A stretch of 64,000 nucleotides of DNA from contig JAHLKT010000003.1 in assembly GCA_020444545.1 (NCBI GenBank), positions 62,001 to 126,000 of the forward strand, in the 5' to 3' direction. Under the pieces are notes generated by a model. That model was not told the origin of the DNA, did not search any database, and saw nothing but the letters and a program-made list of their open reading frames with translations. Positions 1 through 64,000 of the stretch are shown piece by piece. The stretch's first letter is position 1, and each line of letters opens with the position of its first letter. This DNA comes from Desulfarculaceae bacterium. Its GTDB lineage: Bacteria; Desulfobacterota; Desulfarculia; Desulfarculales; Desulfarculaceae. The translations under genes were made by a program, and so were the position numbers.

Positions 1-429
1 GAGTTCTTCGGCCTGGCTGATGTGCAAACCACCCCCCAGCGCCTGCAACAGTGCCTGAGCCTGGAGCGCCTGCCCGAGTTCTGCGAGGGCATCAGCTCCC
101 TGGTCAAGCAGATCAGCGAGCAAGAGTGCGAGTTCTATTGCATGTGGGGCCACTTCGCCATTCGCAAGGACCTGATCAACGGCGGGGTGCGCTTCTCCAT
201 GCCCACCTGCCCCAACCTCCTGGCCTGGACCGTGACCACCGGCTTCCCCCCCGCGCCGGAGAAAGTCGTGGTGCACGCCACCATCGCCCGCACCCAGCAC
301 GACCCCGGTTTCATCGAGTCCTTGGAGGAGTTCGTGCAGATGTGGGTGCAGGGCCTGGAAGCCTCCGAGGAGCTGACCCAGAGCTGCGCGCCCACGCCCC
401 AGCCCCTGAGCGGCCTGGACAGCCTCTAG
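1..429 (+). CDS. Hypothetical protein, 5' end cut by window
   Basis: The reading frame is open from the first base (codons for EFFGLAD precede the first GTG at 22), so the gene probably starts outside the window and at least 142 residues are visible. It contains several Cys residues (QCLSLE, EFCEG, EFYCMWG, MPTCPN) and an acidic C-terminal half, with no membrane segment or signal peptide in the visible part. The stop is TAG at 427-429. I do not recognise the family. A GTG start at 22 is possible, but no Shine-Dalgarno sequence precedes it. Confidence 0.6.
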   Translation, partial: EFFGLADVQTTPQRLQQCLSLERLPEFCEGISSLVKQISEQECEFYCMWGHFAIRKDLINGGVRFSMPTCPNLLAWTVTTGFPPAPEKVVVHATIARTQHDPGFIESLEEFVQMWVQGLEASEELTQSCAPTPQPLSGLDSL

Positions 430-535
430 CCCCCTCCCCCGGCCGCGCCCCGGGGAAACGCCGCCCTTTCCCCCAGCCGCCCTTTTTTGGCATAGTGGTC
501 TGCGACGATCAACCGGCAGCCACGGGCGGGGGGCC

Positions 536-1162
536 ATGGACCGCAGCGACAAGCTCAACCTCTTCTATCTGATCAGCTTCCTCATCCTGCTGGCCTGGTC
601 CGGCTGGAAACCCTACGACCGCTTCACCTGGTTCCTGGAGGTGCTGCCCGCCCTCATGGGCCTGGCCGCCCTGGGGCTCACCTACCGCCGCTTCCGCTTC
701 ACGGACCTGCTCTACCTGCTCATGTGGCTGCACGCCCTGATCCTCTTGCTGGGCGGCCACTACACCTACGCCCGGGTGCCCCTGGGCGACTGGGTGAGCC
801 AGGCCTTTGACCTGGGGCGCAACAACTACGACAAGCTGGGCCACTTCGCCCAGGGCTTCGTGCCGGCCATGGTGGCCCGCGAGGTGTTCATCCGCAACGG
901 GGTGGTGGCCCGGCGGGGCTGGCTGGGGCTCTTGGTGGTCAGCCTGTGCCTGGCGGTCAGCGCCTTTTACGAGCTTATCGAGTGGTGGGTGGCGGTGCTC
1001 ACCGGCAGCGGGGCCGAGGACTTTTTGGGCACCCAGGGCTACGTGTGGGACACCCAGAGCGACATGGCCCTGTGCCTGCTGGGGGCCATCGTGGCGCTGC
1101 TTTGCCTGAGCCGCCTGCACAACCGCCAGCTCGCCCGCCTGCCAGAGGAGAAAAAGCCATGA
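536..1162 (+). CDS. DUF2238 / YjdF-like inner membrane protein
   Basis: This 208-residue polytopic membrane protein has five to six hydrophobic helices. The conserved family signature is present: GHYTYARVPLGDW in the middle, then NNYDKLGHFAQGF, then SAFYELIEWWVA and DTQSDM near the C-terminus. These are typical of DUF2238 (E. coli YjdF), whose biochemical role is not established. The conserved His, Asp and Glu residues in or near helices could bind a metal (inference). The gene overlaps the next one by ATGA (1159-1162), so the two membrane proteins are probably translated together. Confidence 0.85.
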   Translation: MDRSDKLNLFYLISFLILLAWSGWKPYDRFTWFLEVLPALMGLAALGLTYRRFRFTDLLYLLMWLHALILLLGGHYTYARVPLGDWVSQAFDLGRNNYDKLGHFAQGFVPAMVAREVFIRNGVVARRGWLGLLVVSLCLAVSAFYELIEWWVAVLTGSGAEDFLGTQGYVWDTQSDMALCLLGAIVALLCLSRLHNRQLARLPEEKKP

Positions 1163-1812
1163 CCGAGGCCTCCATCCGCGCCCTGAGCGGCCTGCGCGAT
1201 TTGAGCACCTTGCAGTGGTACGTGATCCCGCTGCTGGCCTACACCTTCTACATCTACAGCGCCCAGTTTAAAAAGGCGCGGCGAACCGCCGACTGGAACG
1301 GCCTGCTGGCCGGGCTGACCATCTTCGGCATGGACTTCGTTAACGAGTCCATCAACGGCTGGATTCTGCACTTCACGCAGCACTCGGCCCTGTGGACCGC
1401 GCCCGGCCCCACCGCCCTGCGCACCATGGTGGGCTGGAACATCGAGATCATGTTCATGTTCGCCATCATGGGCCTGATCTACTACCAGACCATCTCCGAC
1501 GACCCCAAAGAGAAGATACTGGGCATCCCCAACCGCTGGTTCTGGGCCATAGGCTACAGCGCCTTCTGCGTGTTCGTGGAGTGCCTGCTCAACAAGGGCG
1601 GTTTGCTGATCTGGGAGTATCCCTTCTGGACCCGCAGCTTCGCCGGGGTGTGGCTCATCTTCCTGTTCGGCTACTTCCACTTCTTCGTGGCCGCCATCAT
1701 CGTGCTCAGCCTCAAGTCGCTCAAGGCCAAGGTGTTCACCGTGTCCGGCATCTACGCCGTGGCCGTGGTCCTGAACATCATCGGCCTGGGGATCATGGGC
1801 TGGCGCTACTAG
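1159..1812 (+). CDS. Hypothetical polytopic membrane protein
   Basis: This 217-residue protein has about six predicted transmembrane segments (for example YVIPLLAYTFYIYSA near residue 21 and the C-terminal VAVVLNIIGLGIMGWRY). I chose the ATG at 1159 because it overlaps the upstream stop in an ATGA arrangement. The longer in-frame extension back to 946 would run through the DUF2238 gene and is a shadow. Residues such as DFVNESINGW, WNIEIMF and FVECLLNKGG sit in or next to helices. I do not recognise a family. Coupling to the DUF2238 gene suggests a shared membrane role. Confidence 0.75.
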   Translation: MTEASIRALSGLRDLSTLQWYVIPLLAYTFYIYSAQFKKARRTADWNGLLAGLTIFGMDFVNESINGWILHFTQHSALWTAPGPTALRTMVGWNIEIMFMFAIMGLIYYQTISDDPKEKILGIPNRWFWAIGYSAFCVFVECLLNKGGLLIWEYPFWTRSFAGVWLIFLFGYFHFFVAAIIVLSLKSLKAKVFTVSGIYAVAVVLNIIGLGIMGWRY

Positions 1813-1917
1813 CCGGGCCCCGGGTTTTTTGCTTTGACCGCCGGCGCGGCGGGTTACAATGAGCCCAGCTCATGGCCGCCCTCGGGGGCCGCAAACCCTC
1901 GCCTAAGGATCTGCCGC

Positions 1918-2664
1918 ATGCCTTTGCCCAAATTGCTAGCCGCCGCCCTGGCCGCGCTCCTGCTGCTGGCCGCCGGGCCGGAAGCCGGGGCATCTCCGGT
2001 CCCCACCTGGCTGCGGCCTGATCTCAGCAAGTCCCTCTGGCTGCCCCTGGATAGCTACCAGGCCGACACCAGCCTTTCGGTGCCCTACAAGGACACCTAC
2101 GTGGAGGTGTGGCAGACCACGGCCAAGCGCCAGGGCGCGGCCTTTGCCAGTTTTTACGAGATAAGCAAATACGACCTGACCGAGAAGTTCCTGTTCTACG
2201 TCTTCCGCCTGCTCAACAACGGCCGGGTGTTCCAGATAAACATGGAGATTCCGGGCGGCACCGGGGTCTGCCTGATGGACAAGGAGGGCAAGGGGGACTT
2301 CCAAAAAGTAGGCAGCATCTACGACGACCCCCAAATGCCCGCCTGGGCCGTGGCCATGGCCCGCGGGCCCAAGACCTTCTTCCCCCCGCCGGAGATGCGC
2401 TCGGCCAAGGACCAGGGCATTCAGATGAAAGACGTTTTCCCTTCCCTAAAAGGCAGGGAGACCAAGGTGCACCGCTACCGACTTTCCAACGGCAGCCACA
2501 TCTTTTTGAAGATGTTCCCCAACCGGACGGTGTGGGGCTATGACCTCAAGGCGGTGAACAAGCCCCCGGTTTCTTATTGGGCCCCCAAGTGGGACCGCTC
2601 CTACAGCCGCCAGGACACCCCGCCCCAGCCGGACTTCAAAAGCTACGGAGTGCCGACGCCGTGA
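1918..2664 (+). CDS. Hypothetical exported protein
   Basis: This 248-residue protein starts at the ATG at 1918, which opens a classic signal peptide: MPLPK, a run of Ala/Leu, then AGPEAGASP as a plausible signal peptidase I site near residue 26. The mature part is soluble, with many aromatic and charged residues, and no recognised domain. The phrase SNGSHIFLKMFPNRTVWGYD near the C-terminus looks like beta strands. A longer start at 1834 would place non-hydrophobic sequence before the signal and is less likely. The stop overlaps the next gene's GTG start. Confidence 0.7.
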   Translation: MPLPKLLAAALAALLLLAAGPEAGASPVPTWLRPDLSKSLWLPLDSYQADTSLSVPYKDTYVEVWQTTAKRQGAAFASFYEISKYDLTEKFLFYVFRLLNNGRVFQINMEIPGGTGVCLMDKEGKGDFQKVGSIYDDPQMPAWAVAMARGPKTFFPPPEMRSAKDQGIQMKDVFPSLKGRETKVHRYRLSNGSHIFLKMFPNRTVWGYDLKAVNKPPVSYWAPKWDRSYSRQDTPPQPDFKSYGVPTP

Positions 2665-3176
2665 GCCGCGCCCTGATCATCGTGGACATGCTGGCCGATT
2701 TCGCGCGCCCCGGCGCGGCCCTGTTCGTGCCGGGCGCTCCGGAGATCGTGCCCGCCATCCGGGACGAGCTGGAGGCCGCCCGCCAGGCCGGCGATTTGGT
2801 CATCTACGTGTGCGACGCCCACGAGCCCGACGACAAGGAGTTCGAGCGCTTCCCGTCCCACGCCGTGGCCGGCAGCCCCGGGGCGGAGATAATCGAGGAG
2901 CTGGCCCCGATGCCCGGCGAAGTGGTGGTGACCAAAACCCGCTACAGCCCCTTTTTCGGCACCGGGCTGGGGGAGATACTGGCCGACGCGGGCATAAGGC
3001 GGGCCACGGTGGTGGGGGTGTGCACCCACATCTGCGTGATGGAGACGGTGTGCGGCCTGGCCAACCGCGACCTGGAGGTGCGGGTGCCCGCCGCGGCGGT
3101 GGCCGACTTCGACCCCGGCCAGGCCTCGGCGGCGCTAAAGCGCATGCAAAGCCTGTTCGGCGCGGAAATTTGCTGA
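2661..3176 (+). CDS. Isochorismatase/nicotinamidase-family cysteine hydrolase
   Basis: This 171-residue protein has the full cysteine-hydrolase triad layout: catalytic Asp in ALIIVDMLADF (about residue 9), Lys in VVVTKTRYS (about 93) and nucleophile Cys in VVGVCTHICV (about 120). DAHEPDDKEF followed by FPSHAVAGSPGAEI matches the nicotinamidase metal-binding and substrate-loop pattern, so amide hydrolysis of nicotinamide or a related compound is the best guess. The start is GTG at 2661, overlapping the upstream TGA by GTGA; the longer frame start at 2577 lies inside the upstream gene. Confidence 0.85.
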   Translation: MSRALIIVDMLADFARPGAALFVPGAPEIVPAIRDELEAARQAGDLVIYVCDAHEPDDKEFERFPSHAVAGSPGAEIIEELAPMPGEVVVTKTRYSPFFGTGLGEILADAGIRRATVVGVCTHICVMETVCGLANRDLEVRVPAAAVADFDPGQASAALKRMQSLFGAEIC

Positions 3177-3220
3177 GGCGCGGACCGCACTTCCCGGCTT
3201 GTACCGCGCGGCCAGTTTGG

Positions 3221-3236
3221 TATCCTGTTAAGGATA
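3221..3236. promoter_or_regulatory. Inverted repeat upstream of glutaredoxin gene
   Basis: The 16-bp sequence TATCCTGTTAAGGATA has perfect 6-bp arms around GTTA and lies 40 bp before the glutaredoxin-like start at 3276. It is short, AT-rich against GC-rich surroundings, and could be a repressor operator. No regulator is identified. Confidence 0.35.
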
Positions 3237-3275
3237 AATAGTCAATTCGCCCAATTTCAGGGAAAGGATCCGCCC

Positions 3276-3527
3276 ATGACTCCGCCGGTGAAACTCTACG
3301 CGCTGAGCACTTGCAGCCACTGCCGCAACACCCGCAAATTCTTGGATGATAACAACGTGGCCTACGACGTGGTGGAGGTGGATCTCTGCCCCCTGGACGA
3401 GCGCGAGAAGATGATCGACGAGGTGAAGAAATACAACCCCGCCTGCTCCTTCCCCACCCTGATCGTCGGCGACAAGGTCATCGTGGGCTACCGCGAGCAG
3501 GAGATCAAGGAGGCGCTCGGCCTATGA
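3276..3527 (+). CDS. Glutaredoxin-like thiol-disulfide protein
   Basis: This 83-residue thioredoxin-fold protein carries a CSHC active site (STCSHCRN, residues about 13-16) and the cis-Pro region CSFPTLIVGD typical of glutaredoxins. It resembles the glutaredoxin-family proteins that pair with ferredoxin:thioredoxin reductase catalytic chains in anaerobes. The ATG at 3276 is preceded by GGGAAAGGA. The stop overlaps the ftrB start (ATGA at 3524), so it probably encodes the direct partner of the next gene and acts in cytoplasmic disulfide reduction. Confidence 0.9.
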   Translation: MTPPVKLYALSTCSHCRNTRKFLDDNNVAYDVVEVDLCPLDEREKMIDEVKKYNPACSFPTLIVGDKVIVGYREQEIKEALGL

Positions 3528-3856
3528 GCCCGCAAGAGCTCTATGAAATGCTCAAGAAGGTCCAGGAGCCCAAGGGGTATTTCTTCAACCAGGACATGGA
3601 CCGCACCATGCAGCTCATGGAGGGCCTGCTCTTGAACAAAGAGCGCTACGGCTACATGTGCTGCCCCTGCCGCCTGGCCTCGGGCGACCGCGCCAAGGAT
3701 GCGGACATCATTTGTCCCTGCGTCTATCGCGAGCCCGACGTGGCCGAGTTCGGCTCCTGCTACTGCAACCTCTACGTGACCGAGGCCTGGAACCGGGGCG
3801 AGGAGGCCCAGGAGTACGTGCCCGAGCGGCGCCCGGCCGACAAGATGCCCTATTAA
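3524..3856 (+). CDS. ftrB: Ferredoxin:thioredoxin reductase, catalytic chain
   Basis: This 110-residue protein has the diagnostic cysteine pattern MCCPCRLASG, then CPCVYR, then CYCNLYV, which binds a [4Fe-4S] cluster next to a redox-active disulfide. The enzyme passes electrons from reduced ferredoxin to a thioredoxin/glutaredoxin protein. The variable chain of plant-type FTR is absent nearby, as is usual for anaerobic bacterial and archaeal forms. The physical substrate is probably the co-translated CSHC glutaredoxin upstream. Confidence 0.92.
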   Translation: MSPQELYEMLKKVQEPKGYFFNQDMDRTMQLMEGLLLNKERYGYMCCPCRLASGDRAKDADIICPCVYREPDVAEFGSCYCNLYVTEAWNRGEEAQEYVPERRPADKMPY

Positions 3857-3905
3857 GACAAAACCGGACCGCCCCCTGGGGGAGCGGCCCGGACGATTCC
3901 TTCGG

Positions 3906-3928
3906 AGCCGGGCCGATATGGTCCGGCT
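3906..3928. terminator. Hairpin between convergent genes
   Basis: The arms AGCCGG and CCGGCT, extended by a GCC/GGT pairing, surround a short AT loop. CTGGTTTT follows on the + strand, giving a short U-run. It lies between ftrB and the convergent zinc-ribbon gene, so a terminator is likely. Confidence 0.5.
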
Positions 3929-3952
3929 CTGGTTTTGGGCGGGGTTCCGGCC

Positions 3953-4138
3953 CTAGGCCTGGCCATCCAGCTTGCACTGGGTGAAGTCGATCTTCTCGCT
4001 GCAGCCGGAGCAGTAGCGCTCCTTGTCGAACTCGTCGGAGAATATCTCGTTTTCCTTGCCGCACTTGGGGCAGGCGCAGGTGAAGGACTTCAGTTCCTTG
4101 AACTGCTCAAAACCGGGACAATGACGGGGAGTGGTCAC
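3953..4138 (-). CDS. Small zinc-ribbon protein
   Basis: This 61-residue protein has two CxxC knuckles: CPKC (about residue 24) and CSGC (about residue 45), with additional Cys at CACP. This pattern resembles rubredoxin-like or zinc-ribbon domains. The upstream sequence on the minus strand contains AAAGGAG before the ATG at 4138. No enzymatic domain is present. It is likely a metal-binding accessory protein of unknown role, convergent with ftrB. Confidence 0.7.
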   Translation of the reverse strand: MTTPRHCPGFEQFKELKSFTCACPKCGKENEIFSDEFDKERYCSGCSEKIDFTQCKLDGQA

Positions 4139-4380
4139 AATACGCTCCTTTGTGAAGGTTCGGGGCCTCGGCCACGCGCGCCCGGGCCCACTTACCGCTG
4201 GCAGACTCGCTTGGTTTAATTAATTTTTGCAGCCTGCCGGGGGCCGGGTCAAGGGGGTTTGCCGCAGGCCTCACACGGCTTGCGTCCGGGCATGGTTTGG
4301 TGTACTTATCATGCTTTGAGGTCTTGCCGAAAAGGCTTTTCGGCGGCCTATTGTTCGTTTTTCATCCGGAGGTTTGCTTC

Positions 4381-5739
<1,359 letters not shown>

Positions 5740-5744
5740 CCTCC

Positions 5745-6488
5745 ATGGGCCCGGGCGGAGGGGGCGGGGCCGAAACCACCCAAAGCCGCCTGGGCCGCCA
5801 TAGCTTTGAGCAGCCCGCCAAGGGCTACCGCTTTTCCATGGACAGTGTGCTGCTGGCCGCCTTTGCCGGCCGGCGGGAGGGCCTCGTGGCCGACCTGGGG
5901 GCCGGCTGCGGGGTGCTCTGCGTGCTTTTGGCCGCGCGGGGCCTGGCCGGGCCTTTCTTCGCCGTGGAGCTGGACCCCCTGGCCGCGGCCTGCGCCGCGC
6001 GCAACCTGGCCCGCGCCGGGGTGCCGGGCCGAGTGCTCACCCACGACCTGGCCTCGCCCCACCCGGAGCTGGGGGGCGGCTCCTTCTCCCTGGTCATCAG
6101 CAACCCGCCTTTTGGCAAGCCCGGCGAGGGGCGCATCCCGCCCGACCCGTCCCGCGCCCGGGCGCGCCACCGCCTGGCCCTGGACGAGGACGCCCTGTGG
6201 GCCACGGCCTCCCGCCTGCTGAGGGCCCAGGGCCGCCTGGCCCTGTGCTGGCCGCCCTCGCGCCTGCCCCGCGCCCTGGCCGGGCTGGCCGCGCATCGTC
6301 TGGCCCCCCGCCGCCTGCGCCTGGTGCACGGCCGGGCGGAGCTACCCGCCAAGATCGCCCTGATCGAAGCGGTCAAGGACGGCGGCGAGGAGCTATCGGT
6401 CGAACCTCCCCTGATCATCTACGCGGATGCGGGCCAGGAATACGGCCCCGAGGTCGCGGCTATTTACGAGGAGCTTTGCGGGCTCTGA
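5745..6488 (+). CDS. TrmN6-like N6-adenine tRNA methyltransferase
   Basis: This 247-residue class I SAM-dependent methyltransferase has the SAM-binding loop VADLGAGCGVLCVLL (about residues 46-60) and the N6-adenine motif IV VISNPPFG (about 118-125). The N-terminal region SFEQPAKGYRFSMDSVLLAAF is characteristic of the YfiC/TrmN6 group that modifies A37 of a tRNA. The 3' end overlaps the convergent DUF721 gene by 29 bp. The specific tRNA target is inferred from family resemblance. Confidence 0.8.
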   Translation: MGPGGGGGAETTQSRLGRHSFEQPAKGYRFSMDSVLLAAFAGRREGLVADLGAGCGVLCVLLAARGLAGPFFAVELDPLAAACAARNLARAGVPGRVLTHDLASPHPELGGGSFSLVISNPPFGKPGEGRIPPDPSRARARHRLALDEDALWATASRLLRAQGRLALCWPPSRLPRALAGLAAHRLAPRRLRLVHGRAELPAKIALIEAVKDGGEELSVEPPLIIYADAGQEYGPEVAAIYEELCGL

Positions 6489-6915
6489 GGCTGGCCCGGC
6501 CCAGGGACGCGAGGGCCGCGCGCAGCTCGGGGTCTTGAATGTGGGCCAGCCCGGCCTCCATCTCGGCCTCTTCGCCGGGCTCCAGCTCGGGCAGGGGCGG
6601 CGGGGGCGGCTTGGGCGGCGGCGGGGCGGGGGCCTTGACCAGCTTGAGGCTGGCCACCGCGAAACCGGCCCCGCGCAGGCGTTCGCACAGCTCCGGGGCC
6701 AGCATGGTCAGCTCCTGCACCCAGGCCGCGCCGCTGACCGCCACCACCAGCACCCCGCCCTGCTCCAGGGCCACGGGCAGGGCCTTCTTGGCGATGCCCG
6801 GCCCCACGGCCTCGCGCCAGGCGGCCAAAAGCTCTGGCGCGGGCAGGCGCGAGGCCAAGGCCCCGGGCAGGGCCCCGCCCAACAGATCTCTTATGCTCAC
6901 CGGATCGCGCACCAT
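6460..6915 (-). CDS. DUF721 (DciA-like) protein
   Basis: This protein of about 151 residues has the DUF721 core: an initial helix SIRDLLGGAL, then LLAAWREAVGPGIAKKALP, then the strand-rich GGVLVVAVSGAAWVQELTML. Family members include DciA, which helps load the replicative helicase, and shorter proteins of unknown role. A proline-rich linker (PPPPKPPPPPLP) leads to an acidic and then basic C-terminus. The start at 6915 is preferred because the domain begins immediately; an ATG at 6939 (MLAGYTGAM) with upstream CGGAGA is the alternative. Confidence 0.75.
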   Translation of the reverse strand: MVRDPVSIRDLLGGALPGALASRLPAPELLAAWREAVGPGIAKKALPVALEQGGVLVVAVSGAAWVQELTMLAPELCERLRGAGFAVASLKLVKAPAPPPPKPPPPPLPELEPGEEAEMEAGLAHIQDPELRAALASLGRASLRARKAPRK

Positions 6916-7014
6916 GGCCCCAGTATAGCCCGCGAGCATGACCCTTGTCTCCGGGACGGACAAAAGGCTAGACTTAATGCCTACTGCCCCGCCACTCATG
7001 CTGGGGGATTGCCG

Positions 7015-8304
7015 ATGCCCGCCAACCCTCGCCCCTCGCCCTATCGCTGGCTGGTCTTCGCGGTGCTGGCCGCGGCCTACCTTCTGGTCTACTTCCACCG
7101 CACCTGCCCGGCGGTGGTGGCCTCGGACCTGATGCGCGACCTTGAGGCCGGGGCCACGGCGGTGGGCCTCTTAGGCGCGGCCTACTTCTACCCCTACGCC
7201 ATCATGCAGATACCAGCCGGGCTGCTCTCGGACTCCTGGGGCCCGCGCAAGACCATTACCGTGTTCTTCGTGCTGGCGGGCATCGGCTCCATCTGGCTGG
7301 GCCTGGCCGGCTCCATCGGCCCGGCCATCGCCGCCCGCACCCTGGTGGGGCTGGGGGTGGCCATGGTCTTCGTACCCACCATGAAGGTGCTCACCCACTG
7401 GTTCAAGCGGAGCGAGTTCGCGGGCATGATGGGCATCCTCATGGCCTTAGGGGGAGTGGGGGCCTACAGCGCGGCCCAGCCCCTGGCTTGGCTCAGCGTG
7501 GCCCTGGGCTGGCGGGGCAGCTTCATCCTCATCGGCGCGGTCACCCTGGCCCTGGCCGTAATCATCTGGGTGGTGGTGCGCAACCGGCCCGAGGACAAGG
7601 GCCTGCCCCCCATTATCGACGCGGCCGACGGCCCCAGCGGCGTGGCGGCCATTCCCCTGGGCAAGGGCATGAAGATGGTCCTGGGCAACGGCCGTTTCTG
7701 GGCGGTGGCCATCTGGTTCTTCTTCAGCCTGGGGGTGTTCTTCTCCATGGGCGGCCTGTGGGGCGGGCCCTATCTCATGCAGGTCTACGGCCTCACCAAG
7801 CCCCAGGCCGGGGCCCTGCTGTCCATGATCGCGGTGGGCATGATCATCGGCAGCCCGCTCATCTCCTGGTTCTCGGACAAGGTGATGGTCTCGCGCAAAA
7901 AGGTGCTCATCATCGCCACCACCCTGCACCTGCTGCTGCTCCTGGTGCTCTGGCTGGAGCCCGCGGGCATGAACCTGGGCCTGTTGTATTTGTGGTTCTT
8001 CCTGTTCAGCGTGTGCTCCAGCGCCATCGTGGTGGTGGCTTTCACCACCACCAAGGAGCTGTTCCCCGTGGCCATCGCGGGCACCTCCACCGGCCTGGTC
8101 AATTTGTTCCCCTTCTTCGGCGGGGCGGTGATGCAGCCGGTGAGCGGCTGGCTGCTCAGCCTGCAAGGCGGCCCCCAGGGCCCCTACACCCCTGCCATGT
8201 ACGGCAACCTTTTCCTGTTCTGGGCGGCCTGCGTGGTCGTGGCCCTGGTCGCGGTGTGCCTGGCCCAGGACACCCTGCCCGGACGCAAAGGAAAAGCAGC
8301 GTGA
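7015..8304 (+). CDS. MFS transporter
   Basis: This 429-residue protein has 12 predicted membrane helices and the MFS loop motif DSWGPRKTITVFF between helices 2 and 3 (near residue 75). The second half repeats a related motif, SWFSDKVMVSRKKV. GGGGG at 7003-7007 precedes the ATG at 7015. It resembles organic-anion MFS carriers, but no substrate can be assigned. The stop overlaps the thioesterase GTG by GTGA, so the two genes form an operon. Confidence 0.88.
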   Translation: MPANPRPSPYRWLVFAVLAAAYLLVYFHRTCPAVVASDLMRDLEAGATAVGLLGAAYFYPYAIMQIPAGLLSDSWGPRKTITVFFVLAGIGSIWLGLAGSIGPAIAARTLVGLGVAMVFVPTMKVLTHWFKRSEFAGMMGILMALGGVGAYSAAQPLAWLSVALGWRGSFILIGAVTLALAVIIWVVVRNRPEDKGLPPIIDAADGPSGVAAIPLGKGMKMVLGNGRFWAVAIWFFFSLGVFFSMGGLWGGPYLMQVYGLTKPQAGALLSMIAVGMIIGSPLISWFSDKVMVSRKKVLIIATTLHLLLLLVLWLEPAGMNLGLLYLWFFLFSVCSSAIVVVAFTTTKELFPVAIAGTSTGLVNLFPFFGGAVMQPVSGWLLSLQGGPQGPYTPAMYGNLFLFWAACVVVALVAVCLAQDTLPGRKGKAA

Positions 8305-8726
8305 GTGAACTCAAGGAGCGTCTGGCCTACGCCAGTGAGGCCGTGGGCGGCGACCCCTGGGCCCGTTTTCTGGGCCTCGCCGTGGAGAGCCTGGGCGAGG
8401 CTCAAGCCACCATCAGCTTCGTGCCCGGCCCGGACCACCTCAACGCAGTGGGCCGGGTGCACGGCTCGGTGCTCTACGCCCTGGCCGACCAGGCCATGGC
8501 CGTGGCGGCCAACACCTTGGAACGCCCCGCCCTGGTGGTGGAGGCACGCATCAGCTTCGTGGGCAAGGCCGCGCCCGGCGAAAAGCTCTCGGCCAGCGCC
8601 CGCGCCCTGGACCTGGGCCGCACCCTCAGCCTGTGGGAGGTGAGCATCACCAACCCGGAGGGCCGTCTGGTGGCCCTGGCCGGGGGACGGGGCTACCACG
8701 CCGCGCCCAAGCCTATCCCCGCCTAG
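8301..8726 (+). CDS. PaaI-type hotdog acyl-CoA thioesterase
   Basis: This 141-residue single hotdog domain has the family signature HLNAVGRVHGSVLYALADQA (about residues 45-65), in which the conserved His, Gly and Asp line the active site. The second half has the expected strand pattern VEARISFVGKAAPGEKL. It starts with GTG at 8301, overlapping the upstream stop. It probably hydrolyses an acyl- or aryl-CoA ester in the cytoplasm. Pairing with an MFS carrier suggests release of a CoA-bound product for export (inference). Confidence 0.85.
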   Translation: MSELKERLAYASEAVGGDPWARFLGLAVESLGEAQATISFVPGPDHLNAVGRVHGSVLYALADQAMAVAANTLERPALVVEARISFVGKAAPGEKLSASARALDLGRTLSLWEVSITNPEGRLVALAGGRGYHAAPKPIPA

Positions 8727-8819
8727 TCCCCGGCCCATTCCTGTGTTAAATTTCATAGCTCATTACCCGGCGATTTGCCCCGCGCCACCCAATTGCCTCG
8801 CAACAAGGATGCAGCTCGG

Positions 8820-9728
8820 ATGAGATCACGTGACATCATCATGATCGTGGTGGCCTTTGCCGGCATCTCCTGCGGGGTGTTTTTGCCCGGGCCTTCCTCC
8901 TGGGTCACCCCCTTCACGATCTACATGATGATGGGCGTGCTCTACCTTTCCTTCCTGCGCATCGACTTCGGGGTGCTGACCCGCATCAAGGGGGTGGACC
9001 TGGGCGAGCTGGCCCTGTGGAGCCTGCTCAAGCTGGTGCTCATGCCGGTGATCTTGTGGGCCCTCGCCGCCTGGCTGGCCCCGGGCTGGGCCCTGCCGGT
9101 GCTCTTGTTGGCCGGCATCTCCGCCGGGGTGACCGCGCCTTTCTTCTGCCAGATGCTGGGCGGCGACCAGGCGCGCTCCCTGCAACTAACGGTGATCACC
9201 TCGGTGCTGGTGCCCTTCACCCTGCCCGCCCTGGTTTGGCTGCTGGTCGGGCAAGAGATCAACCTGCCCCTGGTGGCCATGGGCCGCATGTTGGCCCTGG
9301 TCATCTTCGTGCCCCTGGTACTGGCCTGGCTCACCATGCGTCTGGCCCCCGGCGTGCTGGCCCCCCTGGGGCGCATCCAGTTCCCCCTGACCAACACCCT
9401 TTTCTTTTTGATCAACCTGGGGGTCTTCGCGCCTTACGCCAGCTTTTTCTTTGAGCAATCCGGCCAGGTGGTCACCGCGGTGGTGCTCTCATGCCTACTG
9501 GCCGGGGCCTACTTCGGCGCGGTCTGGGCCCTGGGCCGCCTCAGCCATCAGCGCCTGGACCATTTCTCCTGCGGCACGGGCATGGTGTTCATTAACAACG
9601 TGCTGGTGGTGGTGGTGGCGGCCAAGTTCTTCGGCCCCCGCGCCCCGCTCTTGGCCGCGGCCTATATGCTGCCCTTTTTCCTGATGCTACTGCCCTACCG
9701 CCTGCTCAAGCCCAAGGGAGGCAACTAG
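8820..9728 (+). CDS. Bile acid:sodium symporter (BASS/SBF) family transporter
   Basis: This 302-residue protein has about nine to ten hydrophobic helices. The segments LLAGISAGVTAPFFCQMLGGD and CGTGMVFINNVLVVVVAAKFF resemble the two crossover motifs of the BASS fold, which transports organic anions with Na+. I chose the ATG at 8820, preceded by AAGGA at 8805-8809, over the longer frame from 8775. The substrate is unknown. Confidence 0.7.
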   Translation: MRSRDIIMIVVAFAGISCGVFLPGPSSWVTPFTIYMMMGVLYLSFLRIDFGVLTRIKGVDLGELALWSLLKLVLMPVILWALAAWLAPGWALPVLLLAGISAGVTAPFFCQMLGGDQARSLQLTVITSVLVPFTLPALVWLLVGQEINLPLVAMGRMLALVIFVPLVLAWLTMRLAPGVLAPLGRIQFPLTNTLFFLINLGVFAPYASFFFEQSGQVVTAVVLSCLLAGAYFGAVWALGRLSHQRLDHFSCGTGMVFINNVLVVVVAAKFFGPRAPLLAAAYMLPFFLMLLPYRLLKPKGGN

Positions 9729-9731
9729 GCC

Positions 9732-10847
9732 TTGCGCTGGTTCCTGCCCATATTCTTCTCGGTCTACACCGGGCTGCACGTAATCTTCTACCGCTGCGCG
9801 CGGCACCTGCTGCCCCCGGGGCGGGGCCCGCGCCTCATCGCCTGGGCCTGGCTGGGCCTGATGATCCTGGGCCCCCTGCTCACCGTACTCTCCTATGCCT
9901 GGGGCTACCCCAAGGCCTCCGGGGTCATCGGCACGGTGGCCTACTGGTGGATGGCCTATCTGCTCATGAGCCTGCTCTGCCTGCTGGGCATGGACCTGCT
10001 CAGGCTCATGGCCTGGCCCTTCTCGCGCGGTCCCTGGGCATGGCGGCGGCCCGTGGCCCTGGCCCTGGGCGCGGCCCTGATCCTCACCGCCTACGGCGGC
10101 TGGTCCGCCACTCAGGTGCGCCTCAAGGAGGTGACGATCGCCACCCCCAAGCTGCCCGCCGAGGTTCCCGCGCTACGCATCGCGCTCACCAGCGACCTGC
10201 ACCTGGGCCTGCCCGGCGGCGAGGCGCGCCTCAAGCGGGCCATCAAGCTCATCCAGGAGGCCAGGCCCGACCTGTGGCTGGACGCGGGCGACATGTGGGA
10301 CCGCCCGCTGCTGGACGCCCGCGAGCTCACCGGGCTTATGGCCAAGGTGCGCCCGCCCCTGGGCAAGTACGCCATCGGCGGCAACCACGAGAACTACGTG
10401 GGCCTGAGCACCTCCATGAGCCTGGACCGGGTGGCGGGCTTCGTGTTCCTGGCCAACCGGGGCCTGGCCGTGGGGCGCGCGCTCAACCTGGCCGGGGTGG
10501 TGGACACCCGCAAGCCCGACCCGGCCCGGGACGCCGCCGCCCTCAAGGGCCTGGACCCCGGCCGCTTCACCCTGTTCCTGCGCCACCGCCCGGACTTTGG
10601 CCCGGCCACGCGCGGCAAAATCGACCTCCAGGTCTCGGGCCACACCCACGGCGGCCAGGTCTGGCCCTTCCACTACCTGGTCAAGAACCTCTACCCCCGC
10701 TTTGCCGGGCTCTATGATCTGGGCCACGGCGCCTGGCAATACACCACCCGGGGCACCGGCCTTTGGGGTCCGCCCATACGCCTTTTCGCCCCGCCCGAGG
10801 TCACGCTGATCACTCTGAAGCGCGTCCCGCCCTCTCCCCCCCGCTGA
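9732..10847 (+). CDS. Membrane-anchored calcineurin-like metallophosphoesterase
   Basis: This 371-residue protein has four N-terminal membrane helices (residues about 1-130) followed by a metallophosphoesterase domain. The motifs appear in order: LTSDLHLG (D and H), DAGDMWDRP, GGNHENY, and SGHTHGGQVWP. This matches the YkuE/YaeI-like group acting on lipid or nucleotide phosphates. The frame starts with TTG at 9732, only three bases after the upstream stop, implying translational coupling; no ATG fits in the N-terminal helix region. Confidence 0.85.
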   Translation: MRWFLPIFFSVYTGLHVIFYRCARHLLPPGRGPRLIAWAWLGLMILGPLLTVLSYAWGYPKASGVIGTVAYWWMAYLLMSLLCLLGMDLLRLMAWPFSRGPWAWRRPVALALGAALILTAYGGWSATQVRLKEVTIATPKLPAEVPALRIALTSDLHLGLPGGEARLKRAIKLIQEARPDLWLDAGDMWDRPLLDARELTGLMAKVRPPLGKYAIGGNHENYVGLSTSMSLDRVAGFVFLANRGLAVGRALNLAGVVDTRKPDPARDAAALKGLDPGRFTLFLRHRPDFGPATRGKIDLQVSGHTHGGQVWPFHYLVKNLYPRFAGLYDLGHGAWQYTTRGTGLWGPPIRLFAPPEVTLITLKRVPPSPPR

Positions 10848-10870
10848 CCCCCGGCCCCTTCCCAAGTCAC

Positions 10871-10897
10871 TTGACAAAACAGTCGCGCGCGTTATAT
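10871..10897 (+). promoter_or_regulatory. Sigma70-type promoter of merR operon
   Basis: TTGACA (10871-10876) is followed, 15 bp later, by TTATAT (10892-10897), or 16 bp later by TATATG. The short spacing is unusual for sigma70 but could be offset by the regulator. It lies directly in front of the palindromic operator and the MerR-type gene. Confidence 0.5.
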
Positions 10898-10910
10898 GAC
10901 GTTTACGTCA
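10897..10910. promoter_or_regulatory. Palindromic MerR-type operator TGACGTTTACGTCA
   Basis: The perfect inverted repeat TGACGT-TT-ACGTCA overlaps the -10 region, and a further ACGTCAT half follows at 10911-10917. The ACGT-spaced dyad resembles operators described for LiuR-type MerR regulators of acyl-CoA catabolism. It is probably the autoregulatory site of the following gene. Confidence 0.6.
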
Positions 10911-10952
10911 ACGTCATAATATGTTCCTTTGTGCCAACCAAGGAGCCCGCCC

Positions 10953-11339
10953 ATGTGGAGCATCGCCGAGCTGGCCGCCGAGCTGGAGATCAGCACCCGC
11001 ACCATCCGCTTTTACGAGGAAAAGGGCCTGATCTCTCCCCAGCGCACCCCGGGCAACCGGCGGGTGTACTCCAAGCGGGACCGGGCTCGGCTCAAGCTGA
11101 TCCTCCGGGGCAAGCGCTTCGGCTACTCCCTGGAGGAGATCGGCGAGATGATCGGCATGGGGGACGTGGACCTGGACGAGGCGGAACAGATCAAGCGCAG
11201 CCTGGCCTACGGCGACAAGAAGCTGGCCGAGATCCACCAGCGCATCGAAGAGCTGAAGATGTTGGCCCGGGACATCGAATCCGTGCGGGACAAGCTGCAA
11301 GACCGGTTGGGACAACTCAAGGAGGGGAAGCAGTCATGA
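10953..11339 (+). CDS. MerR family regulator of acyl-CoA genes
   Basis: This 128-residue protein has an N-terminal MerR winged helix (MWSIAELAAELEISTRTIRF, then YEEKGLISPQRTPGNRRVYS) and a C-terminal dimerisation coiled coil (about residues 75-125). No metal-binding cysteines are present, so it is not a metal sensor. I use the ATG at 10953 with AGGAG at 10941-10945. The stop overlaps the acyl-CoA synthetase start by ATGA. Together with the operator upstream, it probably senses an acyl-CoA and controls its own operon, as LiuR-like proteins do. Confidence 0.88.
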   Translation: MWSIAELAAELEISTRTIRFYEEKGLISPQRTPGNRRVYSKRDRARLKLILRGKRFGYSLEEIGEMIGMGDVDLDEAEQIKRSLAYGDKKLAEIHQRIEELKMLARDIESVRDKLQDRLGQLKEGKQS

Positions 11340-12844
11340 ATTTGGTGGAGATTCTGGAACTCAACGCCCGCAAGTTTGCGGGACGCGACTGCCTGCGCTA
11401 CAACGGCCAAGGCACCACTTTCGCCGAGCTGGAGGCCCTGGCGGGCCAGGCGGCCGGGCTTTTGCAGTCCTGGGGCGTGGCCAAGGGCGACCGCGTGGGC
11501 CTGATGAGCTTCAACACCCCGGCGTTCGTAATCGCCTACTACGGCATCTTGCGCGCCGGGGGCGTGGTGGTGCCCATCAACCACAAGCTGCAGGCGCCCG
11601 AGGTGGACTACATTCTGGGCCACAGCCAGGCCAAGCTGCTCTTGGCCGACGGCGCCCTGGCCCCGGTCCTCGCCAAGCTGGACTCGCCGGTGAAAAAGGC
11701 GGCCCTGGACAGCGACGTGGAGGGCCTGGAGCGCTTCGAGGCCGCCTTGCAGAACGCGCCCGCGCCCCGGGCGGTTCAGATCGCGGACAGCGACCCGGCC
11801 CAGATCCTCTACACCTCGGGCACCACCGGCAAGCCCAAGGGCTGCGTGCACACCCACCAGACGGTGCTCTTCGCGGGCATCACCGGGGCCATGGTGGTCA
11901 AGATGGACTTTAGGGACCGCCTGCTCATGGCCATGCCCATCTGGCACTCCAGCCCGCTGAACAACTGGTTCATGGGAATGCAGTACGTGGGCGGCTGCAC
12001 GGTGCTGATCCGCGAGTATCATCCCCTGCATTTCTTGCAGGCGGTGCAGGATGAGAAATGTACCGTGTATTTCGGCGCGCCCATCAGCTACCTCCTGCCG
12101 ATTCAGATGATCCCCCACTTCGACCAGTTCGACCTGAGCTCCATGCGCTGCTGGATTTACGGCGGCGGCCCCATCTCCGGCGACGTGGTGCTGGACCTCA
12201 TCAAGCGCTACCAGAGCGACCAGTTCTACCAGGTCTACGGCATGACCGAGGCCGGCCCCACCGGCACCACCCTGTTCCCCTGGGAGCAGGTGGAGCGCGC
12301 GGGATCCATCGGGGCCCAGGGCCTGCCCGGCGCGGACGTGAAGGTGATGACCAGCGAGAACGCCCCGGCCCAGCCCGGCGAGGCGGGCGAGATTTGGCTC
12401 AAGGCCCCTTCCATGATGAAGGGCTATCTGGACGACCCTACGGCCACGGCAGAGGCCTTTGAGGACGGCTGGTACAAGACCGGCGACGTGGCCCGGGTGG
12501 ACGAGGCGGGCTACATGTACATCGTGGACCGCTCCAAGGACATGATCGTCACCGGCGGGGAGAACGTGTACTCCAAGGAAGTCGAGGACGCCCTGGCCAC
12601 CCATCCGGCGGTCATGGAAAGCGCGGTGCTGGGCCGCCCGCACCACGAGTGGGGCGAAACGGTGGTGGCCTACGTGGTGCCCAAGGCCGAGGCCGAGCCC
12701 ACCGCCGAGGAGCTGGAGGCTTTCTTGGCCGACAAGCTGGCCCGCTACAAGATTCCCCGCGAGTTCATGATCGTGGCCGAGCTGCCCCACACCCCCACCG
12801 GCAAGGTGATGAAATACAAGCTGCGCCAGCAGATCGGCGCTTAG
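11336..12844 (+). CDS. Acyl-CoA synthetase (AMP-forming)
   Basis: This 502-residue adenylate-forming enzyme has the P-loop YTSGTTGKPKG (about residues 159-169), the core motif YQVYGMTEAG (about 299), the hinge segment DGWYKTGDVARV (about 378) and the A10 lysine in PTGKVMKYKLR near the C-terminus. All catalytic elements are intact, so it should convert a carboxylic acid, ATP and CoA to acyl-CoA. The ATG at 11336 overlaps merR; the longer frame from 10763 is spurious. It lies directly before an acyl-CoA dehydrogenase gene. Confidence 0.92.
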   Translation: MNLVEILELNARKFAGRDCLRYNGQGTTFAELEALAGQAAGLLQSWGVAKGDRVGLMSFNTPAFVIAYYGILRAGGVVVPINHKLQAPEVDYILGHSQAKLLLADGALAPVLAKLDSPVKKAALDSDVEGLERFEAALQNAPAPRAVQIADSDPAQILYTSGTTGKPKGCVHTHQTVLFAGITGAMVVKMDFRDRLLMAMPIWHSSPLNNWFMGMQYVGGCTVLIREYHPLHFLQAVQDEKCTVYFGAPISYLLPIQMIPHFDQFDLSSMRCWIYGGGPISGDVVLDLIKRYQSDQFYQVYGMTEAGPTGTTLFPWEQVERAGSIGAQGLPGADVKVMTSENAPAQPGEAGEIWLKAPSMMKGYLDDPTATAEAFEDGWYKTGDVARVDEAGYMYIVDRSKDMIVTGGENVYSKEVEDALATHPAVMESAVLGRPHHEWGETVVAYVVPKAEAEPTAEELEAFLADKLARYKIPREFMIVAELPHTPTGKVMKYKLRQQIGA

Positions 12845-12853
12845 GAGAGAACC

Positions 12854-14101
12854 ATGTTCGACTTTTTGCTCAACCAGGAGCAAATAAAGCTGCGCGACGA
12901 GGTGCGTGAGCTGGTGTCCTGGGTCCCCCGCGAGATGATCCTGGCCATGGACCGCGACGAGATCACCTTTCCCAAGGAGTTCCTGGCCGAGGCGGGCAAG
13001 CGCAACCTCATGGGCTGCCGCTATCCCAAACAGTGGGGCGGCCGGGGCCTGGACTGGGTGAGCACCTGCATGGTCATGGAAGAGGTGGGCGTGTTGGGCT
13101 ACATCTTCGCCTGCGTGTTCGGGGTGGGGGCAGAGCTGGTCTGCGACGCCATCATCCTGCACGGCAGCGACGAGCAGAAGGAGCGCTACGTCAAGCCGCT
13201 GTTGGCCGGCGAGATGTTCGCGGCCGAGTGCCTCACCGAGCCCCGGGGCGGCTCGGACTTCTTCGGCACCACCACCATTGCCGAGGACAAGGGCGACCAC
13301 TACGTGCTCAACGGCCAGAAGCGCTTCATCGTGGGCGCGGAAGGGGCCGACTACTTTTTGGTCTACGCCCGCACCGACCCGAACCCTAAGGTGGACCCGC
13401 GCAAGGCGCTCACCTGCTTCATCGTGGACCGGGGTCCGGGCGTGGACGTGGCCTATCTCTACGGGCTCATGGGCTGCCGGGGCGGCGGGGCCGGGCGCCT
13501 GGTGTTCAAGGACGTGAAGGTGCCCAAGCAAAACATCGTGGGCAAGGCGGGCGGGGCCTACGCGGTGTTCAACACCATGATGATTCCCGAGCGCCTGGGC
13601 ACCGCCGCCATGACCATCGGCGCGGCCAAGCCCGCCCTGGACGTGGCCACCGGCTACACCACCCGGCGCAAGGCCTTTGGCCAGACCATCAACCAGTTCC
13701 AAGGGGTGAGCTTCCAGGTGGCCGAGGCCGCCACTTTGCTGGACGCGGCGCGGGCCATGGTCTATGCTACCGCCCGAGCGGTGGATGCGGGCACCGACAC
13801 CGCGCTCACCCGCAGGCTGATTAGCCAGACCAAGAAGTTCGTCACCGAGAGTTGCCAAAAGGCGGCCAACCACGCCATGCAGGTAATGGGCGGCATCGGC
13901 TACACCAGCATCTTCCCGGTGGAACGCATCGTGCGCGACCTTCGCCTGGCCTCCATCTGGACCGGCACCAACGAGGTGATGAACCTCATCGCCGGGCACG
14001 AGTGGTACCGCGCCTATCACGACGCCAAGGCGGCCGCGCCGCGCGATTTCGAGGCCGACGCCGAGGCGGCCGGCGAAAACGAGGAGAAGATCTACGAGTA
14101 A
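12854..14101 (+). CDS. Acyl-CoA dehydrogenase family protein
   Basis: This 415-residue flavoprotein has the usual three-domain layout, with ECLTEPRGGSDFFGTTT (about residues 121-137) as the FAD/substrate signature and QVMGGIGYTSIFPVERIVRD near residue 345. At the usual catalytic Glu position (YEGT in medium-chain enzymes) this protein reads IWTGTNEVM, with Thr. The base may therefore lie elsewhere, as in isovaleryl-CoA dehydrogenase. It should oxidise the acyl-CoA made by the preceding synthetase. Confidence 0.88.
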   Translation: MFDFLLNQEQIKLRDEVRELVSWVPREMILAMDRDEITFPKEFLAEAGKRNLMGCRYPKQWGGRGLDWVSTCMVMEEVGVLGYIFACVFGVGAELVCDAIILHGSDEQKERYVKPLLAGEMFAAECLTEPRGGSDFFGTTTIAEDKGDHYVLNGQKRFIVGAEGADYFLVYARTDPNPKVDPRKALTCFIVDRGPGVDVAYLYGLMGCRGGGAGRLVFKDVKVPKQNIVGKAGGAYAVFNTMMIPERLGTAAMTIGAAKPALDVATGYTTRRKAFGQTINQFQGVSFQVAEAATLLDAARAMVYATARAVDAGTDTALTRRLISQTKKFVTESCQKAANHAMQVMGGIGYTSIFPVERIVRDLRLASIWTGTNEVMNLIAGHEWYRAYHDAKAAAPRDFEADAEAAGENEEKIYE

Positions 14102-14646
14102 TGACTCTGTGGGAGACCCTGGCCCTGGCCGTGGCCCTTGGCTGCGACGCCTTTGCCGTGGGGCTGGCCCTGGGGGGGCGCTTCGGCGCCCCTCGCCAGC
14201 TCTTCCGCCTGTCGTTCCACTTCGGCCTGTTCCAGTTCGGCATGCCGCTCATCGGCTGGGCCTTGGGCGCGGGCCTGGCCACGGTCACCGCGCGCTACGC
14301 CCCCTGGCTGGCCGCGGCGGTGCTTCTGTTCATCGGCGGGCGCATGGTCTGGGAGGCGCTTAGGCCCCCCGAGGAACGGGCCGAGGGCCTGGACCCCACC
14401 AAGGGCTGGTCCCTGGTGGCGCTTTCCTTGGCCACCAGCATCGACGCCCTGGGCGTGGGGCTCTCCCTGGGCATGGTGGGGCAGAATGTCCTGGGCGCGG
14501 CGGTGATCATCGGAGTGGTGGCCGCGGTGATGACCCTGGGGGCCATGAAGTTGGCCGGGCTCATGAGCGCCAAGCTGGGCCACCGCATGGGCGTGGTGGG
14601 CGGGGTGATACTCATCGCCATCGCCATCAAGCTGGTGGCCTTCTAG
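14101..14646 (+). CDS. MntP-like (DUF204) manganese efflux protein
   Basis: This 181-residue protein has six membrane helices in two repeats, each with a conserved acidic motif: ALGCDAFAVGLALG (helix 1) and ATSIDALGVGLSLG (helix 4). The paired Asp residues are typical of MntP. It starts at the ATG at 14101, overlapping the upstream TAA by one base; the frame from 13852 is a shadow. Being last in the acyl-CoA operon by overlap, it may be co-transcribed without a functional link. Confidence 0.82.
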   Translation: MTLWETLALAVALGCDAFAVGLALGGRFGAPRQLFRLSFHFGLFQFGMPLIGWALGAGLATVTARYAPWLAAAVLLFIGGRMVWEALRPPEERAEGLDPTKGWSLVALSLATSIDALGVGLSLGMVGQNVLGAAVIIGVVAAVMTLGAMKLAGLMSAKLGHRMGVVGGVILIAIAIKLVAF

Positions 14647-14703
14647 GCGGTTAGCCGGATCGATAGAGGGCCGCATTAATTAGGCCAAATTCCAGTAAAG
14701 TCA

Positions 14704-14914
14704 GTCATGGCGAGGGGCGCCGCCGAAGGCGGTTGTTGAATGAGTATCTTTGGGTGGCCCAGACAGCTTGCTGTCTGGGTCGCCGAGCTCCGGCGAGGCG
14801 ACAAGAGGTTGGGCGAGCGGCCGCGCTGGCATCAAACGGCATCGGCAGCACGACGGCATCCCTTGCAAACAGGGATTGCCGCGTCGCGGCCAGAAGGCCG
14901 CTCCTCGCAATGAC
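14704..14914. repeat. Intergenic repeat bounded by GTCATNGCGAGG inverted repeats
   Basis: This 211-bp block starts with GTCATGGCGAGG (14704-14715) and ends with CCTCGCAATGAC (14903-14914), an inverted pair with one mismatch. Inside are three further hairpins: CCCAGACAGC/GCTGTCTGGG (14758-14779), ATCCC/GGGAT (14858-14875) and GCGGCC/GGCCGC (14886-14901). No real gene is present between 14647 and 15052. The termini resemble the GTCATTGCGAGG-type intergenic repeats common in several bacterial genomes. Confidence 0.75.
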
Positions 14915-14990
14915 AAGCTCTCTCTGTTCTCCTCTCTCCCCTATTCCCGACTTCTCTCTCTCCTCTTTTTTCTCTTTCCTCCGCCCCCAC

Positions 14991-15022
14991 AAAAAAAGGA
15001 GGAGCCCCGAAGGACTCCTCCT
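14991..15022 (-). terminator. Intrinsic terminator of hdr-met operon
   Basis: On the minus strand, the stem AGGAGGAG/CTCCTCCT with a loop of 10 bases is followed by seven T residues (complement of 14991-14997). It lies 30 bp after the metF stop. Confidence 0.85.
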
Positions 15023-15052
15023 CATACAGGCTTTATCTATGCGGCTTGCGGC

Positions 15053-15979
15053 TTAGTCCACCACCGGCCGGGGCAGCAGGCCCGCGCCTTCGATGATCTC
15101 CTTGGCGCGGTGCTCCCACTCGATAGCCATGACGTGCACCCCGGCCACGCCTTCCATTTCCTTGAACTCCTCGATCTGCTCGATGGCCATCTTGATGCCC
15201 TCGGCGGCCTGGTCTTTCTTGTCCACGCCCTTGAGCCGCTTGATGATGTCGGCCGGCACGTCCATGCCCGGCACGAACTTGGCCATGTAGTTGGCCATAC
15301 CCACCGACTTCATGGGGGTCACGCCGGCCAGGATGTAGCACTTCTCGTGCAGGCCCTTGTCCACGGCCCGTTTCATGAACTCGCGGAACTTGTCCATGTT
15401 GTAGATGCACTGGGTCTGCACGAAGTCGGCCCCGGCCGCCACCTTCTTGGCCAGGCGGGTCACGCGGAACTCGAAGGGATCGGCAAAGGGGTTGGAGGCC
15501 GCCCCGATGAATATCTCGGGCGAGCCGTCCAGGTCCTTGTCGTTGAGGAATTTCTTCTCGTCGCGCATCTTGGCGAAGGCGGCCAGAAGCTGCACCGAGT
15601 CCAGGTCGTAGACGTTCTTGGATTCCGGATGCGAGCCGAAGCGCTGATGGTCGCCGGACAGGCACAGGACGTTCTTGATCCCCAGGGCGGTGGCCCCCAG
15701 GATGTCGGCCATCAGGGCCAGGCGGTTGCGGTCGCGGCAGACCATCTGATAGTTGGGCTCCAGGCCCTCGTCGATGAGGATCTTGCAGGCGGCCCAGGAG
15801 GCCATGCGCACCACCGCGGTCTGGTTGTCGGTGATGTTGACCGACTCCACGATGCCCTTGAGGTAGCCGGCCTTGTGGCGCACTTCCTCGGCGTTGTTGC
15901 CCATGGGCGGACCAAGCTCGCCGGTGACCGCGAAATGCCCGGCGGACAGAACTTTCTCCAGATTGCTGCCGGCTTTCAT
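15053..15979 (-). CDS. metF: Methylenetetrahydrofolate reductase
   Basis: This 308-residue TIM-barrel flavoprotein reduces methylene-THF to methyl-THF, or runs in reverse. Family motifs include FAVTGELGPP near the start (the Glu is catalytic), LCLSGDH (about residue 114), FIGAASNPF (about 158) and FVQTQCIYNMDKF (about 188). The ATG at 15979 follows GGAGGA by a normal distance and overlaps metV by ATGA. The next genes upstream are metV, mvhD and hdrA. This is the arrangement of the Hdr-linked MetFV type, so electrons probably come from or go to the Hdr module and not directly to NADH. Confidence 0.92.
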   Translation of the reverse strand: MKAGSNLEKVLSAGHFAVTGELGPPMGNNAEEVRHKAGYLKGIVESVNITDNQTAVVRMASWAACKILIDEGLEPNYQMVCRDRNRLALMADILGATALGIKNVLCLSGDHQRFGSHPESKNVYDLDSVQLLAAFAKMRDEKKFLNDKDLDGSPEIFIGAASNPFADPFEFRVTRLAKKVAAGADFVQTQCIYNMDKFREFMKRAVDKGLHEKCYILAGVTPMKSVGMANYMAKFVPGMDVPADIIKRLKGVDKKDQAAEGIKMAIEQIEEFKEMEGVAGVHVMAIEWEHRAKEIIEGAGLLPRPVVD

Positions 15980-16644
15980 TGCTTCAGATCCTCCCTGACC
16001 CGCTTGCGCGGGCCGCCGTCGCGCGCGGTGAGCCAGTTCTTGTTGGGCCACACCTGCTCCAGCTCATCCAGCCGGCCCATGGCGTCCATCTTCTTGACGA
16101 TCTGGTCCCACACGCAGGGAACCTCGGGGCTGATCTCGCAGTTGCCGCTGGCCGAGCCGCCGCAGGGCCCGTTCATCAGGCTCTTGGAGCACCGGGCGAT
16201 GGGGCAGAGGCCGCCGAAGTTGTGCACCAGGCAGTTGCCGCAGCTTTGGCAACGCTCGGCCCAGACCCCGTGTTCCAGGGCCCCGCCGATGAAAGTGGTG
16301 TTGATGCCCGGGAACACCGGCACCTTGGGATAGCGCTCGGCCATGAACTGGGGCCCCACCCCGCAGGCGATGGAGACGATGGCGTCGTAATCCTCGGCCA
16401 CCTCGGCCAGCTCCTCGATGTACTCGGGGTCGCACTGGCGCTCCAGGGTTTTTTCCTCCACCGTGGGAGGCTGGCCGTTCTTCTTGCGGGCGATGCGCAA
16501 GGCGGTGGCCAGAATGCCCACCTCCTTTTCGCCGCCCACATTGCAGACGGTCACGCACCCCCGGCAGCCCAACACCAGGACCTTGTCGCGGCCCTCGATC
16601 ATGGCCAGAATCTCTTCCAGAGGCTTGCTGTCACCTACGATCAT
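15976..16644 (-). CDS. metV: MetV-type zinc/iron-sulfur subunit of MTHF reductase
   Basis: This 222-residue cysteine-rich protein is of the MetV / methylene-THF reductase C-terminal type. Its N-terminal half has LGCRGCVTVCNVGG (about residues 26-39). Its C-terminal half has CQSCGNCL, then GLCPIARCSKSLMNGPCGG, then CEISPEVPC, giving many cluster or zinc ligands. In Moorella MetV is required for MetF activity. It probably links MetF to the MvhD/HdrA proteins encoded upstream. It is translationally coupled to metF. Confidence 0.9.
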   Translation of the reverse strand: MIVGDSKPLEEILAMIEGRDKVLVLGCRGCVTVCNVGGEKEVGILATALRIARKKNGQPPTVEEKTLERQCDPEYIEELAEVAEDYDAIVSIACGVGPQFMAERYPKVPVFPGINTTFIGGALEHGVWAERCQSCGNCLVHNFGGLCPIARCSKSLMNGPCGGSASGNCEISPEVPCVWDQIVKKMDAMGRLDELEQVWPNKNWLTARDGGPRKRVREDLKQ

Positions 16645-16683
16645 CGTGACTTCCCTTCCTGGTCAACATACCCGCGGGGTCTG

Positions 16684-17115
16684 TCAGGCCGCCTTGGCCG
16701 TATTCAACGGGCTGGGCCCCAGCTCCGCGATGCTCTCGGTGAACTCGTTGGCCACCTGGGCGAAGCGCGGTCCCTCGGCCGAACTCATGTTGAACATCTC
16801 GATCCGCTCGGGCTCAATACCCAGAGCCCCCAGAACCTTTTTGACATACTCCACCTTGCGGCGGGCCTTGAAGTTGCCGGTGAGGAAGTGGCAATCGCCT
16901 TCCATGCAACCGGCCACGTAGACGCCGTCGGCGCCGTCTTCAAAGGCCTTGAGCAGATGCAGGATGTCCACCCGCCCCGAGCAGGGCAGCTGGATGACGC
17001 GCACGTTGGTGGGGTACTGCAATCTCATCGAACCTGCCAGGTCCGCGGCCGAGTAAGCTCAGTACTGGCAGCAGAAGGCTACGATTTTGGGCTCGAAGCT
17101 TGCGCTCAACTTCAT
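16684..17115 (-). CDS. mvhD: MvhD-type hydrogenase iron-sulfur subunit, selenoprotein
   Basis: This is a 143-residue protein if the in-frame TGA at 17059-17061 is read as selenocysteine at residue 19. From the ATG at 17115 it reads KIVAFCCQY-U-AYSAAD, which aligns with the CCxxC motif of MvhD/VhuD. Downstream motifs continue unbroken: LPCSGRVD, AGCMEGDCHF and FNMSSAEGP. MvhD transfers electrons between partner enzymes and HdrA through a [2Fe-2S] cluster. AGGAGG lies directly against the ATG, so TTG at codon 3 is an alternative start. A conventional ORF caller would begin at Met30 (17028) and miss the redox motif. Confidence 0.9.
17030..17044 (-). promoter_or_regulatory. SECIS-like hairpin in mvhD
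   Basis: On the minus strand, 14 bases after the TGA codon, GGACCT pairs with AGGTTC (one G-U) around the loop GGC. A small stem with an apical G about 15-35 nt after UGA fits bacterial selenocysteine insertion elements. This supports recoding at residue 19. Confidence 0.65.
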
Positions 17116-17185
17116 CCTCCTCTTTGGGGCCTCCGCTTGGGGCGGCCGGGGTGGGCTCCGGCGGGCGGCCGGAACCCGCTGAACC

Positions 17186-20100
17186 TTAACCCATCGCCGC
17201 CCTTTCCTTGGCCAGGATCTGGGCGTCGGTGAAGTGTTGCAGGGTGATGGCCTTGCCGGGGCACTCCGCCGCGCAGGCGCCGCAGCCGTAGCACTGGGCC
17301 ACCTCTATCTTGGCCGCGCCGTCCACGATCTTGGGCACCCCGTAGGGGCAGGTGCGCACGCAGGTCAGGCACACCGAGCACTTGTTGGGATCCACCGTGG
17401 CCACCACTCCGCCCACGCGGATGAGGTTCTTGGCCAACACGGTTAGCGCCCGGCCGGCGGCCGCGTTGGCCTGGGCGATGGCCTCGTCGATGGGCTTGGG
17501 GTAATGGGCCAGGCCCGCCTGGTAGATGCCCTCGGTGGCGAAGTCCACCGGCCGCAGCTTGGCGTGGGCCTCCAGGAAGAAGCCCTCGGCGTTCAGCGGG
17601 GTCTTCATGGCCTCGGCCAGCTGGTGCACCTCGTTGGGCAGGATGGCCGCGGCCAGCACCAGGCGGTCCACCTCGAAGCTGATGGGCACGCCCAGCACGT
17701 GGTCCGTGGCGGTGACGGCGATCTTGCCGCTCTGGCCCACCGCGGCCTGGGGCTTGTCCTCCAGCTTGTAGCGGAAGAAGAGCACCCCCGCCTCGCGAGC
17801 CTTCTTGTACAGGTCCTCGCGCACCCCGTAGGTGCGGATGTCGCGGTAGAGGATATAGACCTGGGCCTCGGGGTTGGCCTCCTTGACCTTGATGGCGCTT
17901 TCCACCGAGTGGGTGCAGCACAGGCGGGAGCAGTAGGGCCGCTCCGGCTCGCGGGAGCCCACGCACTGGATGAAGGCCACCGAGCTCCAGTCCTTGGGCG
18001 CGGCGGGGTTGCCCCGGAGCTCCATGTCCAGCTCCAGGGAGGTGAGCACCGCGTCGCTCTCGCCGTAGAGGTACTCGGTGGGCCTTAACTCATGGCCGCC
18101 GGTAGCCAGCACGATGACCCCGTGCTCCACGTTGGTCTCGGCCCCGCCCTCGGCGGTGATGGTGCTCACGTAGTTGCCCACGAAGCCCTTGAACCCGGTG
18201 AGTTCGCTATTGAGGTGCAGGGTGATGTTCTTATTCTCATTGACCAGGCTGACCAGGTCCTCCAGGTAAGGCGCCACGTCTTCGCCCTTCCAGGAGTTGA
18301 GCAAATAGCGGGCGTTGCCGCCCAGCTCGCCGGTCTTTTCCACCAAATGCACCGGATAGCCGGCCTTGCCCAGGTTGAGCGCGGCCACCATGCCGGCCAC
18401 ACCGCCGCCCACCACCACGCCGGCCTTGTTCAGCGGCAGCTCCACCTGGTGCAGCGGCTCGATGAGCGCGGCCTTGGCCACGGCCATGCGCACCAGGTCC
18501 TTGGCCTTGGCGGTGGCCTTCTCGGGCTCGCCCTGGTGCACCCAGGAGTCCTGGTCGCGGATGTTGGCCATCTCGAAGAGGTACTTGTTCAGGCCCGCCT
18601 CGCGGATCGTCTCCTGGAACAAGGGCTCGTGGGTGCGGGGGCTGCAGGAAGCCACCACCACCCGGTTGAGGTTGTTCTCCTCGATCTTGTCCTTGATCTT
18701 GTTCTGGGTGTCCTGCGAGCAGGTGAACAGGTTGTCGTCCACGAACTCCACGAAGGGCAAGGTGGCGGCATACTCGCGCACCGCGGGCACGTCCACGATG
18801 CCCCCGATGTTGATGCCGCAGTTGCACACGAACACGCCCACCCTGGGCTGCTCCCCGCTGATGTCCTTCTCGATGGGGTAGGTCAGCTCCTTGGTCAGGG
18901 TGCCCCGGCTCTCGGAGATGTCCAGGCTGGCCACGCAGGCCGCCGCGCTGGCTTCCATCACCGCCTGGGGGATGTCCTTGGGGCCCGCGAAGGCGCCGCA
19001 GGCGAAGATGCCCTCGCGGCTGGTGCCCACCGGGGCGAAGGATGAGGTCTCGGTGAAGTTGTAGCCGGTGAGGTCGATGCCCAGGCGATGGGCGGTCTCG
19101 ATGGCCTCGGGTCCGGTCTGGAGGCCCACCGAGAGGACCACCATGTCGAACTCCTCCTCCATGGCCTCGCCGTTCTCGGTAACGTACTCGATGCGCAGGC
19201 GGTCGCCCTCCACCGGGTCCACGGTGTGCACCCGGGAGCGGATGAAGCGCACCCCCTTCTCGTCCTCGGCCCGGTTGTAGTACTTCTCGAAGTCCTTGCC
19301 GTAGGTGCGCATGTCCATGAAGAAGATGGTGGCGTCCAGCTCCTCGGAGGCGTGCTCCTTGGCGATCACCGCCTCCTTGATGGCGTACATGCAGCACACC
19401 GCCGAGCAATAGCCATTGTCGCAGTGGTTGATGTCGCGGCTGCCCACGCACTGGAGCCAGGCGATCTTCTTGGGCTCCACCCCGTCGCTGGGGCGCTGGA
19501 GGTGGCCCTGGTAGGGGCCCGAGGCGCTCAGGATGCGCTCGAACTCCATGGCCGAGACCACGTTGGGATGCCCGGCGTAGGAGTAGGTGTCGAACAGGTT
19601 GGGGTCGAAGGGATCGAACCCAGGCGCCAGGATCACGCTGCCCACGTTGAGGGTCATCTCGGTGGGCTGCTGGTCGTGGGCCGGGGCCTTGGCCTTGCAG
19701 GCTTCCACGCACTGCAAGCACTCGCAGCACACCCCGCAGTTCAGGCAGCGGTCGCCCTCGGACTGGGCCTGCTCGGCCTTGAGGCCCAGCTCGAACTCCT
19801 TGTAATCGTGCTTGCGCTCCTCGCCGCCGCGCATCTCCATGTGCGCCCGGGGAGCCAGGTCGATGTCCAAGGGGATGGGGTTGAACTCGCGCTCGCCCTC
19901 GGGCCTGAGCTCGGGCTTCACGCGGCCCTCGGCCAGGTCCTGGCCTTCGAACTGGCGCAACATGCTGCGCGCCGCCTCGCGGCCGGCGGCCACCGCGCCG
20001 ATGGCGATCCAGGGGCCGGTGACCACGTCGCCGCCCGCGTACACGCCTTCCAGGTTGGTGGCGTTGGTGGTGGGGTCGGCGGCGATGGTGCCGCGCGGGC

Positions 20101-21613
20101 TCAGCTCCAGGCCGTGGTCCTCGCCCAGCCAGGAGAGGTCGGTGCGCTGGCCGATGGCGGTGATAATCAGGTCGGCGTCCATGGGGGTGGTGTGCCCCTC
20201 GTCGAACTCGGGGGCGAAGCGGCCCTCCTCGTTGAACACCCGGGTGCACTTCTTGAGCACCAGGCCCACGGCCTTGCCGCCCTCGGCCTTGACCTCCATC
20301 ACGCCGCGGCGGTGCACGAACTTGACGCCCTCTTCGGTGGCCTCGCTGATCTCCCAAGGGCTGGCCGGGCACTCCTCTTCGGACTCCAGCATGACCATGG
20401 TCACGTCGCTGGCGCCCTGGCGGATGGCGGTGCGGGCCGCGTCCACGGCCACGTTGCCGCCGCCCACCACGATGACCTTGTCGCCTTGAGCGGTCTCGTT
20501 GCCCAGGCTCACGTCCTGGAGGTAGTCCAGGGCGGCCACCACCTGCTCGCTGTCCTCGCCGGGCGCGCCCAGCTTGAAGCTGGCCGGAGCGCCCACGCCC
20601 AGGAACACCGCGTCGTAGTCGTCGCGCAGGTTCTGGAAGGTGGTGTCCGTGCCAATGGGGCTGTTGAGCTTGATCTCCACGCCCATGCCCTTGATCATGT
20701 CCACCTCGGCCTGCAAGGTCTCCATGGGCAGGCGGTAGGAGGGCACGCCCACGGCCAGCGCGCCGCCGGCCACGGGCAGGGCCTCGTAGATCACCGACTT
20801 AACGCCCGCGCGGGCCAGATGGTAGGCGCAGGACAACCCGGCCGGGCCGGCACCCACGATGGCCACCTTCTCCGAGCGCGGCTCGCACTCGGGCTGGGCG
20901 ATGTTGGTGATGCCCACCTCGTCGGCCACGAAGCGCTTGATGTCGCGGATGGCGATGGCCTCGTCCACGTCCATGCGGCGGCAGGACTCCTCGCAGGGAT
21001 GGGGGCAGATGCGGCCGATGGTGCCCGGCAGGGGCAGGTCCTTCATGATGATGTTCAAGCTCTCGGCGAAGTTGCCGGTCTTGGCCATCTGCACGTAGCC
21101 CTGCACGTTGAGGTTGGCCGGGCAGGCCACCAGACAAGGGGCGCGGTCCATCTTGGTGATGGAATAGGCGTTGGGGAAGGCCTGGGCATAGCGCTTGAAG
21201 GTCGCCTTGCGCTCACTCAGCCCCTGGTCGAACTCGTTGGGCACCGAGACCGGGCAGGCCTCGATGCAGTCGCCGCAGGCGGTGCAGGCGTCCATGTCCA
21301 CGTAGCGGGGCTCCTGATGCACCTCCACCGAGAAGTCGCCCGCCTCGCCGGAGATGGATTGCACCTCGGCCTGGGTGATGATTTCGATGTTCAGATGGCG
21401 CCCGCACTCCACCAACTTGGGGGAGATGATGCACATGGCGCAGTCATTGGTGGGGAAGGTCTTGTCAAGCTGGGCCATCCTTCCGCCGATGGCCGTGGTC
21501 TTTTCAACCAGGTACACGTAGTATCCGGCGTTGGCCAAGTCCAAAGAAGCCTGCACCCCGGCGATGCCGGCGCCGACCACCATTACCGCTCCGACCTTGC
21601 TGCTTTGCGCCAT
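17186..21613 (-). CDS. hdrA: HdrA-GltD-HdrA fusion flavoprotein
   Basis: This 1475-residue cytoplasmic electron-transfer protein has these modules in order. (1) HdrA N-part: FAD loop MVVGAGIAGVQ (about 11-21), FPTNDCAMCII, and the cluster motif CTACGDCIEACP (about 110-121). (2) An inserted GltD/NfnB-like unit (about 155-640): CLVACPANLNV, CPHPCEESC, FAD loop VAIVGAGPAGLS (250), NAD(P)H loop VIVVGGGNVAVDAA (380) and GVYAGGDVVTGP, then CLNCGVCCECLQC. (3) The rest of HdrA from about 655, including CVGSRDINHC and CCMYAIKE. (4) A second HdrA module with GVFVCNCGINIGG and FAD loop VVVGGGVAGMVAAL, ending in ferredoxin motifs CSVCLTCVRTCP and CYGCGACAAECP. Start ATG 21613 follows AAGGGA. It heads the operon with mvhD, metV and metF. 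Confidence 0.93.
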   Translation of the reverse strand: MAQSSKVGAVMVVGAGIAGVQASLDLANAGYYVYLVEKTTAIGGRMAQLDKTFPTNDCAMCIISPKLVECGRHLNIEIITQAEVQSISGEAGDFSVEVHQEPRYVDMDACTACGDCIEACPVSVPNEFDQGLSERKATFKRYAQAFPNAYSITKMDRAPCLVACPANLNVQGYVQMAKTGNFAESLNIIMKDLPLPGTIGRICPHPCEESCRRMDVDEAIAIRDIKRFVADEVGITNIAQPECEPRSEKVAIVGAGPAGLSCAYHLARAGVKSVIYEALPVAGGALAVGVPSYRLPMETLQAEVDMIKGMGVEIKLNSPIGTDTTFQNLRDDYDAVFLGVGAPASFKLGAPGEDSEQVVAALDYLQDVSLGNETAQGDKVIVVGGGNVAVDAARTAIRQGASDVTMVMLESEEECPASPWEISEATEEGVKFVHRRGVMEVKAEGGKAVGLVLKKCTRVFNEEGRFAPEFDEGHTTPMDADLIITAIGQRTDLSWLGEDHGLELSPRGTIAADPTTNATNLEGVYAGGDVVTGPWIAIGAVAAGREAARSMLRQFEGQDLAEGRVKPELRPEGEREFNPIPLDIDLAPRAHMEMRGGEERKHDYKEFELGLKAEQAQSEGDRCLNCGVCCECLQCVEACKAKAPAHDQQPTEMTLNVGSVILAPGFDPFDPNLFDTYSYAGHPNVVSAMEFERILSASGPYQGHLQRPSDGVEPKKIAWLQCVGSRDINHCDNGYCSAVCCMYAIKEAVIAKEHASEELDATIFFMDMRTYGKDFEKYYNRAEDEKGVRFIRSRVHTVDPVEGDRLRIEYVTENGEAMEEEFDMVVLSVGLQTGPEAIETAHRLGIDLTGYNFTETSSFAPVGTSREGIFACGAFAGPKDIPQAVMEASAAACVASLDISESRGTLTKELTYPIEKDISGEQPRVGVFVCNCGINIGGIVDVPAVREYAATLPFVEFVDDNLFTCSQDTQNKIKDKIEENNLNRVVVASCSPRTHEPLFQETIREAGLNKYLFEMANIRDQDSWVHQGEPEKATAKAKDLVRMAVAKAALIEPLHQVELPLNKAGVVVGGGVAGMVAALNLGKAGYPVHLVEKTGELGGNARYLLNSWKGEDVAPYLEDLVSLVNENKNITLHLNSELTGFKGFVGNYVSTITAEGGAETNVEHGVIVLATGGHELRPTEYLYGESDAVLTSLELDMELRGNPAAPKDWSSVAFIQCVGSREPERPYCSRLCCTHSVESAIKVKEANPEAQVYILYRDIRTYGVREDLYKKAREAGVLFFRYKLEDKPQAAVGQSGKIAVTATDHVLGVPISFEVDRLVLAAAILPNEVHQLAEAMKTPLNAEGFFLEAHAKLRPVDFATEGIYQAGLAHYPKPIDEAIAQANAAAGRALTVLAKNLIRVGGVVATVDPNKCSVCLTCVRTCPYGVPKIVDGAAKIEVAQCYGCGACAAECPGKAITLQHFTDAQILAKERAAMG

Positions 21614-21754
21614 AGATATCGTCCCTTGCAAACGGTTCTCCGCCTGGCCCCGCGCCAGGCGGATTCAGCGGCCGATCACCTGGTCAGGGACCTTGCCACC
21701 TTGTGAAAATCATAATTATTTACCTCGGAAAGATACCAAATATATTCGATGGGC

Positions 21755-21783
21755 ACTATAGACAAAATAGGAGTCTGTGGCAA
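21755..21783 (-). promoter_or_regulatory. Sigma70-type promoter of hdrA operon
   Basis: On the minus strand TTGCCA (complement of 21778-21783) and TATAGT (complement of 21755-21760) are separated by 17 bp, in an AT-rich region about 140 bp before the hdrA ATG. The 21614-21979 interval holds no gene. It also contains the direct repeat CGATGGGCA at 21747-21755 and 21847-21855. Confidence 0.65.
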
Positions 21784-21920
21784 GATTAGATTGTCCTTCG
21801 AATTTAGCCTACTTAACCCATCTAAATTGTTGGTTGTCGCTAACCCCGATGGGCATTGTTGCCATTATAGCATCGCGTCCGCCCCGCCAGAAAAGCCCCC
21901 CGAGCTGGGAAAATGAGCAC

Positions 21921-21954
21921 AAAAAGAGCCCGGGCCGCAATGGCCCGGGCTCTT
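21921..21954 (-). terminator. Intrinsic terminator of fhs
   Basis: A perfect 13-bp stem, AAGAGCCCGGGCC / GGCCCGGGCTCTT, with a 5-base loop is followed on the minus strand by a T-run (complement of 21921-21925). It lies 25 bp after the fhs stop. Confidence 0.9.
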
Positions 21955-21979
21955 GAGGGTCTTACTTGGAGCGTTTGGT

Positions 21980-23752
21980 CTAGAACACGCCCTTGACCTT
22001 GCCGGTCTCGACGTCGACGTCCACGCGGCGGTAGGCCGGGTTGGAGCCGGTGCCGGGCATCAGGCTGATGTTGCCCGCCACGGGCACCACGAAGCCGGCG
22101 CCGCCGTAGGTGAGAATGTCGCGCACGAACAGGCGCCAGTCCTTGGGCACGCCCTTGAGGGCCGGGTTGTCCGACAGCGACAGGTGGGTCTTGACCATGC
22201 AGGTGCCCAGCTTGGACAGCTCGGCGTCGGCCTCGATCTTCTTGGCCTTGGCCAGGGCGGCGTCGGAGTAGTCCACGCCGTCGGCACCGTAGACCTCCTT
22301 GGCGATGAGGCTGATGCGCTCGCGCAGCGGAGTCTCCAGCTCGTAGAGCAGCTTGAACTCGTTGGGCTCGTTGCACGCGTCGATGACCGCGTCCGCGAAC
22401 TCCAGAGCGCCTTCGCCGCCGTGCTCCCAGTGACGCGACAGGGCCACGCGGGCGCCGGCCGCCTCGCCCATCTCACGCACCTTGGCGATCTCGGCGTCGG
22501 TGTCGGTGTAGAAGGCGTTGATGCACACCACCGGGTTGATGCCGGCCTTGCGCACGGTGTTGATGTGGTGGACCAAGTTCTCGCAGCCCTTCTCGACCCA
22601 CTCGACGTTCTCGCCCTTGTACTCTTCGGGCATGGGCTTGCCGGGCACCGGGATGGGAGCGCCGCCGTGGCACTTCAGGGCCCGGATGGTGGCCACGACC
22701 ACCGCGCAGTTGGGCTTCAGGCCGCTGAAGCGGCACTTCAGGTTCCAGAACTTCTCAAAGCCGATGTCCGCGCCGAAGCCCGACTCGGTCACGTGGTAGT
22801 CGCCCAGCTTCAGGGCCACGCGGTCGGCGATGATGGAGGACTGGCCGATGGCGATGTTGGCGAAGGGACCGGCGTGCACGAACACCGGCTGGCCTTCCAG
22901 GGACTGCAACAGGTTGGGGTTCAGGGCCTCGACCATCCAGGCGGTCATGGCGCCGTCGACCTGCAGATCCTTGGTGGTGATGGGCACGCCCTGCTTGTTG
23001 TAGGCCACCACGATCTTGCCCATGCGCTCGCGCATGTCGGCCAGGTCCTTGGCCACGGCCAGAATGGCCATAACCTCGGAGGAAACCGCGATGCCGAACT
23101 TGGACTGCATGGTGAAGCCGTCGGTGCGGCCGCCCAGGCCCATGACGATATTGCGCAGGCCCTGGCAGCAGAAGTCGATGATCCAGCCCATTTCCACGTT
23201 AGTGGGGTCGATGTCCAGGCGCTCCATGTTGGACAGGCGCATGAGCTGCTCGTCGGTGTAGTTGCGCTCGTGCTGCATACGGCTGTTCAGCGCGACCATG
23301 GCCAGGTTGTGGCTGTTCATGATGGCGTTGATGTCGCCGGTGAGGCCCAGGGAGAACGGGGTCAAGGGGATGCACTGGGCCAAGCCGCCGCCGGCCGCGG
23401 AACCCTTGATGTTCATGGTGGGGCCGCCGGAGGGCTGACGGATGGCCGCGGTCACGTTGACCTTGCGCTGGCCCAGGCCCTCGACCAGACCCATGGAGGA
23501 GGTGGACTTGCCCTCTCCCAGGGGGGTGGGGGTGATGGCGGTGACGTCAATGTACTTGCCGTCGGGGCGATCTTTGAGCCTATCGAGCAGCTTTTTGAAG
23601 TCCACCTTGGCCACGTAGTGACCATGCAGGAGCAGTTCCTCCTCGGTTATCCCCAGCTCGCTGGCGATATCCTTGATGGGCTTCATGTACTCTTCGGCTG
23701 CCTCAGCGATTACGTAATCAGGATTTTCTCTGGGATCTGGCAGCTTGGGCAT
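21980..23752 (-). CDS. fhs: Formate--tetrahydrofolate ligase
   Basis: This 590-residue enzyme forms 10-formyl-THF from formate, ATP and THF, the entry step of the methyl branch of the Wood-Ljungdahl pathway (or its ATP-yielding reverse). The P-loop [16 protein letters not shown] (about residues 75-90) and the family motif [20 protein letters not shown] (about 104-123) are intact. The C-terminus retains [20 protein letters not shown]. Start ATG 23752 is preceded by AGGAGG. It stands alone, with its own terminator, between the hdr-met operon and nfnAB. Confidence 0.97.
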
Positions 23753-23924
23753 ATCAACTCCTCCTTGAAAGCATAACGCAGCAATGTCAACGATCCGGCC
23801 CTGCCCCCGGGTGCCTCCCGGCAGCCAAACCAGACCATATAAGTTTACGACTTCTCTCCGGTGCTCTTATTTCAGCTATCTGGCGACGACCCCGTAAGCT
23901 AAGGAGATCACCAGTTATCTTGGG

Positions 23925-23953
23925 CAAATAGCACGTTTGGGATTCAAGGTCAA
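23925..23953 (-). promoter_or_regulatory. Candidate fhs promoter
   Basis: On the minus strand TTGACC (complement of 23948-23953) and TATTTG (complement of 23925-23930) are spaced by 17 bp. A leader of about 165 nt to the fhs start would result. The -10 match is weak. Confidence 0.4.
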
Positions 23954-24024
23954 GAGAATTGCATCACAAACTGCTCCCAACCCCCAAGTTGAACCACAGA
24001 CCCCGGCAAGCAGCAGGAGATTAT

Positions 24025-24051
24025 TTGACGCGGGCCCTTGGGGGTGATAAT
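24025..24051 (+). promoter_or_regulatory. Candidate nfnAB promoter
   Basis: TTGACG (24025-24030) and GATAAT (24046-24051) are separated by 15 bp, about 125 bp before the nfnA start. Apart from the two candidate promoters, I see no gene between 23753 and 24176. Confidence 0.4.
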
Positions 24052-24176
24052 GCTACCCCTGTGAGGGGGAGGTCCGGCCCCCAGTTCGGGCCTCAAAATC
24101 AACATTCGAAGCACCCCGCAGCCCTGTTCAGCATACCTCTATCATCCATGGGTGTTTCCTGTCCACGGGGAGAGAC

Positions 24177-25028
24177 ATGTACAAGATCCTTTCCAAGCGG
24201 GAGCTGGCCCAGGGCACTGTGGTCGAAAACGAGATCGAGGCTCCCCGCATCGCGGCCAAGGCCCAGCCCGGCCAGTTCGTCATCCTCAGGGTCAACGAGA
24301 CCGGCGAGCGCATTCCGCTCACCATGGCCGACACCGACCCCCGGCGGGGCACCATCACCATCATCTACCAGGTGGTGGGCAAGACCACCGCTCTGCTCAA
24401 GAGCCTGGCGGTGATGGACTCCATCATGGACATCGCCGGGCCCCTGGGCACCCCGACGCCCATCGAGAAAAAGGGCACCATCATCTGCGTGGGCGGCGGC
24501 ACCGGCGTGGCCGTGCTGCACCCCATCACCCGGGGCTTCCATGAGGCGGGCAACAAGGTCATCGGCATCATCGGGGCGCGCACCAAGGACTTGCTCATCA
24601 TGGAAGACAAGATGACCAAGGCCACGGACGAGCTTTACGTCTGCACCGACGACGGCTCCTACGGCCACCACGGCTTTGTGACCGACGTCTTGCGCGAGCA
24701 GCTGACCAAGCTGGGCTCCGAGGTCAAGGAGGCGGTGTGCATCGGGCCGGTGCCCATGATGAAGTTCTGTTGCAAGGTCACCGAGGAGTTCGGGGTGCCC
24801 AGCATGGTCAGCCTGAACGCCATCATGGTGGACGGCACGGGCATGTGCGGCTGTTGCCGGGTGCAGGTGGGCGGCGAGACCAAGTTCGCCTGCGTGGACG
24901 GCCCGGAGTTCGACGGCCACAAGGTGGATTTCGAGGGGCTTTCCAAGCGCCTGACCGCCTACATGCCTCAGGAGAAGGAGGCCATGGGCCTCTATGAAAA
25001 GAAATGCTCCTGCGGCAAGCAGGGTTAA
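24177..25028 (+). CDS. nfnA: NfnA-like ferredoxin-NADP reductase subunit
   Basis: This 283-residue protein of the dihydroorotate dehydrogenase electron-transfer type has an FAD-binding barrel (VENEIEAPRIAAKAQPGQFV), a nucleotide-binding loop IICVGGGTGVAVLHP (about residues 101-115) and the [2Fe-2S] motif DGTGMCGCCRV with a further Cys in FACVDGPEF (about 221-245). It is the small subunit of NfnAB, which couples NADPH oxidation to NAD and ferredoxin reduction or the reverse. GGGGAGAG precedes the ATG at 24177. nfnB follows after 15 bp. Confidence 0.9.
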   Translation: MYKILSKRELAQGTVVENEIEAPRIAAKAQPGQFVILRVNETGERIPLTMADTDPRRGTITIIYQVVGKTTALLKSLAVMDSIMDIAGPLGTPTPIEKKGTIICVGGGTGVAVLHPITRGFHEAGNKVIGIIGARTKDLLIMEDKMTKATDELYVCTDDGSYGHHGFVTDVLREQLTKLGSEVKEAVCIGPVPMMKFCCKVTEEFGVPSMVSLNAIMVDGTGMCGCCRVQVGGETKFACVDGPEFDGHKVDFEGLSKRLTAYMPQEKEAMGLYEKKCSCGKQG

Positions 25029-25043
25029 GGGGGGAGAAGCATC

Positions 25044-26447
25044 ATGGCCGATAAAAAGGAAAAGACTCCCCGCACTCCCATGCCCGAGCAGAAGCCCGAG
25101 GTTCGCCGCCGCAACTTCGAGGAGGTGCCCCTGGGCTACCAGGCCGAGATGGCCCAGATCGAGGCCAGCCGTTGCTTGCAGTGCAAGAAGCCTGCTTGCG
25201 TGCAGGGCTGCCCGGTGAACGTAAACATCCCAGCCTTCATCCACCACATCGCCGAGGGCAACTTCGCCAAAGCGGTGTTCCAGCTCTGGGAGGACAACTC
25301 CCTGCCCGCGGTCTGCGGCCGGGTGTGCCCCCAGGAGAACCAGTGCGAAGGCAACTGCATCGTGGGCAAGAAGGACAAGCCCGTGGCCATCGGCAACCTG
25401 GAGCGCTTCGCCGCGGACTGGGCCCGGTCCGAAAAGGACCTGCCCCTGCCTCCGGTGGCCCCCAAGACCGGCAAGAAGGTGGCCGTGGTGGGATCGGGCC
25501 CCGGCAGCCTCACAGTGGCCGGCGACCTGATCCGCAAGGGCCACGAGGTCACGGTCTACGAGGCCTTCCACAAGCCCGGCGGCGTGCTGGTCTACGGCAT
25601 TCCCCAGTTCCGGCTGCCCAAGGAGATCGTGGCCTCGGAGGTCAACTTCCTGGAGCGCCTGGGCGTTAAAGTCGAGTGCAACGTGGTGGTGGGCTCCACC
25701 ATCACCGTGGACGAGCTGCTCACCGAAGAGGGCTTTGACGCGGTGTACCTGGGCGTGGGCGCGGGCCTGCCCCGCTTCGTGGGGGTGCCCGGCGAAAACC
25801 TCATCGGGGTCTACAGCGCCAACGAGTACCTCACCCGGGCCAACCTGATGAAGGGCTACCTCTTCCCCGAGTACGACACCCCGCTGATCAAGGGCGACCA
25901 CGTGTGCGTGTTCGGCGGAGGCAACGTGGCCATGGACAGCCTGCGCACCGCCATGCGCATGGGCTGCGACGACGTGAAATGCGTGTACCGCCGCTCCGAG
26001 GAGGAGCTGCCCGCCCGCGGCGAGGAGATCCACCACGCCAAGGACGAGGGCATCCAGTTCTTCCTGCTGCACTCGCCGCTGCGCTTCATTGGCGACGAGG
26101 ACGACCGGCTCAAGGCGGTGGAGCTCCAGGAGATGCAGCTCGGCGAGCCCGACGAGAGCGGCCGCCGGCGGCCCGAGCCCATTCCCGGCTCGGTGAAAAC
26201 CATCGACTGCGACCTGGCCATCATCGCCATCGGCTCCGGGGCCAACCCGCTCATCACCCGCACCACGCCGGGGCTGGAGGTGAACAAGTGGGGCTACATC
26301 GAGGCCGATGACGACGGCAAGACCAAGAAGGCCAAGGTCTGGGCCGGCGGCGACATCGTCACCGGCGCGGCCACGGTGATCAAGGCCGCCGGGGCCGGGC
26401 GCACCGCGGCCAACAGCATGCACCGCTACCTGACCTGGGGCTGGTAG
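25044..26447 (+). CDS. nfnB: NfnB-like NADPH/ferredoxin oxidoreductase (GltD-type) subunit
   Basis: This 467-residue flavoprotein has the N-terminal cluster region RCLQCKKPACVQGCPVNVNI (about residues 44-63) and CGRVCPQENQCEGNC, then FAD loop VAVVGSGPGSLTVAG (about 147), NADP loop VCVFGGGNVAMDSLRTA (about 288) and VWAGGDIVTGAATVI near the end. Next to NfnA this is the large subunit of the electron-bifurcating NfnAB transhydrogenase. Its neighbourhood with fhs and hdr-met fits ferredoxin/NAD(P)H balancing in the folate pathway. It resembles the module inserted in the HdrA fusion. Confidence 0.92.
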   Translation: MADKKEKTPRTPMPEQKPEVRRRNFEEVPLGYQAEMAQIEASRCLQCKKPACVQGCPVNVNIPAFIHHIAEGNFAKAVFQLWEDNSLPAVCGRVCPQENQCEGNCIVGKKDKPVAIGNLERFAADWARSEKDLPLPPVAPKTGKKVAVVGSGPGSLTVAGDLIRKGHEVTVYEAFHKPGGVLVYGIPQFRLPKEIVASEVNFLERLGVKVECNVVVGSTITVDELLTEEGFDAVYLGVGAGLPRFVGVPGENLIGVYSANEYLTRANLMKGYLFPEYDTPLIKGDHVCVFGGGNVAMDSLRTAMRMGCDDVKCVYRRSEEELPARGEEIHHAKDEGIQFFLLHSPLRFIGDEDDRLKAVELQEMQLGEPDESGRRRPEPIPGSVKTIDCDLAIIAIGSGANPLITRTTPGLEVNKWGYIEADDDGKTKKAKVWAGGDIVTGAATVIKAAGAGRTAANSMHRYLTWGW

Positions 26448-26486
26448 AAACCCCCGGTCAAGGGCGCGACGGACAAGGAAAAAAGA

Positions 26487-26517
26487 GGGGCGTCCCGCTT
26501 GCTAGGGGGGACGCCCC
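26487..26517 (+). terminator. Hairpin after nfnB
   Basis: GGGGCGTCCC (26487-26496) pairs perfectly with GGGACGCCCC (26508-26517). An A-run precedes it and there is no T-run after it, so it could terminate imperfectly or stabilise the nfnAB message. Confidence 0.6.
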
Positions 26518-26575
26518 ACTCTATAATTCGGCTACTGTTAAACACCACTGACCATGTTTCACACCGGTTAGCCCA

Positions 26576-26822
26576 CATATTTCATGAGGGTTGGGCGGCA
26601 GGAAACAACGAACCAAATTTCATGTGCCGTTCTGAAATAGGCACCTATGCCGTCAGGGGGCGGTTTGCACCCTGGACCGGCACAGCCAGCCGCCGACAGA
26701 CAAGGCGTCTGGCAAGCGAGGGCCGCTGGCGTAGCCGCTAGCTACGTCAAGGCCCGAGCGCAGCCAGCAACGCAGTATGGCGGTGGCTGGCGCAGCCGGA
26801 CGCCCGGCTCTCATGAAATTTG
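26576..26822. repeat. Region flanked by TTTCATG/CATGAAA inverted repeats
   Basis: CAAATTTCATG (26614-26624) is the exact inverse of CATGAAATTTG (26812-26822), and CATATTTCATGAG (26576-26588) matches the same right arm at 12 of 13 positions. The block of 209-247 bp has no credible gene and encloses a GC-rich dyad repeat. It ends 14 bp before the folE2 start codon. Confidence 0.6.
26677..26799. repeat. Dyad repeat, copy A
   Basis: This 123-bp element begins with CCGGCACAGCCAG and ends with CTGGCGCAGCCGG. It contains a central GTAGC/GCTAC hairpin (about 26730-26745) and the string AGCTACGTCAAGGC. The internal part matches the element at 52096-52201. Confidence 0.7.
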
Positions 26823-26836
26823 CGGGCTAAAATCCG

Positions 26837-27622
26837 ATGCTCGACGTACAAAATCAGCGCGACCACCGCAATGTGGCCATCGACAAGGTGGGGGTGAAGA
26901 ACATCCGCTACCCCATCACCGTGCTGGACCGCGCCGCCGGTTCGCAGCAGACGGTGGCCTCCATCAACATGTACGTGAACCTGCCTCACCAATACAAGGG
27001 CACGCACATGAGCCGCTTCATCGAGCTACTCAGCGAGTACAGCGGCAACATCAACATCTCCAACATCCCCGACATCCTGGACGAGATGAAGAGCCGCCTG
27101 GACGCGGAAAGCGCCCACATCGAGGTGGAGTTCCCCTACTTCATCGAGAAGTCCGCCCCGGTGAGCAAGGCCCAGGGGCTCATGGAGTACGCCATCGCCT
27201 TCCGGGGCAGCCTCAACGGCAGCGGCATGGATTTGGTGGTGGAGATCGGGGTGCCGGTGACCACCCTGTGCCCCTGCTCCAAGGAGATAAGCGCCTCGGG
27301 CGCCCACAACCAGCGGGGCATCGTGCGCCTGGCCGTGCGCTTCAAGCGCTTCATCTGGATCGAGGACTTGATTCAGATGGTGGAGCAGAGCGCCTCATCA
27401 GAGGTCTTCAGCCTGCTCAAGCGCGAGGACGAGAAGTTCGTCACCGAGAACGCCTACGAGAACCCCATGTTCGTGGAGGACGTGGTGCGCGAGGTGGCGG
27501 TGAAGCTCTCGGCCGACCCCAACATCGTCTGGTTCACCGTGGACAGCGAGAACTTCGAGTCCATCCACAACCACTCGGCCTACGCCTTCATCGAGGTGGA
27601 CAAGCGCGAACCAAAGGTTTGA
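26837..27622 (+). CDS. folE2: GTP cyclohydrolase I type 2 (FolE2)
   Basis: This 261-residue enzyme makes dihydroneopterin triphosphate from GTP, the first step towards folate or other pterins. Family signatures are CPCSKEIS followed by GAHNQRG (about residues 152-170, metal and catalytic region), GTHMSRFIELL (about 56) and the C-terminal SENFESIHNHSAYA. An in-frame TAA lies just upstream, so the start is at ATG 26837 although only CTAAAATCCG precedes it. It supplies the THF pathway that fhs and metF use. Confidence 0.93.
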   Translation: MLDVQNQRDHRNVAIDKVGVKNIRYPITVLDRAAGSQQTVASINMYVNLPHQYKGTHMSRFIELLSEYSGNINISNIPDILDEMKSRLDAESAHIEVEFPYFIEKSAPVSKAQGLMEYAIAFRGSLNGSGMDLVVEIGVPVTTLCPCSKEISASGAHNQRGIVRLAVRFKRFIWIEDLIQMVEQSASSEVFSLLKREDEKFVTENAYENPMFVEDVVREVAVKLSADPNIVWFTVDSENFESIHNHSAYAFIEVDKREPKV

Positions 27623-27624
27623 GC

Positions 27625-27960
27625 ATGGCCCCGCCCCTGGACATGGACGACAAGGACCTGAGCTGGGAGTTCTTCCGGGCCACCGGCCCGGGCGGACAGC
27701 ACCGCAACAAGGTGGAGAGCGGGGTGCGCCTGACCCACGAGCCCACCGGCATCGTGGTGCAGGCCACCGAGCGCCGCTCCCAGCACCAGAACCGCGAGGT
27801 GGCCTTGCGCCGCCTGGAGGCGGCCCTGGCCAAGCGCAACGCGCCCCCGCCCAAGCGCAGGAAGCCCACCAAGCCCTCGCGGGCGGCCAAGCGCCGCCGG
27901 GTGGAGGCCAAGAAGCAGCGGGGACGCACCAAGAGCCTGCGCCAAAAACCGGACTGGTAA
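27625..27960 (+). CDS. Release-factor-like peptidyl-tRNA hydrolase domain protein
   Basis: This 111-residue protein has the GGQ motif TGPGGQHRNKVESGVRLTH (about residues 20-38) followed by IVVQATERRSQHQNREVAL and a very basic C-terminal tail (RRKPTKPSRAAKRRR). It lacks the codon-recognition domains of RF1/RF2, so a ribosome-rescue or non-stop release function similar to ArfB is likely. The start is the ATG at 27625, two bases after the folE2 stop. Confidence 0.87.
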   Translation: MAPPLDMDDKDLSWEFFRATGPGGQHRNKVESGVRLTHEPTGIVVQATERRSQHQNREVALRRLEAALAKRNAPPPKRRKPTKPSRAAKRRRVEAKKQRGRTKSLRQKPDW

Positions 27961-27969
27961 GGAGAGGCC

Positions 27970-28563
27970 ATGGCCCTGATCCTGGCCATTAGCGGCAGCC
28001 CGCGCAAGGGGGCCAACAGCGGCAAGCTGGCCTCCGAGGTTTTGGCCGGCGCGGCCGAGGCCGGGCATGACACCGAGCTGATCCGCCTGCGCGAGCATGA
28101 GTTCAGCGCTTGCATCGGCTGCGAGCGCTGCCGCAAAAGCAAAGCCTGCATTGGCCTGGACGACGGGATGCAGGCGCTCTATCCCCTGGTCGACAAGGCT
28201 CAGGGACTCGTCTTGATCTCCCCCACCCATAACTACAACGTCTCGGCCTTGATGAAGGCCTTTATAGACCGGCTCTACTGCTTCTACGATTTCGGCGAAC
28301 AGCGGCCCGGCCCCTGGGGCAGCCGTTTGGCCGGGCAGGGGCGCAAGGCCCTGATCGGCGCGGTGGCCGAGCAGTTGGACAGCGAAGGCCTGGGCGTGGT
28401 GCTGCCCGCTCTGCGCCTGCCCCTGGAGTCCTTTGGCTACGAGGTGGTGGGCGAGCTGGTGGCTCCCGGGGTCTTCCCGCCCGGCGCGGTGAGCCGGGAC
28501 GCGGCGATCATGGCCCAGGCCCACGCCGCCGGTCGCGCGCTGGGCCAAGCCGTGGGAGGCTAG
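27970..28563 (+). CDS. Flavodoxin-fold NAD(P)H:FMN reductase-like protein
   Basis: This 197-residue protein begins with the FMN-phosphate loop ILAISGSPRKGANSGKL (about residues 4-20). It carries CIGCERCRKSKACIG (about 48-62), an iron-sulfur-flavoprotein-like cysteine group, then LISPTHNYNVSALMKAFIDR. It is probably a cytoplasmic flavin electron carrier or iron-sulfur flavoprotein. AGGAGAGG precedes the ATG at 27970. A downstream hydrolase gene lies 7 bp away. Confidence 0.85.
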   Translation: MALILAISGSPRKGANSGKLASEVLAGAAEAGHDTELIRLREHEFSACIGCERCRKSKACIGLDDGMQALYPLVDKAQGLVLISPTHNYNVSALMKAFIDRLYCFYDFGEQRPGPWGSRLAGQGRKALIGAVAEQLDSEGLGVVLPALRLPLESFGYEVVGELVAPGVFPPGAVSRDAAIMAQAHAAGRALGQAVGG

Positions 28564-28570
28564 GCAAGCC

Positions 28571-29164
28571 GTGGCTCGCTATCTTTTCGTGCCCGGCGGC
28601 AAGCGCACCGGGGCGGACTGGGACTCGGTGCGGACCATCCTCGACAACCAAGGCCACGTCACCCAAGCCATCACCCTCTCCGACCCGGAGCACGCCACCC
28701 TGGAGGGCCACGTGGCCGAGGTGCGCGCGGCCCTCGCGGCCTGGGGCGACGAGCCGGTGCGCCTGGTGGGGCACAGCTACGCCAGCCTGGTGATCAGCGG
28801 CGCGGCGGCGGCCATGCCCGAGTCCGTTGAGAGCCTGGGCTACGTGGACTGCCTGATCCCCGTGAGCGGCCGCTCTTTGTTCGATTTCTTCCGCTCGGCC
28901 GGGGTGGACCCGGACGCCTTTGGGGTGCCCGCCTGGCCCCCCTTCACCCAGCCCCTGGTTTTTGATGAAAAGGCGCTCCGGGCCCTGCCCAAGCTCTACG
29001 TGCACTGCCTGCGCAGCCAGTTCCTGGCCATGACCGGCGAGCCGGTGCGCCATGTGCGGGCGCACCTGGCCGACGAGCACTGGACCTATCGCGAGGTCGA
29101 CGCGGACCATTACGTGATGCTCGAGCACGCCCCCGAGCTGGCCGCCATTCTGGAAGAGATGTGA
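28571..29164 (+). CDS. Alpha/beta-hydrolase of esterase/hydroxynitrile-lyase type
   Basis: This 197-residue protein has the nucleophile elbow VGHSYAS (about residue 66-72) and a C-terminal DADHYVMLEHAPEL containing the catalytic His. The N-terminal FVPGG and WDSVRTILDNQGHVT fit the salicylate-esterase/hydroxynitrile-lyase subfamily. The length is short for that family, giving a small lid. It starts with GTG at 28571. The substrate is unknown. Confidence 0.78.
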   Translation: MARYLFVPGGKRTGADWDSVRTILDNQGHVTQAITLSDPEHATLEGHVAEVRAALAAWGDEPVRLVGHSYASLVISGAAAAMPESVESLGYVDCLIPVSGRSLFDFFRSAGVDPDAFGVPAWPPFTQPLVFDEKALRALPKLYVHCLRSQFLAMTGEPVRHVRAHLADEHWTYREVDADHYVMLEHAPELAAILEEM

Positions 29165-29168
29165 GCGC

Positions 29169-29858
29169 CTAGATAAGCAGCGCCCCGCCGTCCACCACCG
29201 CTACGGTCCCCGTCACATACGGGCTCAGCATCAAATGCAGGTAACTGGCCGCCGCCTCGCGGGCCGCGCCCAGGCGGCCGGCCGGGAAGCCCTCGGCCTT
29301 GGCCGCCACCTCGGGCGGCTTGGGCGCGAGGTAGCCCGGGCTCACCGCGTTCACCCGGAGAGGAGCCAGCTCCACGGCCAAGGCCCGGGCCAGGGTCTCC
29401 ACTCCAACGTCGATCAGGGCCATGGCCGCGTGGCCGGGCATGATCTTCTGGCCGAGGATGCCGCTGGTCAGGGTGACGCTGCCTTGGGGGTTGAGCTGGG
29501 GCAGGGCCGCCTGGATGAAGCGGGCCGCGCCCCAGAGCTTCACGCCCATGCCCTCGCGGGCCTGCTCTAGGTCCAGGGAGGCAAAGGGCGCGGGCGTGAG
29601 CGCGGGCCGCACCGCCACCACCAAATGGTCGATGTGCCCGGCCGCCTCCAGCAGGGGGCCGAAGCTGGCGGGGTTGGTGAGATCGCAGTCGTGCGCGCTC
29701 ACCTCCGGCCCCAGCTCGCGGGCCAGTTCAGCGGCCTTTTGCGTGGCGCGGCGCGAAGCCACCAGCACCCGCGCCCCGTTCTCATGGGCCAGGCGGGCCA
29801 CGGCCAGGCCGATGCCCGCGTTGCCCCCCAACACCAGCACGCTCTGCCCTTGCAGCAT
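29169..29858 (-). CDS. SDR-fold protein lacking the usual catalytic Tyr and Lys
   Basis: This 229-residue short-chain dehydrogenase fold has the cofactor loop VLVLGGNAGIGLAVAR (about residues 7-22) and LTSGILGQK at the Ser position. However, the YxxxK site reads PGHAAMALIDVGVETL, so Tyr and Lys are replaced by His and Asp. Such members may bind cofactor without normal dehydrogenase chemistry. It is convergent with the hydrolase gene and lies after a hairpin region that follows the next minus-strand operon. Confidence 0.82.
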   Translation of the reverse strand: MLQGQSVLVLGGNAGIGLAVARLAHENGARVLVASRRATQKAAELARELGPEVSAHDCDLTNPASFGPLLEAAGHIDHLVVAVRPALTPAPFASLDLEQAREGMGVKLWGAARFIQAALPQLNPQGSVTLTSGILGQKIMPGHAAMALIDVGVETLARALAVELAPLRVNAVSPGYLAPKPPEVAAKAEGFPAGRLGAAREAAASYLHLMLSPYVTGTVAVVDGGALLI

Positions 29859-29939
29859 GGCGGCATCCTTTCGTCTACAGCAAGAAGGGACCGGCCCGCG
29901 TGGACCGGCCCCTGATTCATCCTTGCAGGCTCGCCAGGC

Positions 29940-30467
29940 TCAGGCCATCTGCTCCAGATAGACCTTGGCCTTGGCCGAAAGCTCGGCCAGCTGGCGCGAG
30001 ACCTCCTCGCGCTCGGCGGGCTTGAGCTCGCGGATCACCTTGGCGGGCTGGCCCAGGACCAACACGCCCTCGGGCACCTCCATGCGGGGCGGCACCACCG
30101 CGCCGGCCCCCACCAAAGCGCCCGCGCCCACCACCGCGCCGTCCAGCACGATGGCCCCGATGCCCACCAGGGCGCCGCTCATCACCTTGGCCCCGTGCAG
30201 GCAGACCTGGTGGCTGATCAACGCGCCGGGCTCCACGATCACCGGCTTGCCCTCCGGGGCCTCCACCAGGGCCAGGTCCAACACCGCGCTGCCCTCGCCG
30301 ATCTCGATGCGGTCGTCGTCGGCCCGGAGCACCGCACCCGGCCAGACCATGGCGCCCGCGGCCAGGTTCACCTGGCCCAAGAGGCGGGCCGAGGGGTCCA
30401 CGAAAGCGCACGGCCCGATTTGGGGAGCCAAGCCCTTGAAGGGAGTGAGCAGGGGTTTGTCCGGCAT
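29940..30467 (-). CDS. Gamma-carbonic-anhydrase-like hexapeptide protein
   Basis: This 175-residue left-handed beta-helix protein has hexapeptide repeats (GALVGIGAIVLDGAVVGAGA) and a C-terminal helix. Of the three zinc His residues of true gamma carbonic anhydrases, SHQVCLHG (about residues 85-92) supplies two, but the region where the first His is expected reads LALVEAPEGKP. It may act as a scaffold or acyltransferase-like protein; in catabolic operons these are often called PaaY-like. It lies 25 bp after the thiolase stop, in the same direction. Confidence 0.82.
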   Translation of the reverse strand: MPDKPLLTPFKGLAPQIGPCAFVDPSARLLGQVNLAAGAMVWPGAVLRADDDRIEIGEGSAVLDLALVEAPEGKPVIVEPGALISHQVCLHGAKVMSGALVGIGAIVLDGAVVGAGALVGAGAVVPPRMEVPEGVLVLGQPAKVIRELKPAEREEVSRQLAELSAKAKVYLEQMA

Positions 30468-30492
30468 GTGGGCGTCCTTTCGCTGAGGGAGT

Positions 30493-31752
30493 CTAGCGGC
30501 TGAACACCGCCGCGATGCCCTGGCCGCCGCCGCCGCAGATGGTGACCAGGCCCTTCTTGGCGTCCTGGCGCTGCATCTGGTGCAGCAGGGTGACCGTGCG
30601 CATCACGCCGGTGGCCCCGATGGGGTGGCCCAGGGAGATGCCCGAGCCGTTCACGTTGATCTTGGTCTCGTAGTCCTCTTGGGGCACGCCCATGAGCTTG
30701 GCGTCGGCCAGCATCTGCACGGCAAAGGCCTCCTGGATCTCGAAGAGCTCGATGTCGCCGAGCTCCAGGCCCGCCTTGGCCAAGGCGCCCCTGACCGCCA
30801 CGTCCACCGCCGGGTAGGTGATGGTGGGGTCGCAAGCGCCCACCGCCGCGGCCTCGAACCAGGCCAGGGGGGTGAGACCCAGCTCCTTCACCTTGGCCTC
30901 GGACATCAACACGATGGCCGCCGCCCCGTCGTTCTCCGAAGAGGAGTTGCCCGCGGTGCACACGCCATCGGGGTAGACCGTGGGCAGCTTGGCCAGCTTC
31001 TCGGCCGTGGTGCCCGGGCGGGGGGTTTCGTCGGCGTCCAGGCTGGCGGGGCCCTTCTTGCTGGGGGGCAGGGGCACCGGCACCAGCTCCTCGGCGAAGA
31101 TGCCCGCCTCCATGGCCGCCACCGCCTTGGCGTGGCTGCGCGCGGACCAGGCGTCGGCCGCCTCGCGGGTGATGCCCTCCATCTTGGCCGCGGTCTCGGC
31201 CCAGGCCATCATGGAGTTCAGCTCGCCGTAGCGCGCGATGGGCTGGGACATGACCCGGGCCCGCTGGATGCGGTCGAAGAAAGGCACGCCCCACATGGCC
31301 ATGGCGCCGTGGCCCCGAGGCATGAAGCCCCACTTGGGGTCCTTCTTGCCGCCCAGGCCCCACTTGATCTCGCCGGGCAGGTACATCTCGGCCCGGCTCA
31401 TGCTGTCCAGGCCCAGGGCCACGGCCACCTCGGCGTTGCCGGTCTGGATCTTCATGGCCGCGATCCACAGGGCGTCCACCCCCGAGCAGCAGCGGCGGTC
31501 CAGGGTCAGGGCGCTAACCGTGTCCGGCCAGCCGGCCTCCAACAGGGACACGCGGCCCGCGTTGGCGCACTCGCCGTTCTGATAGGCCTGCGCGGCCACC
31601 ACCTCGCCCACCGCGGCGGGGTCGAGGCCGATCTTGTCCAGGGCCGCCGAGAGCACCAGCGCGCCCAGGGTGGAGACCTCCACGTCCTTGAGGGAGCCGC
31701 CGTAACGGCCGATGGGGGTGCGCACACCAGATACCAAAGCCACTCTTTCCAT
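30493..31752 (-). CDS. Thiolase (acetyl-CoA C-acetyltransferase type)
   Basis: This 419-residue thiolase has the nucleophile Cys in LDRRCCSGVDAL (about residues 84-95), the GGGNEGAAA-like segment SENDGAAAIV, the His-containing NGSGISLGHPIGATG (about 370-384) and the second Cys in TICGGGGQG near the end. It should cleave acetoacetyl-CoA or a longer 3-ketoacyl-CoA. It follows CoA-transferase A/B genes, so the operon can turn a free 3-keto acid into acetyl-CoA units, as in pcaIJF-type operons. Confidence 0.93.
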   Translation of the reverse strand: MERVALVSGVRTPIGRYGGSLKDVEVSTLGALVLSAALDKIGLDPAAVGEVVAAQAYQNGECANAGRVSLLEAGWPDTVSALTLDRRCCSGVDALWIAAMKIQTGNAEVAVALGLDSMSRAEMYLPGEIKWGLGGKKDPKWGFMPRGHGAMAMWGVPFFDRIQRARVMSQPIARYGELNSMMAWAETAAKMEGITREAADAWSARSHAKAVAAMEAGIFAEELVPVPLPPSKKGPASLDADETPRPGTTAEKLAKLPTVYPDGVCTAGNSSSENDGAAAIVLMSEAKVKELGLTPLAWFEAAAVGACDPTITYPAVDVAVRGALAKAGLELGDIELFEIQEAFAVQMLADAKLMGVPQEDYETKINVNGSGISLGHPIGATGVMRTVTLLHQMQRQDAKKGLVTICGGGGQGIAAVFSR

Positions 31753-31766
31753 GATTCTCTCTCCCT

Positions 31767-32525
31767 TTAACCCAGGATAAGGCGGCTCGGGTCGATGTCG
31801 CGCCGCAGGATGGTCAGTTCATGTTCGCTGGGGGCCTCGGCCTCGCGGGCCTGGGATATGTCCAGGTCGAAGCCGGTATTCTCTTGCACCTGCTCCGGAG
31901 GCACCCCGGGGTAGTACTGCTCCAGATACATGTACTTGCTCTGGTCGTCGAATTTCATCACTCCCAGGTCGGTGACCACGGCCATGGGGCCTCCCCGCTT
32001 GAAGCCGGCTTTCCAGCGGCTGTCCCCGCCGTCCAGCCAGCCGGGGCTGGAGAGATAGTCCACCTTGGGCACGAAACGCCGCTTCTGGTGGGCCATGAAG
32101 ATGATGGAGCCGAAGGCCAGACTGGCCGCGTCCAGGGCCCCGCCCGCGCCGGGGAAGCGCGCGCTGGGGCGGTGATAGTCGCCCAGGGCGGTGGAGTTCA
32201 GGTTGCCGTAGGGGTCTATCTGGGCCGCGCCCAAGAAGGCGATGGTGCGCAGCCGCCGATGCACCAGCACCGCGAAGGCGTCCACCAGGCCGGTGTTGAG
32301 GCTGGTGCCGGACATGACCCGGGGATCGGCCACCGCCAGGGGCAGCTCGTGCAGCGAGGGGTCGATGCCCCCGGTCTCGAAGAACACCACCGAGTTGGGG
32401 GCGTAGATATGCTTGGCCACGGTGGCGGCCAGCATGGACAGGCCGGTGCCCGCGAAGAGGATGTCCCCGTCGTTAACCAGGCGGCCGGCGCTGATGGCCA
32501 TGATCTCCTTACGAGTGTATTCCAT
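31767..32525 (-). CDS. CoA-transferase family, subunit B
   Basis: This 252-residue protein is a class I CoA-transferase beta chain, with VFFETGGIDPS (about residues 47-57) as the glutamate-containing EXG motif and LGAAQIDPYGNLN (about 118-130). The Glu would form the CoA thioester intermediate. The ATG at 32525 lies 14 bp after subunit A. It resembles glutaconate/IpdB-like subunits, so the natural acid could be dicarboxylic, or acetoacetate if it serves the thiolase. Confidence 0.87.
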   Translation of the reverse strand: MEYTRKEIMAISAGRLVNDGDILFAGTGLSMLAATVAKHIYAPNSVVFFETGGIDPSLHELPLAVADPRVMSGTSLNTGLVDAFAVLVHRRLRTIAFLGAAQIDPYGNLNSTALGDYHRPSARFPGAGGALDAASLAFGSIIFMAHQKRRFVPKVDYLSSPGWLDGGDSRWKAGFKRGGPMAVVTDLGVMKFDDQSKYMYLEQYYPGVPPEQVQENTGFDLDISQAREAEAPSEHELTILRRDIDPSRLILG

Positions 32526-32539
32526 GACTCGCTCCTTCC

Positions 32540-33517
32540 CTAGCGCCGGTCCAGGCCCGGGGCGTAGCCCAGCACCCGGCTGGCCTTGATGCGCTCCAGG
32601 TCCGCCACGCCCACCTTGGCCAGATATTCTTCCTGGGTATCGAAGCACAGCACCCACTCGTCCAAGTAGCGCTGGAACTTGTCGTCGTCCAGGGCGTATT
32701 CGCGGTAGAGCTTCAGATGGGCGGGGTCGTAGTCGTAGTACTGGTGGCAGGCGGTGGGGTGGGCCCCCATGGGCGCGGGGATCACCGCGTCCACCAGGAA
32801 ACCGGGGAAGGTGTTCTGGTCCGGGTCCTCGCGCAGGTGCTCCTCGGGCACGATCTCCTCGCAGGTGACGATCACCGCGTCGGAGGCCCTGGCCTGCTCC
32901 ACGTCCAGGAAGCTCAGCCCCTTGATGCGCACCGTGCCCCCGGTGCCCACGTACTGGGCGTGCAGCAGGCACACGTCCGGGGTCAGGGCGGGCAGCATCA
33001 CCACCGGGTCGTCTTCCTCGGCAAAGGGGTTCTGGCTCACCACCATCTTCTTCTTGGGTATCTTGCCCGTGCCGCGCACCTCGGGGCCGAAGCCCCATTT
33101 TTCCAGCACGTCGGTGCCCAGGCCGGAGCGGCTGGGTATGAAGGGCAGGCCCAAAGAGCCGGCCAGGAAGCGGAGGCTCATGTGGAAGTTGGAGTAGTCC
33201 TCCACCAATATCTCGCCCCGGCTGGCCGCGTCGCGGAAGCGGATGCCCGTGGGCGCGAAGCGGGCCACCCCGCCGTAGGCCAGCTCCACCTTGCTCACGC
33301 AGCCGGCCCCTATAAGCAGGTCCAGGGCCTGGCCGTGGGAGTGCACCGCCAGGTGCAGATCGCGGCGCTGTTGGCGGATGATCTCGCGGGCGATGAGCAT
33401 GGCGTTGCGGTTGACCGTGAAGCCCCCCAGGCACACCATGGCCCCGTCGGGGACAAAGCGCCTAACCGCCTCGGCGGCGCTCATGAGCTTTTCTTGCATC
33501 AAAGGCGTGAATTGCAT
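32540..33517 (-). CDS. CoA-transferase family, subunit A
   Basis: This 325-residue subunit has the CoA-transferase Rossmann core with MVCLGGFTVNRNAMLIAREI near the N-terminus and IVTCEEIVPEE (about residues 228-238). I set the start at 33517 (MQFTPLMQEK), preceded by AAGGAT and beginning just after the iclR stop (33525); a start at 33550 would overlap iclR. It forms a heteromeric enzyme with the following gene. Confidence 0.87.
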   Translation of the reverse strand: MQFTPLMQEKLMSAAEAVRRFVPDGAMVCLGGFTVNRNAMLIAREIIRQQRRDLHLAVHSHGQALDLLIGAGCVSKVELAYGGVARFAPTGIRFRDAASRGEILVEDYSNFHMSLRFLAGSLGLPFIPSRSGLGTDVLEKWGFGPEVRGTGKIPKKKMVVSQNPFAEEDDPVVMLPALTPDVCLLHAQYVGTGGTVRIKGLSFLDVEQARASDAVIVTCEEIVPEEHLREDPDQNTFPGFLVDAVIPAPMGAHPTACHQYYDYDPAHLKLYREYALDDDKFQRYLDEWVLCFDTQEEYLAKVGVADLERIKASRVLGYAPGLDRR

Positions 33518-33524
33518 AAACCGA

Positions 33525-34343
33525 TCAATCCTTGGGTTTGAGGGGGGCACTCAGGCCCGGCCCCAGCGCCGGGTAGGGCCCCTGGTATCCCATCAGGCGG
33601 CTGAGCTCGCGGCCTTGGTCCAACAGCTCCGCCGCCAGGCTCTGGTGATCCAGCTCGCCGGGCTCCACCGGCAGCGAAACGCTGATGGCCGCGGCCACCC
33701 GCGCTGCCGAGTCCAAAACCGGCACGGCCAGCGAGTGCAGGGCCGGAGAGGCCTCGCGGTCGCTCTCGGACAGGCCCGTCTTGCGGATGGCCTCAAGGTG
33801 CTTGATGAGCGCCTTGCGGTCGGTGATGGTGTAGGCGGTGAGCCGCTCCAGCTCCATGCTCTCCAGCCGGGCGCTCAGCTCGGCGTCGGGCAGCGCGGCC
33901 AGCATCAGCTTGCCCATGGAGGTGCAGTAGGCCGGCAAACGCGAGCCCTCTTGCAAGTCGAACTTGAAGAAGCGCTCCACCTCGTGGCGGTAGATGATCA
34001 CCGCCTCGCCGCCTTCGAGCACCGAGAGGTTCACGGTGCAGCCCAGACGGGTGGAGAAGGCCTCCAGCATGGGCGCGGCCAGGCGGCGGAGGCCCGAGCC
34101 GCCGGAAAAGGCCTGGCCCAGGGCCAAAACCCGGGGGGAGAGGAAGAAGCGCTTGTGCTGGTCGCGGCCCAGGTAGTCGAGTTGGGAAAGGGTGTGGGTG
34201 AGGCGCTGGACCGTGGCCAGGTTCATGCCCGTGGTCTCGGCCAGCTCGGTGAGGGTGAGGCGGGGGCGCTCGGAGCTGAAGGCCTCCAGCAGACGCATCC
34301 CCTTGGCCAGGGATTTTACGAACAAGCGCCCGGGTTCCGACAT
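33525..34343 (-). CDS. IclR family transcriptional regulator
   Basis: This 272-residue protein has an N-terminal winged helix (LAKGMRLLEAFSSERPRLTLTELA, then MNLATVQRLTHTLSQLDYL) and a C-terminal IclR effector domain with YCTSMGKLMLAALP and ALHSLAVPVLDSAARVAAAIS. The ATG at 34343 is chosen because translation further upstream runs through the divergent promoter. It heads the CoA-transferase/thiolase operon, as PcaR-type regulators do, and likely senses an aromatic or small acid. Confidence 0.9.
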   Translation of the reverse strand: MSEPGRLFVKSLAKGMRLLEAFSSERPRLTLTELAETTGMNLATVQRLTHTLSQLDYLGRDQHKRFFLSPRVLALGQAFSGGSGLRRLAAPMLEAFSTRLGCTVNLSVLEGGEAVIIYRHEVERFFKFDLQEGSRLPAYCTSMGKLMLAALPDAELSARLESMELERLTAYTITDRKALIKHLEAIRKTGLSESDREASPALHSLAVPVLDSAARVAAAISVSLPVEPGELDHQSLAAELLDQGRELSRLMGYQGPYPALGPGLSAPLKPKD

Positions 34344-34371
34344 GCCCCTCACCGCCTTGCCTTGTGTTAGC

Positions 34372-34398
34372 GCATTGCGATAATCATAATTGCATTGC
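34372..34398. promoter_or_regulatory. Tandem GCATTGC sites in divergent iclR/adh region
   Basis: GCATTGC occurs at 34372-34378 and 34392-34398, with starts exactly 20 bp apart (two helical turns), in an AT-rich stretch between the divergent iclR and alcohol dehydrogenase genes. This geometry fits two regulator dimers bound on one face of the DNA. Confidence 0.4.
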
Positions 34399-34523
34399 AA
34401 ATACAATATAGACCGAGGTAAGGTGCCGGTCAAGCCCGCTTTACGCCTTGGGGATCGGGAGCTTCCACCCCGGCCGCGCCTGTGGTAAACCGGGACCGGA
34501 CCCACATCACCGGAGGCAGCGAC

Positions 34524-35624
34524 ATGACCCAGAGCAAGGCCATGGTGGTCACCGAACCCGGCCACCTCGAAATGCAGAGCTTTCCCCTCCCCGAGCTGGG
34601 GCCGGACGACGGCCTTCTCAAAATGGAGCTGATCGGGGTGTGCGGCTCGGACCCGGGAATCTTCAAAGGCAAGGCCACCCGCGCCACCCGCCCCTACCCC
34701 ATCATCCTGGGCCACGAGATCGTGGGGCGCATCGAGGCGGCAGGCGAGGAGTTCCTGGCCCGGCGGGGCATGGAGCTGGGCGAGCGGGTCACCGTGGAGT
34801 ACGCCTTCGGCTGCGGCAAGTGCGCCCCCTGCCGGGCGGGCCGCTACACCCTGTGCGACGAGCTGAAGTACTACGGCACCATGGTCACCTGCGCCGAGCC
34901 TCCCCATCTGTATGGCGCCTACTCGCAATACCTCTACCTTCCTCCCCGGGCCATGGTGCACCGGGTGGGCGAGGACACCACCCCCGAGGACGCGGTGCTC
35001 ATCTCGGCCATCCTGGGCAACGCGGTGCGCTGGCTCACCCGCATCGGCGGGCTAAAGGGCGGCCAGAGCGTGGCCATCGTGGGACCGGGCCAGCAGGGCC
35101 TGGCCGCCACCATGGTGGCCCGCGCCTGCGGGGCGGGGCCCATCATGGTGCTGGGCCTGGAGCGCGACGCCGAGCGCCTGGAAATGGCCAAGCGGCTGGG
35201 GGCCGACGTGGCCATCATGAGCGACCGCGAGGACCCCGTGGCCGCCGTGGCCCAGGCCACCCACGGCGAGATGGCCGAGGTGGTCATGGACGTGAGCGGC
35301 CACGCCTCGGGCGCGCCTCTGGCCCTGGATCTGTGCGGCCTGGGGGCCACCCTGGTCCTGCCCGGGCTCTACGGCATGACCACGGCCATACCCCTGGTGC
35401 TGGACAAGGTGGTGCAAAAGGAGCTGAAGGTGCTGGGGGCCTATTCCCAGGACTTCGAATCGGTGGAGGCGGCCATCAAGCTGGCCAAGCGGCACAAGCT
35501 GCCTCTGGCCGAGCTGATCAGCCACCGCTTCCCCCTGGCCCAGGCCGAGCAAGCGGTGCGCCTGGTGGGCGGCGAGGTGCCCGGCGAGGTGCCCATGAAG
35601 GTGGTCCTGGACCCCTGGGCTTAA
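34524..35624 (+). CDS. Zinc-dependent alcohol dehydrogenase family protein
   Basis: This 366-residue MDR enzyme has catalytic-zinc ligands in IGVCGSDPGIF (about residue 36) and LGHEIVGRI (about 62), plus the structural zinc cysteines FGCGKCAPCRAGRYTLC (about 95-111). The NAD-binding loop is VAIVGPGQQGLAATMV (about 186). CGGAGG at 34511-34516 supports ATG 34524; the longer frame from 34482 adds no conserved residues. It is divergent from iclR and convergent with the HADH gene (4-bp overlap of stops). Confidence 0.9.
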   Translation: MTQSKAMVVTEPGHLEMQSFPLPELGPDDGLLKMELIGVCGSDPGIFKGKATRATRPYPIILGHEIVGRIEAAGEEFLARRGMELGERVTVEYAFGCGKCAPCRAGRYTLCDELKYYGTMVTCAEPPHLYGAYSQYLYLPPRAMVHRVGEDTTPEDAVLISAILGNAVRWLTRIGGLKGGQSVAIVGPGQQGLAATMVARACGAGPIMVLGLERDAERLEMAKRLGADVAIMSDREDPVAAVAQATHGEMAEVVMDVSGHASGAPLALDLCGLGATLVLPGLYGMTTAIPLVLDKVVQKELKVLGAYSQDFESVEAAIKLAKRHKLPLAELISHRFPLAQAEQAVRLVGGEVPGEVPMKVVLDPWA

Positions 35625-36586
35625 TCCATATCCTTCAATAGGCGGCTGATGGACAACAGGGCGCGGTCCCGCTTGGCCACGGCCGCCTTGGCCTTTTCCG
35701 GGCTCCAGGCGTAGTAGCCCTGGCCGCTCTTGAGGCCCAGCTCGCCCCGGGCCACCATGTCCTGGAGCAGCTGCGAGGGCTCGGTGCGGTTGTCCAGCCG
35801 GGGCACCAGGTAGGACTGCACGTTCAGGGTCACGTCCAGCCCGCCCAGGTCGGCCCGCTCCAGGGGGCCCATGAAGGCCAGCCTCAGGCCGAAGCCGTAC
35901 TTCACCACCCGGTCCACGTCCTCGGCGCTGGCCACCCCGGACTCCACCAGGGACATGGCCTCGCGCTGCAAGGCGTGCTGCATGCGGTTGCCCAGAAAAC
36001 CGGGGATGTCCTTGTTCACCCGGACCGGCACCTTGCCCAGGCGCTCCACCAGCTCGGCGGCCGCCTCGAACACCTCGGGGCTGGTCTGCTCTCCCTTGAT
36101 CACCTCCACGCAGGGCACCACCTGGGGCGGGTTCCAGAAGTGCAGGCCCACCAGGCGCGAGGGCTGGGCCATCTGGGCCGCCACCTCGCTGATGCGCAGG
36201 GCCGAGGTGTTACTCACCAGCAGGCACTCGGCCGGGGCGAGCTTTTCCAGGCGGGCGAAGAGTTCCTGCTTGAGGGCCAGGTTCTCGAACACCGCCTCGA
36301 TGATCACCTCGGCCTCCCCGCAGGCCTGCTCCAGGCTTGCGGCGGGCGTCAGATTCTCCAGGCAGGCCTCGGCCTTCTCGGGGCTCACCAGCTCCAGCTC
36401 GATGAACACCTTCAGGCTGTCGGCCACCCGCTCCTTCAGAGCCTCCAGGGAGGCGGGGTTTTCATCCCACACCCTGACCCGGTAGCCGGACAGGGCCAGG
36501 TCCTGGGCGATGCCGTGGCCCATGGTGCCGGCCCCCACCACCGCGGCGATGGGGGCCGGCTTGGTCGCTTGTTGCGTTTCGCTCAT
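35621..36586 (-). CDS. 3-hydroxyacyl-CoA dehydrogenase family protein
   Basis: This 321-residue enzyme has the NAD-binding loop AAVVGAGTMGHGIAQDLAL (about residues 14-32), the catalytic His region LVGLHFWNPPQ (about 140-150) with preceding Ser and Asn, and the C-terminal helical domain with IPGFLGNRMQHALQREA. Family members act on 3-hydroxyacyl-CoAs, but L-carnitine 3-dehydrogenase and L-gulonate 3-dehydrogenase have the same fold and length. It lies after a TRAP importer, so a free 3-hydroxy acid is a plausible substrate. Start ATG 36586. Confidence 0.88.
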   Translation of the reverse strand: MSETQQATKPAPIAAVVGAGTMGHGIAQDLALSGYRVRVWDENPASLEALKERVADSLKVFIELELVSPEKAEACLENLTPAASLEQACGEAEVIIEAVFENLALKQELFARLEKLAPAECLLVSNTSALRISEVAAQMAQPSRLVGLHFWNPPQVVPCVEVIKGEQTSPEVFEAAAELVERLGKVPVRVNKDIPGFLGNRMQHALQREAMSLVESGVASAEDVDRVVKYGFGLRLAFMGPLERADLGGLDVTLNVQSYLVPRLDNRTEPSQLLQDMVARGELGLKSGQGYYAWSPEKAKAAVAKRDRALLSISRLLKDMD

Positions 36587-36609
36587 GTTCGCGGGGTCTC
36601 CGGTGTGCT

Positions 36610-36786
36610 TCAGTCTTGCGGTTTGCCGCCGAGGGCGCGGTAGTACGCGATGATGATCAGGCACCAGGCCAAGAGCCCCAGCAGGAACAGGTTGTAGTGG
36701 GTCACCCCCACGTTGGTCACGCGGGCGTACCACATGAGCAGGGCGGTTATGACGATTGGGATCCAGGCGAGCAGTTTCTTGGTCAT
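36610..36786 (-). CDS. 58-residue membrane protein coupled to TRAP permease
   Basis: This ORF lies between the permease and HADH genes and overlaps the permease stop by ATGA (36783-36786). It begins MTKKLLAWIPIVITALLMWY, continues with a short polar loop (ARVTNVGVTHYN), and has a second hydrophobic helix FLLGLLAWCLIIIAYYRALG before KPQD. Two transmembrane helices and translational coupling suggest a small subunit or stabiliser of the transporter. I do not recognise a named family. Confidence 0.7.
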   Translation of the reverse strand: MTKKLLAWIPIVITALLMWYARVTNVGVTHYNLFLLGLLAWCLIIIAYYRALGGKPQD

Positions 36787-38747
36787 GCCACCACCTCCGG
36801 GGCCAGGGCCATATCGTTTTTATGCTGGCGCCAGTGGAAGAAGAACACCACCGCGGCCAACACCCATCCCACCAGGTCGGTGATGATGTCCGGGTGGAAC
36901 ATCATCAGGGCCGCGATGCCCATGAGGACGCGCACCACCCAGCCGGCCTTGCCCAGCATCCAGCCTTCCGTGGTCACGGTGAGGGCATAGATGCCCACGA
37001 AGCCTCCGGCCACCGCAGAGACGATGTGATACCAGTCGCCCTCGAAGACCAGGGCCGGGTTGAACACGAATACAAAGGGAAGGATGTATTTGGCTATACC
37101 CAGCCGGAATGAGTGGAACCCCGTCTGCATGGGGTTTGACCCCGCTATTCCTGCCGCGGCGAAGGAGGCCAGGGCCACCGGCGGGGTGATCGCCGAAACC
37201 AGGCCGAAGTAGAAGGCGAACAAATGGGCGGCGATGGGGGCCACGCCCATCTTGGTCAGCGCCGGGATGACCAGGGCGGCCAGGGTGATGTACACCGCCG
37301 TGGTGGTGAGCCCCATGCCCAGGATCAACGAGGCGATCATGGTCAGGATCAGGGCGATCCACAGCTCGCCGCCGGCCACGCTGACGATGACGTTGGTGAA
37401 CTTGAGCCCCAGGCCCGAGACGAACACGCAGCCGATGATGATGCCCGCCGTGGCGCAGGCCACGGACACGCTCACCGCCTGGCGCGCCCCCTCCTCAAGG
37501 GCCGAGAACATCTGGGTGGGGGTCATGCGGGTCTCCTTGCGCAGCGAGGAGAGCACCAGGATGGAGATGATGGCCCAGAAGGCGGCGAACATGGGGGTGT
37601 AGCCGATGACCATGAGCACCACGATAATTATGATGCTGATGAACAGGTGGCCGCCCCGCTTGAGCTCTTCCTTCAGGTTGGGCAGCTCTTCCTTGGGCAC
37701 CGTGCCCAGGTTCTTCTTGCGCGCCTCGAAATGGACCATGATGAAGATGCTGAAGAAGTAGATCAGGGCCGGGAAGAGGCCGGCCAAGGCCACGTAGAGG
37801 TAGGGCACGTTCATGAACTCGGCGATGACGAAGGCCGCCGCGCCCATGACCGGGGGCATGATCTGCCCGCCGGAAGAGGAGCAGGCCTCCACCGCCCCGG
37901 CGAAGTAGGGCCGGTAGCCGACGCGCTTCATCAGGGGGATGGTGAAGCTGCCGGTGGTGACCACGTTGGCCACCGCCGAGCCCGACACCGAGGCCATGAG
38001 GCAGGAGCTGACCACCGAGGCCTTGGCCGGGCCGCCCACCCGCGATCCGGTGAGGGCCATGGCCACGTTGATGAAAAAGCGCCCCGCCCCGGAGCGCACC
38101 AGGATGGCCCCGAAAAGGATGAACAGGAAGATGTAGGTGGCCATCACCATCAGGGGGATGCCGTAGATACCGTTCTCGCGCATGAACAGGTAGTCGATGA
38201 TGGTGAACCAGTCGCTGGGCGGGCCGTAGAAGATCCAGAAGAAATGGTCGGAGAAGGCGGTCTGCACCAGGAAGAAGCCGGCAATGATTACCATGGCCCA
38301 GCCCACCACCCGGCGGGTTACCTCCAGGAGCAGGATGAGCAGGATGGTGCCCGCCCAGATGTCCAGGTCGGTGAGGTCGCCCCGGCGGAAGATGAAGGCG
38401 TCCAGGTCCCACAAGGTGTAGACCTGCACCGCGATGACCAGCCCCACGCACAACAGATCCACCCCGAACCAGATGTTCTTGGGGTCGGTCCAGTTGGCCC
38501 GGCCCAGGGGCCGGAGCAGGAAGCAGAGCACCATGACAAAGGCCAGGTGCGTGGAGCGGAAGGCATGGGCCTCCAGGGAGCCGGCATAGGCCACGTACAG
38601 GTGGTAGATGCTCAGGCCCAGAGAGAGCAGGCATATGATCAGCTCGAGCGGATGGGCCAAGATGCCCTTCTTCTGCTTGAGCAGCCATTCGAGGATGCTC
38701 TCTTTCTTACCCTCTTCGTATTCCAGTTTTTTTACTTCGGTGGACAA
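36783..38747 (-). CDS. TRAP transporter fused permease (TAXI type, DctQM fusion)
   Basis: This 654-residue protein fuses the small DctQ-like helices (residues about 35-200) to the large DctM-like permease with repeated segments GGQIMPPVMGAAAFVIAEF (about 290) and ILGMGLTTTAVYITLAALV (about 480), and PPVALASFAAAGIAGSNP. Together with the TAXI-type binding protein encoded upstream it should import a small organic anion in an ion-coupled way. A strong hairpin separates it from the binding-protein gene. Confidence 0.93.
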   Translation of the reverse strand: MSTEVKKLEYEEGKKESILEWLLKQKKGILAHPLELIICLLSLGLSIYHLYVAYAGSLEAHAFRSTHLAFVMVLCFLLRPLGRANWTDPKNIWFGVDLLCVGLVIAVQVYTLWDLDAFIFRRGDLTDLDIWAGTILLILLLEVTRRVVGWAMVIIAGFFLVQTAFSDHFFWIFYGPPSDWFTIIDYLFMRENGIYGIPLMVMATYIFLFILFGAILVRSGAGRFFINVAMALTGSRVGGPAKASVVSSCLMASVSGSAVANVVTTGSFTIPLMKRVGYRPYFAGAVEACSSSGGQIMPPVMGAAAFVIAEFMNVPYLYVALAGLFPALIYFFSIFIMVHFEARKKNLGTVPKEELPNLKEELKRGGHLFISIIIIVVLMVIGYTPMFAAFWAIISILVLSSLRKETRMTPTQMFSALEEGARQAVSVSVACATAGIIIGCVFVSGLGLKFTNVIVSVAGGELWIALILTMIASLILGMGLTTTAVYITLAALVIPALTKMGVAPIAAHLFAFYFGLVSAITPPVALASFAAAGIAGSNPMQTGFHSFRLGIAKYILPFVFVFNPALVFEGDWYHIVSAVAGGFVGIYALTVTTEGWMLGKAGWVVRVLMGIAALMMFHPDIITDLVGWVLAAVVFFFHWRQHKNDMALAPEVVA

Positions 38748-38791
38748 GATGCGGCTCCCTGGGCTGAAATCCCACTAGTTGCGGTTTGAGG

Positions 38792-38820
38792 GCGGCCCGG
38801 CCGACGATCGGCCGGGCCGC
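38792..38820 (-). terminator. Intercistronic hairpin between TAXI and permease genes
   Basis: A perfect 13-bp stem, GCGGCCCGGCCGA / TCGGCCGGGCCGC, surrounds a 3-base loop and has no T-run after it. The position, directly after the binding-protein gene, suits partial termination or 3'-end protection that yields more binding protein than permease. Confidence 0.65.
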
Positions 38821-38836
38821 GGTCAGGCAACGGACC

Positions 38837-39805
38837 CTACTGGGCGATGTGCTTTTCTTTGTAGTAGCGCATGGCGCCGGGGTGCACCGGAATGCGCGCG
38901 CCGGCCAGGGCCTTGTCGGGCTTGGAAGCCTCGATGGCGGCCTTCTTGACCTTGGCCAGGTCGCCCCAGTGGGCGTAGAGGGTCTTGACCACGTTGTAGG
39001 CCAGATCGTCGGGCACGTCCTTGTTGGCCACGATGCAGGTCACGGTGCCAACGGCCGGGACGTCGGCCTTGAGGCCCTTGTAGGCGCCCACCGGGATCAC
39101 GGTGGCCATCAGGCCGGGCTCCAGCTTGAGGATCTTGGCCATGTGCTTGCCGTCGATGCCCAGGAAGCGGATGCCGGGGCGGAAGTTGAGGTCGATGATG
39201 GTGGACTGGGGGCAGGAGGTCACGGCCATGTAGGCGTCGGAGTGGCCGTCCTTCATCAGGGCCGCGGAGTCGGAGTAGCCCACGAAGCTGACCGAGCCGC
39301 CGTCCTTCTTGATGCTATCGAAGGTGATGCCGTAGGCCTTGAGGACCAACTCGGCGATGACGGTGCCGGTGAAGCCCACCTTGCCGGGGACGATGCGCTT
39401 GTTCTTCAGCTCGCCGACGCTGAAGATCTTGCTGCTCTTGGGCACCACCACCTGGAACACGCCGGGGTACAGGCTCATGAGGTGACGCAGGTTGGCGTTC
39501 TTCTTTTTGAATTTGCCGCGGCCCTCATAGGCGTTGTAGGCGGTGTGGGTGTAGGTCCAACCCAGGTCGGCGCGCCCGCTGTTGACGGCCTTGCAGTTGC
39601 CCACGCCGCCGCCGGGGCCGTTGGAGGTGGAGATCTTGATGTTCTTCTCCACGATGGACATCATGGCCGAGCCCAGGGGGTACCAGGAGCCGCCCTCGGG
39701 ACCGGAGAACATGCGCAGGAACTGCTTGTCGGCGGCCACCACCGGCACGGCCAGGCACAGGCTCAAAAGGGCCACCACGGCCACCAACCAAAGTTTCTTG
39801 GGCAT
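38837..39805 (-). CDS. TAXI-family TRAP solute-binding protein
   Basis: This 322-residue periplasmic protein opens with a signal peptide (MPKKLW, then hydrophobic VAVVALLSLCLAVPVVAA, cleavage near residue 24). The mature part has FSGPEGGSWYPLGSAMMSIVEK (about 34-55), DLGWTYTHTAYNAYEG and TGTVIAELVLKAYGI, typical of the TAXI group often linked to glutamate or other amino and carboxylic acids. GGAGGG precedes the ATG at 39805. It is the second gene of the GntR-TAXI-TRAP operon. Confidence 0.92.
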   Translation of the reverse strand: MPKKLWLVAVVALLSLCLAVPVVAADKQFLRMFSGPEGGSWYPLGSAMMSIVEKNIKISTSNGPGGGVGNCKAVNSGRADLGWTYTHTAYNAYEGRGKFKKKNANLRHLMSLYPGVFQVVVPKSSKIFSVGELKNKRIVPGKVGFTGTVIAELVLKAYGITFDSIKKDGGSVSFVGYSDSAALMKDGHSDAYMAVTSCPQSTIIDLNFRPGIRFLGIDGKHMAKILKLEPGLMATVIPVGAYKGLKADVPAVGTVTCIVANKDVPDDLAYNVVKTLYAHWGDLAKVKKAAIEASKPDKALAGARIPVHPGAMRYYKEKHIAQ

Positions 39806-39890
39806 TTTTCCCTCCTATAGGATTAAAGTTAAGCCGTTATCGACTTGTCGGTTCGCTCGCCTTTCTCCTTGCAACCACCGGCGCGGCCGG

Positions 39891-40571
39891 TCAGGCCCAT
39901 AGCTTGACCTTGTTGCGTTCTTCGACCATTTGTTCGATGCCCTTGAGCATGCGCTGCTGGCCCACGCTCACGTGCTGGCGCATGAGGCTCTCGGCCGCCG
40001 GGGCATCGTGGGCGGCCAGGGCTTTGAACAGCTCCTCGTGCTGGGCCTCGGCCTCGCTGAGGCGCTCGGTGCTCAGCCTCTCGGGGCGGTAGCGCAGGTA
40101 GATGCGGTCGAAAAGCTGGCGCAGATAGACGGCGCCGTTCTTTTGACCGCTGATCTTGGCTATGGCCAGGTGGATGCGAGCGTCGCACCACAACCGCTCC
40201 CGGCAATAGACCTCGCCCCGCACCGAACGATGCACGTTCAAAAGCTCGCGCAGCTCGTTCAGGTTTTGCTCCGTGGCCCGCTCGGCGGCCTTGGCCGCCA
40301 AAAAGCCCTCCAGAAGCACCCTGAGCTCGTAGAGCTCCCGGGCCTCTTCCAGGTCCAACTCGGGCACCGCATAGCCCTTGTTGACCTCGGAGCTGACCAA
40401 ACCCTCGTTCTCCAGCCGGCTCAACGCCAGGATTACCGGGGTCTGGCTCATGTTCAGTTTCTTGGCGATGTCCTGGTAGCGCAGCTTTTGCCCGGCCACC
40501 AGCTCATCGTGCAACAGCATCAGCTTGATCTGCTGATACGCCTTTTCCGCCAAGGTTCCTGAGTGTTTCAT
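39891..40571 (-). CDS. GntR family regulator (FCD effector domain)
   Basis: This 226-residue protein has a GntR winged helix (AEKAYQQIKLMLLHDELVAG, then LRYQDIAKKLNMSQTPVILAL, residues about 8-65) and an all-helical FCD domain with DARIHLAIAKISGQ and the His-containing EAEAQHEELFKAL, residues that usually bind a metal and an acid ligand. It is encoded upstream of TAXI/TRAP and divergent from the lhgO-BKACE pair, so it likely controls both. Confidence 0.9.
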   Translation of the reverse strand: MKHSGTLAEKAYQQIKLMLLHDELVAGQKLRYQDIAKKLNMSQTPVILALSRLENEGLVSSEVNKGYAVPELDLEEARELYELRVLLEGFLAAKAAERATEQNLNELRELLNVHRSVRGEVYCRERLWCDARIHLAIAKISGQKNGAVYLRQLFDRIYLRYRPERLSTERLSEAEAQHEELFKALAAHDAPAAESLMRQHVSVGQQRMLKGIEQMVEERNKVKLWA

Positions 40572-40657
40572 CTATTTAATCTTCTTGGCAAAACTAGTCA
40601 TAGTACCCCCTTAGCCCCTTCCGCGGGTGTCCCCCCGCCTTTGTCCCGGGAAGCCCC

Positions 40658-40720
40658 AAAAAAATATTGTTTTTTACTAATAATAAAATTATATTTTTCA
40701 TAATATGGTTATGCGATAAG
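40658..40720. promoter_or_regulatory. AT-rich divergent promoter region with palindrome
   Basis: This stretch of more than 60 bp is unusually AT-rich against a GC-rich background, between divergent gntR and lhgO. It contains CATAATATGGTTATG (40699-40713), with 5-bp inverted arms around TATGG, a plausible GntR-type operator. No gene is present between 40572 and 40845. Confidence 0.45.
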
Positions 40721-40845
40721 TGTCAAGGTCAGAATTGGGTTGGTAGCGTTTTTCCGTTTGGGAGGCGCCCGCCGGCCCCGCCCCATTGTCCCCGGGGCCC
40801 CGCGCCTCATCGGCGATCCGGCGGTCCCTCAGCTTGGAAGAGGCC

Positions 40846-42015
40846 ATGTCCGATGCAATAGGGCTCACGGTGGTAGGAGCCGGCGTGGTGGGCTGCGCCG
40901 TGGCCCGGGAGCTGGCGCAAGCCGGCGAAGACGTCCTGGTCCTGGAGCGCAACCCCGGAGTATCACAGGGAGAAAATCAATCTTCCCGCAACTCGGGGGT
41001 GATCCACTCCGGCCTGTACTATGACCAGGCCACCCGGCCGCTCAAGGCGGCCATGTGCGTTCAGGGCAACCGCCTGCTCTATGAGTTCTGCGCCGAGCAC
41101 CACGTGCCCGCCCTGGCCTGCGGCAAGCTGGTGGTGGGCACCGAGCCGGCGCATGCCGAGGTCCTGGCCCTGTATGAACAGCGGGCCGAGGAGAACGGGG
41201 TGCCCGTGGAGATGATCAGCGGCGAGCGGGCCAGGGAGATGGAGCCCCAGGTGCGCTGCCTGCAAGCCCTGCACTTCCCCAGCGCCGGGGTGGTGGACGC
41301 CGCGGCCCTGGTGCATAGGCTCTACGCCCTGGCCAGCAGCCACGGGGCCCAGTTCATGCCCCAGACCCGCCTCAGCGCGGCCAAGGCCACGCCCGAGGGC
41401 ATCGAGCTGACCATCACCTATCGCGACGGGGCAGAGGACACCTTTTTGACCAAACGCGTGGTCAACTGCGCGGGGCTCTACTCCGACGAGGTGGCCCGCA
41501 TGTTGGACCCGGACTCGCCGCACGTGATCGACCCCACCCGCAGCGAGTCGGTGAAGTTCTACCGCACCAAGCGGCCCGAGGTGTACCTCCAGAGCATGAA
41601 CGTGTACCCCACGCCCTCCATGCTCAAGACCGAGCACGGCACCCACTTCACCGTGGGGGTGCACCTTACCCCCACTCTGTCCCCAGGCCCGGAGGGCGAG
41701 GCGCTCATCGGGCCGGAGGTGACCATCGGGCCCCTGGGCCACGGCTGCCGCCACAAGGAGGACTACGGCGGAGACTACCCGCCCATGGAGGAGTTTCACG
41801 CCCGGGTGGCGCCCTTCTTCCCGGGCCTGAGGGTGGAGGACTTGCAGCCCCACCAGGTGGGCATCCAGGCGCGCCTGACCAACTCGCCGGACTTCGTGGT
41901 GGAGTTCAGCCCGGCCGAGCCGCGCCTGTTGAACCTGGCGGGCATCGACAGCCCGGGCCTGACCAGCAGCCTGGCCCTGGCCAAACGGGCCAAGAACATG
42001 TTAGAGCAGGCCTAG
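40846..42015 (+). CDS. lhgO: L-2-hydroxyglutarate oxidase-like FAD oxidoreductase
   Basis: This 389-residue DAO-family flavoprotein has the FAD loop LTVVGAGVVGCAVARELA (about residues 6-23), QSSRNSGVIHSGLYY (about 47-61) and FPSAGVVDAAALVHRL (about 145-160), the marks of LhgO. It should oxidise L-2-hydroxyglutarate or a similar 2-hydroxy acid to the 2-oxo acid, passing electrons to quinone or another acceptor. GGAAGAGG precedes the ATG at 40846. A BKACE gene follows in the same operon. Confidence 0.85.
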   Translation: MSDAIGLTVVGAGVVGCAVARELAQAGEDVLVLERNPGVSQGENQSSRNSGVIHSGLYYDQATRPLKAAMCVQGNRLLYEFCAEHHVPALACGKLVVGTEPAHAEVLALYEQRAEENGVPVEMISGERAREMEPQVRCLQALHFPSAGVVDAAALVHRLYALASSHGAQFMPQTRLSAAKATPEGIELTITYRDGAEDTFLTKRVVNCAGLYSDEVARMLDPDSPHVIDPTRSESVKFYRTKRPEVYLQSMNVYPTPSMLKTEHGTHFTVGVHLTPTLSPGPEGEALIGPEVTIGPLGHGCRHKEDYGGDYPPMEEFHARVAPFFPGLRVEDLQPHQVGIQARLTNSPDFVVEFSPAEPRLLNLAGIDSPGLTSSLALAKRAKNMLEQA

Positions 42016-42041
42016 CCTAGGCCTTAGCAGGAGAAGATGCG

Positions 42042-42875
42042 GTGCAAAAACTTATCATCAACGTAGCGGTCTGCGGCTCGGCCCCCACCCGGCAGCAAAA
42101 CCCGGCCATACCCCACACCCCGAAAGAAATCGCCGAGGAGGCCCTGCGCTGCTGGCGCGCCGGGGCCACGGTGGTGCACGTGCACGTGCGCGAGCCCGAG
42201 AGCGGCGAGCCCGCCTTTAGGCGCGACCTGTTCGCCGAGGTGCTGGAGCGCATCCGGGCCGAGAGCGACATGCTGGTGAACCTGACCACCTCGGGCTTCA
42301 ATCTCCAGGGCGAGGACCCCGGCGAGGAGCGCCTGGTGCCCGTGGCCTTGAAGCCCGACCTTTGCTCCCTGGACGTGGGTTCGCTCAACTTCCGGGGCCG
42401 GGTGTTCCTGAACCCCACCGACTGGGTGGACAAGGCGGCCCAGCGCATGCGCGAGACCGGGGTCAAGCCCGAGATCGAGGTGTTCGAGCTGGGGCATCTG
42501 CGCCAGGCCCTGGACATGATCAAGCGCGGGCTCATCGCCGACCCGCCCTATTTCCAGTTCTGCCTGGGCATCCCCTGGGGCGCCCCGGCCGACCTGCCCA
42601 CCCTGATGGCCTTTAGGGAGCGTCTGCCCGAGGGCATCCCCTGGTCGGTGCTGGGAGTGGGCGCGGCCCAGCTTCCGGTGACCACCCACGCCATGCTCAT
42701 GGGCGGCCACGTGCGGGTGGGCTTCGAGGACAACCTCTATCTGAGCAAGGGCGTGCCCGCGGACAGCAACGCCCGCTTCGTGGAGCGGGTGGTGCGCCTG
42801 GCCAAGGAGCTGCACCGCGAGGTGGCCACCTGCGACGAGGCGCGGGAGATGTTGAACATCCCGCCCAAGCCCTAG
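42042..42875 (+). CDS. BKACE family beta-keto acid cleavage enzyme (DUF849)
   Basis: This 277-residue TIM-barrel enzyme has the zinc ligands HVHVRE (about residues 46-51) and, near the C-terminus, [13 protein letters not shown] (about 226-238). [20 protein letters not shown] forms the N-terminal active-site loop. BKACE members condense a 3-keto acid with acetyl-CoA, giving acetoacetate and a new acyl-CoA; known substrates include 3-keto-5-aminohexanoate and dehydrocarnitine. The start is GTG at 42042 after AGGAGAAG. It is co-transcribed with lhgO. Confidence 0.92.
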
Positions 42876-42889
42876 AACCCGAACTACCA

Positions 42890-42926
42890 GGCGAAGCCGC
42901 CGGCCATAAGCGCTGGCGGCTTCGCC
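42890..42926 (+). terminator. Hairpin after BKACE gene
   Basis: GGCGAAGCCGCC pairs perfectly with GGCGGCTTCGCC around a 13-base loop, 14 bp after the stop. There is no strong T-run. The rest of the 42876-43249 interval holds no gene I can support and should carry the mttB promoter. Confidence 0.7.
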
Positions 42927-43249
42927 ATTGCCGCCCTCACGCCCCTGTTCAGCTCAGCCCCCCGGCCAGACAAGCGCCCGCGCCCATTCCAACGGGATTC
43001 GCCTGGTTGACCCGCAACGAGCCCATGCCCTAGCATTATTGTTAGCTCAAACGGTATTCGCCGCTTTTGCATCGGCAAATAGAATCGTCCCGCGCCTCCG
43101 TCACCGCCGGGCGCTGGCCAATCAGCTTGATATTTCATCGCGGAGCCTTAGGGATCGCCATTTTGGCGCGCGGCGGTGGCCGCCGCCCATGGTTCACGGC
43201 CCCGCCATGGCCTTTAACGTATTTCTGAACAACACTGCGAGGAAAGAGC

Positions 43250-44620
43250 ATGGAACTGAAGAATGAACAGGTATTGCTCGATGCAATTTTGGATTACATG
43301 GCCACGACGGGAGTTGAAATTGACGACCACAAATTCGCGGTGGAAACCTTCCGGGCCAACGGCTGCACCGTAACCGACAACTTCTTCGTGAAGATACCGG
43401 CGGATGTCGCCCTGGCCGCCCTTTCCAAGGTCCCAAGGTCCTTCAAATGGTGGGACCGGGCCGGGGAAACCTATCTGGAGTATGGCGGCGGTAAAAAATA
43501 CGTTATCGGCGATATGCGGGCGCCCGCTTTTTACAACCCCCACACCAAAAAAGTCGAGCCGGCCAACAGCGAGGCCTTGCTGGAAACCGTCAAGATGATG
43601 AATTACCTGCCGCACGTTCATATCAACGGCAACGTAATCGCCACCGACAATTACAACTACGACAACGCCAACGTCATCTGCAATTCCAACATGCCCATGA
43701 TGCTCGGGGCGGGGAACTATCCCGTTGAGCTGGAAAACCTGATCCGCATGGCCATCGTGGTCAGGGGAAGCCGGGAAGCGCTCAAGGCCAAGCCGTTCAT
43801 CGTGCCCATCGTCAGCGGGCTGATGTTGAAGTGGCCTTCGTTCCTCTTGGAGCAGATAAGGCTCTGCGCGGAATACGACCTCCCGGTGTTCGTCTCCACC
43901 ATGCCGGTGGGGGGCGTCTCCGGCCCGGTGACCATCCCCGGCAACATCCTGCTGGGCGTGGCCACCACCCTTTTCGGCATCATCCTGGCCCAGCTGGCCA
44001 AGCCCGGGCTCCCCTCGGTGGACATGTATCACTCCACCTACATGGACCAGGCCAACGGCAAGGTGGGCGGCATGCCGGAGAACTACCTGGGCGAAGAGCT
44101 CCGGATATCCATGCTCCGCAACCTGCTGGGCATACCCACCTGCGACGGGACCACCATCTGCTCCAATGCCTATGAGTTCAAACAGGACGCCGTCTTCGAG
44201 ATGACCTACAACTTCCGGGACTCCTACATGGGCATAACCGACGGCTACTGGGGCATCGGCGCCCTGGAAACCGGGCTGATCTATTCTCCCCACGGCCTGA
44301 TCTTCACCAACGAGTTGATCGACATGGCCGAGAGAGAACTGGTCCCCCTGGAGATCAACTCCGAAACCCTGCCGCTGGACTTGATAAGGGAAATCCGAAA
44401 CGGGGTCTACATCGCCGAAGACCATACGGTGGAAAACATGAACAAATATTTATGGAGGGGAAAATATTATCATTTCAACAAGGTGGATCACTCCCTGGAC
44501 ATATTCGACCGGCTGGACAAGGCGTATTTCAAAATCATGGAAGAGGCCGAGTTCGACAAGATCGAGCCGGACAAGGAAAAGGAAATCATGGAAATAGCCG
44601 CGCGGGCCATCCAGGCGTAA
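43250..44620 (+). CDS. MttB-family (non-pyrrolysine) methylamine/betaine methyltransferase
   Basis: This 456-residue protein of the trimethylamine methyltransferase superfamily has no in-frame TAG, so it belongs to the non-pyrrolysine branch that includes glycine betaine (MtgB) and carnitine (MtcB) methyltransferases. Recognisable segments are the N-terminal LLDAILDYMATTGVEIDDHK, PIVSGLMLKWPSFLLEQI near the centre and GIPTCDGTTICSNAYEF (about residue 296). It transfers a methyl group to the corrinoid protein encoded 15 bp downstream. Its sequence is less GC-rich than its neighbours, suggesting acquisition. Confidence 0.88.
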   Translation: MELKNEQVLLDAILDYMATTGVEIDDHKFAVETFRANGCTVTDNFFVKIPADVALAALSKVPRSFKWWDRAGETYLEYGGGKKYVIGDMRAPAFYNPHTKKVEPANSEALLETVKMMNYLPHVHINGNVIATDNYNYDNANVICNSNMPMMLGAGNYPVELENLIRMAIVVRGSREALKAKPFIVPIVSGLMLKWPSFLLEQIRLCAEYDLPVFVSTMPVGGVSGPVTIPGNILLGVATTLFGIILAQLAKPGLPSVDMYHSTYMDQANGKVGGMPENYLGEELRISMLRNLLGIPTCDGTTICSNAYEFKQDAVFEMTYNFRDSYMGITDGYWGIGALETGLIYSPHGLIFTNELIDMAERELVPLEINSETLPLDLIREIRNGVYIAEDHTVENMNKYLWRGKYYHFNKVDHSLDIFDRLDKAYFKIMEEAEFDKIEPDKEKEIMEIAARAIQA

Positions 44621-44635
44621 AGGAGACCATAGGCC

Positions 44636-45259
44636 ATGAACAAGCAAGACACGCTGTTTCAGTCAATCTGCGCCGGCGACAAAGACCAGGTGGTTTCGGC
44701 GGTTCAGGAAAAAATCGACAACCAGGCCAATCCCCTCCAGGTGTTGAACGAGATCATGATCCCGGCCATGCGGGAGGTGGGCGATCAATATTCCAAATTC
44801 GAGATTTTTCTTCCGGAGATGCTCCGCTCGGCCAAGGCCATGCAGTTCGGCATCAAGGTCCTGGAGCCCCTGCTCATCGAGCAAGGCTACAAGTCAAAGG
44901 CCAAGCTGGCCATCGGTACGGTAGAAGGGGATCTGCACGATATCGGCAAGAACATCGTGGTCATCATGCTCAAGGGCGCGGGCTACGAGGTGGAGGACCT
45001 GGGGGTCAACTGCAACCTGGGGCTGTATGACCAGGCTATAAGCAACGGGGCGCAGGTGATGCTGTTCAGCGCCCTGCTGACCACCACCATGCCCAAGATG
45101 AAACAGGCGGTGGAGCACTGCAAAAAGAACTATCCCCACATCAAGGTGGTGGTGGGCGGCGCACCGGTGTCCGAGGAGTTCGCCGATTTGATCCAGGCCG
45201 ATGCCTACGCCGAGGACGCCAGCGAAGCCACCAAGGTGGTGGACGGCTTTTTTGGTTGA
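44636..45259 (+). CDS. Corrinoid (B12-binding) methyl carrier protein
   Basis: This 207-residue protein has an N-terminal helical cap (about residues 1-88) and a cobalamin-binding Rossmann domain with GTVEGDLHDIGKNIV, where the DLHDIG His ligates cobalt (about residues 97-111). The C-terminal motif VVVGGAPVSEEFADLIQADAYAEDA completes the fold. It matches MttC/MtgC carriers and should accept the methyl group from the MttB-like protein, for onward transfer to THF by a methyltransferase not present here. Confidence 0.93.
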   Translation: MNKQDTLFQSICAGDKDQVVSAVQEKIDNQANPLQVLNEIMIPAMREVGDQYSKFEIFLPEMLRSAKAMQFGIKVLEPLLIEQGYKSKAKLAIGTVEGDLHDIGKNIVVIMLKGAGYEVEDLGVNCNLGLYDQAISNGAQVMLFSALLTTTMPKMKQAVEHCKKNYPHIKVVVGGAPVSEEFADLIQADAYAEDASEATKVVDGFFG

Positions 45260-45320
45260 TCGCCCGGACCGGCTAAGCGGGGAGTGAGGGCCCGGCCCGG
45301 GACCACCCCGGCACAAACAC

Positions 45321-45364
45321 AAGGGCCGAGGCAACCGGCGATTCGCCGGGATGCTTCGGCCCTT
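45321..45364 (+). terminator. Terminator after corrinoid protein gene
   Basis: AAGGGCCGA (45321-45329) pairs with TCGGCCCTT (45356-45364), and an inner stem CCGGCG/CGCCGG extends it. GGCTTTT follows. It separates mttBC from the convergent ferredoxin gene. Confidence 0.75.
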
Positions 45365-45398
45365 GGCTTTTGGGTCGCGTCTGGCGAAGCCGGCCGGT

Positions 45399-45674
45399 CT
45401 AGCCCTTGTCCAGCTCCATGCTGATCGCCCCCTTGGGGCAAAGGTGGGCGCAGAGCCCGCAGCCCTTGCAGAACTCCAGGTCGATCACCGCGCGGCCGGT
45501 GGCCGGGTCCTTGGTGATGGCCAGGTCCGGGCAGATGAGCATACAGATCTCGCAGCCGTCGCAGGAGTGGCCCGAGAGGCAGCGCTTGGCCTCGGCCTGG
45601 GCCTGATCCGGAGTCATCTCGCCCGCGCAGGCGGCCGGGTGCTGGGGCACTTCACAGGGGGGACGCAGGCTCAT
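45399..45674 (-). CDS. 2[4Fe-4S] ferredoxin of 2-oxoacid oxidoreductase operon
   Basis: This 91-residue protein has two cluster motifs, CDGCEICMLICP and CKGCGLCAHLCP, in the C-terminal two thirds, preceded by a Cys-containing leader (SLRPPCEVPQHPAACAG). It is like the delta subunit of pyruvate or 2-oxoisovalerate oxidoreductases. It starts at ATG 45674, overlapping the upstream flavoprotein by ATGA, and is the last gene of the operon. Confidence 0.9.
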   Translation of the reverse strand: MSLRPPCEVPQHPAACAGEMTPDQAQAEAKRCLSGHSCDGCEICMLICPDLAITKDPATGRAVIDLEFCKGCGLCAHLCPKGAISMELDKG

Positions 45675-47011
45675 GATTGCACCTCTTCCAGAATGGCCCG
45701 GGCGGCGGCAATGCCTCCGGCCATGGCCTCCACCACCGTGGCCGGCCCGGTGACCAGGTCGCCCACCGCGTAGAGACTCTCGGCCAGCTTGCCGTTCTCG
45801 CCGGGCTCCAAGCCGCCCAGGCCCAGGCCCTCGGCCCAGGCCGGGGCCTCGCTGTCCTGGCCCAGGGCCAGAATCACCGTCTGGGCCGGGATCACCTCTT
45901 CGCTGTCCGCCGATGGTTCGAACACCACCCGGCCGTCTTCGCCGGGCTGGCCGGGCGCGGTGGCCTGCACCTTGAGGCCGCTCGCCGCGCCGTCGCCCTC
46001 CACGGCCACCGGAGCGGCGCGGAAGCGGAACTTGAGGCCTTCCGCCTCGGCGGCGGCGATCTCCTCGGCATAGGCGGGCATCTGTTCGCGGTCGCGGCGG
46101 TAGACGAGGGTCACCTCGGCGCCCGAACGCAGGGCCCAACGGGCCGCGTCCAGGGCCACATTGCCCCCGCCCACCACCACTACCGGCGAGGCCAGGGAAG
46201 GCGCGGGTCCCAGGGCCGCGTCGCGCAGCAGGTCGAGCCCGGGCCACACGCCGGCGAGGTCGTCGCCGGGCAGCCCTGCCGCCTTGGCTTTAGGCGCGCC
46301 GCAGGCCAGGATCACCGCGTCGCAGTCCTGGCGCATCTTCTTAACTTCTTGCGGGGTCAGGGCCTGGCTCAAGGCCAGCTCCACCCCAAAGGCCTGCACG
46401 TATTCCAGGTCGGTCTTCAGGGCCTCCCGGGGCAAACGGAACTCGGGAATGGCCCAGGCCAACATGCCCCCGGCCACCGGCTTGGCGTCGTAGACCGTGA
46501 CCGCCGCGCCGTTCCTGGCCAGTTCCCAGGCCGCGGCCAGACCGGCCGGGCCCGCCCCCACCACCGCCACCTTGGCCATGGCCGGGCCCTGGGGCCGCAC
46601 CGCCGTGGGGCGGGGGGCCAGGGCCGCGAAGCGCTTGAGGTCGCGGATGCTGGGCGGCGCCTGGAACCGGGAAGACAGGCAGGCCTGCTGGCAGGGATGG
46701 TGGCACACATGGCCCAAGACGCTGGGCAGGGGGTTGTCCCGGAGGATGATCTCCAGGGCCCCGGCCTGGTCGCCTTCGGCCAGGCAGGCCAGATATCCGT
46801 TGATGTCCTGGCCCAGGGGGCAGGCGGCCTGGCAGGCGGGCGGCAGGTCCGCGCCCTTGCCCGGGGCCGCGGGGGCCAGGGCGGCGCGCATGGTGTCGCT
46901 CTCGCCGGCGCTCAAGTCCGGGCTGGCCAGGGCCGGGCAGGCCCCCCGGCACACCCCGCAGTAGCCGCAGATGTCCTCGTTCACCTGAGGGACGTGAGTT
47001 CTGCCTTCCAT
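45671..47011 (-). CDS. GltD/NfnB-like FAD-dependent oxidoreductase
   Basis: This 446-residue protein begins with a cluster motif CGYCGVCRGACPA (about residues 15-27), then the GltD-type leader PPACQAACPLGQDINGYL and CHHPCQQAC, FAD loop VAVVGAGPAGLAAAW (about 148) and NAD(P)H loop VVVVGGGNVALDAARWAL (about 270), ending in YAVGDLVTGPATVVEAM. It follows the oxidoreductase gamma subunit by one base. It probably connects the 2-oxoacid oxidoreductase to an NAD(P)H pool through the ferredoxin. Confidence 0.9.
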   Translation of the reverse strand: MEGRTHVPQVNEDICGYCGVCRGACPALASPDLSAGESDTMRAALAPAAPGKGADLPPACQAACPLGQDINGYLACLAEGDQAGALEIILRDNPLPSVLGHVCHHPCQQACLSSRFQAPPSIRDLKRFAALAPRPTAVRPQGPAMAKVAVVGAGPAGLAAAWELARNGAAVTVYDAKPVAGGMLAWAIPEFRLPREALKTDLEYVQAFGVELALSQALTPQEVKKMRQDCDAVILACGAPKAKAAGLPGDDLAGVWPGLDLLRDAALGPAPSLASPVVVVGGGNVALDAARWALRSGAEVTLVYRRDREQMPAYAEEIAAAEAEGLKFRFRAAPVAVEGDGAASGLKVQATAPGQPGEDGRVVFEPSADSEEVIPAQTVILALGQDSEAPAWAEGLGLGGLEPGENGKLAESLYAVGDLVTGPATVVEAMAGGIAAARAILEEVQS

Positions 47012-47012
47012 C

Positions 47013-47555
47013 TTAGGCCTCCCCCCAGGCGCGGCCCATGTCCAACCCTAAGGCCAGGGCCTTCTTGTTCAGCTCCAGGAAGCGTTCGGGCACGAACTCG
47101 GCCATGGCCTGGGCAGCCACCTCCGCGTCCCACCAGCCGGTGGCCCCCACGATGAGGCCCACCCAGATGACGTTGGCCACCTGGCGGTTGCCCAGCTCGT
47201 TGAGGGAAAGGGCGGTCACGTCGGCCCCGAAGCGGTCATGGGGCGCGCTTGGCGTCACCAGCCCGGAGTCGAAGAGCACCATGGCTCCCTCGGCCACGCC
47301 GGGCGCATAGGTGTCATAGGCCCCCTGGCTCATGGCCACCAAGAGGTCCGGCTTCTCCACGTGGGGGAAGTCGATCTCCTTTACGTCCAGCACCAGGTCG
47401 GCGCGGGCGCCGCCCCCTCGGGCCTGGGCTCCGTAGGAGTTGGAGCCGGCCGCGTAGAGGTCTTGCTTCACCGCCGCCTCGCCCAACAGGGCTCCGGCCA
47501 GGACTACGCCCTGTCCGCCCAGGCCGGCGATGCGAATCTCCTTGCGCTCACTCAT
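47013..47555 (-). CDS. 2-oxoacid:acceptor oxidoreductase, gamma subunit
   Basis: This 180-residue protein has the family's N-terminal motif IRIAGLGGQGVVLAGALLGEA and then GSNSYGAQARGGGARADLVL. It binds the CoA side of the active site in 2-oxoacid:ferredoxin oxidoreductases. The ATG at 47555 lies one base after the beta-subunit stop; the ORF start at 47642 would overlap beta. Confidence 0.9.
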   Translation of the reverse strand: MSERKEIRIAGLGGQGVVLAGALLGEAAVKQDLYAAGSNSYGAQARGGGARADLVLDVKEIDFPHVEKPDLLVAMSQGAYDTYAPGVAEGAMVLFDSGLVTPSAPHDRFGADVTALSLNELGNRQVANVIWVGLIVGATGWWDAEVAAQAMAEFVPERFLELNKKALALGLDMGRAWGEA

Positions 47556-47556
47556 G

Positions 47557-48300
47557 TTAGAACTCCCCCAGAGGCAGGGCCCCCTCGGGCAGGGGGCAAT
47601 CGGCGTCGCTGAAGTTGGCGCACATCTCGCCCAGGCGGTCATACATGGCCCCGGGCGAGTCGTACTTGTTGCGGCGTCCGTACTGGGTGGGACAGGGGCT
47701 CATCACCTCCACGAAGGCGAACTCCTCGCTGGCGATGGCCTTCTTCAAGTAGCCGATCAGTTCGTAGGGCCGAACCACCGCCCCCCGGGCCACGTAGGGC
47801 GCGCCCGCGCCCTTGACCAGCTTGGACAGGTCAAAGGGCCGGTAGGGGTTGCCCTTCACGCTGGTGGCGGTCAGGTGCCCCTGGGGCGTGGTGGGGGCCA
47901 TCTGCCCGCCGGTCATGCCGTAGATCATGTTGTTGGCGCAGATGACCGTGAGGTCCAGGTTGCGCCGGGCGGCGTGAATCAGGTGGTTGCCCCCGATACT
48001 GGCCAGGTCGCCGTCGCCCGAGACCACGATCACCTTCAGGTCCGGGTTGGCTTTTTTCACGCCGCTGGCGAAAGCCACCGCCCGGCCGTGCAGGGTGTGT
48101 AGGGTGTCGGCCGCGAAGTTGGGGCTGGGAATCCAGGCCGCGCAGCCGATGCCCGAGACGAACACCGTTTGGTCCATGTCCAGGCCCAGCTGGTCGATGG
48201 CCCGGAGCAGCGAGCCCATGAGCACGCCGTGGCCGCAGCCGGGACAGAAAGGCGTGGTGACCACCTCGGGCCGCAGGTACTTCTCCATGGAGCGGGCCAT
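47557..48300 (-). CDS. 2-oxoacid:acceptor oxidoreductase, beta subunit (TPP-binding)
   Basis: This 247-residue protein has the N-terminal FCPGCGHGVLMGSLL (about residues 18-32), the TPP/Mg motif VVSGDGDLASIGGNHLIHA (about 92-110) and NMIYGMTGGQMAPTTP. It holds the thiamine diphosphate and decarboxylates the 2-oxo acid with CoA to an acyl-CoA. I use ATG 48300, seven bases after AGGAG; a GTG at 48306 is less well spaced. The substrate class is 2-oxoglutarate/branched-chain-like by alpha subunit similarity. Confidence 0.92.
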   Translation of the reverse strand: MARSMEKYLRPEVVTTPFCPGCGHGVLMGSLLRAIDQLGLDMDQTVFVSGIGCAAWIPSPNFAADTLHTLHGRAVAFASGVKKANPDLKVIVVSGDGDLASIGGNHLIHAARRNLDLTVICANNMIYGMTGGQMAPTTPQGHLTATSVKGNPYRPFDLSKLVKGAGAPYVARGAVVRPYELIGYLKKAIASEEFAFVEVMSPCPTQYGRRNKYDSPGAMYDRLGEMCANFSDADCPLPEGALPLGEF

Positions 48301-49445
48301 CAGCACATCTCCTTTAGGGCGGCCAGGATGCTCGCCGGGCTGATGGTGCTGCCGTTGACCTGGGTCAGGGAGCGCACCGGGGTGCTCCCGGCATAGGCCC
48401 GGACCAGGCCGTCCACCTGGCCCAGGTTCATCTCCGGCACCAGGAAGCCCTTGATGCCCCCGGCCACCCGGCTGATCAGCTCGTTGTCAAAGGGCCAGAT
48501 GGTTATCAGGCGCAACAGCCCCGCCTTGATGCCCGCTTGGCGGGCGGCGCGCACCGCGCTAAGGGCGGAGCGGGCGGTGAAGCCGTAGGCCACCACCACC
48601 AGCTCGGCGTCGTCCAGGTGATAGCCCTCGTGGCGGCAGATCTCGTTCTTGCGGCTCAAGACCTTGTTGCTCAGGCGGCGCACCAGGGCGTCGTGGAAAG
48701 CGGGCCCTTCCGTCTTGCGGAAGCCGAAGCGGTCGTGGGTGGAGCCGGTGACCATGAGCTTCTCGCCGTCGCCAAAGGAGGGCATGGAGGGGATGCCCGC
48801 CGGGTCGTCAGTGCCGAAAGGCGGCTCGCCGGGCACGTAGTCCCGGTTGTAGACCTCCACCGTTTCGGGCATGTCCACCCGCTCGCGCAGATGGCCGGTG
48901 GCTTCCTCGGCCAGGAGGAAGGCGGGCACCCGCAGGCGCTCGGAGAGGTTGAAGGCCTCCACGGTCAGCGAGAACATCTCCTGCACCGACCAGGGGCTGA
49001 GCGCCACCACCTGGTAGTCGCCGTGGGAGCCCCACTTGACCGCCATGATGTCGCCCGCGCCCACCTTGGTGGCCTGTCCGGTGCAGGGGCCGGCCCGCTG
49101 CACGTCCACCACCACCACCGGGGTCTCGGTGAAGGCGGCGTAGCCCAGGCACTCCTGCATGAGGCTCACGCCCGGGCCGCTGGTGGCGGTCATGGCCTTG
49201 GCCCCGGTCCAGGAAGCGCCCACCACCGAGGAGATGGAGGCGATCTCGTCCTCCATCTGCAGGAAGGCGCCGCCCCGGGCCTCCAGCTCCCGGCTCATGT
49301 ATTCCATGATCTCCGAGGAGGGAGTGATGGGATAGCCGCCGTAGAAGCGGCACCCGGCGGCGATGGCCCCCTCGGCGGCCGCGTCGTTGCCGGACAGGTA
49401 GCGCCTGCCGGCTTGCACGGGGTTGTTTACGGTGCTTAGTGGCAT
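48300..49445 (-). CDS. 2-oxoacid:acceptor oxidoreductase, alpha subunit (KorA/VorB-like)
   Basis: This 381-residue protein has the pyrimidine-binding region FYGGYPITPSSEIMEYMS (about residues 34-51), MEDEIASISSVVGASWTGAK (about 63-82) and TATSGPGVSLMQECLG. The layout alpha-beta-gamma-flavoprotein-ferredoxin on one strand gives all parts of a ferredoxin-dependent oxidoreductase. The strongest resemblance is to 2-oxoglutarate or 2-oxoisovalerate enzymes. It is first in the operon, with the start at ATG 49445. Confidence 0.92.
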   Translation of the reverse strand: MPLSTVNNPVQAGRRYLSGNDAAAEGAIAAGCRFYGGYPITPSSEIMEYMSRELEARGGAFLQMEDEIASISSVVGASWTGAKAMTATSGPGVSLMQECLGYAAFTETPVVVVDVQRAGPCTGQATKVGAGDIMAVKWGSHGDYQVVALSPWSVQEMFSLTVEAFNLSERLRVPAFLLAEEATGHLRERVDMPETVEVYNRDYVPGEPPFGTDDPAGIPSMPSFGDGEKLMVTGSTHDRFGFRKTEGPAFHDALVRRLSNKVLSRKNEICRHEGYHLDDAELVVVAYGFTARSALSAVRAARQAGIKAGLLRLITIWPFDNELISRVAGGIKGFLVPEMNLGQVDGLVRAYAGSTPVRSLTQVNGSTISPASILAALKEMC

Positions 49446-49572
49446 TTGGCAGGAATCTCCGGCATCCTAATACGAGTTACCCCAGCGCGAAACCAGGCCA
49501 TTGCCCCGGCCGGCTGGCGAATACGCGGGGAGCGGGCATCGCAACTTGCCAGAATTACAGGACAATATGGCT

Positions 49573-49609
49573 TGGCAAAACAATATTTGTTTTTTTATAA
49601 CATTTGCCA
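49573..49609. promoter_or_regulatory. Inverted repeat TGGCAAA/TTTGCCA in intergenic AT-rich tract
   Basis: TGGCAAA (49573-49579) and TTTGCCA (49603-49609) face each other across a T-rich spacer with TATAAC. The stretch is between the divergent 2-oxoacid oxidoreductase operon and the MFS gene, so it may control one or both. Confidence 0.4.
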
Positions 49610-49703
49610 TAAAAAGGTGCAATGGTTTTTGCCGGGCTGAGGGGGCCGGGCACTTGCCTGCCAGTTCATCTTCCTCCCCCGTTCTCGGGCAAGGGGGCCA
49701 AAA

Positions 49704-51005
49704 GTGACCGCAAGCAACCAGGCCGCAGCGGAGGCATCGGCGTATCGCCAGAGCCGCCGCTGGCTGGTTTTCGTGCTCAGTTCCTGCCTGTTCCTATGCT
49801 CCCAGTTCTACCGCGTCTCCGGGGCCATCATCGCCCCCCAGCTTCAGGCCGACCTGGGCCTGGACGCCGAGCAGCTGGGCTTCTTGGGGGCGGCCTTTTT
49901 CTATTCCTTCGCCGCCGCCCAGATCCCCCTGGCCCTGTACCTGGACCGCCTGGGCGCCCGCCTGACCATGACCCTTCTCTCCCTGCTGGGAGGGGTGGGG
50001 GCCATGGTCTTCGCCATGGCCGACACCATGCTGGGCGCCTCGGTGGGCAGGCTCTTGATCGGCCTGGGCATGGCGGGCAACCTCATGGGCCCCATGAAGC
50101 TGTTCACCAACTGGTTCTCGCCCCGGGAGTTCGCCACCCTCACCGGCCTGATCTTCTCCATCGGCACCATGGGCAACATGCTGGCCGCCACCCCCCTGGC
50201 CTATCTGGCCGAGATGGTGGGTTGGCGTTGGGCCTTCGTGGTCATCGGCATCTTCACCATCACCGTGGCCCTACTGTTCTGGTGGCTGGTGCGCGAGCAT
50301 CCGCCCGGCTACCAGGAGGCCCAGGAAGGGGCCGACCCCGCCCCGGCCATGAGCACCCTGCAACGCATCAAGACCCTGTTGGGCAACCGCGACTACTGGT
50401 GCGCCTCCTGGGGAACCTTCTGCCGCTACGGCACCTTCGTGGCCATCCAGGGCCTGTGGGCCGGGCCCTATTTGGTGGAAGGCCTGGGCTATTCCTCGGT
50501 GAAGGCGGGCAACCTGCTGCTCTTGCTCAACCTGGGCATGATCATCGGCTCGCCCCTGGGCGGCTGGCTCTCGGACCGCGTGCTGGACACCCGCAAGTGG
50601 ATGGCGGTGATCGGCATGAGCGGGCTGGCCGTGGCCGAGCTGTGCCTGACCCTGGGCTGGGCCACCTCCAGCGAGGTGCTCCTGGGCGGCCTGCTCTTCT
50701 GCATGGGCATGTCCAGCTCCTGGGGCGCGATCATCTACGCCCACATCAAGGAGGTGATGCCCTCCCAGATGAGCGGCATGGCCTTGACCGGGGTGAACTT
50801 CTTCACCATGGCCGGCGGCGGGGTTTTCCTGCATCTCATGGGCCTGGCGGTGCAGTTCCACGCCCCGGAGAACGCGGTGGGCATAGAGCGCTACGCTCCG
50901 GCCTTCGGCATAGCCACCATAGCCATGGCCTCGGCTGTGGTATTCTATTTATTCAGCCGGGACGCGCCCCGTCAGGGCAAGAGTGCCCCGGCCCCCCGGG
51001 CCTAG
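49704..51005 (+). CDS. MFS transporter
   Basis: This 433-residue protein has 12 predicted helices. Between helices 2 and 3 lies YLDRLGARLTMTLLSLLGG (about residue 75), the MFS loop, and the second half has GGWLSDRVLDTRKW (about 287). The start is GTG at 49704 preceded by AAGGGGG. It resembles the MFS protein at 7015-8304 in length and layout, and may be a paralog. The substrate is unknown. Confidence 0.87.
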   Translation: MTASNQAAAEASAYRQSRRWLVFVLSSCLFLCSQFYRVSGAIIAPQLQADLGLDAEQLGFLGAAFFYSFAAAQIPLALYLDRLGARLTMTLLSLLGGVGAMVFAMADTMLGASVGRLLIGLGMAGNLMGPMKLFTNWFSPREFATLTGLIFSIGTMGNMLAATPLAYLAEMVGWRWAFVVIGIFTITVALLFWWLVREHPPGYQEAQEGADPAPAMSTLQRIKTLLGNRDYWCASWGTFCRYGTFVAIQGLWAGPYLVEGLGYSSVKAGNLLLLLNLGMIIGSPLGGWLSDRVLDTRKWMAVIGMSGLAVAELCLTLGWATSSEVLLGGLLFCMGMSSSWGAIIYAHIKEVMPSQMSGMALTGVNFFTMAGGGVFLHLMGLAVQFHAPENAVGIERYAPAFGIATIAMASAVVFYLFSRDAPRQGKSAPAPRA

Positions 51006-51028
51006 GGGCGGCCGCTCCCGGTTTTGCA

Positions 51029-51057
51029 TTGACACCCGCCCCTCGCGTGCTTAGCTT
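51029..51057 (+). promoter_or_regulatory. Candidate promoter of outer-membrane-like gene
   Basis: TTGACA at 51029-51034 is followed 17 bp later by TAGCTT, a weak -10 hexamer, about 40 bp before the ATG at 51098. The T-run that follows (51054-51062) could also belong to a transcription end of the MFS gene. Confidence 0.35.
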
Positions 51058-51097
51058 TTTTTAAATCGCCACCATCAAACGGGGAGCCCCACACGCC

Positions 51098-52093
51098 ATG
51101 AAACGCCTAAGCTGCCTATGCCTGACGTTGCTGGGACTGTCGTGCTGCCTGCTCATGGCCGGCACGGCCCGGGCCCAAGACATGACCTCCTGGTTCGACA
51201 CCACCCTGGGGGACATGAAATCCAACATCTCCTATGAAGGCAGCTACTCGCCGGACCGCACGGTGGAGGGCCAGGAAGTGGACATGGGTTACCTGGAGAA
51301 CTCGCTCCGCTTCGTCTTTCCGGTATGGCAGAACTCGCGCCACGAGTTCTCCATCAACGGCCGCGCCGCCCTGATGGCGGTGAACACCGACGCCATCCTG
51401 CCCCAGAGCAACCGGCCTTTCCCCGACGATTTATGGGACTTGCGCGCCGGGGCCAGCTACCGCTACAAGCTGGACCGGGGATGGGTGGCCGCGGCCAACC
51501 TGACCATCGGCTCGCCCAGCGACAAGCCCTTCAACAAGCTAGACGACACCTCCATCGGGGCCACCGCCTCGCTGATGGTGCCCCAGAGCAAGCGCCACTA
51601 CTGGCTGTTTTTCGTCAACTACAGCAACACCCGCGACTTTTTGGCCGGCATTCCCATCCCCGGCGTGGCCTACTCCTACACCACCGGCAAGGAGCTTTGG
51701 CTGCTTTTGGGTCTGCCCCTGGCCATGGTGCGCTGGCGGCCCGACCCCAAATGGACCTTGGCCGCCACCTACATCTACCCCCGCAGCGTCATCACCCGCA
51801 TCGGCTACCGCATACTGCCTTGGCTGGAGCCCTACGTGGGCTTTGACTGGACCTACCAGCGCTGGTTCCTCAGCGACCGCAGTGACACCAAGGACCGCTG
51901 GTTCTTCTATCAAAAGGAAGGCAAGGCCGGCCTGAGGGTGCACTTCAACCGCGACTTGAAGCTGGATCTCTCCGGGGCCTACGCCTTTGACCGCCTGTGG
52001 TTTGAGGGCAACGACTACGATGACCGCGACCAGGACCGCATAAACCTGGAGAACGGCTTGGTGGTCAGCCTGGCCCTGAGATGGTCCTTCTAA
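51098..52093 (+). CDS. Exported, probable outer-membrane beta-barrel protein
   Basis: This 331-residue protein has a signal peptide (MKRLSCLCLTLLGLSCCLLM, then AGTARAQD, cleavage after ARA near residue 26). The rest alternates aromatic and polar residues in strand-like runs (NSRHEFSINGRAALMAV, YRILPWLEPYVGFDW, KLDLSGAYAFDRLWF) and ends VSLALRWSF, with a terminal Phe typical of outer-membrane barrels. I do not recognise a named family. It would sit in the outer membrane of a Gram-negative cell. Confidence 0.75.
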   Translation: MKRLSCLCLTLLGLSCCLLMAGTARAQDMTSWFDTTLGDMKSNISYEGSYSPDRTVEGQEVDMGYLENSLRFVFPVWQNSRHEFSINGRAALMAVNTDAILPQSNRPFPDDLWDLRAGASYRYKLDRGWVAAANLTIGSPSDKPFNKLDDTSIGATASLMVPQSKRHYWLFFVNYSNTRDFLAGIPIPGVAYSYTTGKELWLLLGLPLAMVRWRPDPKWTLAATYIYPRSVITRIGYRILPWLEPYVGFDWTYQRWFLSDRSDTKDRWFFYQKEGKAGLRVHFNRDLKLDLSGAYAFDRLWFEGNDYDDRDQDRINLENGLVVSLALRWSF

Positions 52094-52095
52094 GG

Positions 52096-52201
52096 CCGGC
52101 TTGGCCAGGCGGCGGCGAGCAGCAGATGGAGGCGTAGCCTAAGCTACGTCGAGGCTGGAGCGAAGCCGCCAACCCAGCATCCCGGCCTCTGGCGACGCCG
52201 G
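52096..52201. repeat. Dyad repeat, copy B
   Basis: This 106-bp element starts CCGGCTTGGCCAG (52096-52108) and ends CTGGCGACGCCGG (52189-52201), with a central GTAGC-CTAA-GCTAC hairpin (about 52134-52147). The segment from GGCGTAGCC through AGCTACGTC and GAGCGAAGCC to CAAC aligns with copy A at 26677-26799 almost base for base. Confidence 0.72.
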
Positions 52202-52204
52202 TTA

Positions 52205-52251
52205 AATAAAAAACGCCCGCCGAGGGGAACCCGAAGGTTCCGCCGGCGGGC
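52205..52251 (-). terminator. Intrinsic terminator of ferritin-like gene
   Basis: On the minus strand, CGCCCGCCGGCGGAACC pairs with GGTTCC and CGGCGGGCG around TTCG, and GTTTTTTATTT follows directly. It lies 36 bp after the stop of the minus-strand gene. Confidence 0.85.
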
Positions 52252-52286
52252 GCTGGCTTTAGTAGCCGCGCTTCAACAGCGCATGG

Positions 52287-52631
52287 CTACTTCTTTTTCT
52301 TGGGGGCGGCCTTTTTCTTGGCCGGCTTCTTCCTGAGCTTGGCGGCCATCTCGTCCACTTCCTCGGCACCGTGCTCCAGCCACTTTTCCTCGTCCGGCCA
52401 GAGGATCTTGATCAGGCGCTGGAACTCGCCGGCGTGTTCTTTTTCCTCGTCCGCGATGTCCTGCAGAACCGCCTTGGCCAGCTTGTTGGTGGTGGCGTCG
52501 GCCAGGGCCTCATAAAGATGGATCGCCTCCTGCTCGGCGGCCAGGGAAAGACGCAGGGCGCGGGCCAGTTCGCGGTTGGTCAGCTTGCGGCCCGGAGTCA
52601 CACCGGAGAAGGGATTCAAAAACTCGGCCAT
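52287..52631 (-). CDS. Ferritin-like protein with lysine-rich tail
   Basis: This 114-residue protein has a two-helix ferritin-like domain with iron-ligand residues in LRLSLAAEQEAIHLYEALAD (Glu, about residues 27-46) and ADEEKEHAGEFQRLI (ExxH, about 60-74). The pattern resembles the ferritin-like domain fused to archaeal encapsulin and stand-alone encapsulated ferritins. The last 15 residues are almost all Lys, Ala and Pro (KKPAKKKAAPKKKK). AAAGGAG precedes the ATG at 52631. No encapsulin shell gene is in the window. Confidence 0.82.
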   Translation of the reverse strand: MAEFLNPFSGVTPGRKLTNRELARALRLSLAAEQEAIHLYEALADATTNKLAKAVLQDIADEEKEHAGEFQRLIKILWPDEEKWLEHGAEEVDEMAAKLRKKPAKKKAAPKKKK

Positions 52632-52797
52632 TGCTTGTCTCCTTTCGGGCACGGGCGCGGCATCGCGCGCCCGCTGATATGTGGTCTCACTAAAATTATT
52701 ATAGACACCATTCACCGGGGATTACAAAGAACCGGCGGGTTGACGGGCCGGAAGCCCTGGCCTACAGTAGCCGCACCCCAGCGAGGAAAGAGAGCCC

Positions 52798-53418
52798 ATG
52801 AGCCCCGAGCCCAGCACACCGCCCCTCGACCCGGCCGCCTTTCAAAAGGCCCTGGCCGAGCTGTGGTCCCAGGCCGACGGCGCCTTTGCCCAGGTGGCCC
52901 AGGCCTTTCCGGCCGAGGTTAAATGCGGCTCCGGCTGCGACGACTGCTGCCGCGCGGTGTTCGACCTCACCCCGGCCGAGGTGCTGGGCCTGGCCCTGGC
53001 CTTCCGCGCCCTGCCCCGGGCCGAACGCCGCGAGGCCCTGCGCCGGGCCGAAAAGGCCGCCGCCGAGTTCGACAAGATCACCCGCCTGGCCCTGAACCAG
53101 CCCGAGGAGGAGCGCCTGAAAACCTTCTCGCGGGCGCGGGTGGCCTGCCCTCTGCTGCAAAAGGGCCGTTGCCTGCTCTACGCCTCCCGGCCCCTGACCT
53201 GCCGCATCTATGGCGTGCCCGTGGCCGCCGCCGGGGGAGGCCACGCCTGCCCCCGCTCGGGTTTCGACCAGGGCGAGAGCTACCCCACCGTGGACTGGGA
53301 CTTGGTGCAGCAGGCCCTGAACCGCCTCAGCGCCATGGCCCTGGAGCTGGCCCCCAGCCTCAGGCAAGAACGCATCGACCTGGCCCGCGCCCTCATCTGG
53401 GCCTCGGAGCAGGCTTGA
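52798..53418 (+). CDS. YkgJ-type cysteine cluster protein
   Basis: This 206-residue protein has the YkgJ pattern: VKCGSGCDDCCRAVFDLTPAE (about residues 41-61) and CPLLQKGRCLLYASRPLTCR (about 117-136), where conserved cysteines are thought to bind zinc or iron. The function is unknown. AGGAAAG precedes the ATG at 52798. The gene is upstream of polA with a 74-bp gap and in the same direction. Confidence 0.87.
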   Translation: MSPEPSTPPLDPAAFQKALAELWSQADGAFAQVAQAFPAEVKCGSGCDDCCRAVFDLTPAEVLGLALAFRALPRAERREALRRAEKAAAEFDKITRLALNQPEEERLKTFSRARVACPLLQKGRCLLYASRPLTCRIYGVPVAAAGGGHACPRSGFDQGESYPTVDWDLVQQALNRLSAMALELAPSLRQERIDLARALIWASEQA

Positions 53419-53492
53419 CCCTATAGGCGCCGGGAGCCTAGGCTGACCCCAGGGGCATCCGCCCCGCCCACCCTCATGAACGGAGAGCGGCC

Positions 53493-56165
53493 GTGGCCAC
53501 CAAGCCGACCCTATATCTGCTGGACGCCTCCAGCTACATCCACCGCGCCTTCCACGCCATCAGGAACCTGACCACCAGCGGCGGGGTGCCCACCGGCGCG
53601 GTGTACGGCTTCGTGCAGATGGTCTTGAAGGTGCTGGCCGACGCCAAGCCCGAGTATCTGGGCGTGATCTACGACGCCAAGGGCCCCACCTTCCGCCACG
53701 AGATGTACAAGCCCTACAAGGCCAACCGCCCGCCCCTGGACCCGGCTCTCAAGAGCCAGCTCCCCCTGGTCCGGCAGGTGGTCACCGCCCTGAACCTGCC
53801 CGCCATGGAGATGGAGGGCTACGAGGCCGACGACCTCATGGCCACCCTGGCCCGCCAGGCCGAGGACAAGGGTTTCAAGGTGGTGCTGGTCTCGGGCGAC
53901 AAGGACCTCTACCAGCTGGTGGACGACGACGTGACCCTCTGGGACACCATGAAGGACCTGCGCTACGGGCCCCAGGAGGTGTTGGACAAGCTGGGGGTGG
54001 GGCCGGAGCGGGTGGTGGACTTCCAGGCGCTCACCGGCGACAACACGGACAACATCCCCGGCGTGCCCGGGGTGGGGCCCAAGACGGCGGTGAAGCTGCT
54101 GGGCGAGCACCCGGACCTGGAGGCGGTGCTGGCCGCCGCGCCGGAGATGAAAAAGTCCAAGATGCGCGAGAATCTCATCGCCCACGCGGACGACGCGCGC
54201 ATGAGCTGGAAGCTGGCCAAGCTGGCCGTCGACGCGCCGGTAAAGTTCGTGCCCGAGGCCTTCGCCTTTGAGGAGCCCGACCCCGAGGTGCTCACCCCGG
54301 TGCTGGCCCAGCTGGAGTTCGGCTCCCTGCTCAAGCAGTTCGCGCCCGAGCCTAAAAAGGGCGAGGGCGACTACCGCCTGGTCACCGACCCGGCCGAGCT
54401 CAAGGAGATCATCTCCCAGGCCGAAAAAAAGGGCCGCGTGTCCATCGACACCGAGACCACCAGCATCGACCCCATGGAGGCCGAGCTGGTGGGCTTCTCC
54501 CTGTGCTGCAAATCCGGCGAGGCGGTGTACGTGCCCGTGGGGCACCAGCTCCCGGACGGCGAAAAGCAGATGGAGCGCGGCGAGGCGCTGAAGCTCTTGG
54601 AGCCCCTGTGCGCCGATGCCAAGGTGGCCAAGGTGGGCCAGAACCTCAAGTACGACCACATCGTGCTCACCCGGGCGGGCGCGCCCCTGGCCAACATATC
54701 CTTTGACACCATGGTGGCCTCCTATCTGCTCAACCCGGGCAAGAACTCCCACGGCCTGACCGCCATTGCGGCCGAGTTCCTGGGGCGGGGAATGATCTCC
54801 TACGAAGAGGCCACCGGCGGCAAGAACCAGAGTTTTGCCTTCGCCGATCTGGACAAGGCCACGCCCTACGCGGCCGAGGACGCGGACGTGGCCTGGCAGG
54901 CGGCGCGGGTCCTGGAGCCCCGCCTGGAGGAAGCGGGGCTGGAGCCGCTGTTCACCGACCTGGAGATGCCCCTGGTGCCGCTGTTGGCTCGGCTGGAGAT
55001 GAACGGGGTCAAGCTGGACACCGAGGCCCTGAACGAGCTGAGCAAGGAGCTGGAGGGGCAGCTCAAGGACCTGGAGGCATCCTGCTACAAGCTGGCCGGG
55101 CACGAGTTCAACCTGAACTCACCCCAGCAGCTGGCCACGGTGCTCTTTGAGGAGCTGGGCCTGCCCCAGGTGAAAAAGACCAAGAAAAAGACCGGCTACT
55201 CCACGGACGTGACCGTCCTGACCATCCTGGCCGCGCAGCACCCCCTGCCCGCCGAAGTGCTCAACTACCGCACCTTGAACAAGATCAAGGGCACCTATGT
55301 GGACACCCTGCCCGTGTTGGTGAACCCGGAGACCGGGCGGGTGCACACCAGCTTCAACCAGACCGTGACCGCCACCGGCCGCCTGAGCAGCTCGGACCCC
55401 AACCTGCAAAACATCCCGGTGCGCTCCGAGCTGGGGCTCCGCATCCGCGAGTGCTTCGTGCCAGAGCCGGGCAAGCTCATGCTCAGCGCGGACTACTCCC
55501 AGATCGAGCTCAAGGTGCTGGCCCATCTGAGCCAGGATCCCCTGCTCCTAGAGGACATGGCCCACGGCCTGGACGTGCACACCCAGACGGCCTCGCGCCT
55601 GTTCGAGGTGGAGCCAAAGGACGTGACCAAGGAGATGCGCGCCCGGGCCAAGACGGTGAACTTCGGGGTGCTCTACGGCATGAGCGCCTTCCGCCTGGCC
55701 CGCGAGCAGGGCATCAGCAACTCCGAGGCCCAGGAGATCATCCACAAGTACCTGGGCCGCTACGCGGGCATCGCCGCCTTCCAGCAGGCCAACCTGGCCG
55801 GAGCGCGGGACAAGGGCTACGTGACCACCCTCCTGGGGAGGCGGCGCTATTTGCCCACCATCAACTCCTCCGACCGCATCGCCCGCGAGGCGGCCGAGCG
55901 CGTGGCCCTGAACACGCCCATCCAGGGCACCGCCGCGGACCTGATCAAGCTGGCCATGCTCAAGGTGCAGGCCATGCTGGACAAGGAATACCCCGACGCC
56001 CTGATGATCTTGCAGGTGCACGACGAGCTGGTCTTCGAGGTGCCCGAAAGCCAAGTGAAGAAGTTCGCCGAGCGGGTGCGCACGGAGATGGAAGAGGTCT
56101 ACAAGCTGGCCGTGGAGCTCAAGGTGGACATCGGCTGGGGGGCCAACTGGGCCGAGGCGCACTAG
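53493..56165 (+). CDS. polA: DNA polymerase I
   Basis: This 890-residue enzyme has all three domains: 5'-3' exonuclease (residues 1-290; YLLDASSYIHRAF, EGYEADDLMATLA and GVPGVGPKTAVKLL), 3'-5' exonuclease (about 300-490; catalytic VSIDTETTS near 319, so proofreading is intact) and polymerase (about 500-890; LSADYSQIELKVLAHLS near 665 and VHDELVFEVP near 843). It starts with GTG at 53493. The protein functions in Okazaki fragment processing and repair. Confidence 0.97.
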   Translation: MATKPTLYLLDASSYIHRAFHAIRNLTTSGGVPTGAVYGFVQMVLKVLADAKPEYLGVIYDAKGPTFRHEMYKPYKANRPPLDPALKSQLPLVRQVVTALNLPAMEMEGYEADDLMATLARQAEDKGFKVVLVSGDKDLYQLVDDDVTLWDTMKDLRYGPQEVLDKLGVGPERVVDFQALTGDNTDNIPGVPGVGPKTAVKLLGEHPDLEAVLAAAPEMKKSKMRENLIAHADDARMSWKLAKLAVDAPVKFVPEAFAFEEPDPEVLTPVLAQLEFGSLLKQFAPEPKKGEGDYRLVTDPAELKEIISQAEKKGRVSIDTETTSIDPMEAELVGFSLCCKSGEAVYVPVGHQLPDGEKQMERGEALKLLEPLCADAKVAKVGQNLKYDHIVLTRAGAPLANISFDTMVASYLLNPGKNSHGLTAIAAEFLGRGMISYEEATGGKNQSFAFADLDKATPYAAEDADVAWQAARVLEPRLEEAGLEPLFTDLEMPLVPLLARLEMNGVKLDTEALNELSKELEGQLKDLEASCYKLAGHEFNLNSPQQLATVLFEELGLPQVKKTKKKTGYSTDVTVLTILAAQHPLPAEVLNYRTLNKIKGTYVDTLPVLVNPETGRVHTSFNQTVTATGRLSSSDPNLQNIPVRSELGLRIRECFVPEPGKLMLSADYSQIELKVLAHLSQDPLLLEDMAHGLDVHTQTASRLFEVEPKDVTKEMRARAKTVNFGVLYGMSAFRLAREQGISNSEAQEIIHKYLGRYAGIAAFQQANLAGARDKGYVTTLLGRRRYLPTINSSDRIAREAAERVALNTPIQGTAADLIKLAMLKVQAMLDKEYPDALMILQVHDELVFEVPESQVKKFAERVRTEMEEVYKLAVELKVDIGWGANWAEAH

Positions 56166-56186
56166 CGCGCCTTAAAAGGGGGGGAC

Positions 56187-56963
56187 ATGGCTGCATTTCA
56201 GCGTTACATCGGGGTGGACTACTCCGGGGCCAGGACACCTGACTCGCGGCAAAGCGGGCTGAGGGTTTATCTGGCCGAGGGGGATGACGACCCAGAGGAA
56301 GTTCGTACCCCCACGAACCCGGCCTGGAACTGGACCCGCCGCGAACTGGCGAACTGGCTTTTGGGGCAGTTAAGGGAAGAGGGGCCAACTCTGGTTGGCA
56401 TTGACCACGCCTTTTCCTTTCCCGGCCAGTATTTCGTCAAATATGGCTTGAAGAGCGACTGGGGCTCATTCCTTCAAGACTTCCATCAGTACTGGCCGAG
56501 CGACCAAGAGGGCGCTGTAGTATCCAAGCTGAAGGACACGGCGGGGCTCGGCAAAGAGCGCGCGGGCGAGGCCACCTGGCGGCGGGAAACCGAAAAACGG
56601 AATAAAGCCAAATCCGTCTTCCACTTCAATGTTACCGGCACGGTGGCCAACTCAACCCACGCCGGGCTCCCCTGGTTGCTGCACCTCCGGCGGGAGTTGG
56701 GCAACCGGGTATTTTTCTGGCCCTTTGATGGCTGGCTTCCTACTCCCGGCGTGTCCACGGTGGCGGAAGTCTACCCTGCCCTTTGGAAAGAGTTCTCGCC
56801 TCCCGGCAAATTCTTGGATCATCAACGGGACGCTTACGCAGTGGCCAAGTGGATGCAACAAAAGGACCTGGACGGCGACCTTCCAAACTTTTTCCGGACC
56901 AACCTTACTCCCGGGCAGCGCCAAATGGCCGAGGTAGAGGGCTGGATATTGGGAGAGTTGTAG
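56187..56963 (+). CDS. DUF429-like RNase-H-fold hypothetical protein
   Basis: This 258-residue protein begins RYIGVDYSGARTPDSRQSG and continues with LVGIDHAFSFPG (about residue 70), AEVYPALWKEF (about 190) and LDHQRDAYAVAKWMQQK (about 208-224). These acidic positions resemble the DUF429 / RNase-H-like fold. The codon usage is less GC-biased than that of polA and waaA on either side. The role is unknown. GGGGG precedes the ATG at 56187. Confidence 0.7.
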   Translation: MAAFQRYIGVDYSGARTPDSRQSGLRVYLAEGDDDPEEVRTPTNPAWNWTRRELANWLLGQLREEGPTLVGIDHAFSFPGQYFVKYGLKSDWGSFLQDFHQYWPSDQEGAVVSKLKDTAGLGKERAGEATWRRETEKRNKAKSVFHFNVTGTVANSTHAGLPWLLHLRRELGNRVFFWPFDGWLPTPGVSTVAEVYPALWKEFSPPGKFLDHQRDAYAVAKWMQQKDLDGDLPNFFRTNLTPGQRQMAEVEGWILGEL

Positions 56964-57083
56964 GCCCCGGCGCGCCGCCCGAATCGGCCGTAAAACCGGC
57001 TGCCTTGACGCACTGCCGGGGCACCGCTATAAATGGGGCAACCCTAGGAGCCATGCGGGCTTTCGGCGGGCAAGCGGGCGGCA

Positions 57084-58382
57084 ATGAACCAATCTCTCAT
57101 CACCTATAATCTGGCCCTCGGTTTGGCCGGGACGGCGTTGCCTGTCCTGTGGCTGGGCTCGGGCCTGGCTGGGCGCTGGGACGAGCTGTGGGCTCGTTTG
57201 GGTCTCTACCGCGACCAGCCCGAGGCCGGACCAGGCCCCCGGGTGTGGCTCCAGGCGGTGAGCGTGGGCGAGGTGGGCGTGGCCGAGGCCATTGCCGCCG
57301 AGCTTTGGGCCTCGCGTCCGGAGATAAGCCTGAGCGTTAGCTCCTCCACGGCCAAGGGCCTGGAGCGGGCGGCCGAGGTATTCGCGGGCCGGGCAAGGGT
57401 GCTGCCCTTCCCCCTGGAGGCCCCCTGGGCCGTGGCCGCCGCATGGGGCAAGGTGCGGCCCCATGTCTACGCCTCCCTGGAAACCGAGCTGTGGCCCAAC
57501 TTCCTGGCCTGGCTGGAGCATCGCGGCACCGAGCTGCTCTTGCTCAACGGCCGCATCAGCCCGCGCAGCTTCCCGCGCTACATGAAGGTGCGCCCCCTGG
57601 TGGCCGGTTGCCTGGGCCGCTTTGCGCGCCTGGGCATGATCGGGCCCGAGGACGCACAGCGGGCCGTGGCCCTGGGCGCGCCCGCCGAGCGGGTGGCCGT
57701 GGACGGCAACGCCAAGTACGCGGGCATGATCCAGCGGGCCGAGGCCTGCGACACCAGCGAGGCAACTGCCCGCCTGGCCCTGGGCGAGGCCCCGCTTTTG
57801 GTGGCGGGCAGCGCGCGCACGGGCGAGGAGGAGCCGGTGCTGGAGGCGTTCGCCTCGGTGCTGGCCCAGCGCCCCGAGGCGATCTTGGCCGTGGCCCCGC
57901 GCCACGTGGAGCGCGCCCCCCGCTGGCTGGCCCAAGCGCGGGGAATGGGCCTGAGCGCCGCGCTGTGGAGCGAGCTATCGCCCGCCAGCCCCCGCAACTC
58001 TGACACCAAGCTGGTGGTGGTGGACGCCATGGGCCAGCTCATGGCCCTGTACGGCCTGGGAAGGGCCGCATTCGTGGGGGCCTCCCTGGTGGAGCTGGGC
58101 GGGCAGAATCCGGTGGAGCCCGCCGCCTGGAGACGGCCTCTGGCCTTTGGCCGGGACATGAACGATTTTCTGGATGCCGCCCGCGAGCTGAAAGCCCAAG
58201 GCGCGGCCCAAGAGGTGGCCGACGCCGCCGAGCTGGCCGCCTGGTGGCAGCACATGCTGGCCGACCCGGCCGAGGCCGCCCGCCGGGGCGAGGCCGCCCG
58301 CAAGGTGGCCCAGGGCTATGCCGAGGCGGCCCGGTCCGCAGCCGGGCGCATCCTGGACGCCTTGGAACGCAAGGGAGTCTGA
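57084..58382 (+). CDS. waaA: 3-deoxy-D-manno-octulosonic acid (Kdo) transferase
   Basis: This 432-residue glycosyltransferase has an N-terminal membrane anchor (TYNLALGLAGTALPVLWLG) and the GT-B motifs VWLQAVSVGEVGVAE (about residues 51-65), SLETELWPNFLAW (about 131), LLNGRISPRSFPRY and GGQNPVEPAAWRRPLAFG (about 340-357), all conserved in KdtA/WaaA. It transfers Kdo to lipid A precursor on the cytoplasmic face of the inner membrane. Its presence shows LPS biosynthesis. Confidence 0.93.
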   Translation: MNQSLITYNLALGLAGTALPVLWLGSGLAGRWDELWARLGLYRDQPEAGPGPRVWLQAVSVGEVGVAEAIAAELWASRPEISLSVSSSTAKGLERAAEVFAGRARVLPFPLEAPWAVAAAWGKVRPHVYASLETELWPNFLAWLEHRGTELLLLNGRISPRSFPRYMKVRPLVAGCLGRFARLGMIGPEDAQRAVALGAPAERVAVDGNAKYAGMIQRAEACDTSEATARLALGEAPLLVAGSARTGEEEPVLEAFASVLAQRPEAILAVAPRHVERAPRWLAQARGMGLSAALWSELSPASPRNSDTKLVVVDAMGQLMALYGLGRAAFVGASLVELGGQNPVEPAAWRRPLAFGRDMNDFLDAARELKAQGAAQEVADAAELAAWWQHMLADPAEAARRGEAARKVAQGYAEAARSAAGRILDALERKGV

Positions 58383-58386
58383 GCCC

Positions 58387-59616
58387 ATGGCCCGCCCCAA
58401 GCCCAACCCCCGCCCTCTAGTGAGCCAGGCCGACCTGGCCCGCCTGGCCGCCGGCCTGGACCAGACCACCAAGCGCCGCCTCACCCAGGTGGTGCGCCTG
58501 TGGAAAAAGATCAAGCAAAACGGTGGCAAGGTGGTGGTGGCCACCGGATCGGGCCCCAACCTGCACGAGGGGGTCACCTGCATGGTGGCCGAGCTGGTGC
58601 GCCTGGGCCTGGTGGACGGGGTGCTCACCTCCAGCGCGGTGGTAGGCCACGAGATGGCCGGGGTCTTGGAGCGGGTGCGCCGGGTGGACGGGGCTAAGCT
58701 GGACCTGGACCCGGCCGGGCTGCCGGCTGACGGCAAGGTGGAGGTGGCCCTTTTGGGCGCCGAGCGGGCGGTCGAGCTGGCCAAGCAGACCAACCTGGAC
58801 CGCGACTATTACCGGCGGCTACTCTCCGCGCCCGGCAAGGAAATCATCAAGGTGGCCGGCAACTTGGCCTACCCCACCGGCCTGGGGGTGGAGCGGGCGG
58901 CCCGCCGTCTGGAGCCCCTGGCCCGCTCCCTGGGCCAACCCCTGGAGGCGGTGGTGGGGCGCGGCTGCGACCCCCTGACCATGCTGGGGGCCTGCGCCCG
59001 GCGGGGGGTGCCTTGCCTGGTCAGCGTGCCCCAGCTGGTGGGCGGGGGCCAGGTGGGCCTGGCCGTGGGCGACAGCATAACTATTTCCCAGCGATCGGCC
59101 CGGGTGGCCGGGCTTTTGGGCTCGGCCGACCTTATAATAGAGAGCGGGGTGGCTCTGACCCAGGAGATCCACGACGGGCCCTTCGAGACCTTCACCGGCC
59201 ACGGCATGTGGCCCCGTCACGAGGGCCAGGCCACCTACAGCCTGGGCGGCAAGGCGGTGGTGCGCATCGACCTGGACCCCAACCTGGAGCGGGTCTGGGC
59301 CATGCAGCGCGACAAGGGCGCGGTGGGCGCGGCCATCGACCAGGGAAAGCCCAAGGCGGTGGGGCTTAAGGTGCCCTTCCGCATGGAGATGAGCGGGTTT
59401 GCCCGGCTGCCCGGGGCCCTGCCCCTAACCGGCGACCTGGGGGTCATCTGGCCCCTTTTGGCCAGCCGCGTGATGCGGGCCATGGGTGTAAAATCAGGCT
59501 ATCTGTGTTACAAACAAGGCACGCCGCCCGGCGAGGCGGTGCGGGAACATATTGTGAAGAACGTCAAGCCCCTGGACCCCGACGCGGCGGTGCGGGGGCT
59601 CAAGGAAAACAGCTAG
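58387..59616 (+). CDS. Conserved hypothetical protein
   Basis: This 409-residue soluble protein has the conserved-looking segments [19 protein letters not shown] (about residues 52-70), [29 protein letters not shown] (about 153) and [19 protein letters not shown] (about 250-268). The glycine-rich loop suggests a nucleotide or substrate-binding Rossmann-like domain. I do not recognise the family. AAGGGAG lies just before the ATG at 58387. It is directly followed by carA (GTG overlaps its stop by one base). Confidence 0.75.
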
Positions 59617-60782
59617 TGTCAGTAGCCAAAGACGCCCTCTTAGTATTGGAAGACGGCACCGCCTTCCCCTGCCGCGCCTTTGCCGGCTCCGGCGAGGTGG
59701 CGGCCGAGGTCTGCTTCAACACGGCCATGACCGGCTACCAGGAGGCCATCACCGACCCCTCCTACAAGGGTCAGATGCTGGCCATGACCTATCCCCTGAT
59801 CGGCAACTACGGCACCAACCCCGAGGACGTGGAAAGCCGCGCCGTGCAGGTCAGCGCCTTTTTGGTCAAGGAATACCAGGAGTTCCCCTCCAACTTTCGC
59901 TCCACCTCGAGCCTCAGGGAATACCTGGAGGCCGCCGGGGTCATGGGCGTCGAGGGCCTGGACACCCGGGCGCTCACCCGCCATCTGCGCATCCAGGGAG
60001 CCATGAAGGGCGTGCTAAGCACCGAGGACCTGGACCCGGCCAGCCTTAAGGCCAAGGCCTCGGCCAGCCCGGGCCTGGTGGGCATAGACCTGGTCAAGGA
60101 AGTCACCTGCCCCACGGCCTACCGCTGGATCGGCGGCAAGGTGGAGCGCGAGCTGGACCTGAGCGGCGAGATCGACCCCGAGGCCCTGTGGGCCGGAGGC
60201 GAGGGCGAGTCCCGCGTGGTGTGCCTGGACTGCGGCATCAAGTACAACATCCTCAGGCGCCTGGAAAACCGGGGCAACAAGCTGTTGGTGGTGCCGGCCA
60301 AGACCCCGGCCGAGACCATCCTGGCCTGCTCGCCCGACGGCATCTTCCTGAGCAACGGCCCCGGCGACCCGGCCGCGGTGACCTACGTGGTTGAGACGGT
60401 CAAGGAGCTCATGGGCCGCTCGCCCATCTTCGGCATCTGCCTGGGCCACCAGATGATCGGCCAGGCCCTGGGCGGCAAGACTTTCAAGCTCAAGTTCGGC
60501 CACCGGGGAGCCAACCAGCCGGTGATGGACCTGGCCACGGAAAAGGTGGAGATCACCAGCCAGAACCACGGCTTCTGCGTGGACTCGGACACCATCGACG
60601 ACCCGCAGGTGGTGATGACCCACCTGAACCTGAACGACCGCACCTTGGAAGGCCTCCGCCACAAAGAGGTGCCCTTGTTCTGCGTGCAGTATCACCCCGA
60701 GGCCGCGCCCGGGCCGCACGACGCGGATTACCTCTTCGACCGCTTCCAGGAAATGATGCGGACCAAACAGCCGCTGGCCTGA
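59616..60782 (+). CDS. carA: Carbamoyl-phosphate synthase small subunit
   Basis: This 388-residue glutamine amidotransferase has the N-terminal CarA domain ([35 protein letters not shown]) and a class I GATase domain with nucleophile Cys in [17 protein letters not shown] (about residue 275) and the His/Glu pair in [13 protein letters not shown] (about 355). It supplies ammonia to CarB. The GTG at 59616 overlaps the upstream TAG, with AAGGA in front; the longer frame from 59505 lies in the previous gene. Confidence 0.97.
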
Positions 60783-60812
60783 GGCCAGTTCGCGGGGAAT
60801 GGGCGACACCGC

Positions 60813-61709
60813 ATGAGCGCCGCGAAATCCAGCTTGAGCCTCAGGGGGCTCACCTCGCTTCTGAGCGGGGCGGGCCTTTTGGTCATGGGCCTCAGCGGCT
60901 TGGTGGCCTACTTCATGCCCCAGGGGCGCATCGCCTATTGGACCGACTGGAGCTTCTTGGGCCTGACCAAGACCCAGTGGGGCGACATCCACATCATCAG
61001 CTCCATCCTGTTCCTGGTGGCGGCGGGCTTCCACCTCTGGTTCAACTGGAAGCCTTTTGTCAATTACCTCAAGGGCAAGGCGGCCCAGATGGCCGGCCGC
61101 AAGCGCGAGCTGATCATCACCCTGGCCGCCCTGGTTCTGGTGGTGGCGGCGGGCATCAAGCCCTTCCCGCCCCTCAGTTGGCTCATCGACCTGAACGGCT
61201 ATCTCAAGGGCTCCTGGGTTACCAGCCCGGCCCACGAGCCGCCCTTCGGCCATGCCGAGGAGCTTCGCCTCTCGGTGTTCTGCAAGAAGGTGGGCCTGCC
61301 CGCCCCGGCGGCAATGGAACTGCTCAAGGCCAAGGGCATGCAAGGCGTGTCGCTCCAGGCGCGGGTGCTCGACATCGCCCGGGCCAACCGCGTCTCTCCC
61401 ATGGAGCTTTACGTGCTCCTCAAGCCCCTGGAAAAGCCGGTTGCCCCGGCCAAGCCCACGGGCCACCTGTACAACGCCCAGGAGGTGGAGGAGCGTTTCG
61501 CGGGCACGGGTATCGGCAACAAGACCCTGGCGGGCGTGGCCCAGGCCGCGGGCCAGAGCCCGGAGGCCATCAAGGCCCGTTTGACCAAGGCGGGGCTCAA
61601 GGTGGCCCCCGGCCAGACCCTCAAGGCGGCGGCCGACGCCAACCAACTGAGCACCCCCTTGGAGATGCTCAAGGCCATGCTGGTGGACGGCTACCAGCCT
61701 CGGCGATAA
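60813..61709 (+). CDS. DUF4405 membrane protein
   Basis: This 298-residue protein has three membrane helices in the first half, with DIHIISSILFLVAAGFHLWF (about residues 58-77) carrying the paired His residues of the DUF4405 type; these may hold a heme (inference). The C-terminal half is soluble with small helical repeats (LLKAKGMQGVSLQARVLDI; ELYVLLKPLEKPVAPAKP). The gene sits between carA and carB in the same direction, an unusual place. Confidence 0.8.
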   Translation: MSAAKSSLSLRGLTSLLSGAGLLVMGLSGLVAYFMPQGRIAYWTDWSFLGLTKTQWGDIHIISSILFLVAAGFHLWFNWKPFVNYLKGKAAQMAGRKRELIITLAALVLVVAAGIKPFPPLSWLIDLNGYLKGSWVTSPAHEPPFGHAEELRLSVFCKKVGLPAPAAMELLKAKGMQGVSLQARVLDIARANRVSPMELYVLLKPLEKPVAPAKPTGHLYNAQEVEERFAGTGIGNKTLAGVAQAAGQSPEAIKARLTKAGLKVAPGQTLKAAADANQLSTPLEMLKAMLVDGYQPRR

Positions 61710-61784
61710 ATTTTAGGATTCGGGCCCTCACGGGCCCTTGGCCTGCAACCCACCGGCCATGGCCGGGAAAAGACAGCTGACAAG

Positions 61785-64000
<2,216 letters not shown>

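Follow-up and report, generated by a model that had tools for sequence, protein, structure and literature searches.

Does the in-frame UGA codon that interrupts an mvhD-like reading frame in a Desulfarculaceae bacterium terminate translation, or is it read as selenocysteine (Sec)? Within the window, which comprises the entire 64,000-nucleotide stretch of DNA that was analyzed, translation of open reading frames traced a minus-strand frame that passes through a UGA at 17061-17059 and specifies an MvhD/FlpD protein. With UGA read as Sec, translation of 16684-17115 on this strand gives MKLSASFEPKIVAFCCQYUAYSAADLAGSMRLQYPTNV..., and the mvhD product matched the PF02662 profile over its full length (1-123; E=1.9e-52; 176.9 bits compared to a curated cut-off of 22.3). 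The UGA occupies the position of the last cysteine in the CCxxC motif (C15-C16-x-x-U19), and the gene terminates at a second UGA that is used as a real stop. The frame, the motif, the location of the TGA and the apparent Met at 17028-17026 (Met30), in frame after the UGA, all are as described in the first-pass annotation. Its warning that a standard gene caller would shorten mvhD and discard the redox motif also was borne out, with Met30 as the caller's start.

Table 1. Coordinates of mvhD, its sequence elements and the neighboring genes in the window.
Feature	Coordinates	Strand	Remarks
hdrA-like flavoprotein gene, 1481 aa, inserted GltD-type NAD(P)H domain, second HdrA-like half	17186..21631	-	
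Shine-Dalgarno AGGAGG (17121-17116) and 6-nt spacer to TTG 17109	17110..17121	-	sequence inspection
mvhD coding region, FlpD/MvhD PF02662, in-frame UGA, probable TTG start, UGA stop	16684..17109	-	
UGA codon predicted to be read as Sec19	17059..17061	-	aligned to Cys in 56 non-redundant orthologues
Bacterial SECIS hairpin CGGACCU-GGC-AGGUUCG, 7 bp, 3-nt loop with G first	17029..17045	-	loop 21 nt after UGA
metV, PF12225, MTHFR C-terminal partner	15976..16644	-	
metF, methylene-tetrahydrofolate reductase, PF02219	15053..16051	-	

The gene extent had been placed initially at 16684-17115. The gene and frame stand, but the start probably does not. The AGGAGG sequence directly abuts the ATG at 17115 with no spacer and is separated from the TTG at 17109 by 6 nt. 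The codon aligned with this TTG is ATG, GTG or TTG in many close relatives, and codon 1, which aligns with the ATG at 17115, often is not a start codon among them, with several such cases. On the basis of the spacing and the start codons of relatives at the same codon, translation probably begins at TTG 17109, which would yield a protein of 141 amino acids including Sec. The ATG at 17115 was set aside as the start on the same two grounds.

A hairpin tied to the UGA codon

The stem-loop reported previously downstream of the TGA is real, and its 7-bp stem is one pair longer than had been noted. The element begins ~13-14 nt 3′ of the UGA, with the arms CGGACCU (17045-17039) and AGGUUCG (17035-17029) enclosing the loop GGC (17038-17036). 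The stem, loop and 21-nt distance from the UGA to the loop agree with the published model for bacterial SECIS elements, which specifies a stem of 4-16 bp, a loop of 3-9 nt with G in the first two loop positions and a spacing of 16-37 nt (PMC13188914). An Rfam scan of the window returned no match.

The hairpin was followed through 93 orthologues that were non-redundant after removal of duplicates. Codon 19 is UGA in 37 of these genes, TGC or TGT in 56, and nothing else. A hairpin of at least six contiguous pairs at the fixed position is present in 36 of the 37 UGA genes, with six or seven contiguous pairs around the loop, compared to none of the 56 Cys genes. As shuffling of synonymous codons, with the codon usage of each gene retained, leads to an expectation of 0.26 UGA genes (and 0.45 Cys genes) with the hairpin, its occurrence is not due to chance. 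The single UGA gene without the fixed-position hairpin (L144) forms GCUGACCU-GGC-AGGcUCAGC, an 8-bp stem with one bulge that is made from different bases than the hairpin of the other UGA genes. Residues D25, L26 and A27 are specified by the single codons GAC, CTG and GCA in all 37 UGA genes (100%), and by two, five and four codons, respectively, in the Cys genes (n=56). Among the most closely related UGA genes, the codons of the hairpin show a pS of 0.044, compared to 0.584 downstream. When the 48 nt that follow the codon were folded, the total energy was not lower in UGA than in Cys genes; only the specific hairpin discriminates between the two groups. Overall, the hairpin is a SECIS element that is under selection.

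The same UGA is found in 16 Desulfarculaceae genomes, including that under study, with 83-99% identity, and also in other families of the phylum; some of the 16 genomes are present in two collections. The Sec/Cys state changes at least four times on supported branches of the tree and seven times on the best tree. In the four supported independent contrasts the hairpin follows the UGA in three, shows the opposite pattern in none and does not differ in one, which is too few for significance (sign test, p 0.25). The UGA/Cys exchange and the hairpin that changes with it provide a natural SECIS set across Thermodesulfobacteriota. Desulfobacca sp. STE_27 (L109) carries mvhD genes in tandem (6001 and 6531): one has UGA and the hairpin, and its neighbor has Cys and lacks the hairpin. 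The copies are sisters on the tree and constitute a natural paired comparison.

Decoding of the UGA codon

The genome examined (4.38 Mb, 11 contigs, 100% complete) was searched for the genes for Sec synthesis and insertion, as had been recommended, and all four were found: selC, which specifies tRNA-Sec with a UCA anticodon (73.2 bits), selB (398 bits), selA (610 bits) and selD (379 bits). The selD gene has one in-frame UGA (L018, G000:C1:335187-336113), and its product, selenophosphate synthetase, probably is itself a selenoprotein. The selA gene is present in 17 of 20 Desulfarculaceae genomes, and two of the three that lack it are only 70-71% complete. The complete sel set and the UGA-linked hairpin support the earlier proposal that the organism decodes UGA with SelB at mvhD. 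In the proposed mechanism, SelB and Sec-tRNA would insert selenocysteine at this codon, as directed by the SECIS hairpin just 3′ of it, and read-through would produce full-length MvhD. Insertion of Sec almost certainly occurs to judge from these genomic features, and that mvhD is a functional selenoprotein gene can be proposed with great confidence.

The absence of the sel machinery, a translation start at Met30 and a sequencing error had been named in the first-pass annotation as grounds for abandoning this proposal; all three were tested and none held. It is very improbable that the UGA is a genuine stop or a lesion in a pseudogene, with the cell using a short protein from Met30. A gene caller would choose Met30, which follows the UGA in the same frame, but residues 7-18 that precede the UGA have a pN/pS of 0.125 vs. 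0.234 downstream: the upstream codons are under purifying selection, i.e., are coding. Moreover, a start codon upstream is conserved in relatives, and Met30 is just as conserved in the Cys orthologues, where no restart is required. The fixation of the same UGA across many families, along with the frozen codons of the hairpin, also argues against a stop or lesion. The likelihood of a sequencing or assembly error at 17059-17061 is negligible, because the same UGA recurs in the Desulfarculaceae genomes noted above and in many others.

An open frame through the UGA would, by itself, look alike if this codon were reassigned genome-wide, e.g., to Trp or Gly, or were suppressed without a SECIS element. 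Nevertheless, mvhD itself ends at UGA and the code therefore is not reassigned; homologues carry Cys at the site, never Trp or Gly; and the genome encodes tRNA-Sec with the UCA anticodon. In addition, the hairpin is tied to the UGA. This pair of alternatives is scarcely credible. Decoding of the UGA as Sec is the favored reading, and affects annotation, as a standard caller would drop residues 1-29, and with them the redox motif, from a core electron-transfer subunit in at least 16 Desulfarculaceae genomes.

Predicted location of Sec19, and UGA codons in FlpD paralogues

Residues Cys16, Cys45, Cys70 and Cys75 are present in the mvhD product and are kept in nearly all 16 FlpD paralogues of the genome, a conservation which suggests that they are ligands of a [2Fe-2S] cluster. 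In five paralogues (L031-L035), these four Cys residues are kept but there is no Cys at position 19. As position 19 varies while the other four cysteines stay, Sec19 probably lies next to the predicted cluster rather than serving as one of its four core ligands.

In-frame UGA codons occur in three of the 16 FlpD genes, namely mvhD and two paralogues that are outside the window. One paralogue (L029; G000:C2:200281-200649, minus strand) has the UGA at position 19, followed by a hairpin that differs from that of mvhD (CUGGA-GUU-UCCAG). The second, an FlpD/MvhD paralogue (L024; G000:C5:28518-28886, plus strand), has Cys at position 19 and the UGA at position 70 (SGU-HPGDC), which is a predicted [2Fe-2S] ligand. 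Of 30 homologous loci examined, 14 share the position-70 UGA; synonymous variation is reduced among them, and all but one (L165) have a strong stem 3′ of the codon. The predicted fold in L024 has no G in the first two loop positions and may not fit the standard bacterial SECIS model. Archaeal family members with several Sec residues have been mentioned (PMC13188914); no report of Sec at position 70 in bacterial MvhD was found in the literature consulted. A speculative and rather unlikely scenario is that Sec19, rather than binding the [2Fe-2S] cluster, acts next to it as a redox-active selenol. By forming a selenenylsulfide with either Cys15 or Cys16, it would gate the passage of electrons between the HdrA-like flavoprotein and MetVF; with the paralogue's Sec at predicted ligand 70, the family would then have two uses of selenium. 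Elsewhere in the window, motif filtering of in-frame TGA codons left 85 candidates.

The gene cluster and related systems

The gene order at the locus is hdrA(GltD-type)-mvhD-metV-metF. Among loci with enough flanking sequence, HdrA, MetV and MetF are encoded nearby on the same strand in 11 of 11 with UGA and 31 of 39 with Cys. MvhD of Sporomusa ovata pulls down HdrA, HdrB and MetF, and the corresponding genes in Moorella form one transcription unit (PMC9430772). The gene order, the conserved cluster and the data from these two organisms suggest that MvhD probably is an electron relay between an NAD(P)H-oxidizing HdrA and methylene-tetrahydrofolate reductase: via its predicted [2Fe-2S] cluster the protein would connect the HdrA-like flavoprotein with the MetVF enzyme of the Wood-Ljungdahl pathway. 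This arrangement points to Sec use at an electron relay that feeds, or drains, methylene-tetrahydrofolate reductase. A sequence search with MetV identified no solved relative. Further genes beside the cluster resemble Wood-Ljungdahl and redox partners, to judge from their translations only: the minus strand encodes an apparent formate-tetrahydrofolate ligase at 21980-23752, and the plus strand encodes NfnAB-like subunits at 24177-26447.

That Sec-containing MvhD/VhuD-type proteins exist, as stated in the first-pass annotation, is documented. The Sec-containing FrhD/MvhD family, also termed FrhD/VhuD, was catalogued by Zhang et al. (2006) with 19 bacterial members tabulated, including those of Syntrophobacter fumaroxidans (8), Syntrophus aciditrophicus (4) and Moorella thermoacetica (1), and with Sec/Cys exchanges in both directions (PMC1794560). 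The likeness to mvhD is drawn at the level of the family. That study highlighted hydrogenase operons of the type glpC-hdrA-frhD-frhG-frhA, whereas the partner here is metVF. The family appears, with the motif CxxU, in a 2026 review (PMC13188914). One Sec-MvhD is known in Desulfococcus multivorans (PMC5109826), and no paper that joins Desulfarculus with selenoproteins was found in the literature consulted. Desulfobacterium autotrophicum HRM2, described in 2009, has four (mvhD1, mvhD2, mvhD3 and mvhD5; PMC2702500). Like the organism studied here, it is a sulfate reducer in which Sec-MvhD is encoded next to HdrA or HdrL, the set of sel genes is complete, and paralogues occur with and without Sec. 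However, it belongs to another family of the phylum, and its HdrA1, HdrA2, HdrL1 and HdrL3 carry Sec, whereas the HdrA-like gene in the window has no in-frame UGA.

The HdrCBA-MvhD-MetVF systems of M. thermoacetica and S. ovata share the hdr-mvhD-metVF cluster, and Moorella HdrA (~1487 amino acids, including an additional NAD(P)-binding part) is similar in size to the HdrA-like protein (PMC9430772). A [2Fe-2S] cluster is predicted in MvhD in both cases. In contrast, those systems include HdrB and HdrC, neither of which was identified directly beside the cluster described here, and the term selenocysteine is absent from that report. MvhD/VhuD of the methanogen HdrABC-MvhAGD complexes (PDB 5ODC, 7BKB and 8RVU) shows homology along almost its entire length (E about 1e-39 to 1e-42), but has Cys at the Sec19 position in the three chains that were aligned and serves hydrogenase or formate dehydrogenase (PMC6019823) instead of methylene-tetrahydrofolate reductase. 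The mvhD product described here joins the already known Sec-MvhD proteins of related sulfate-reducing bacteria.
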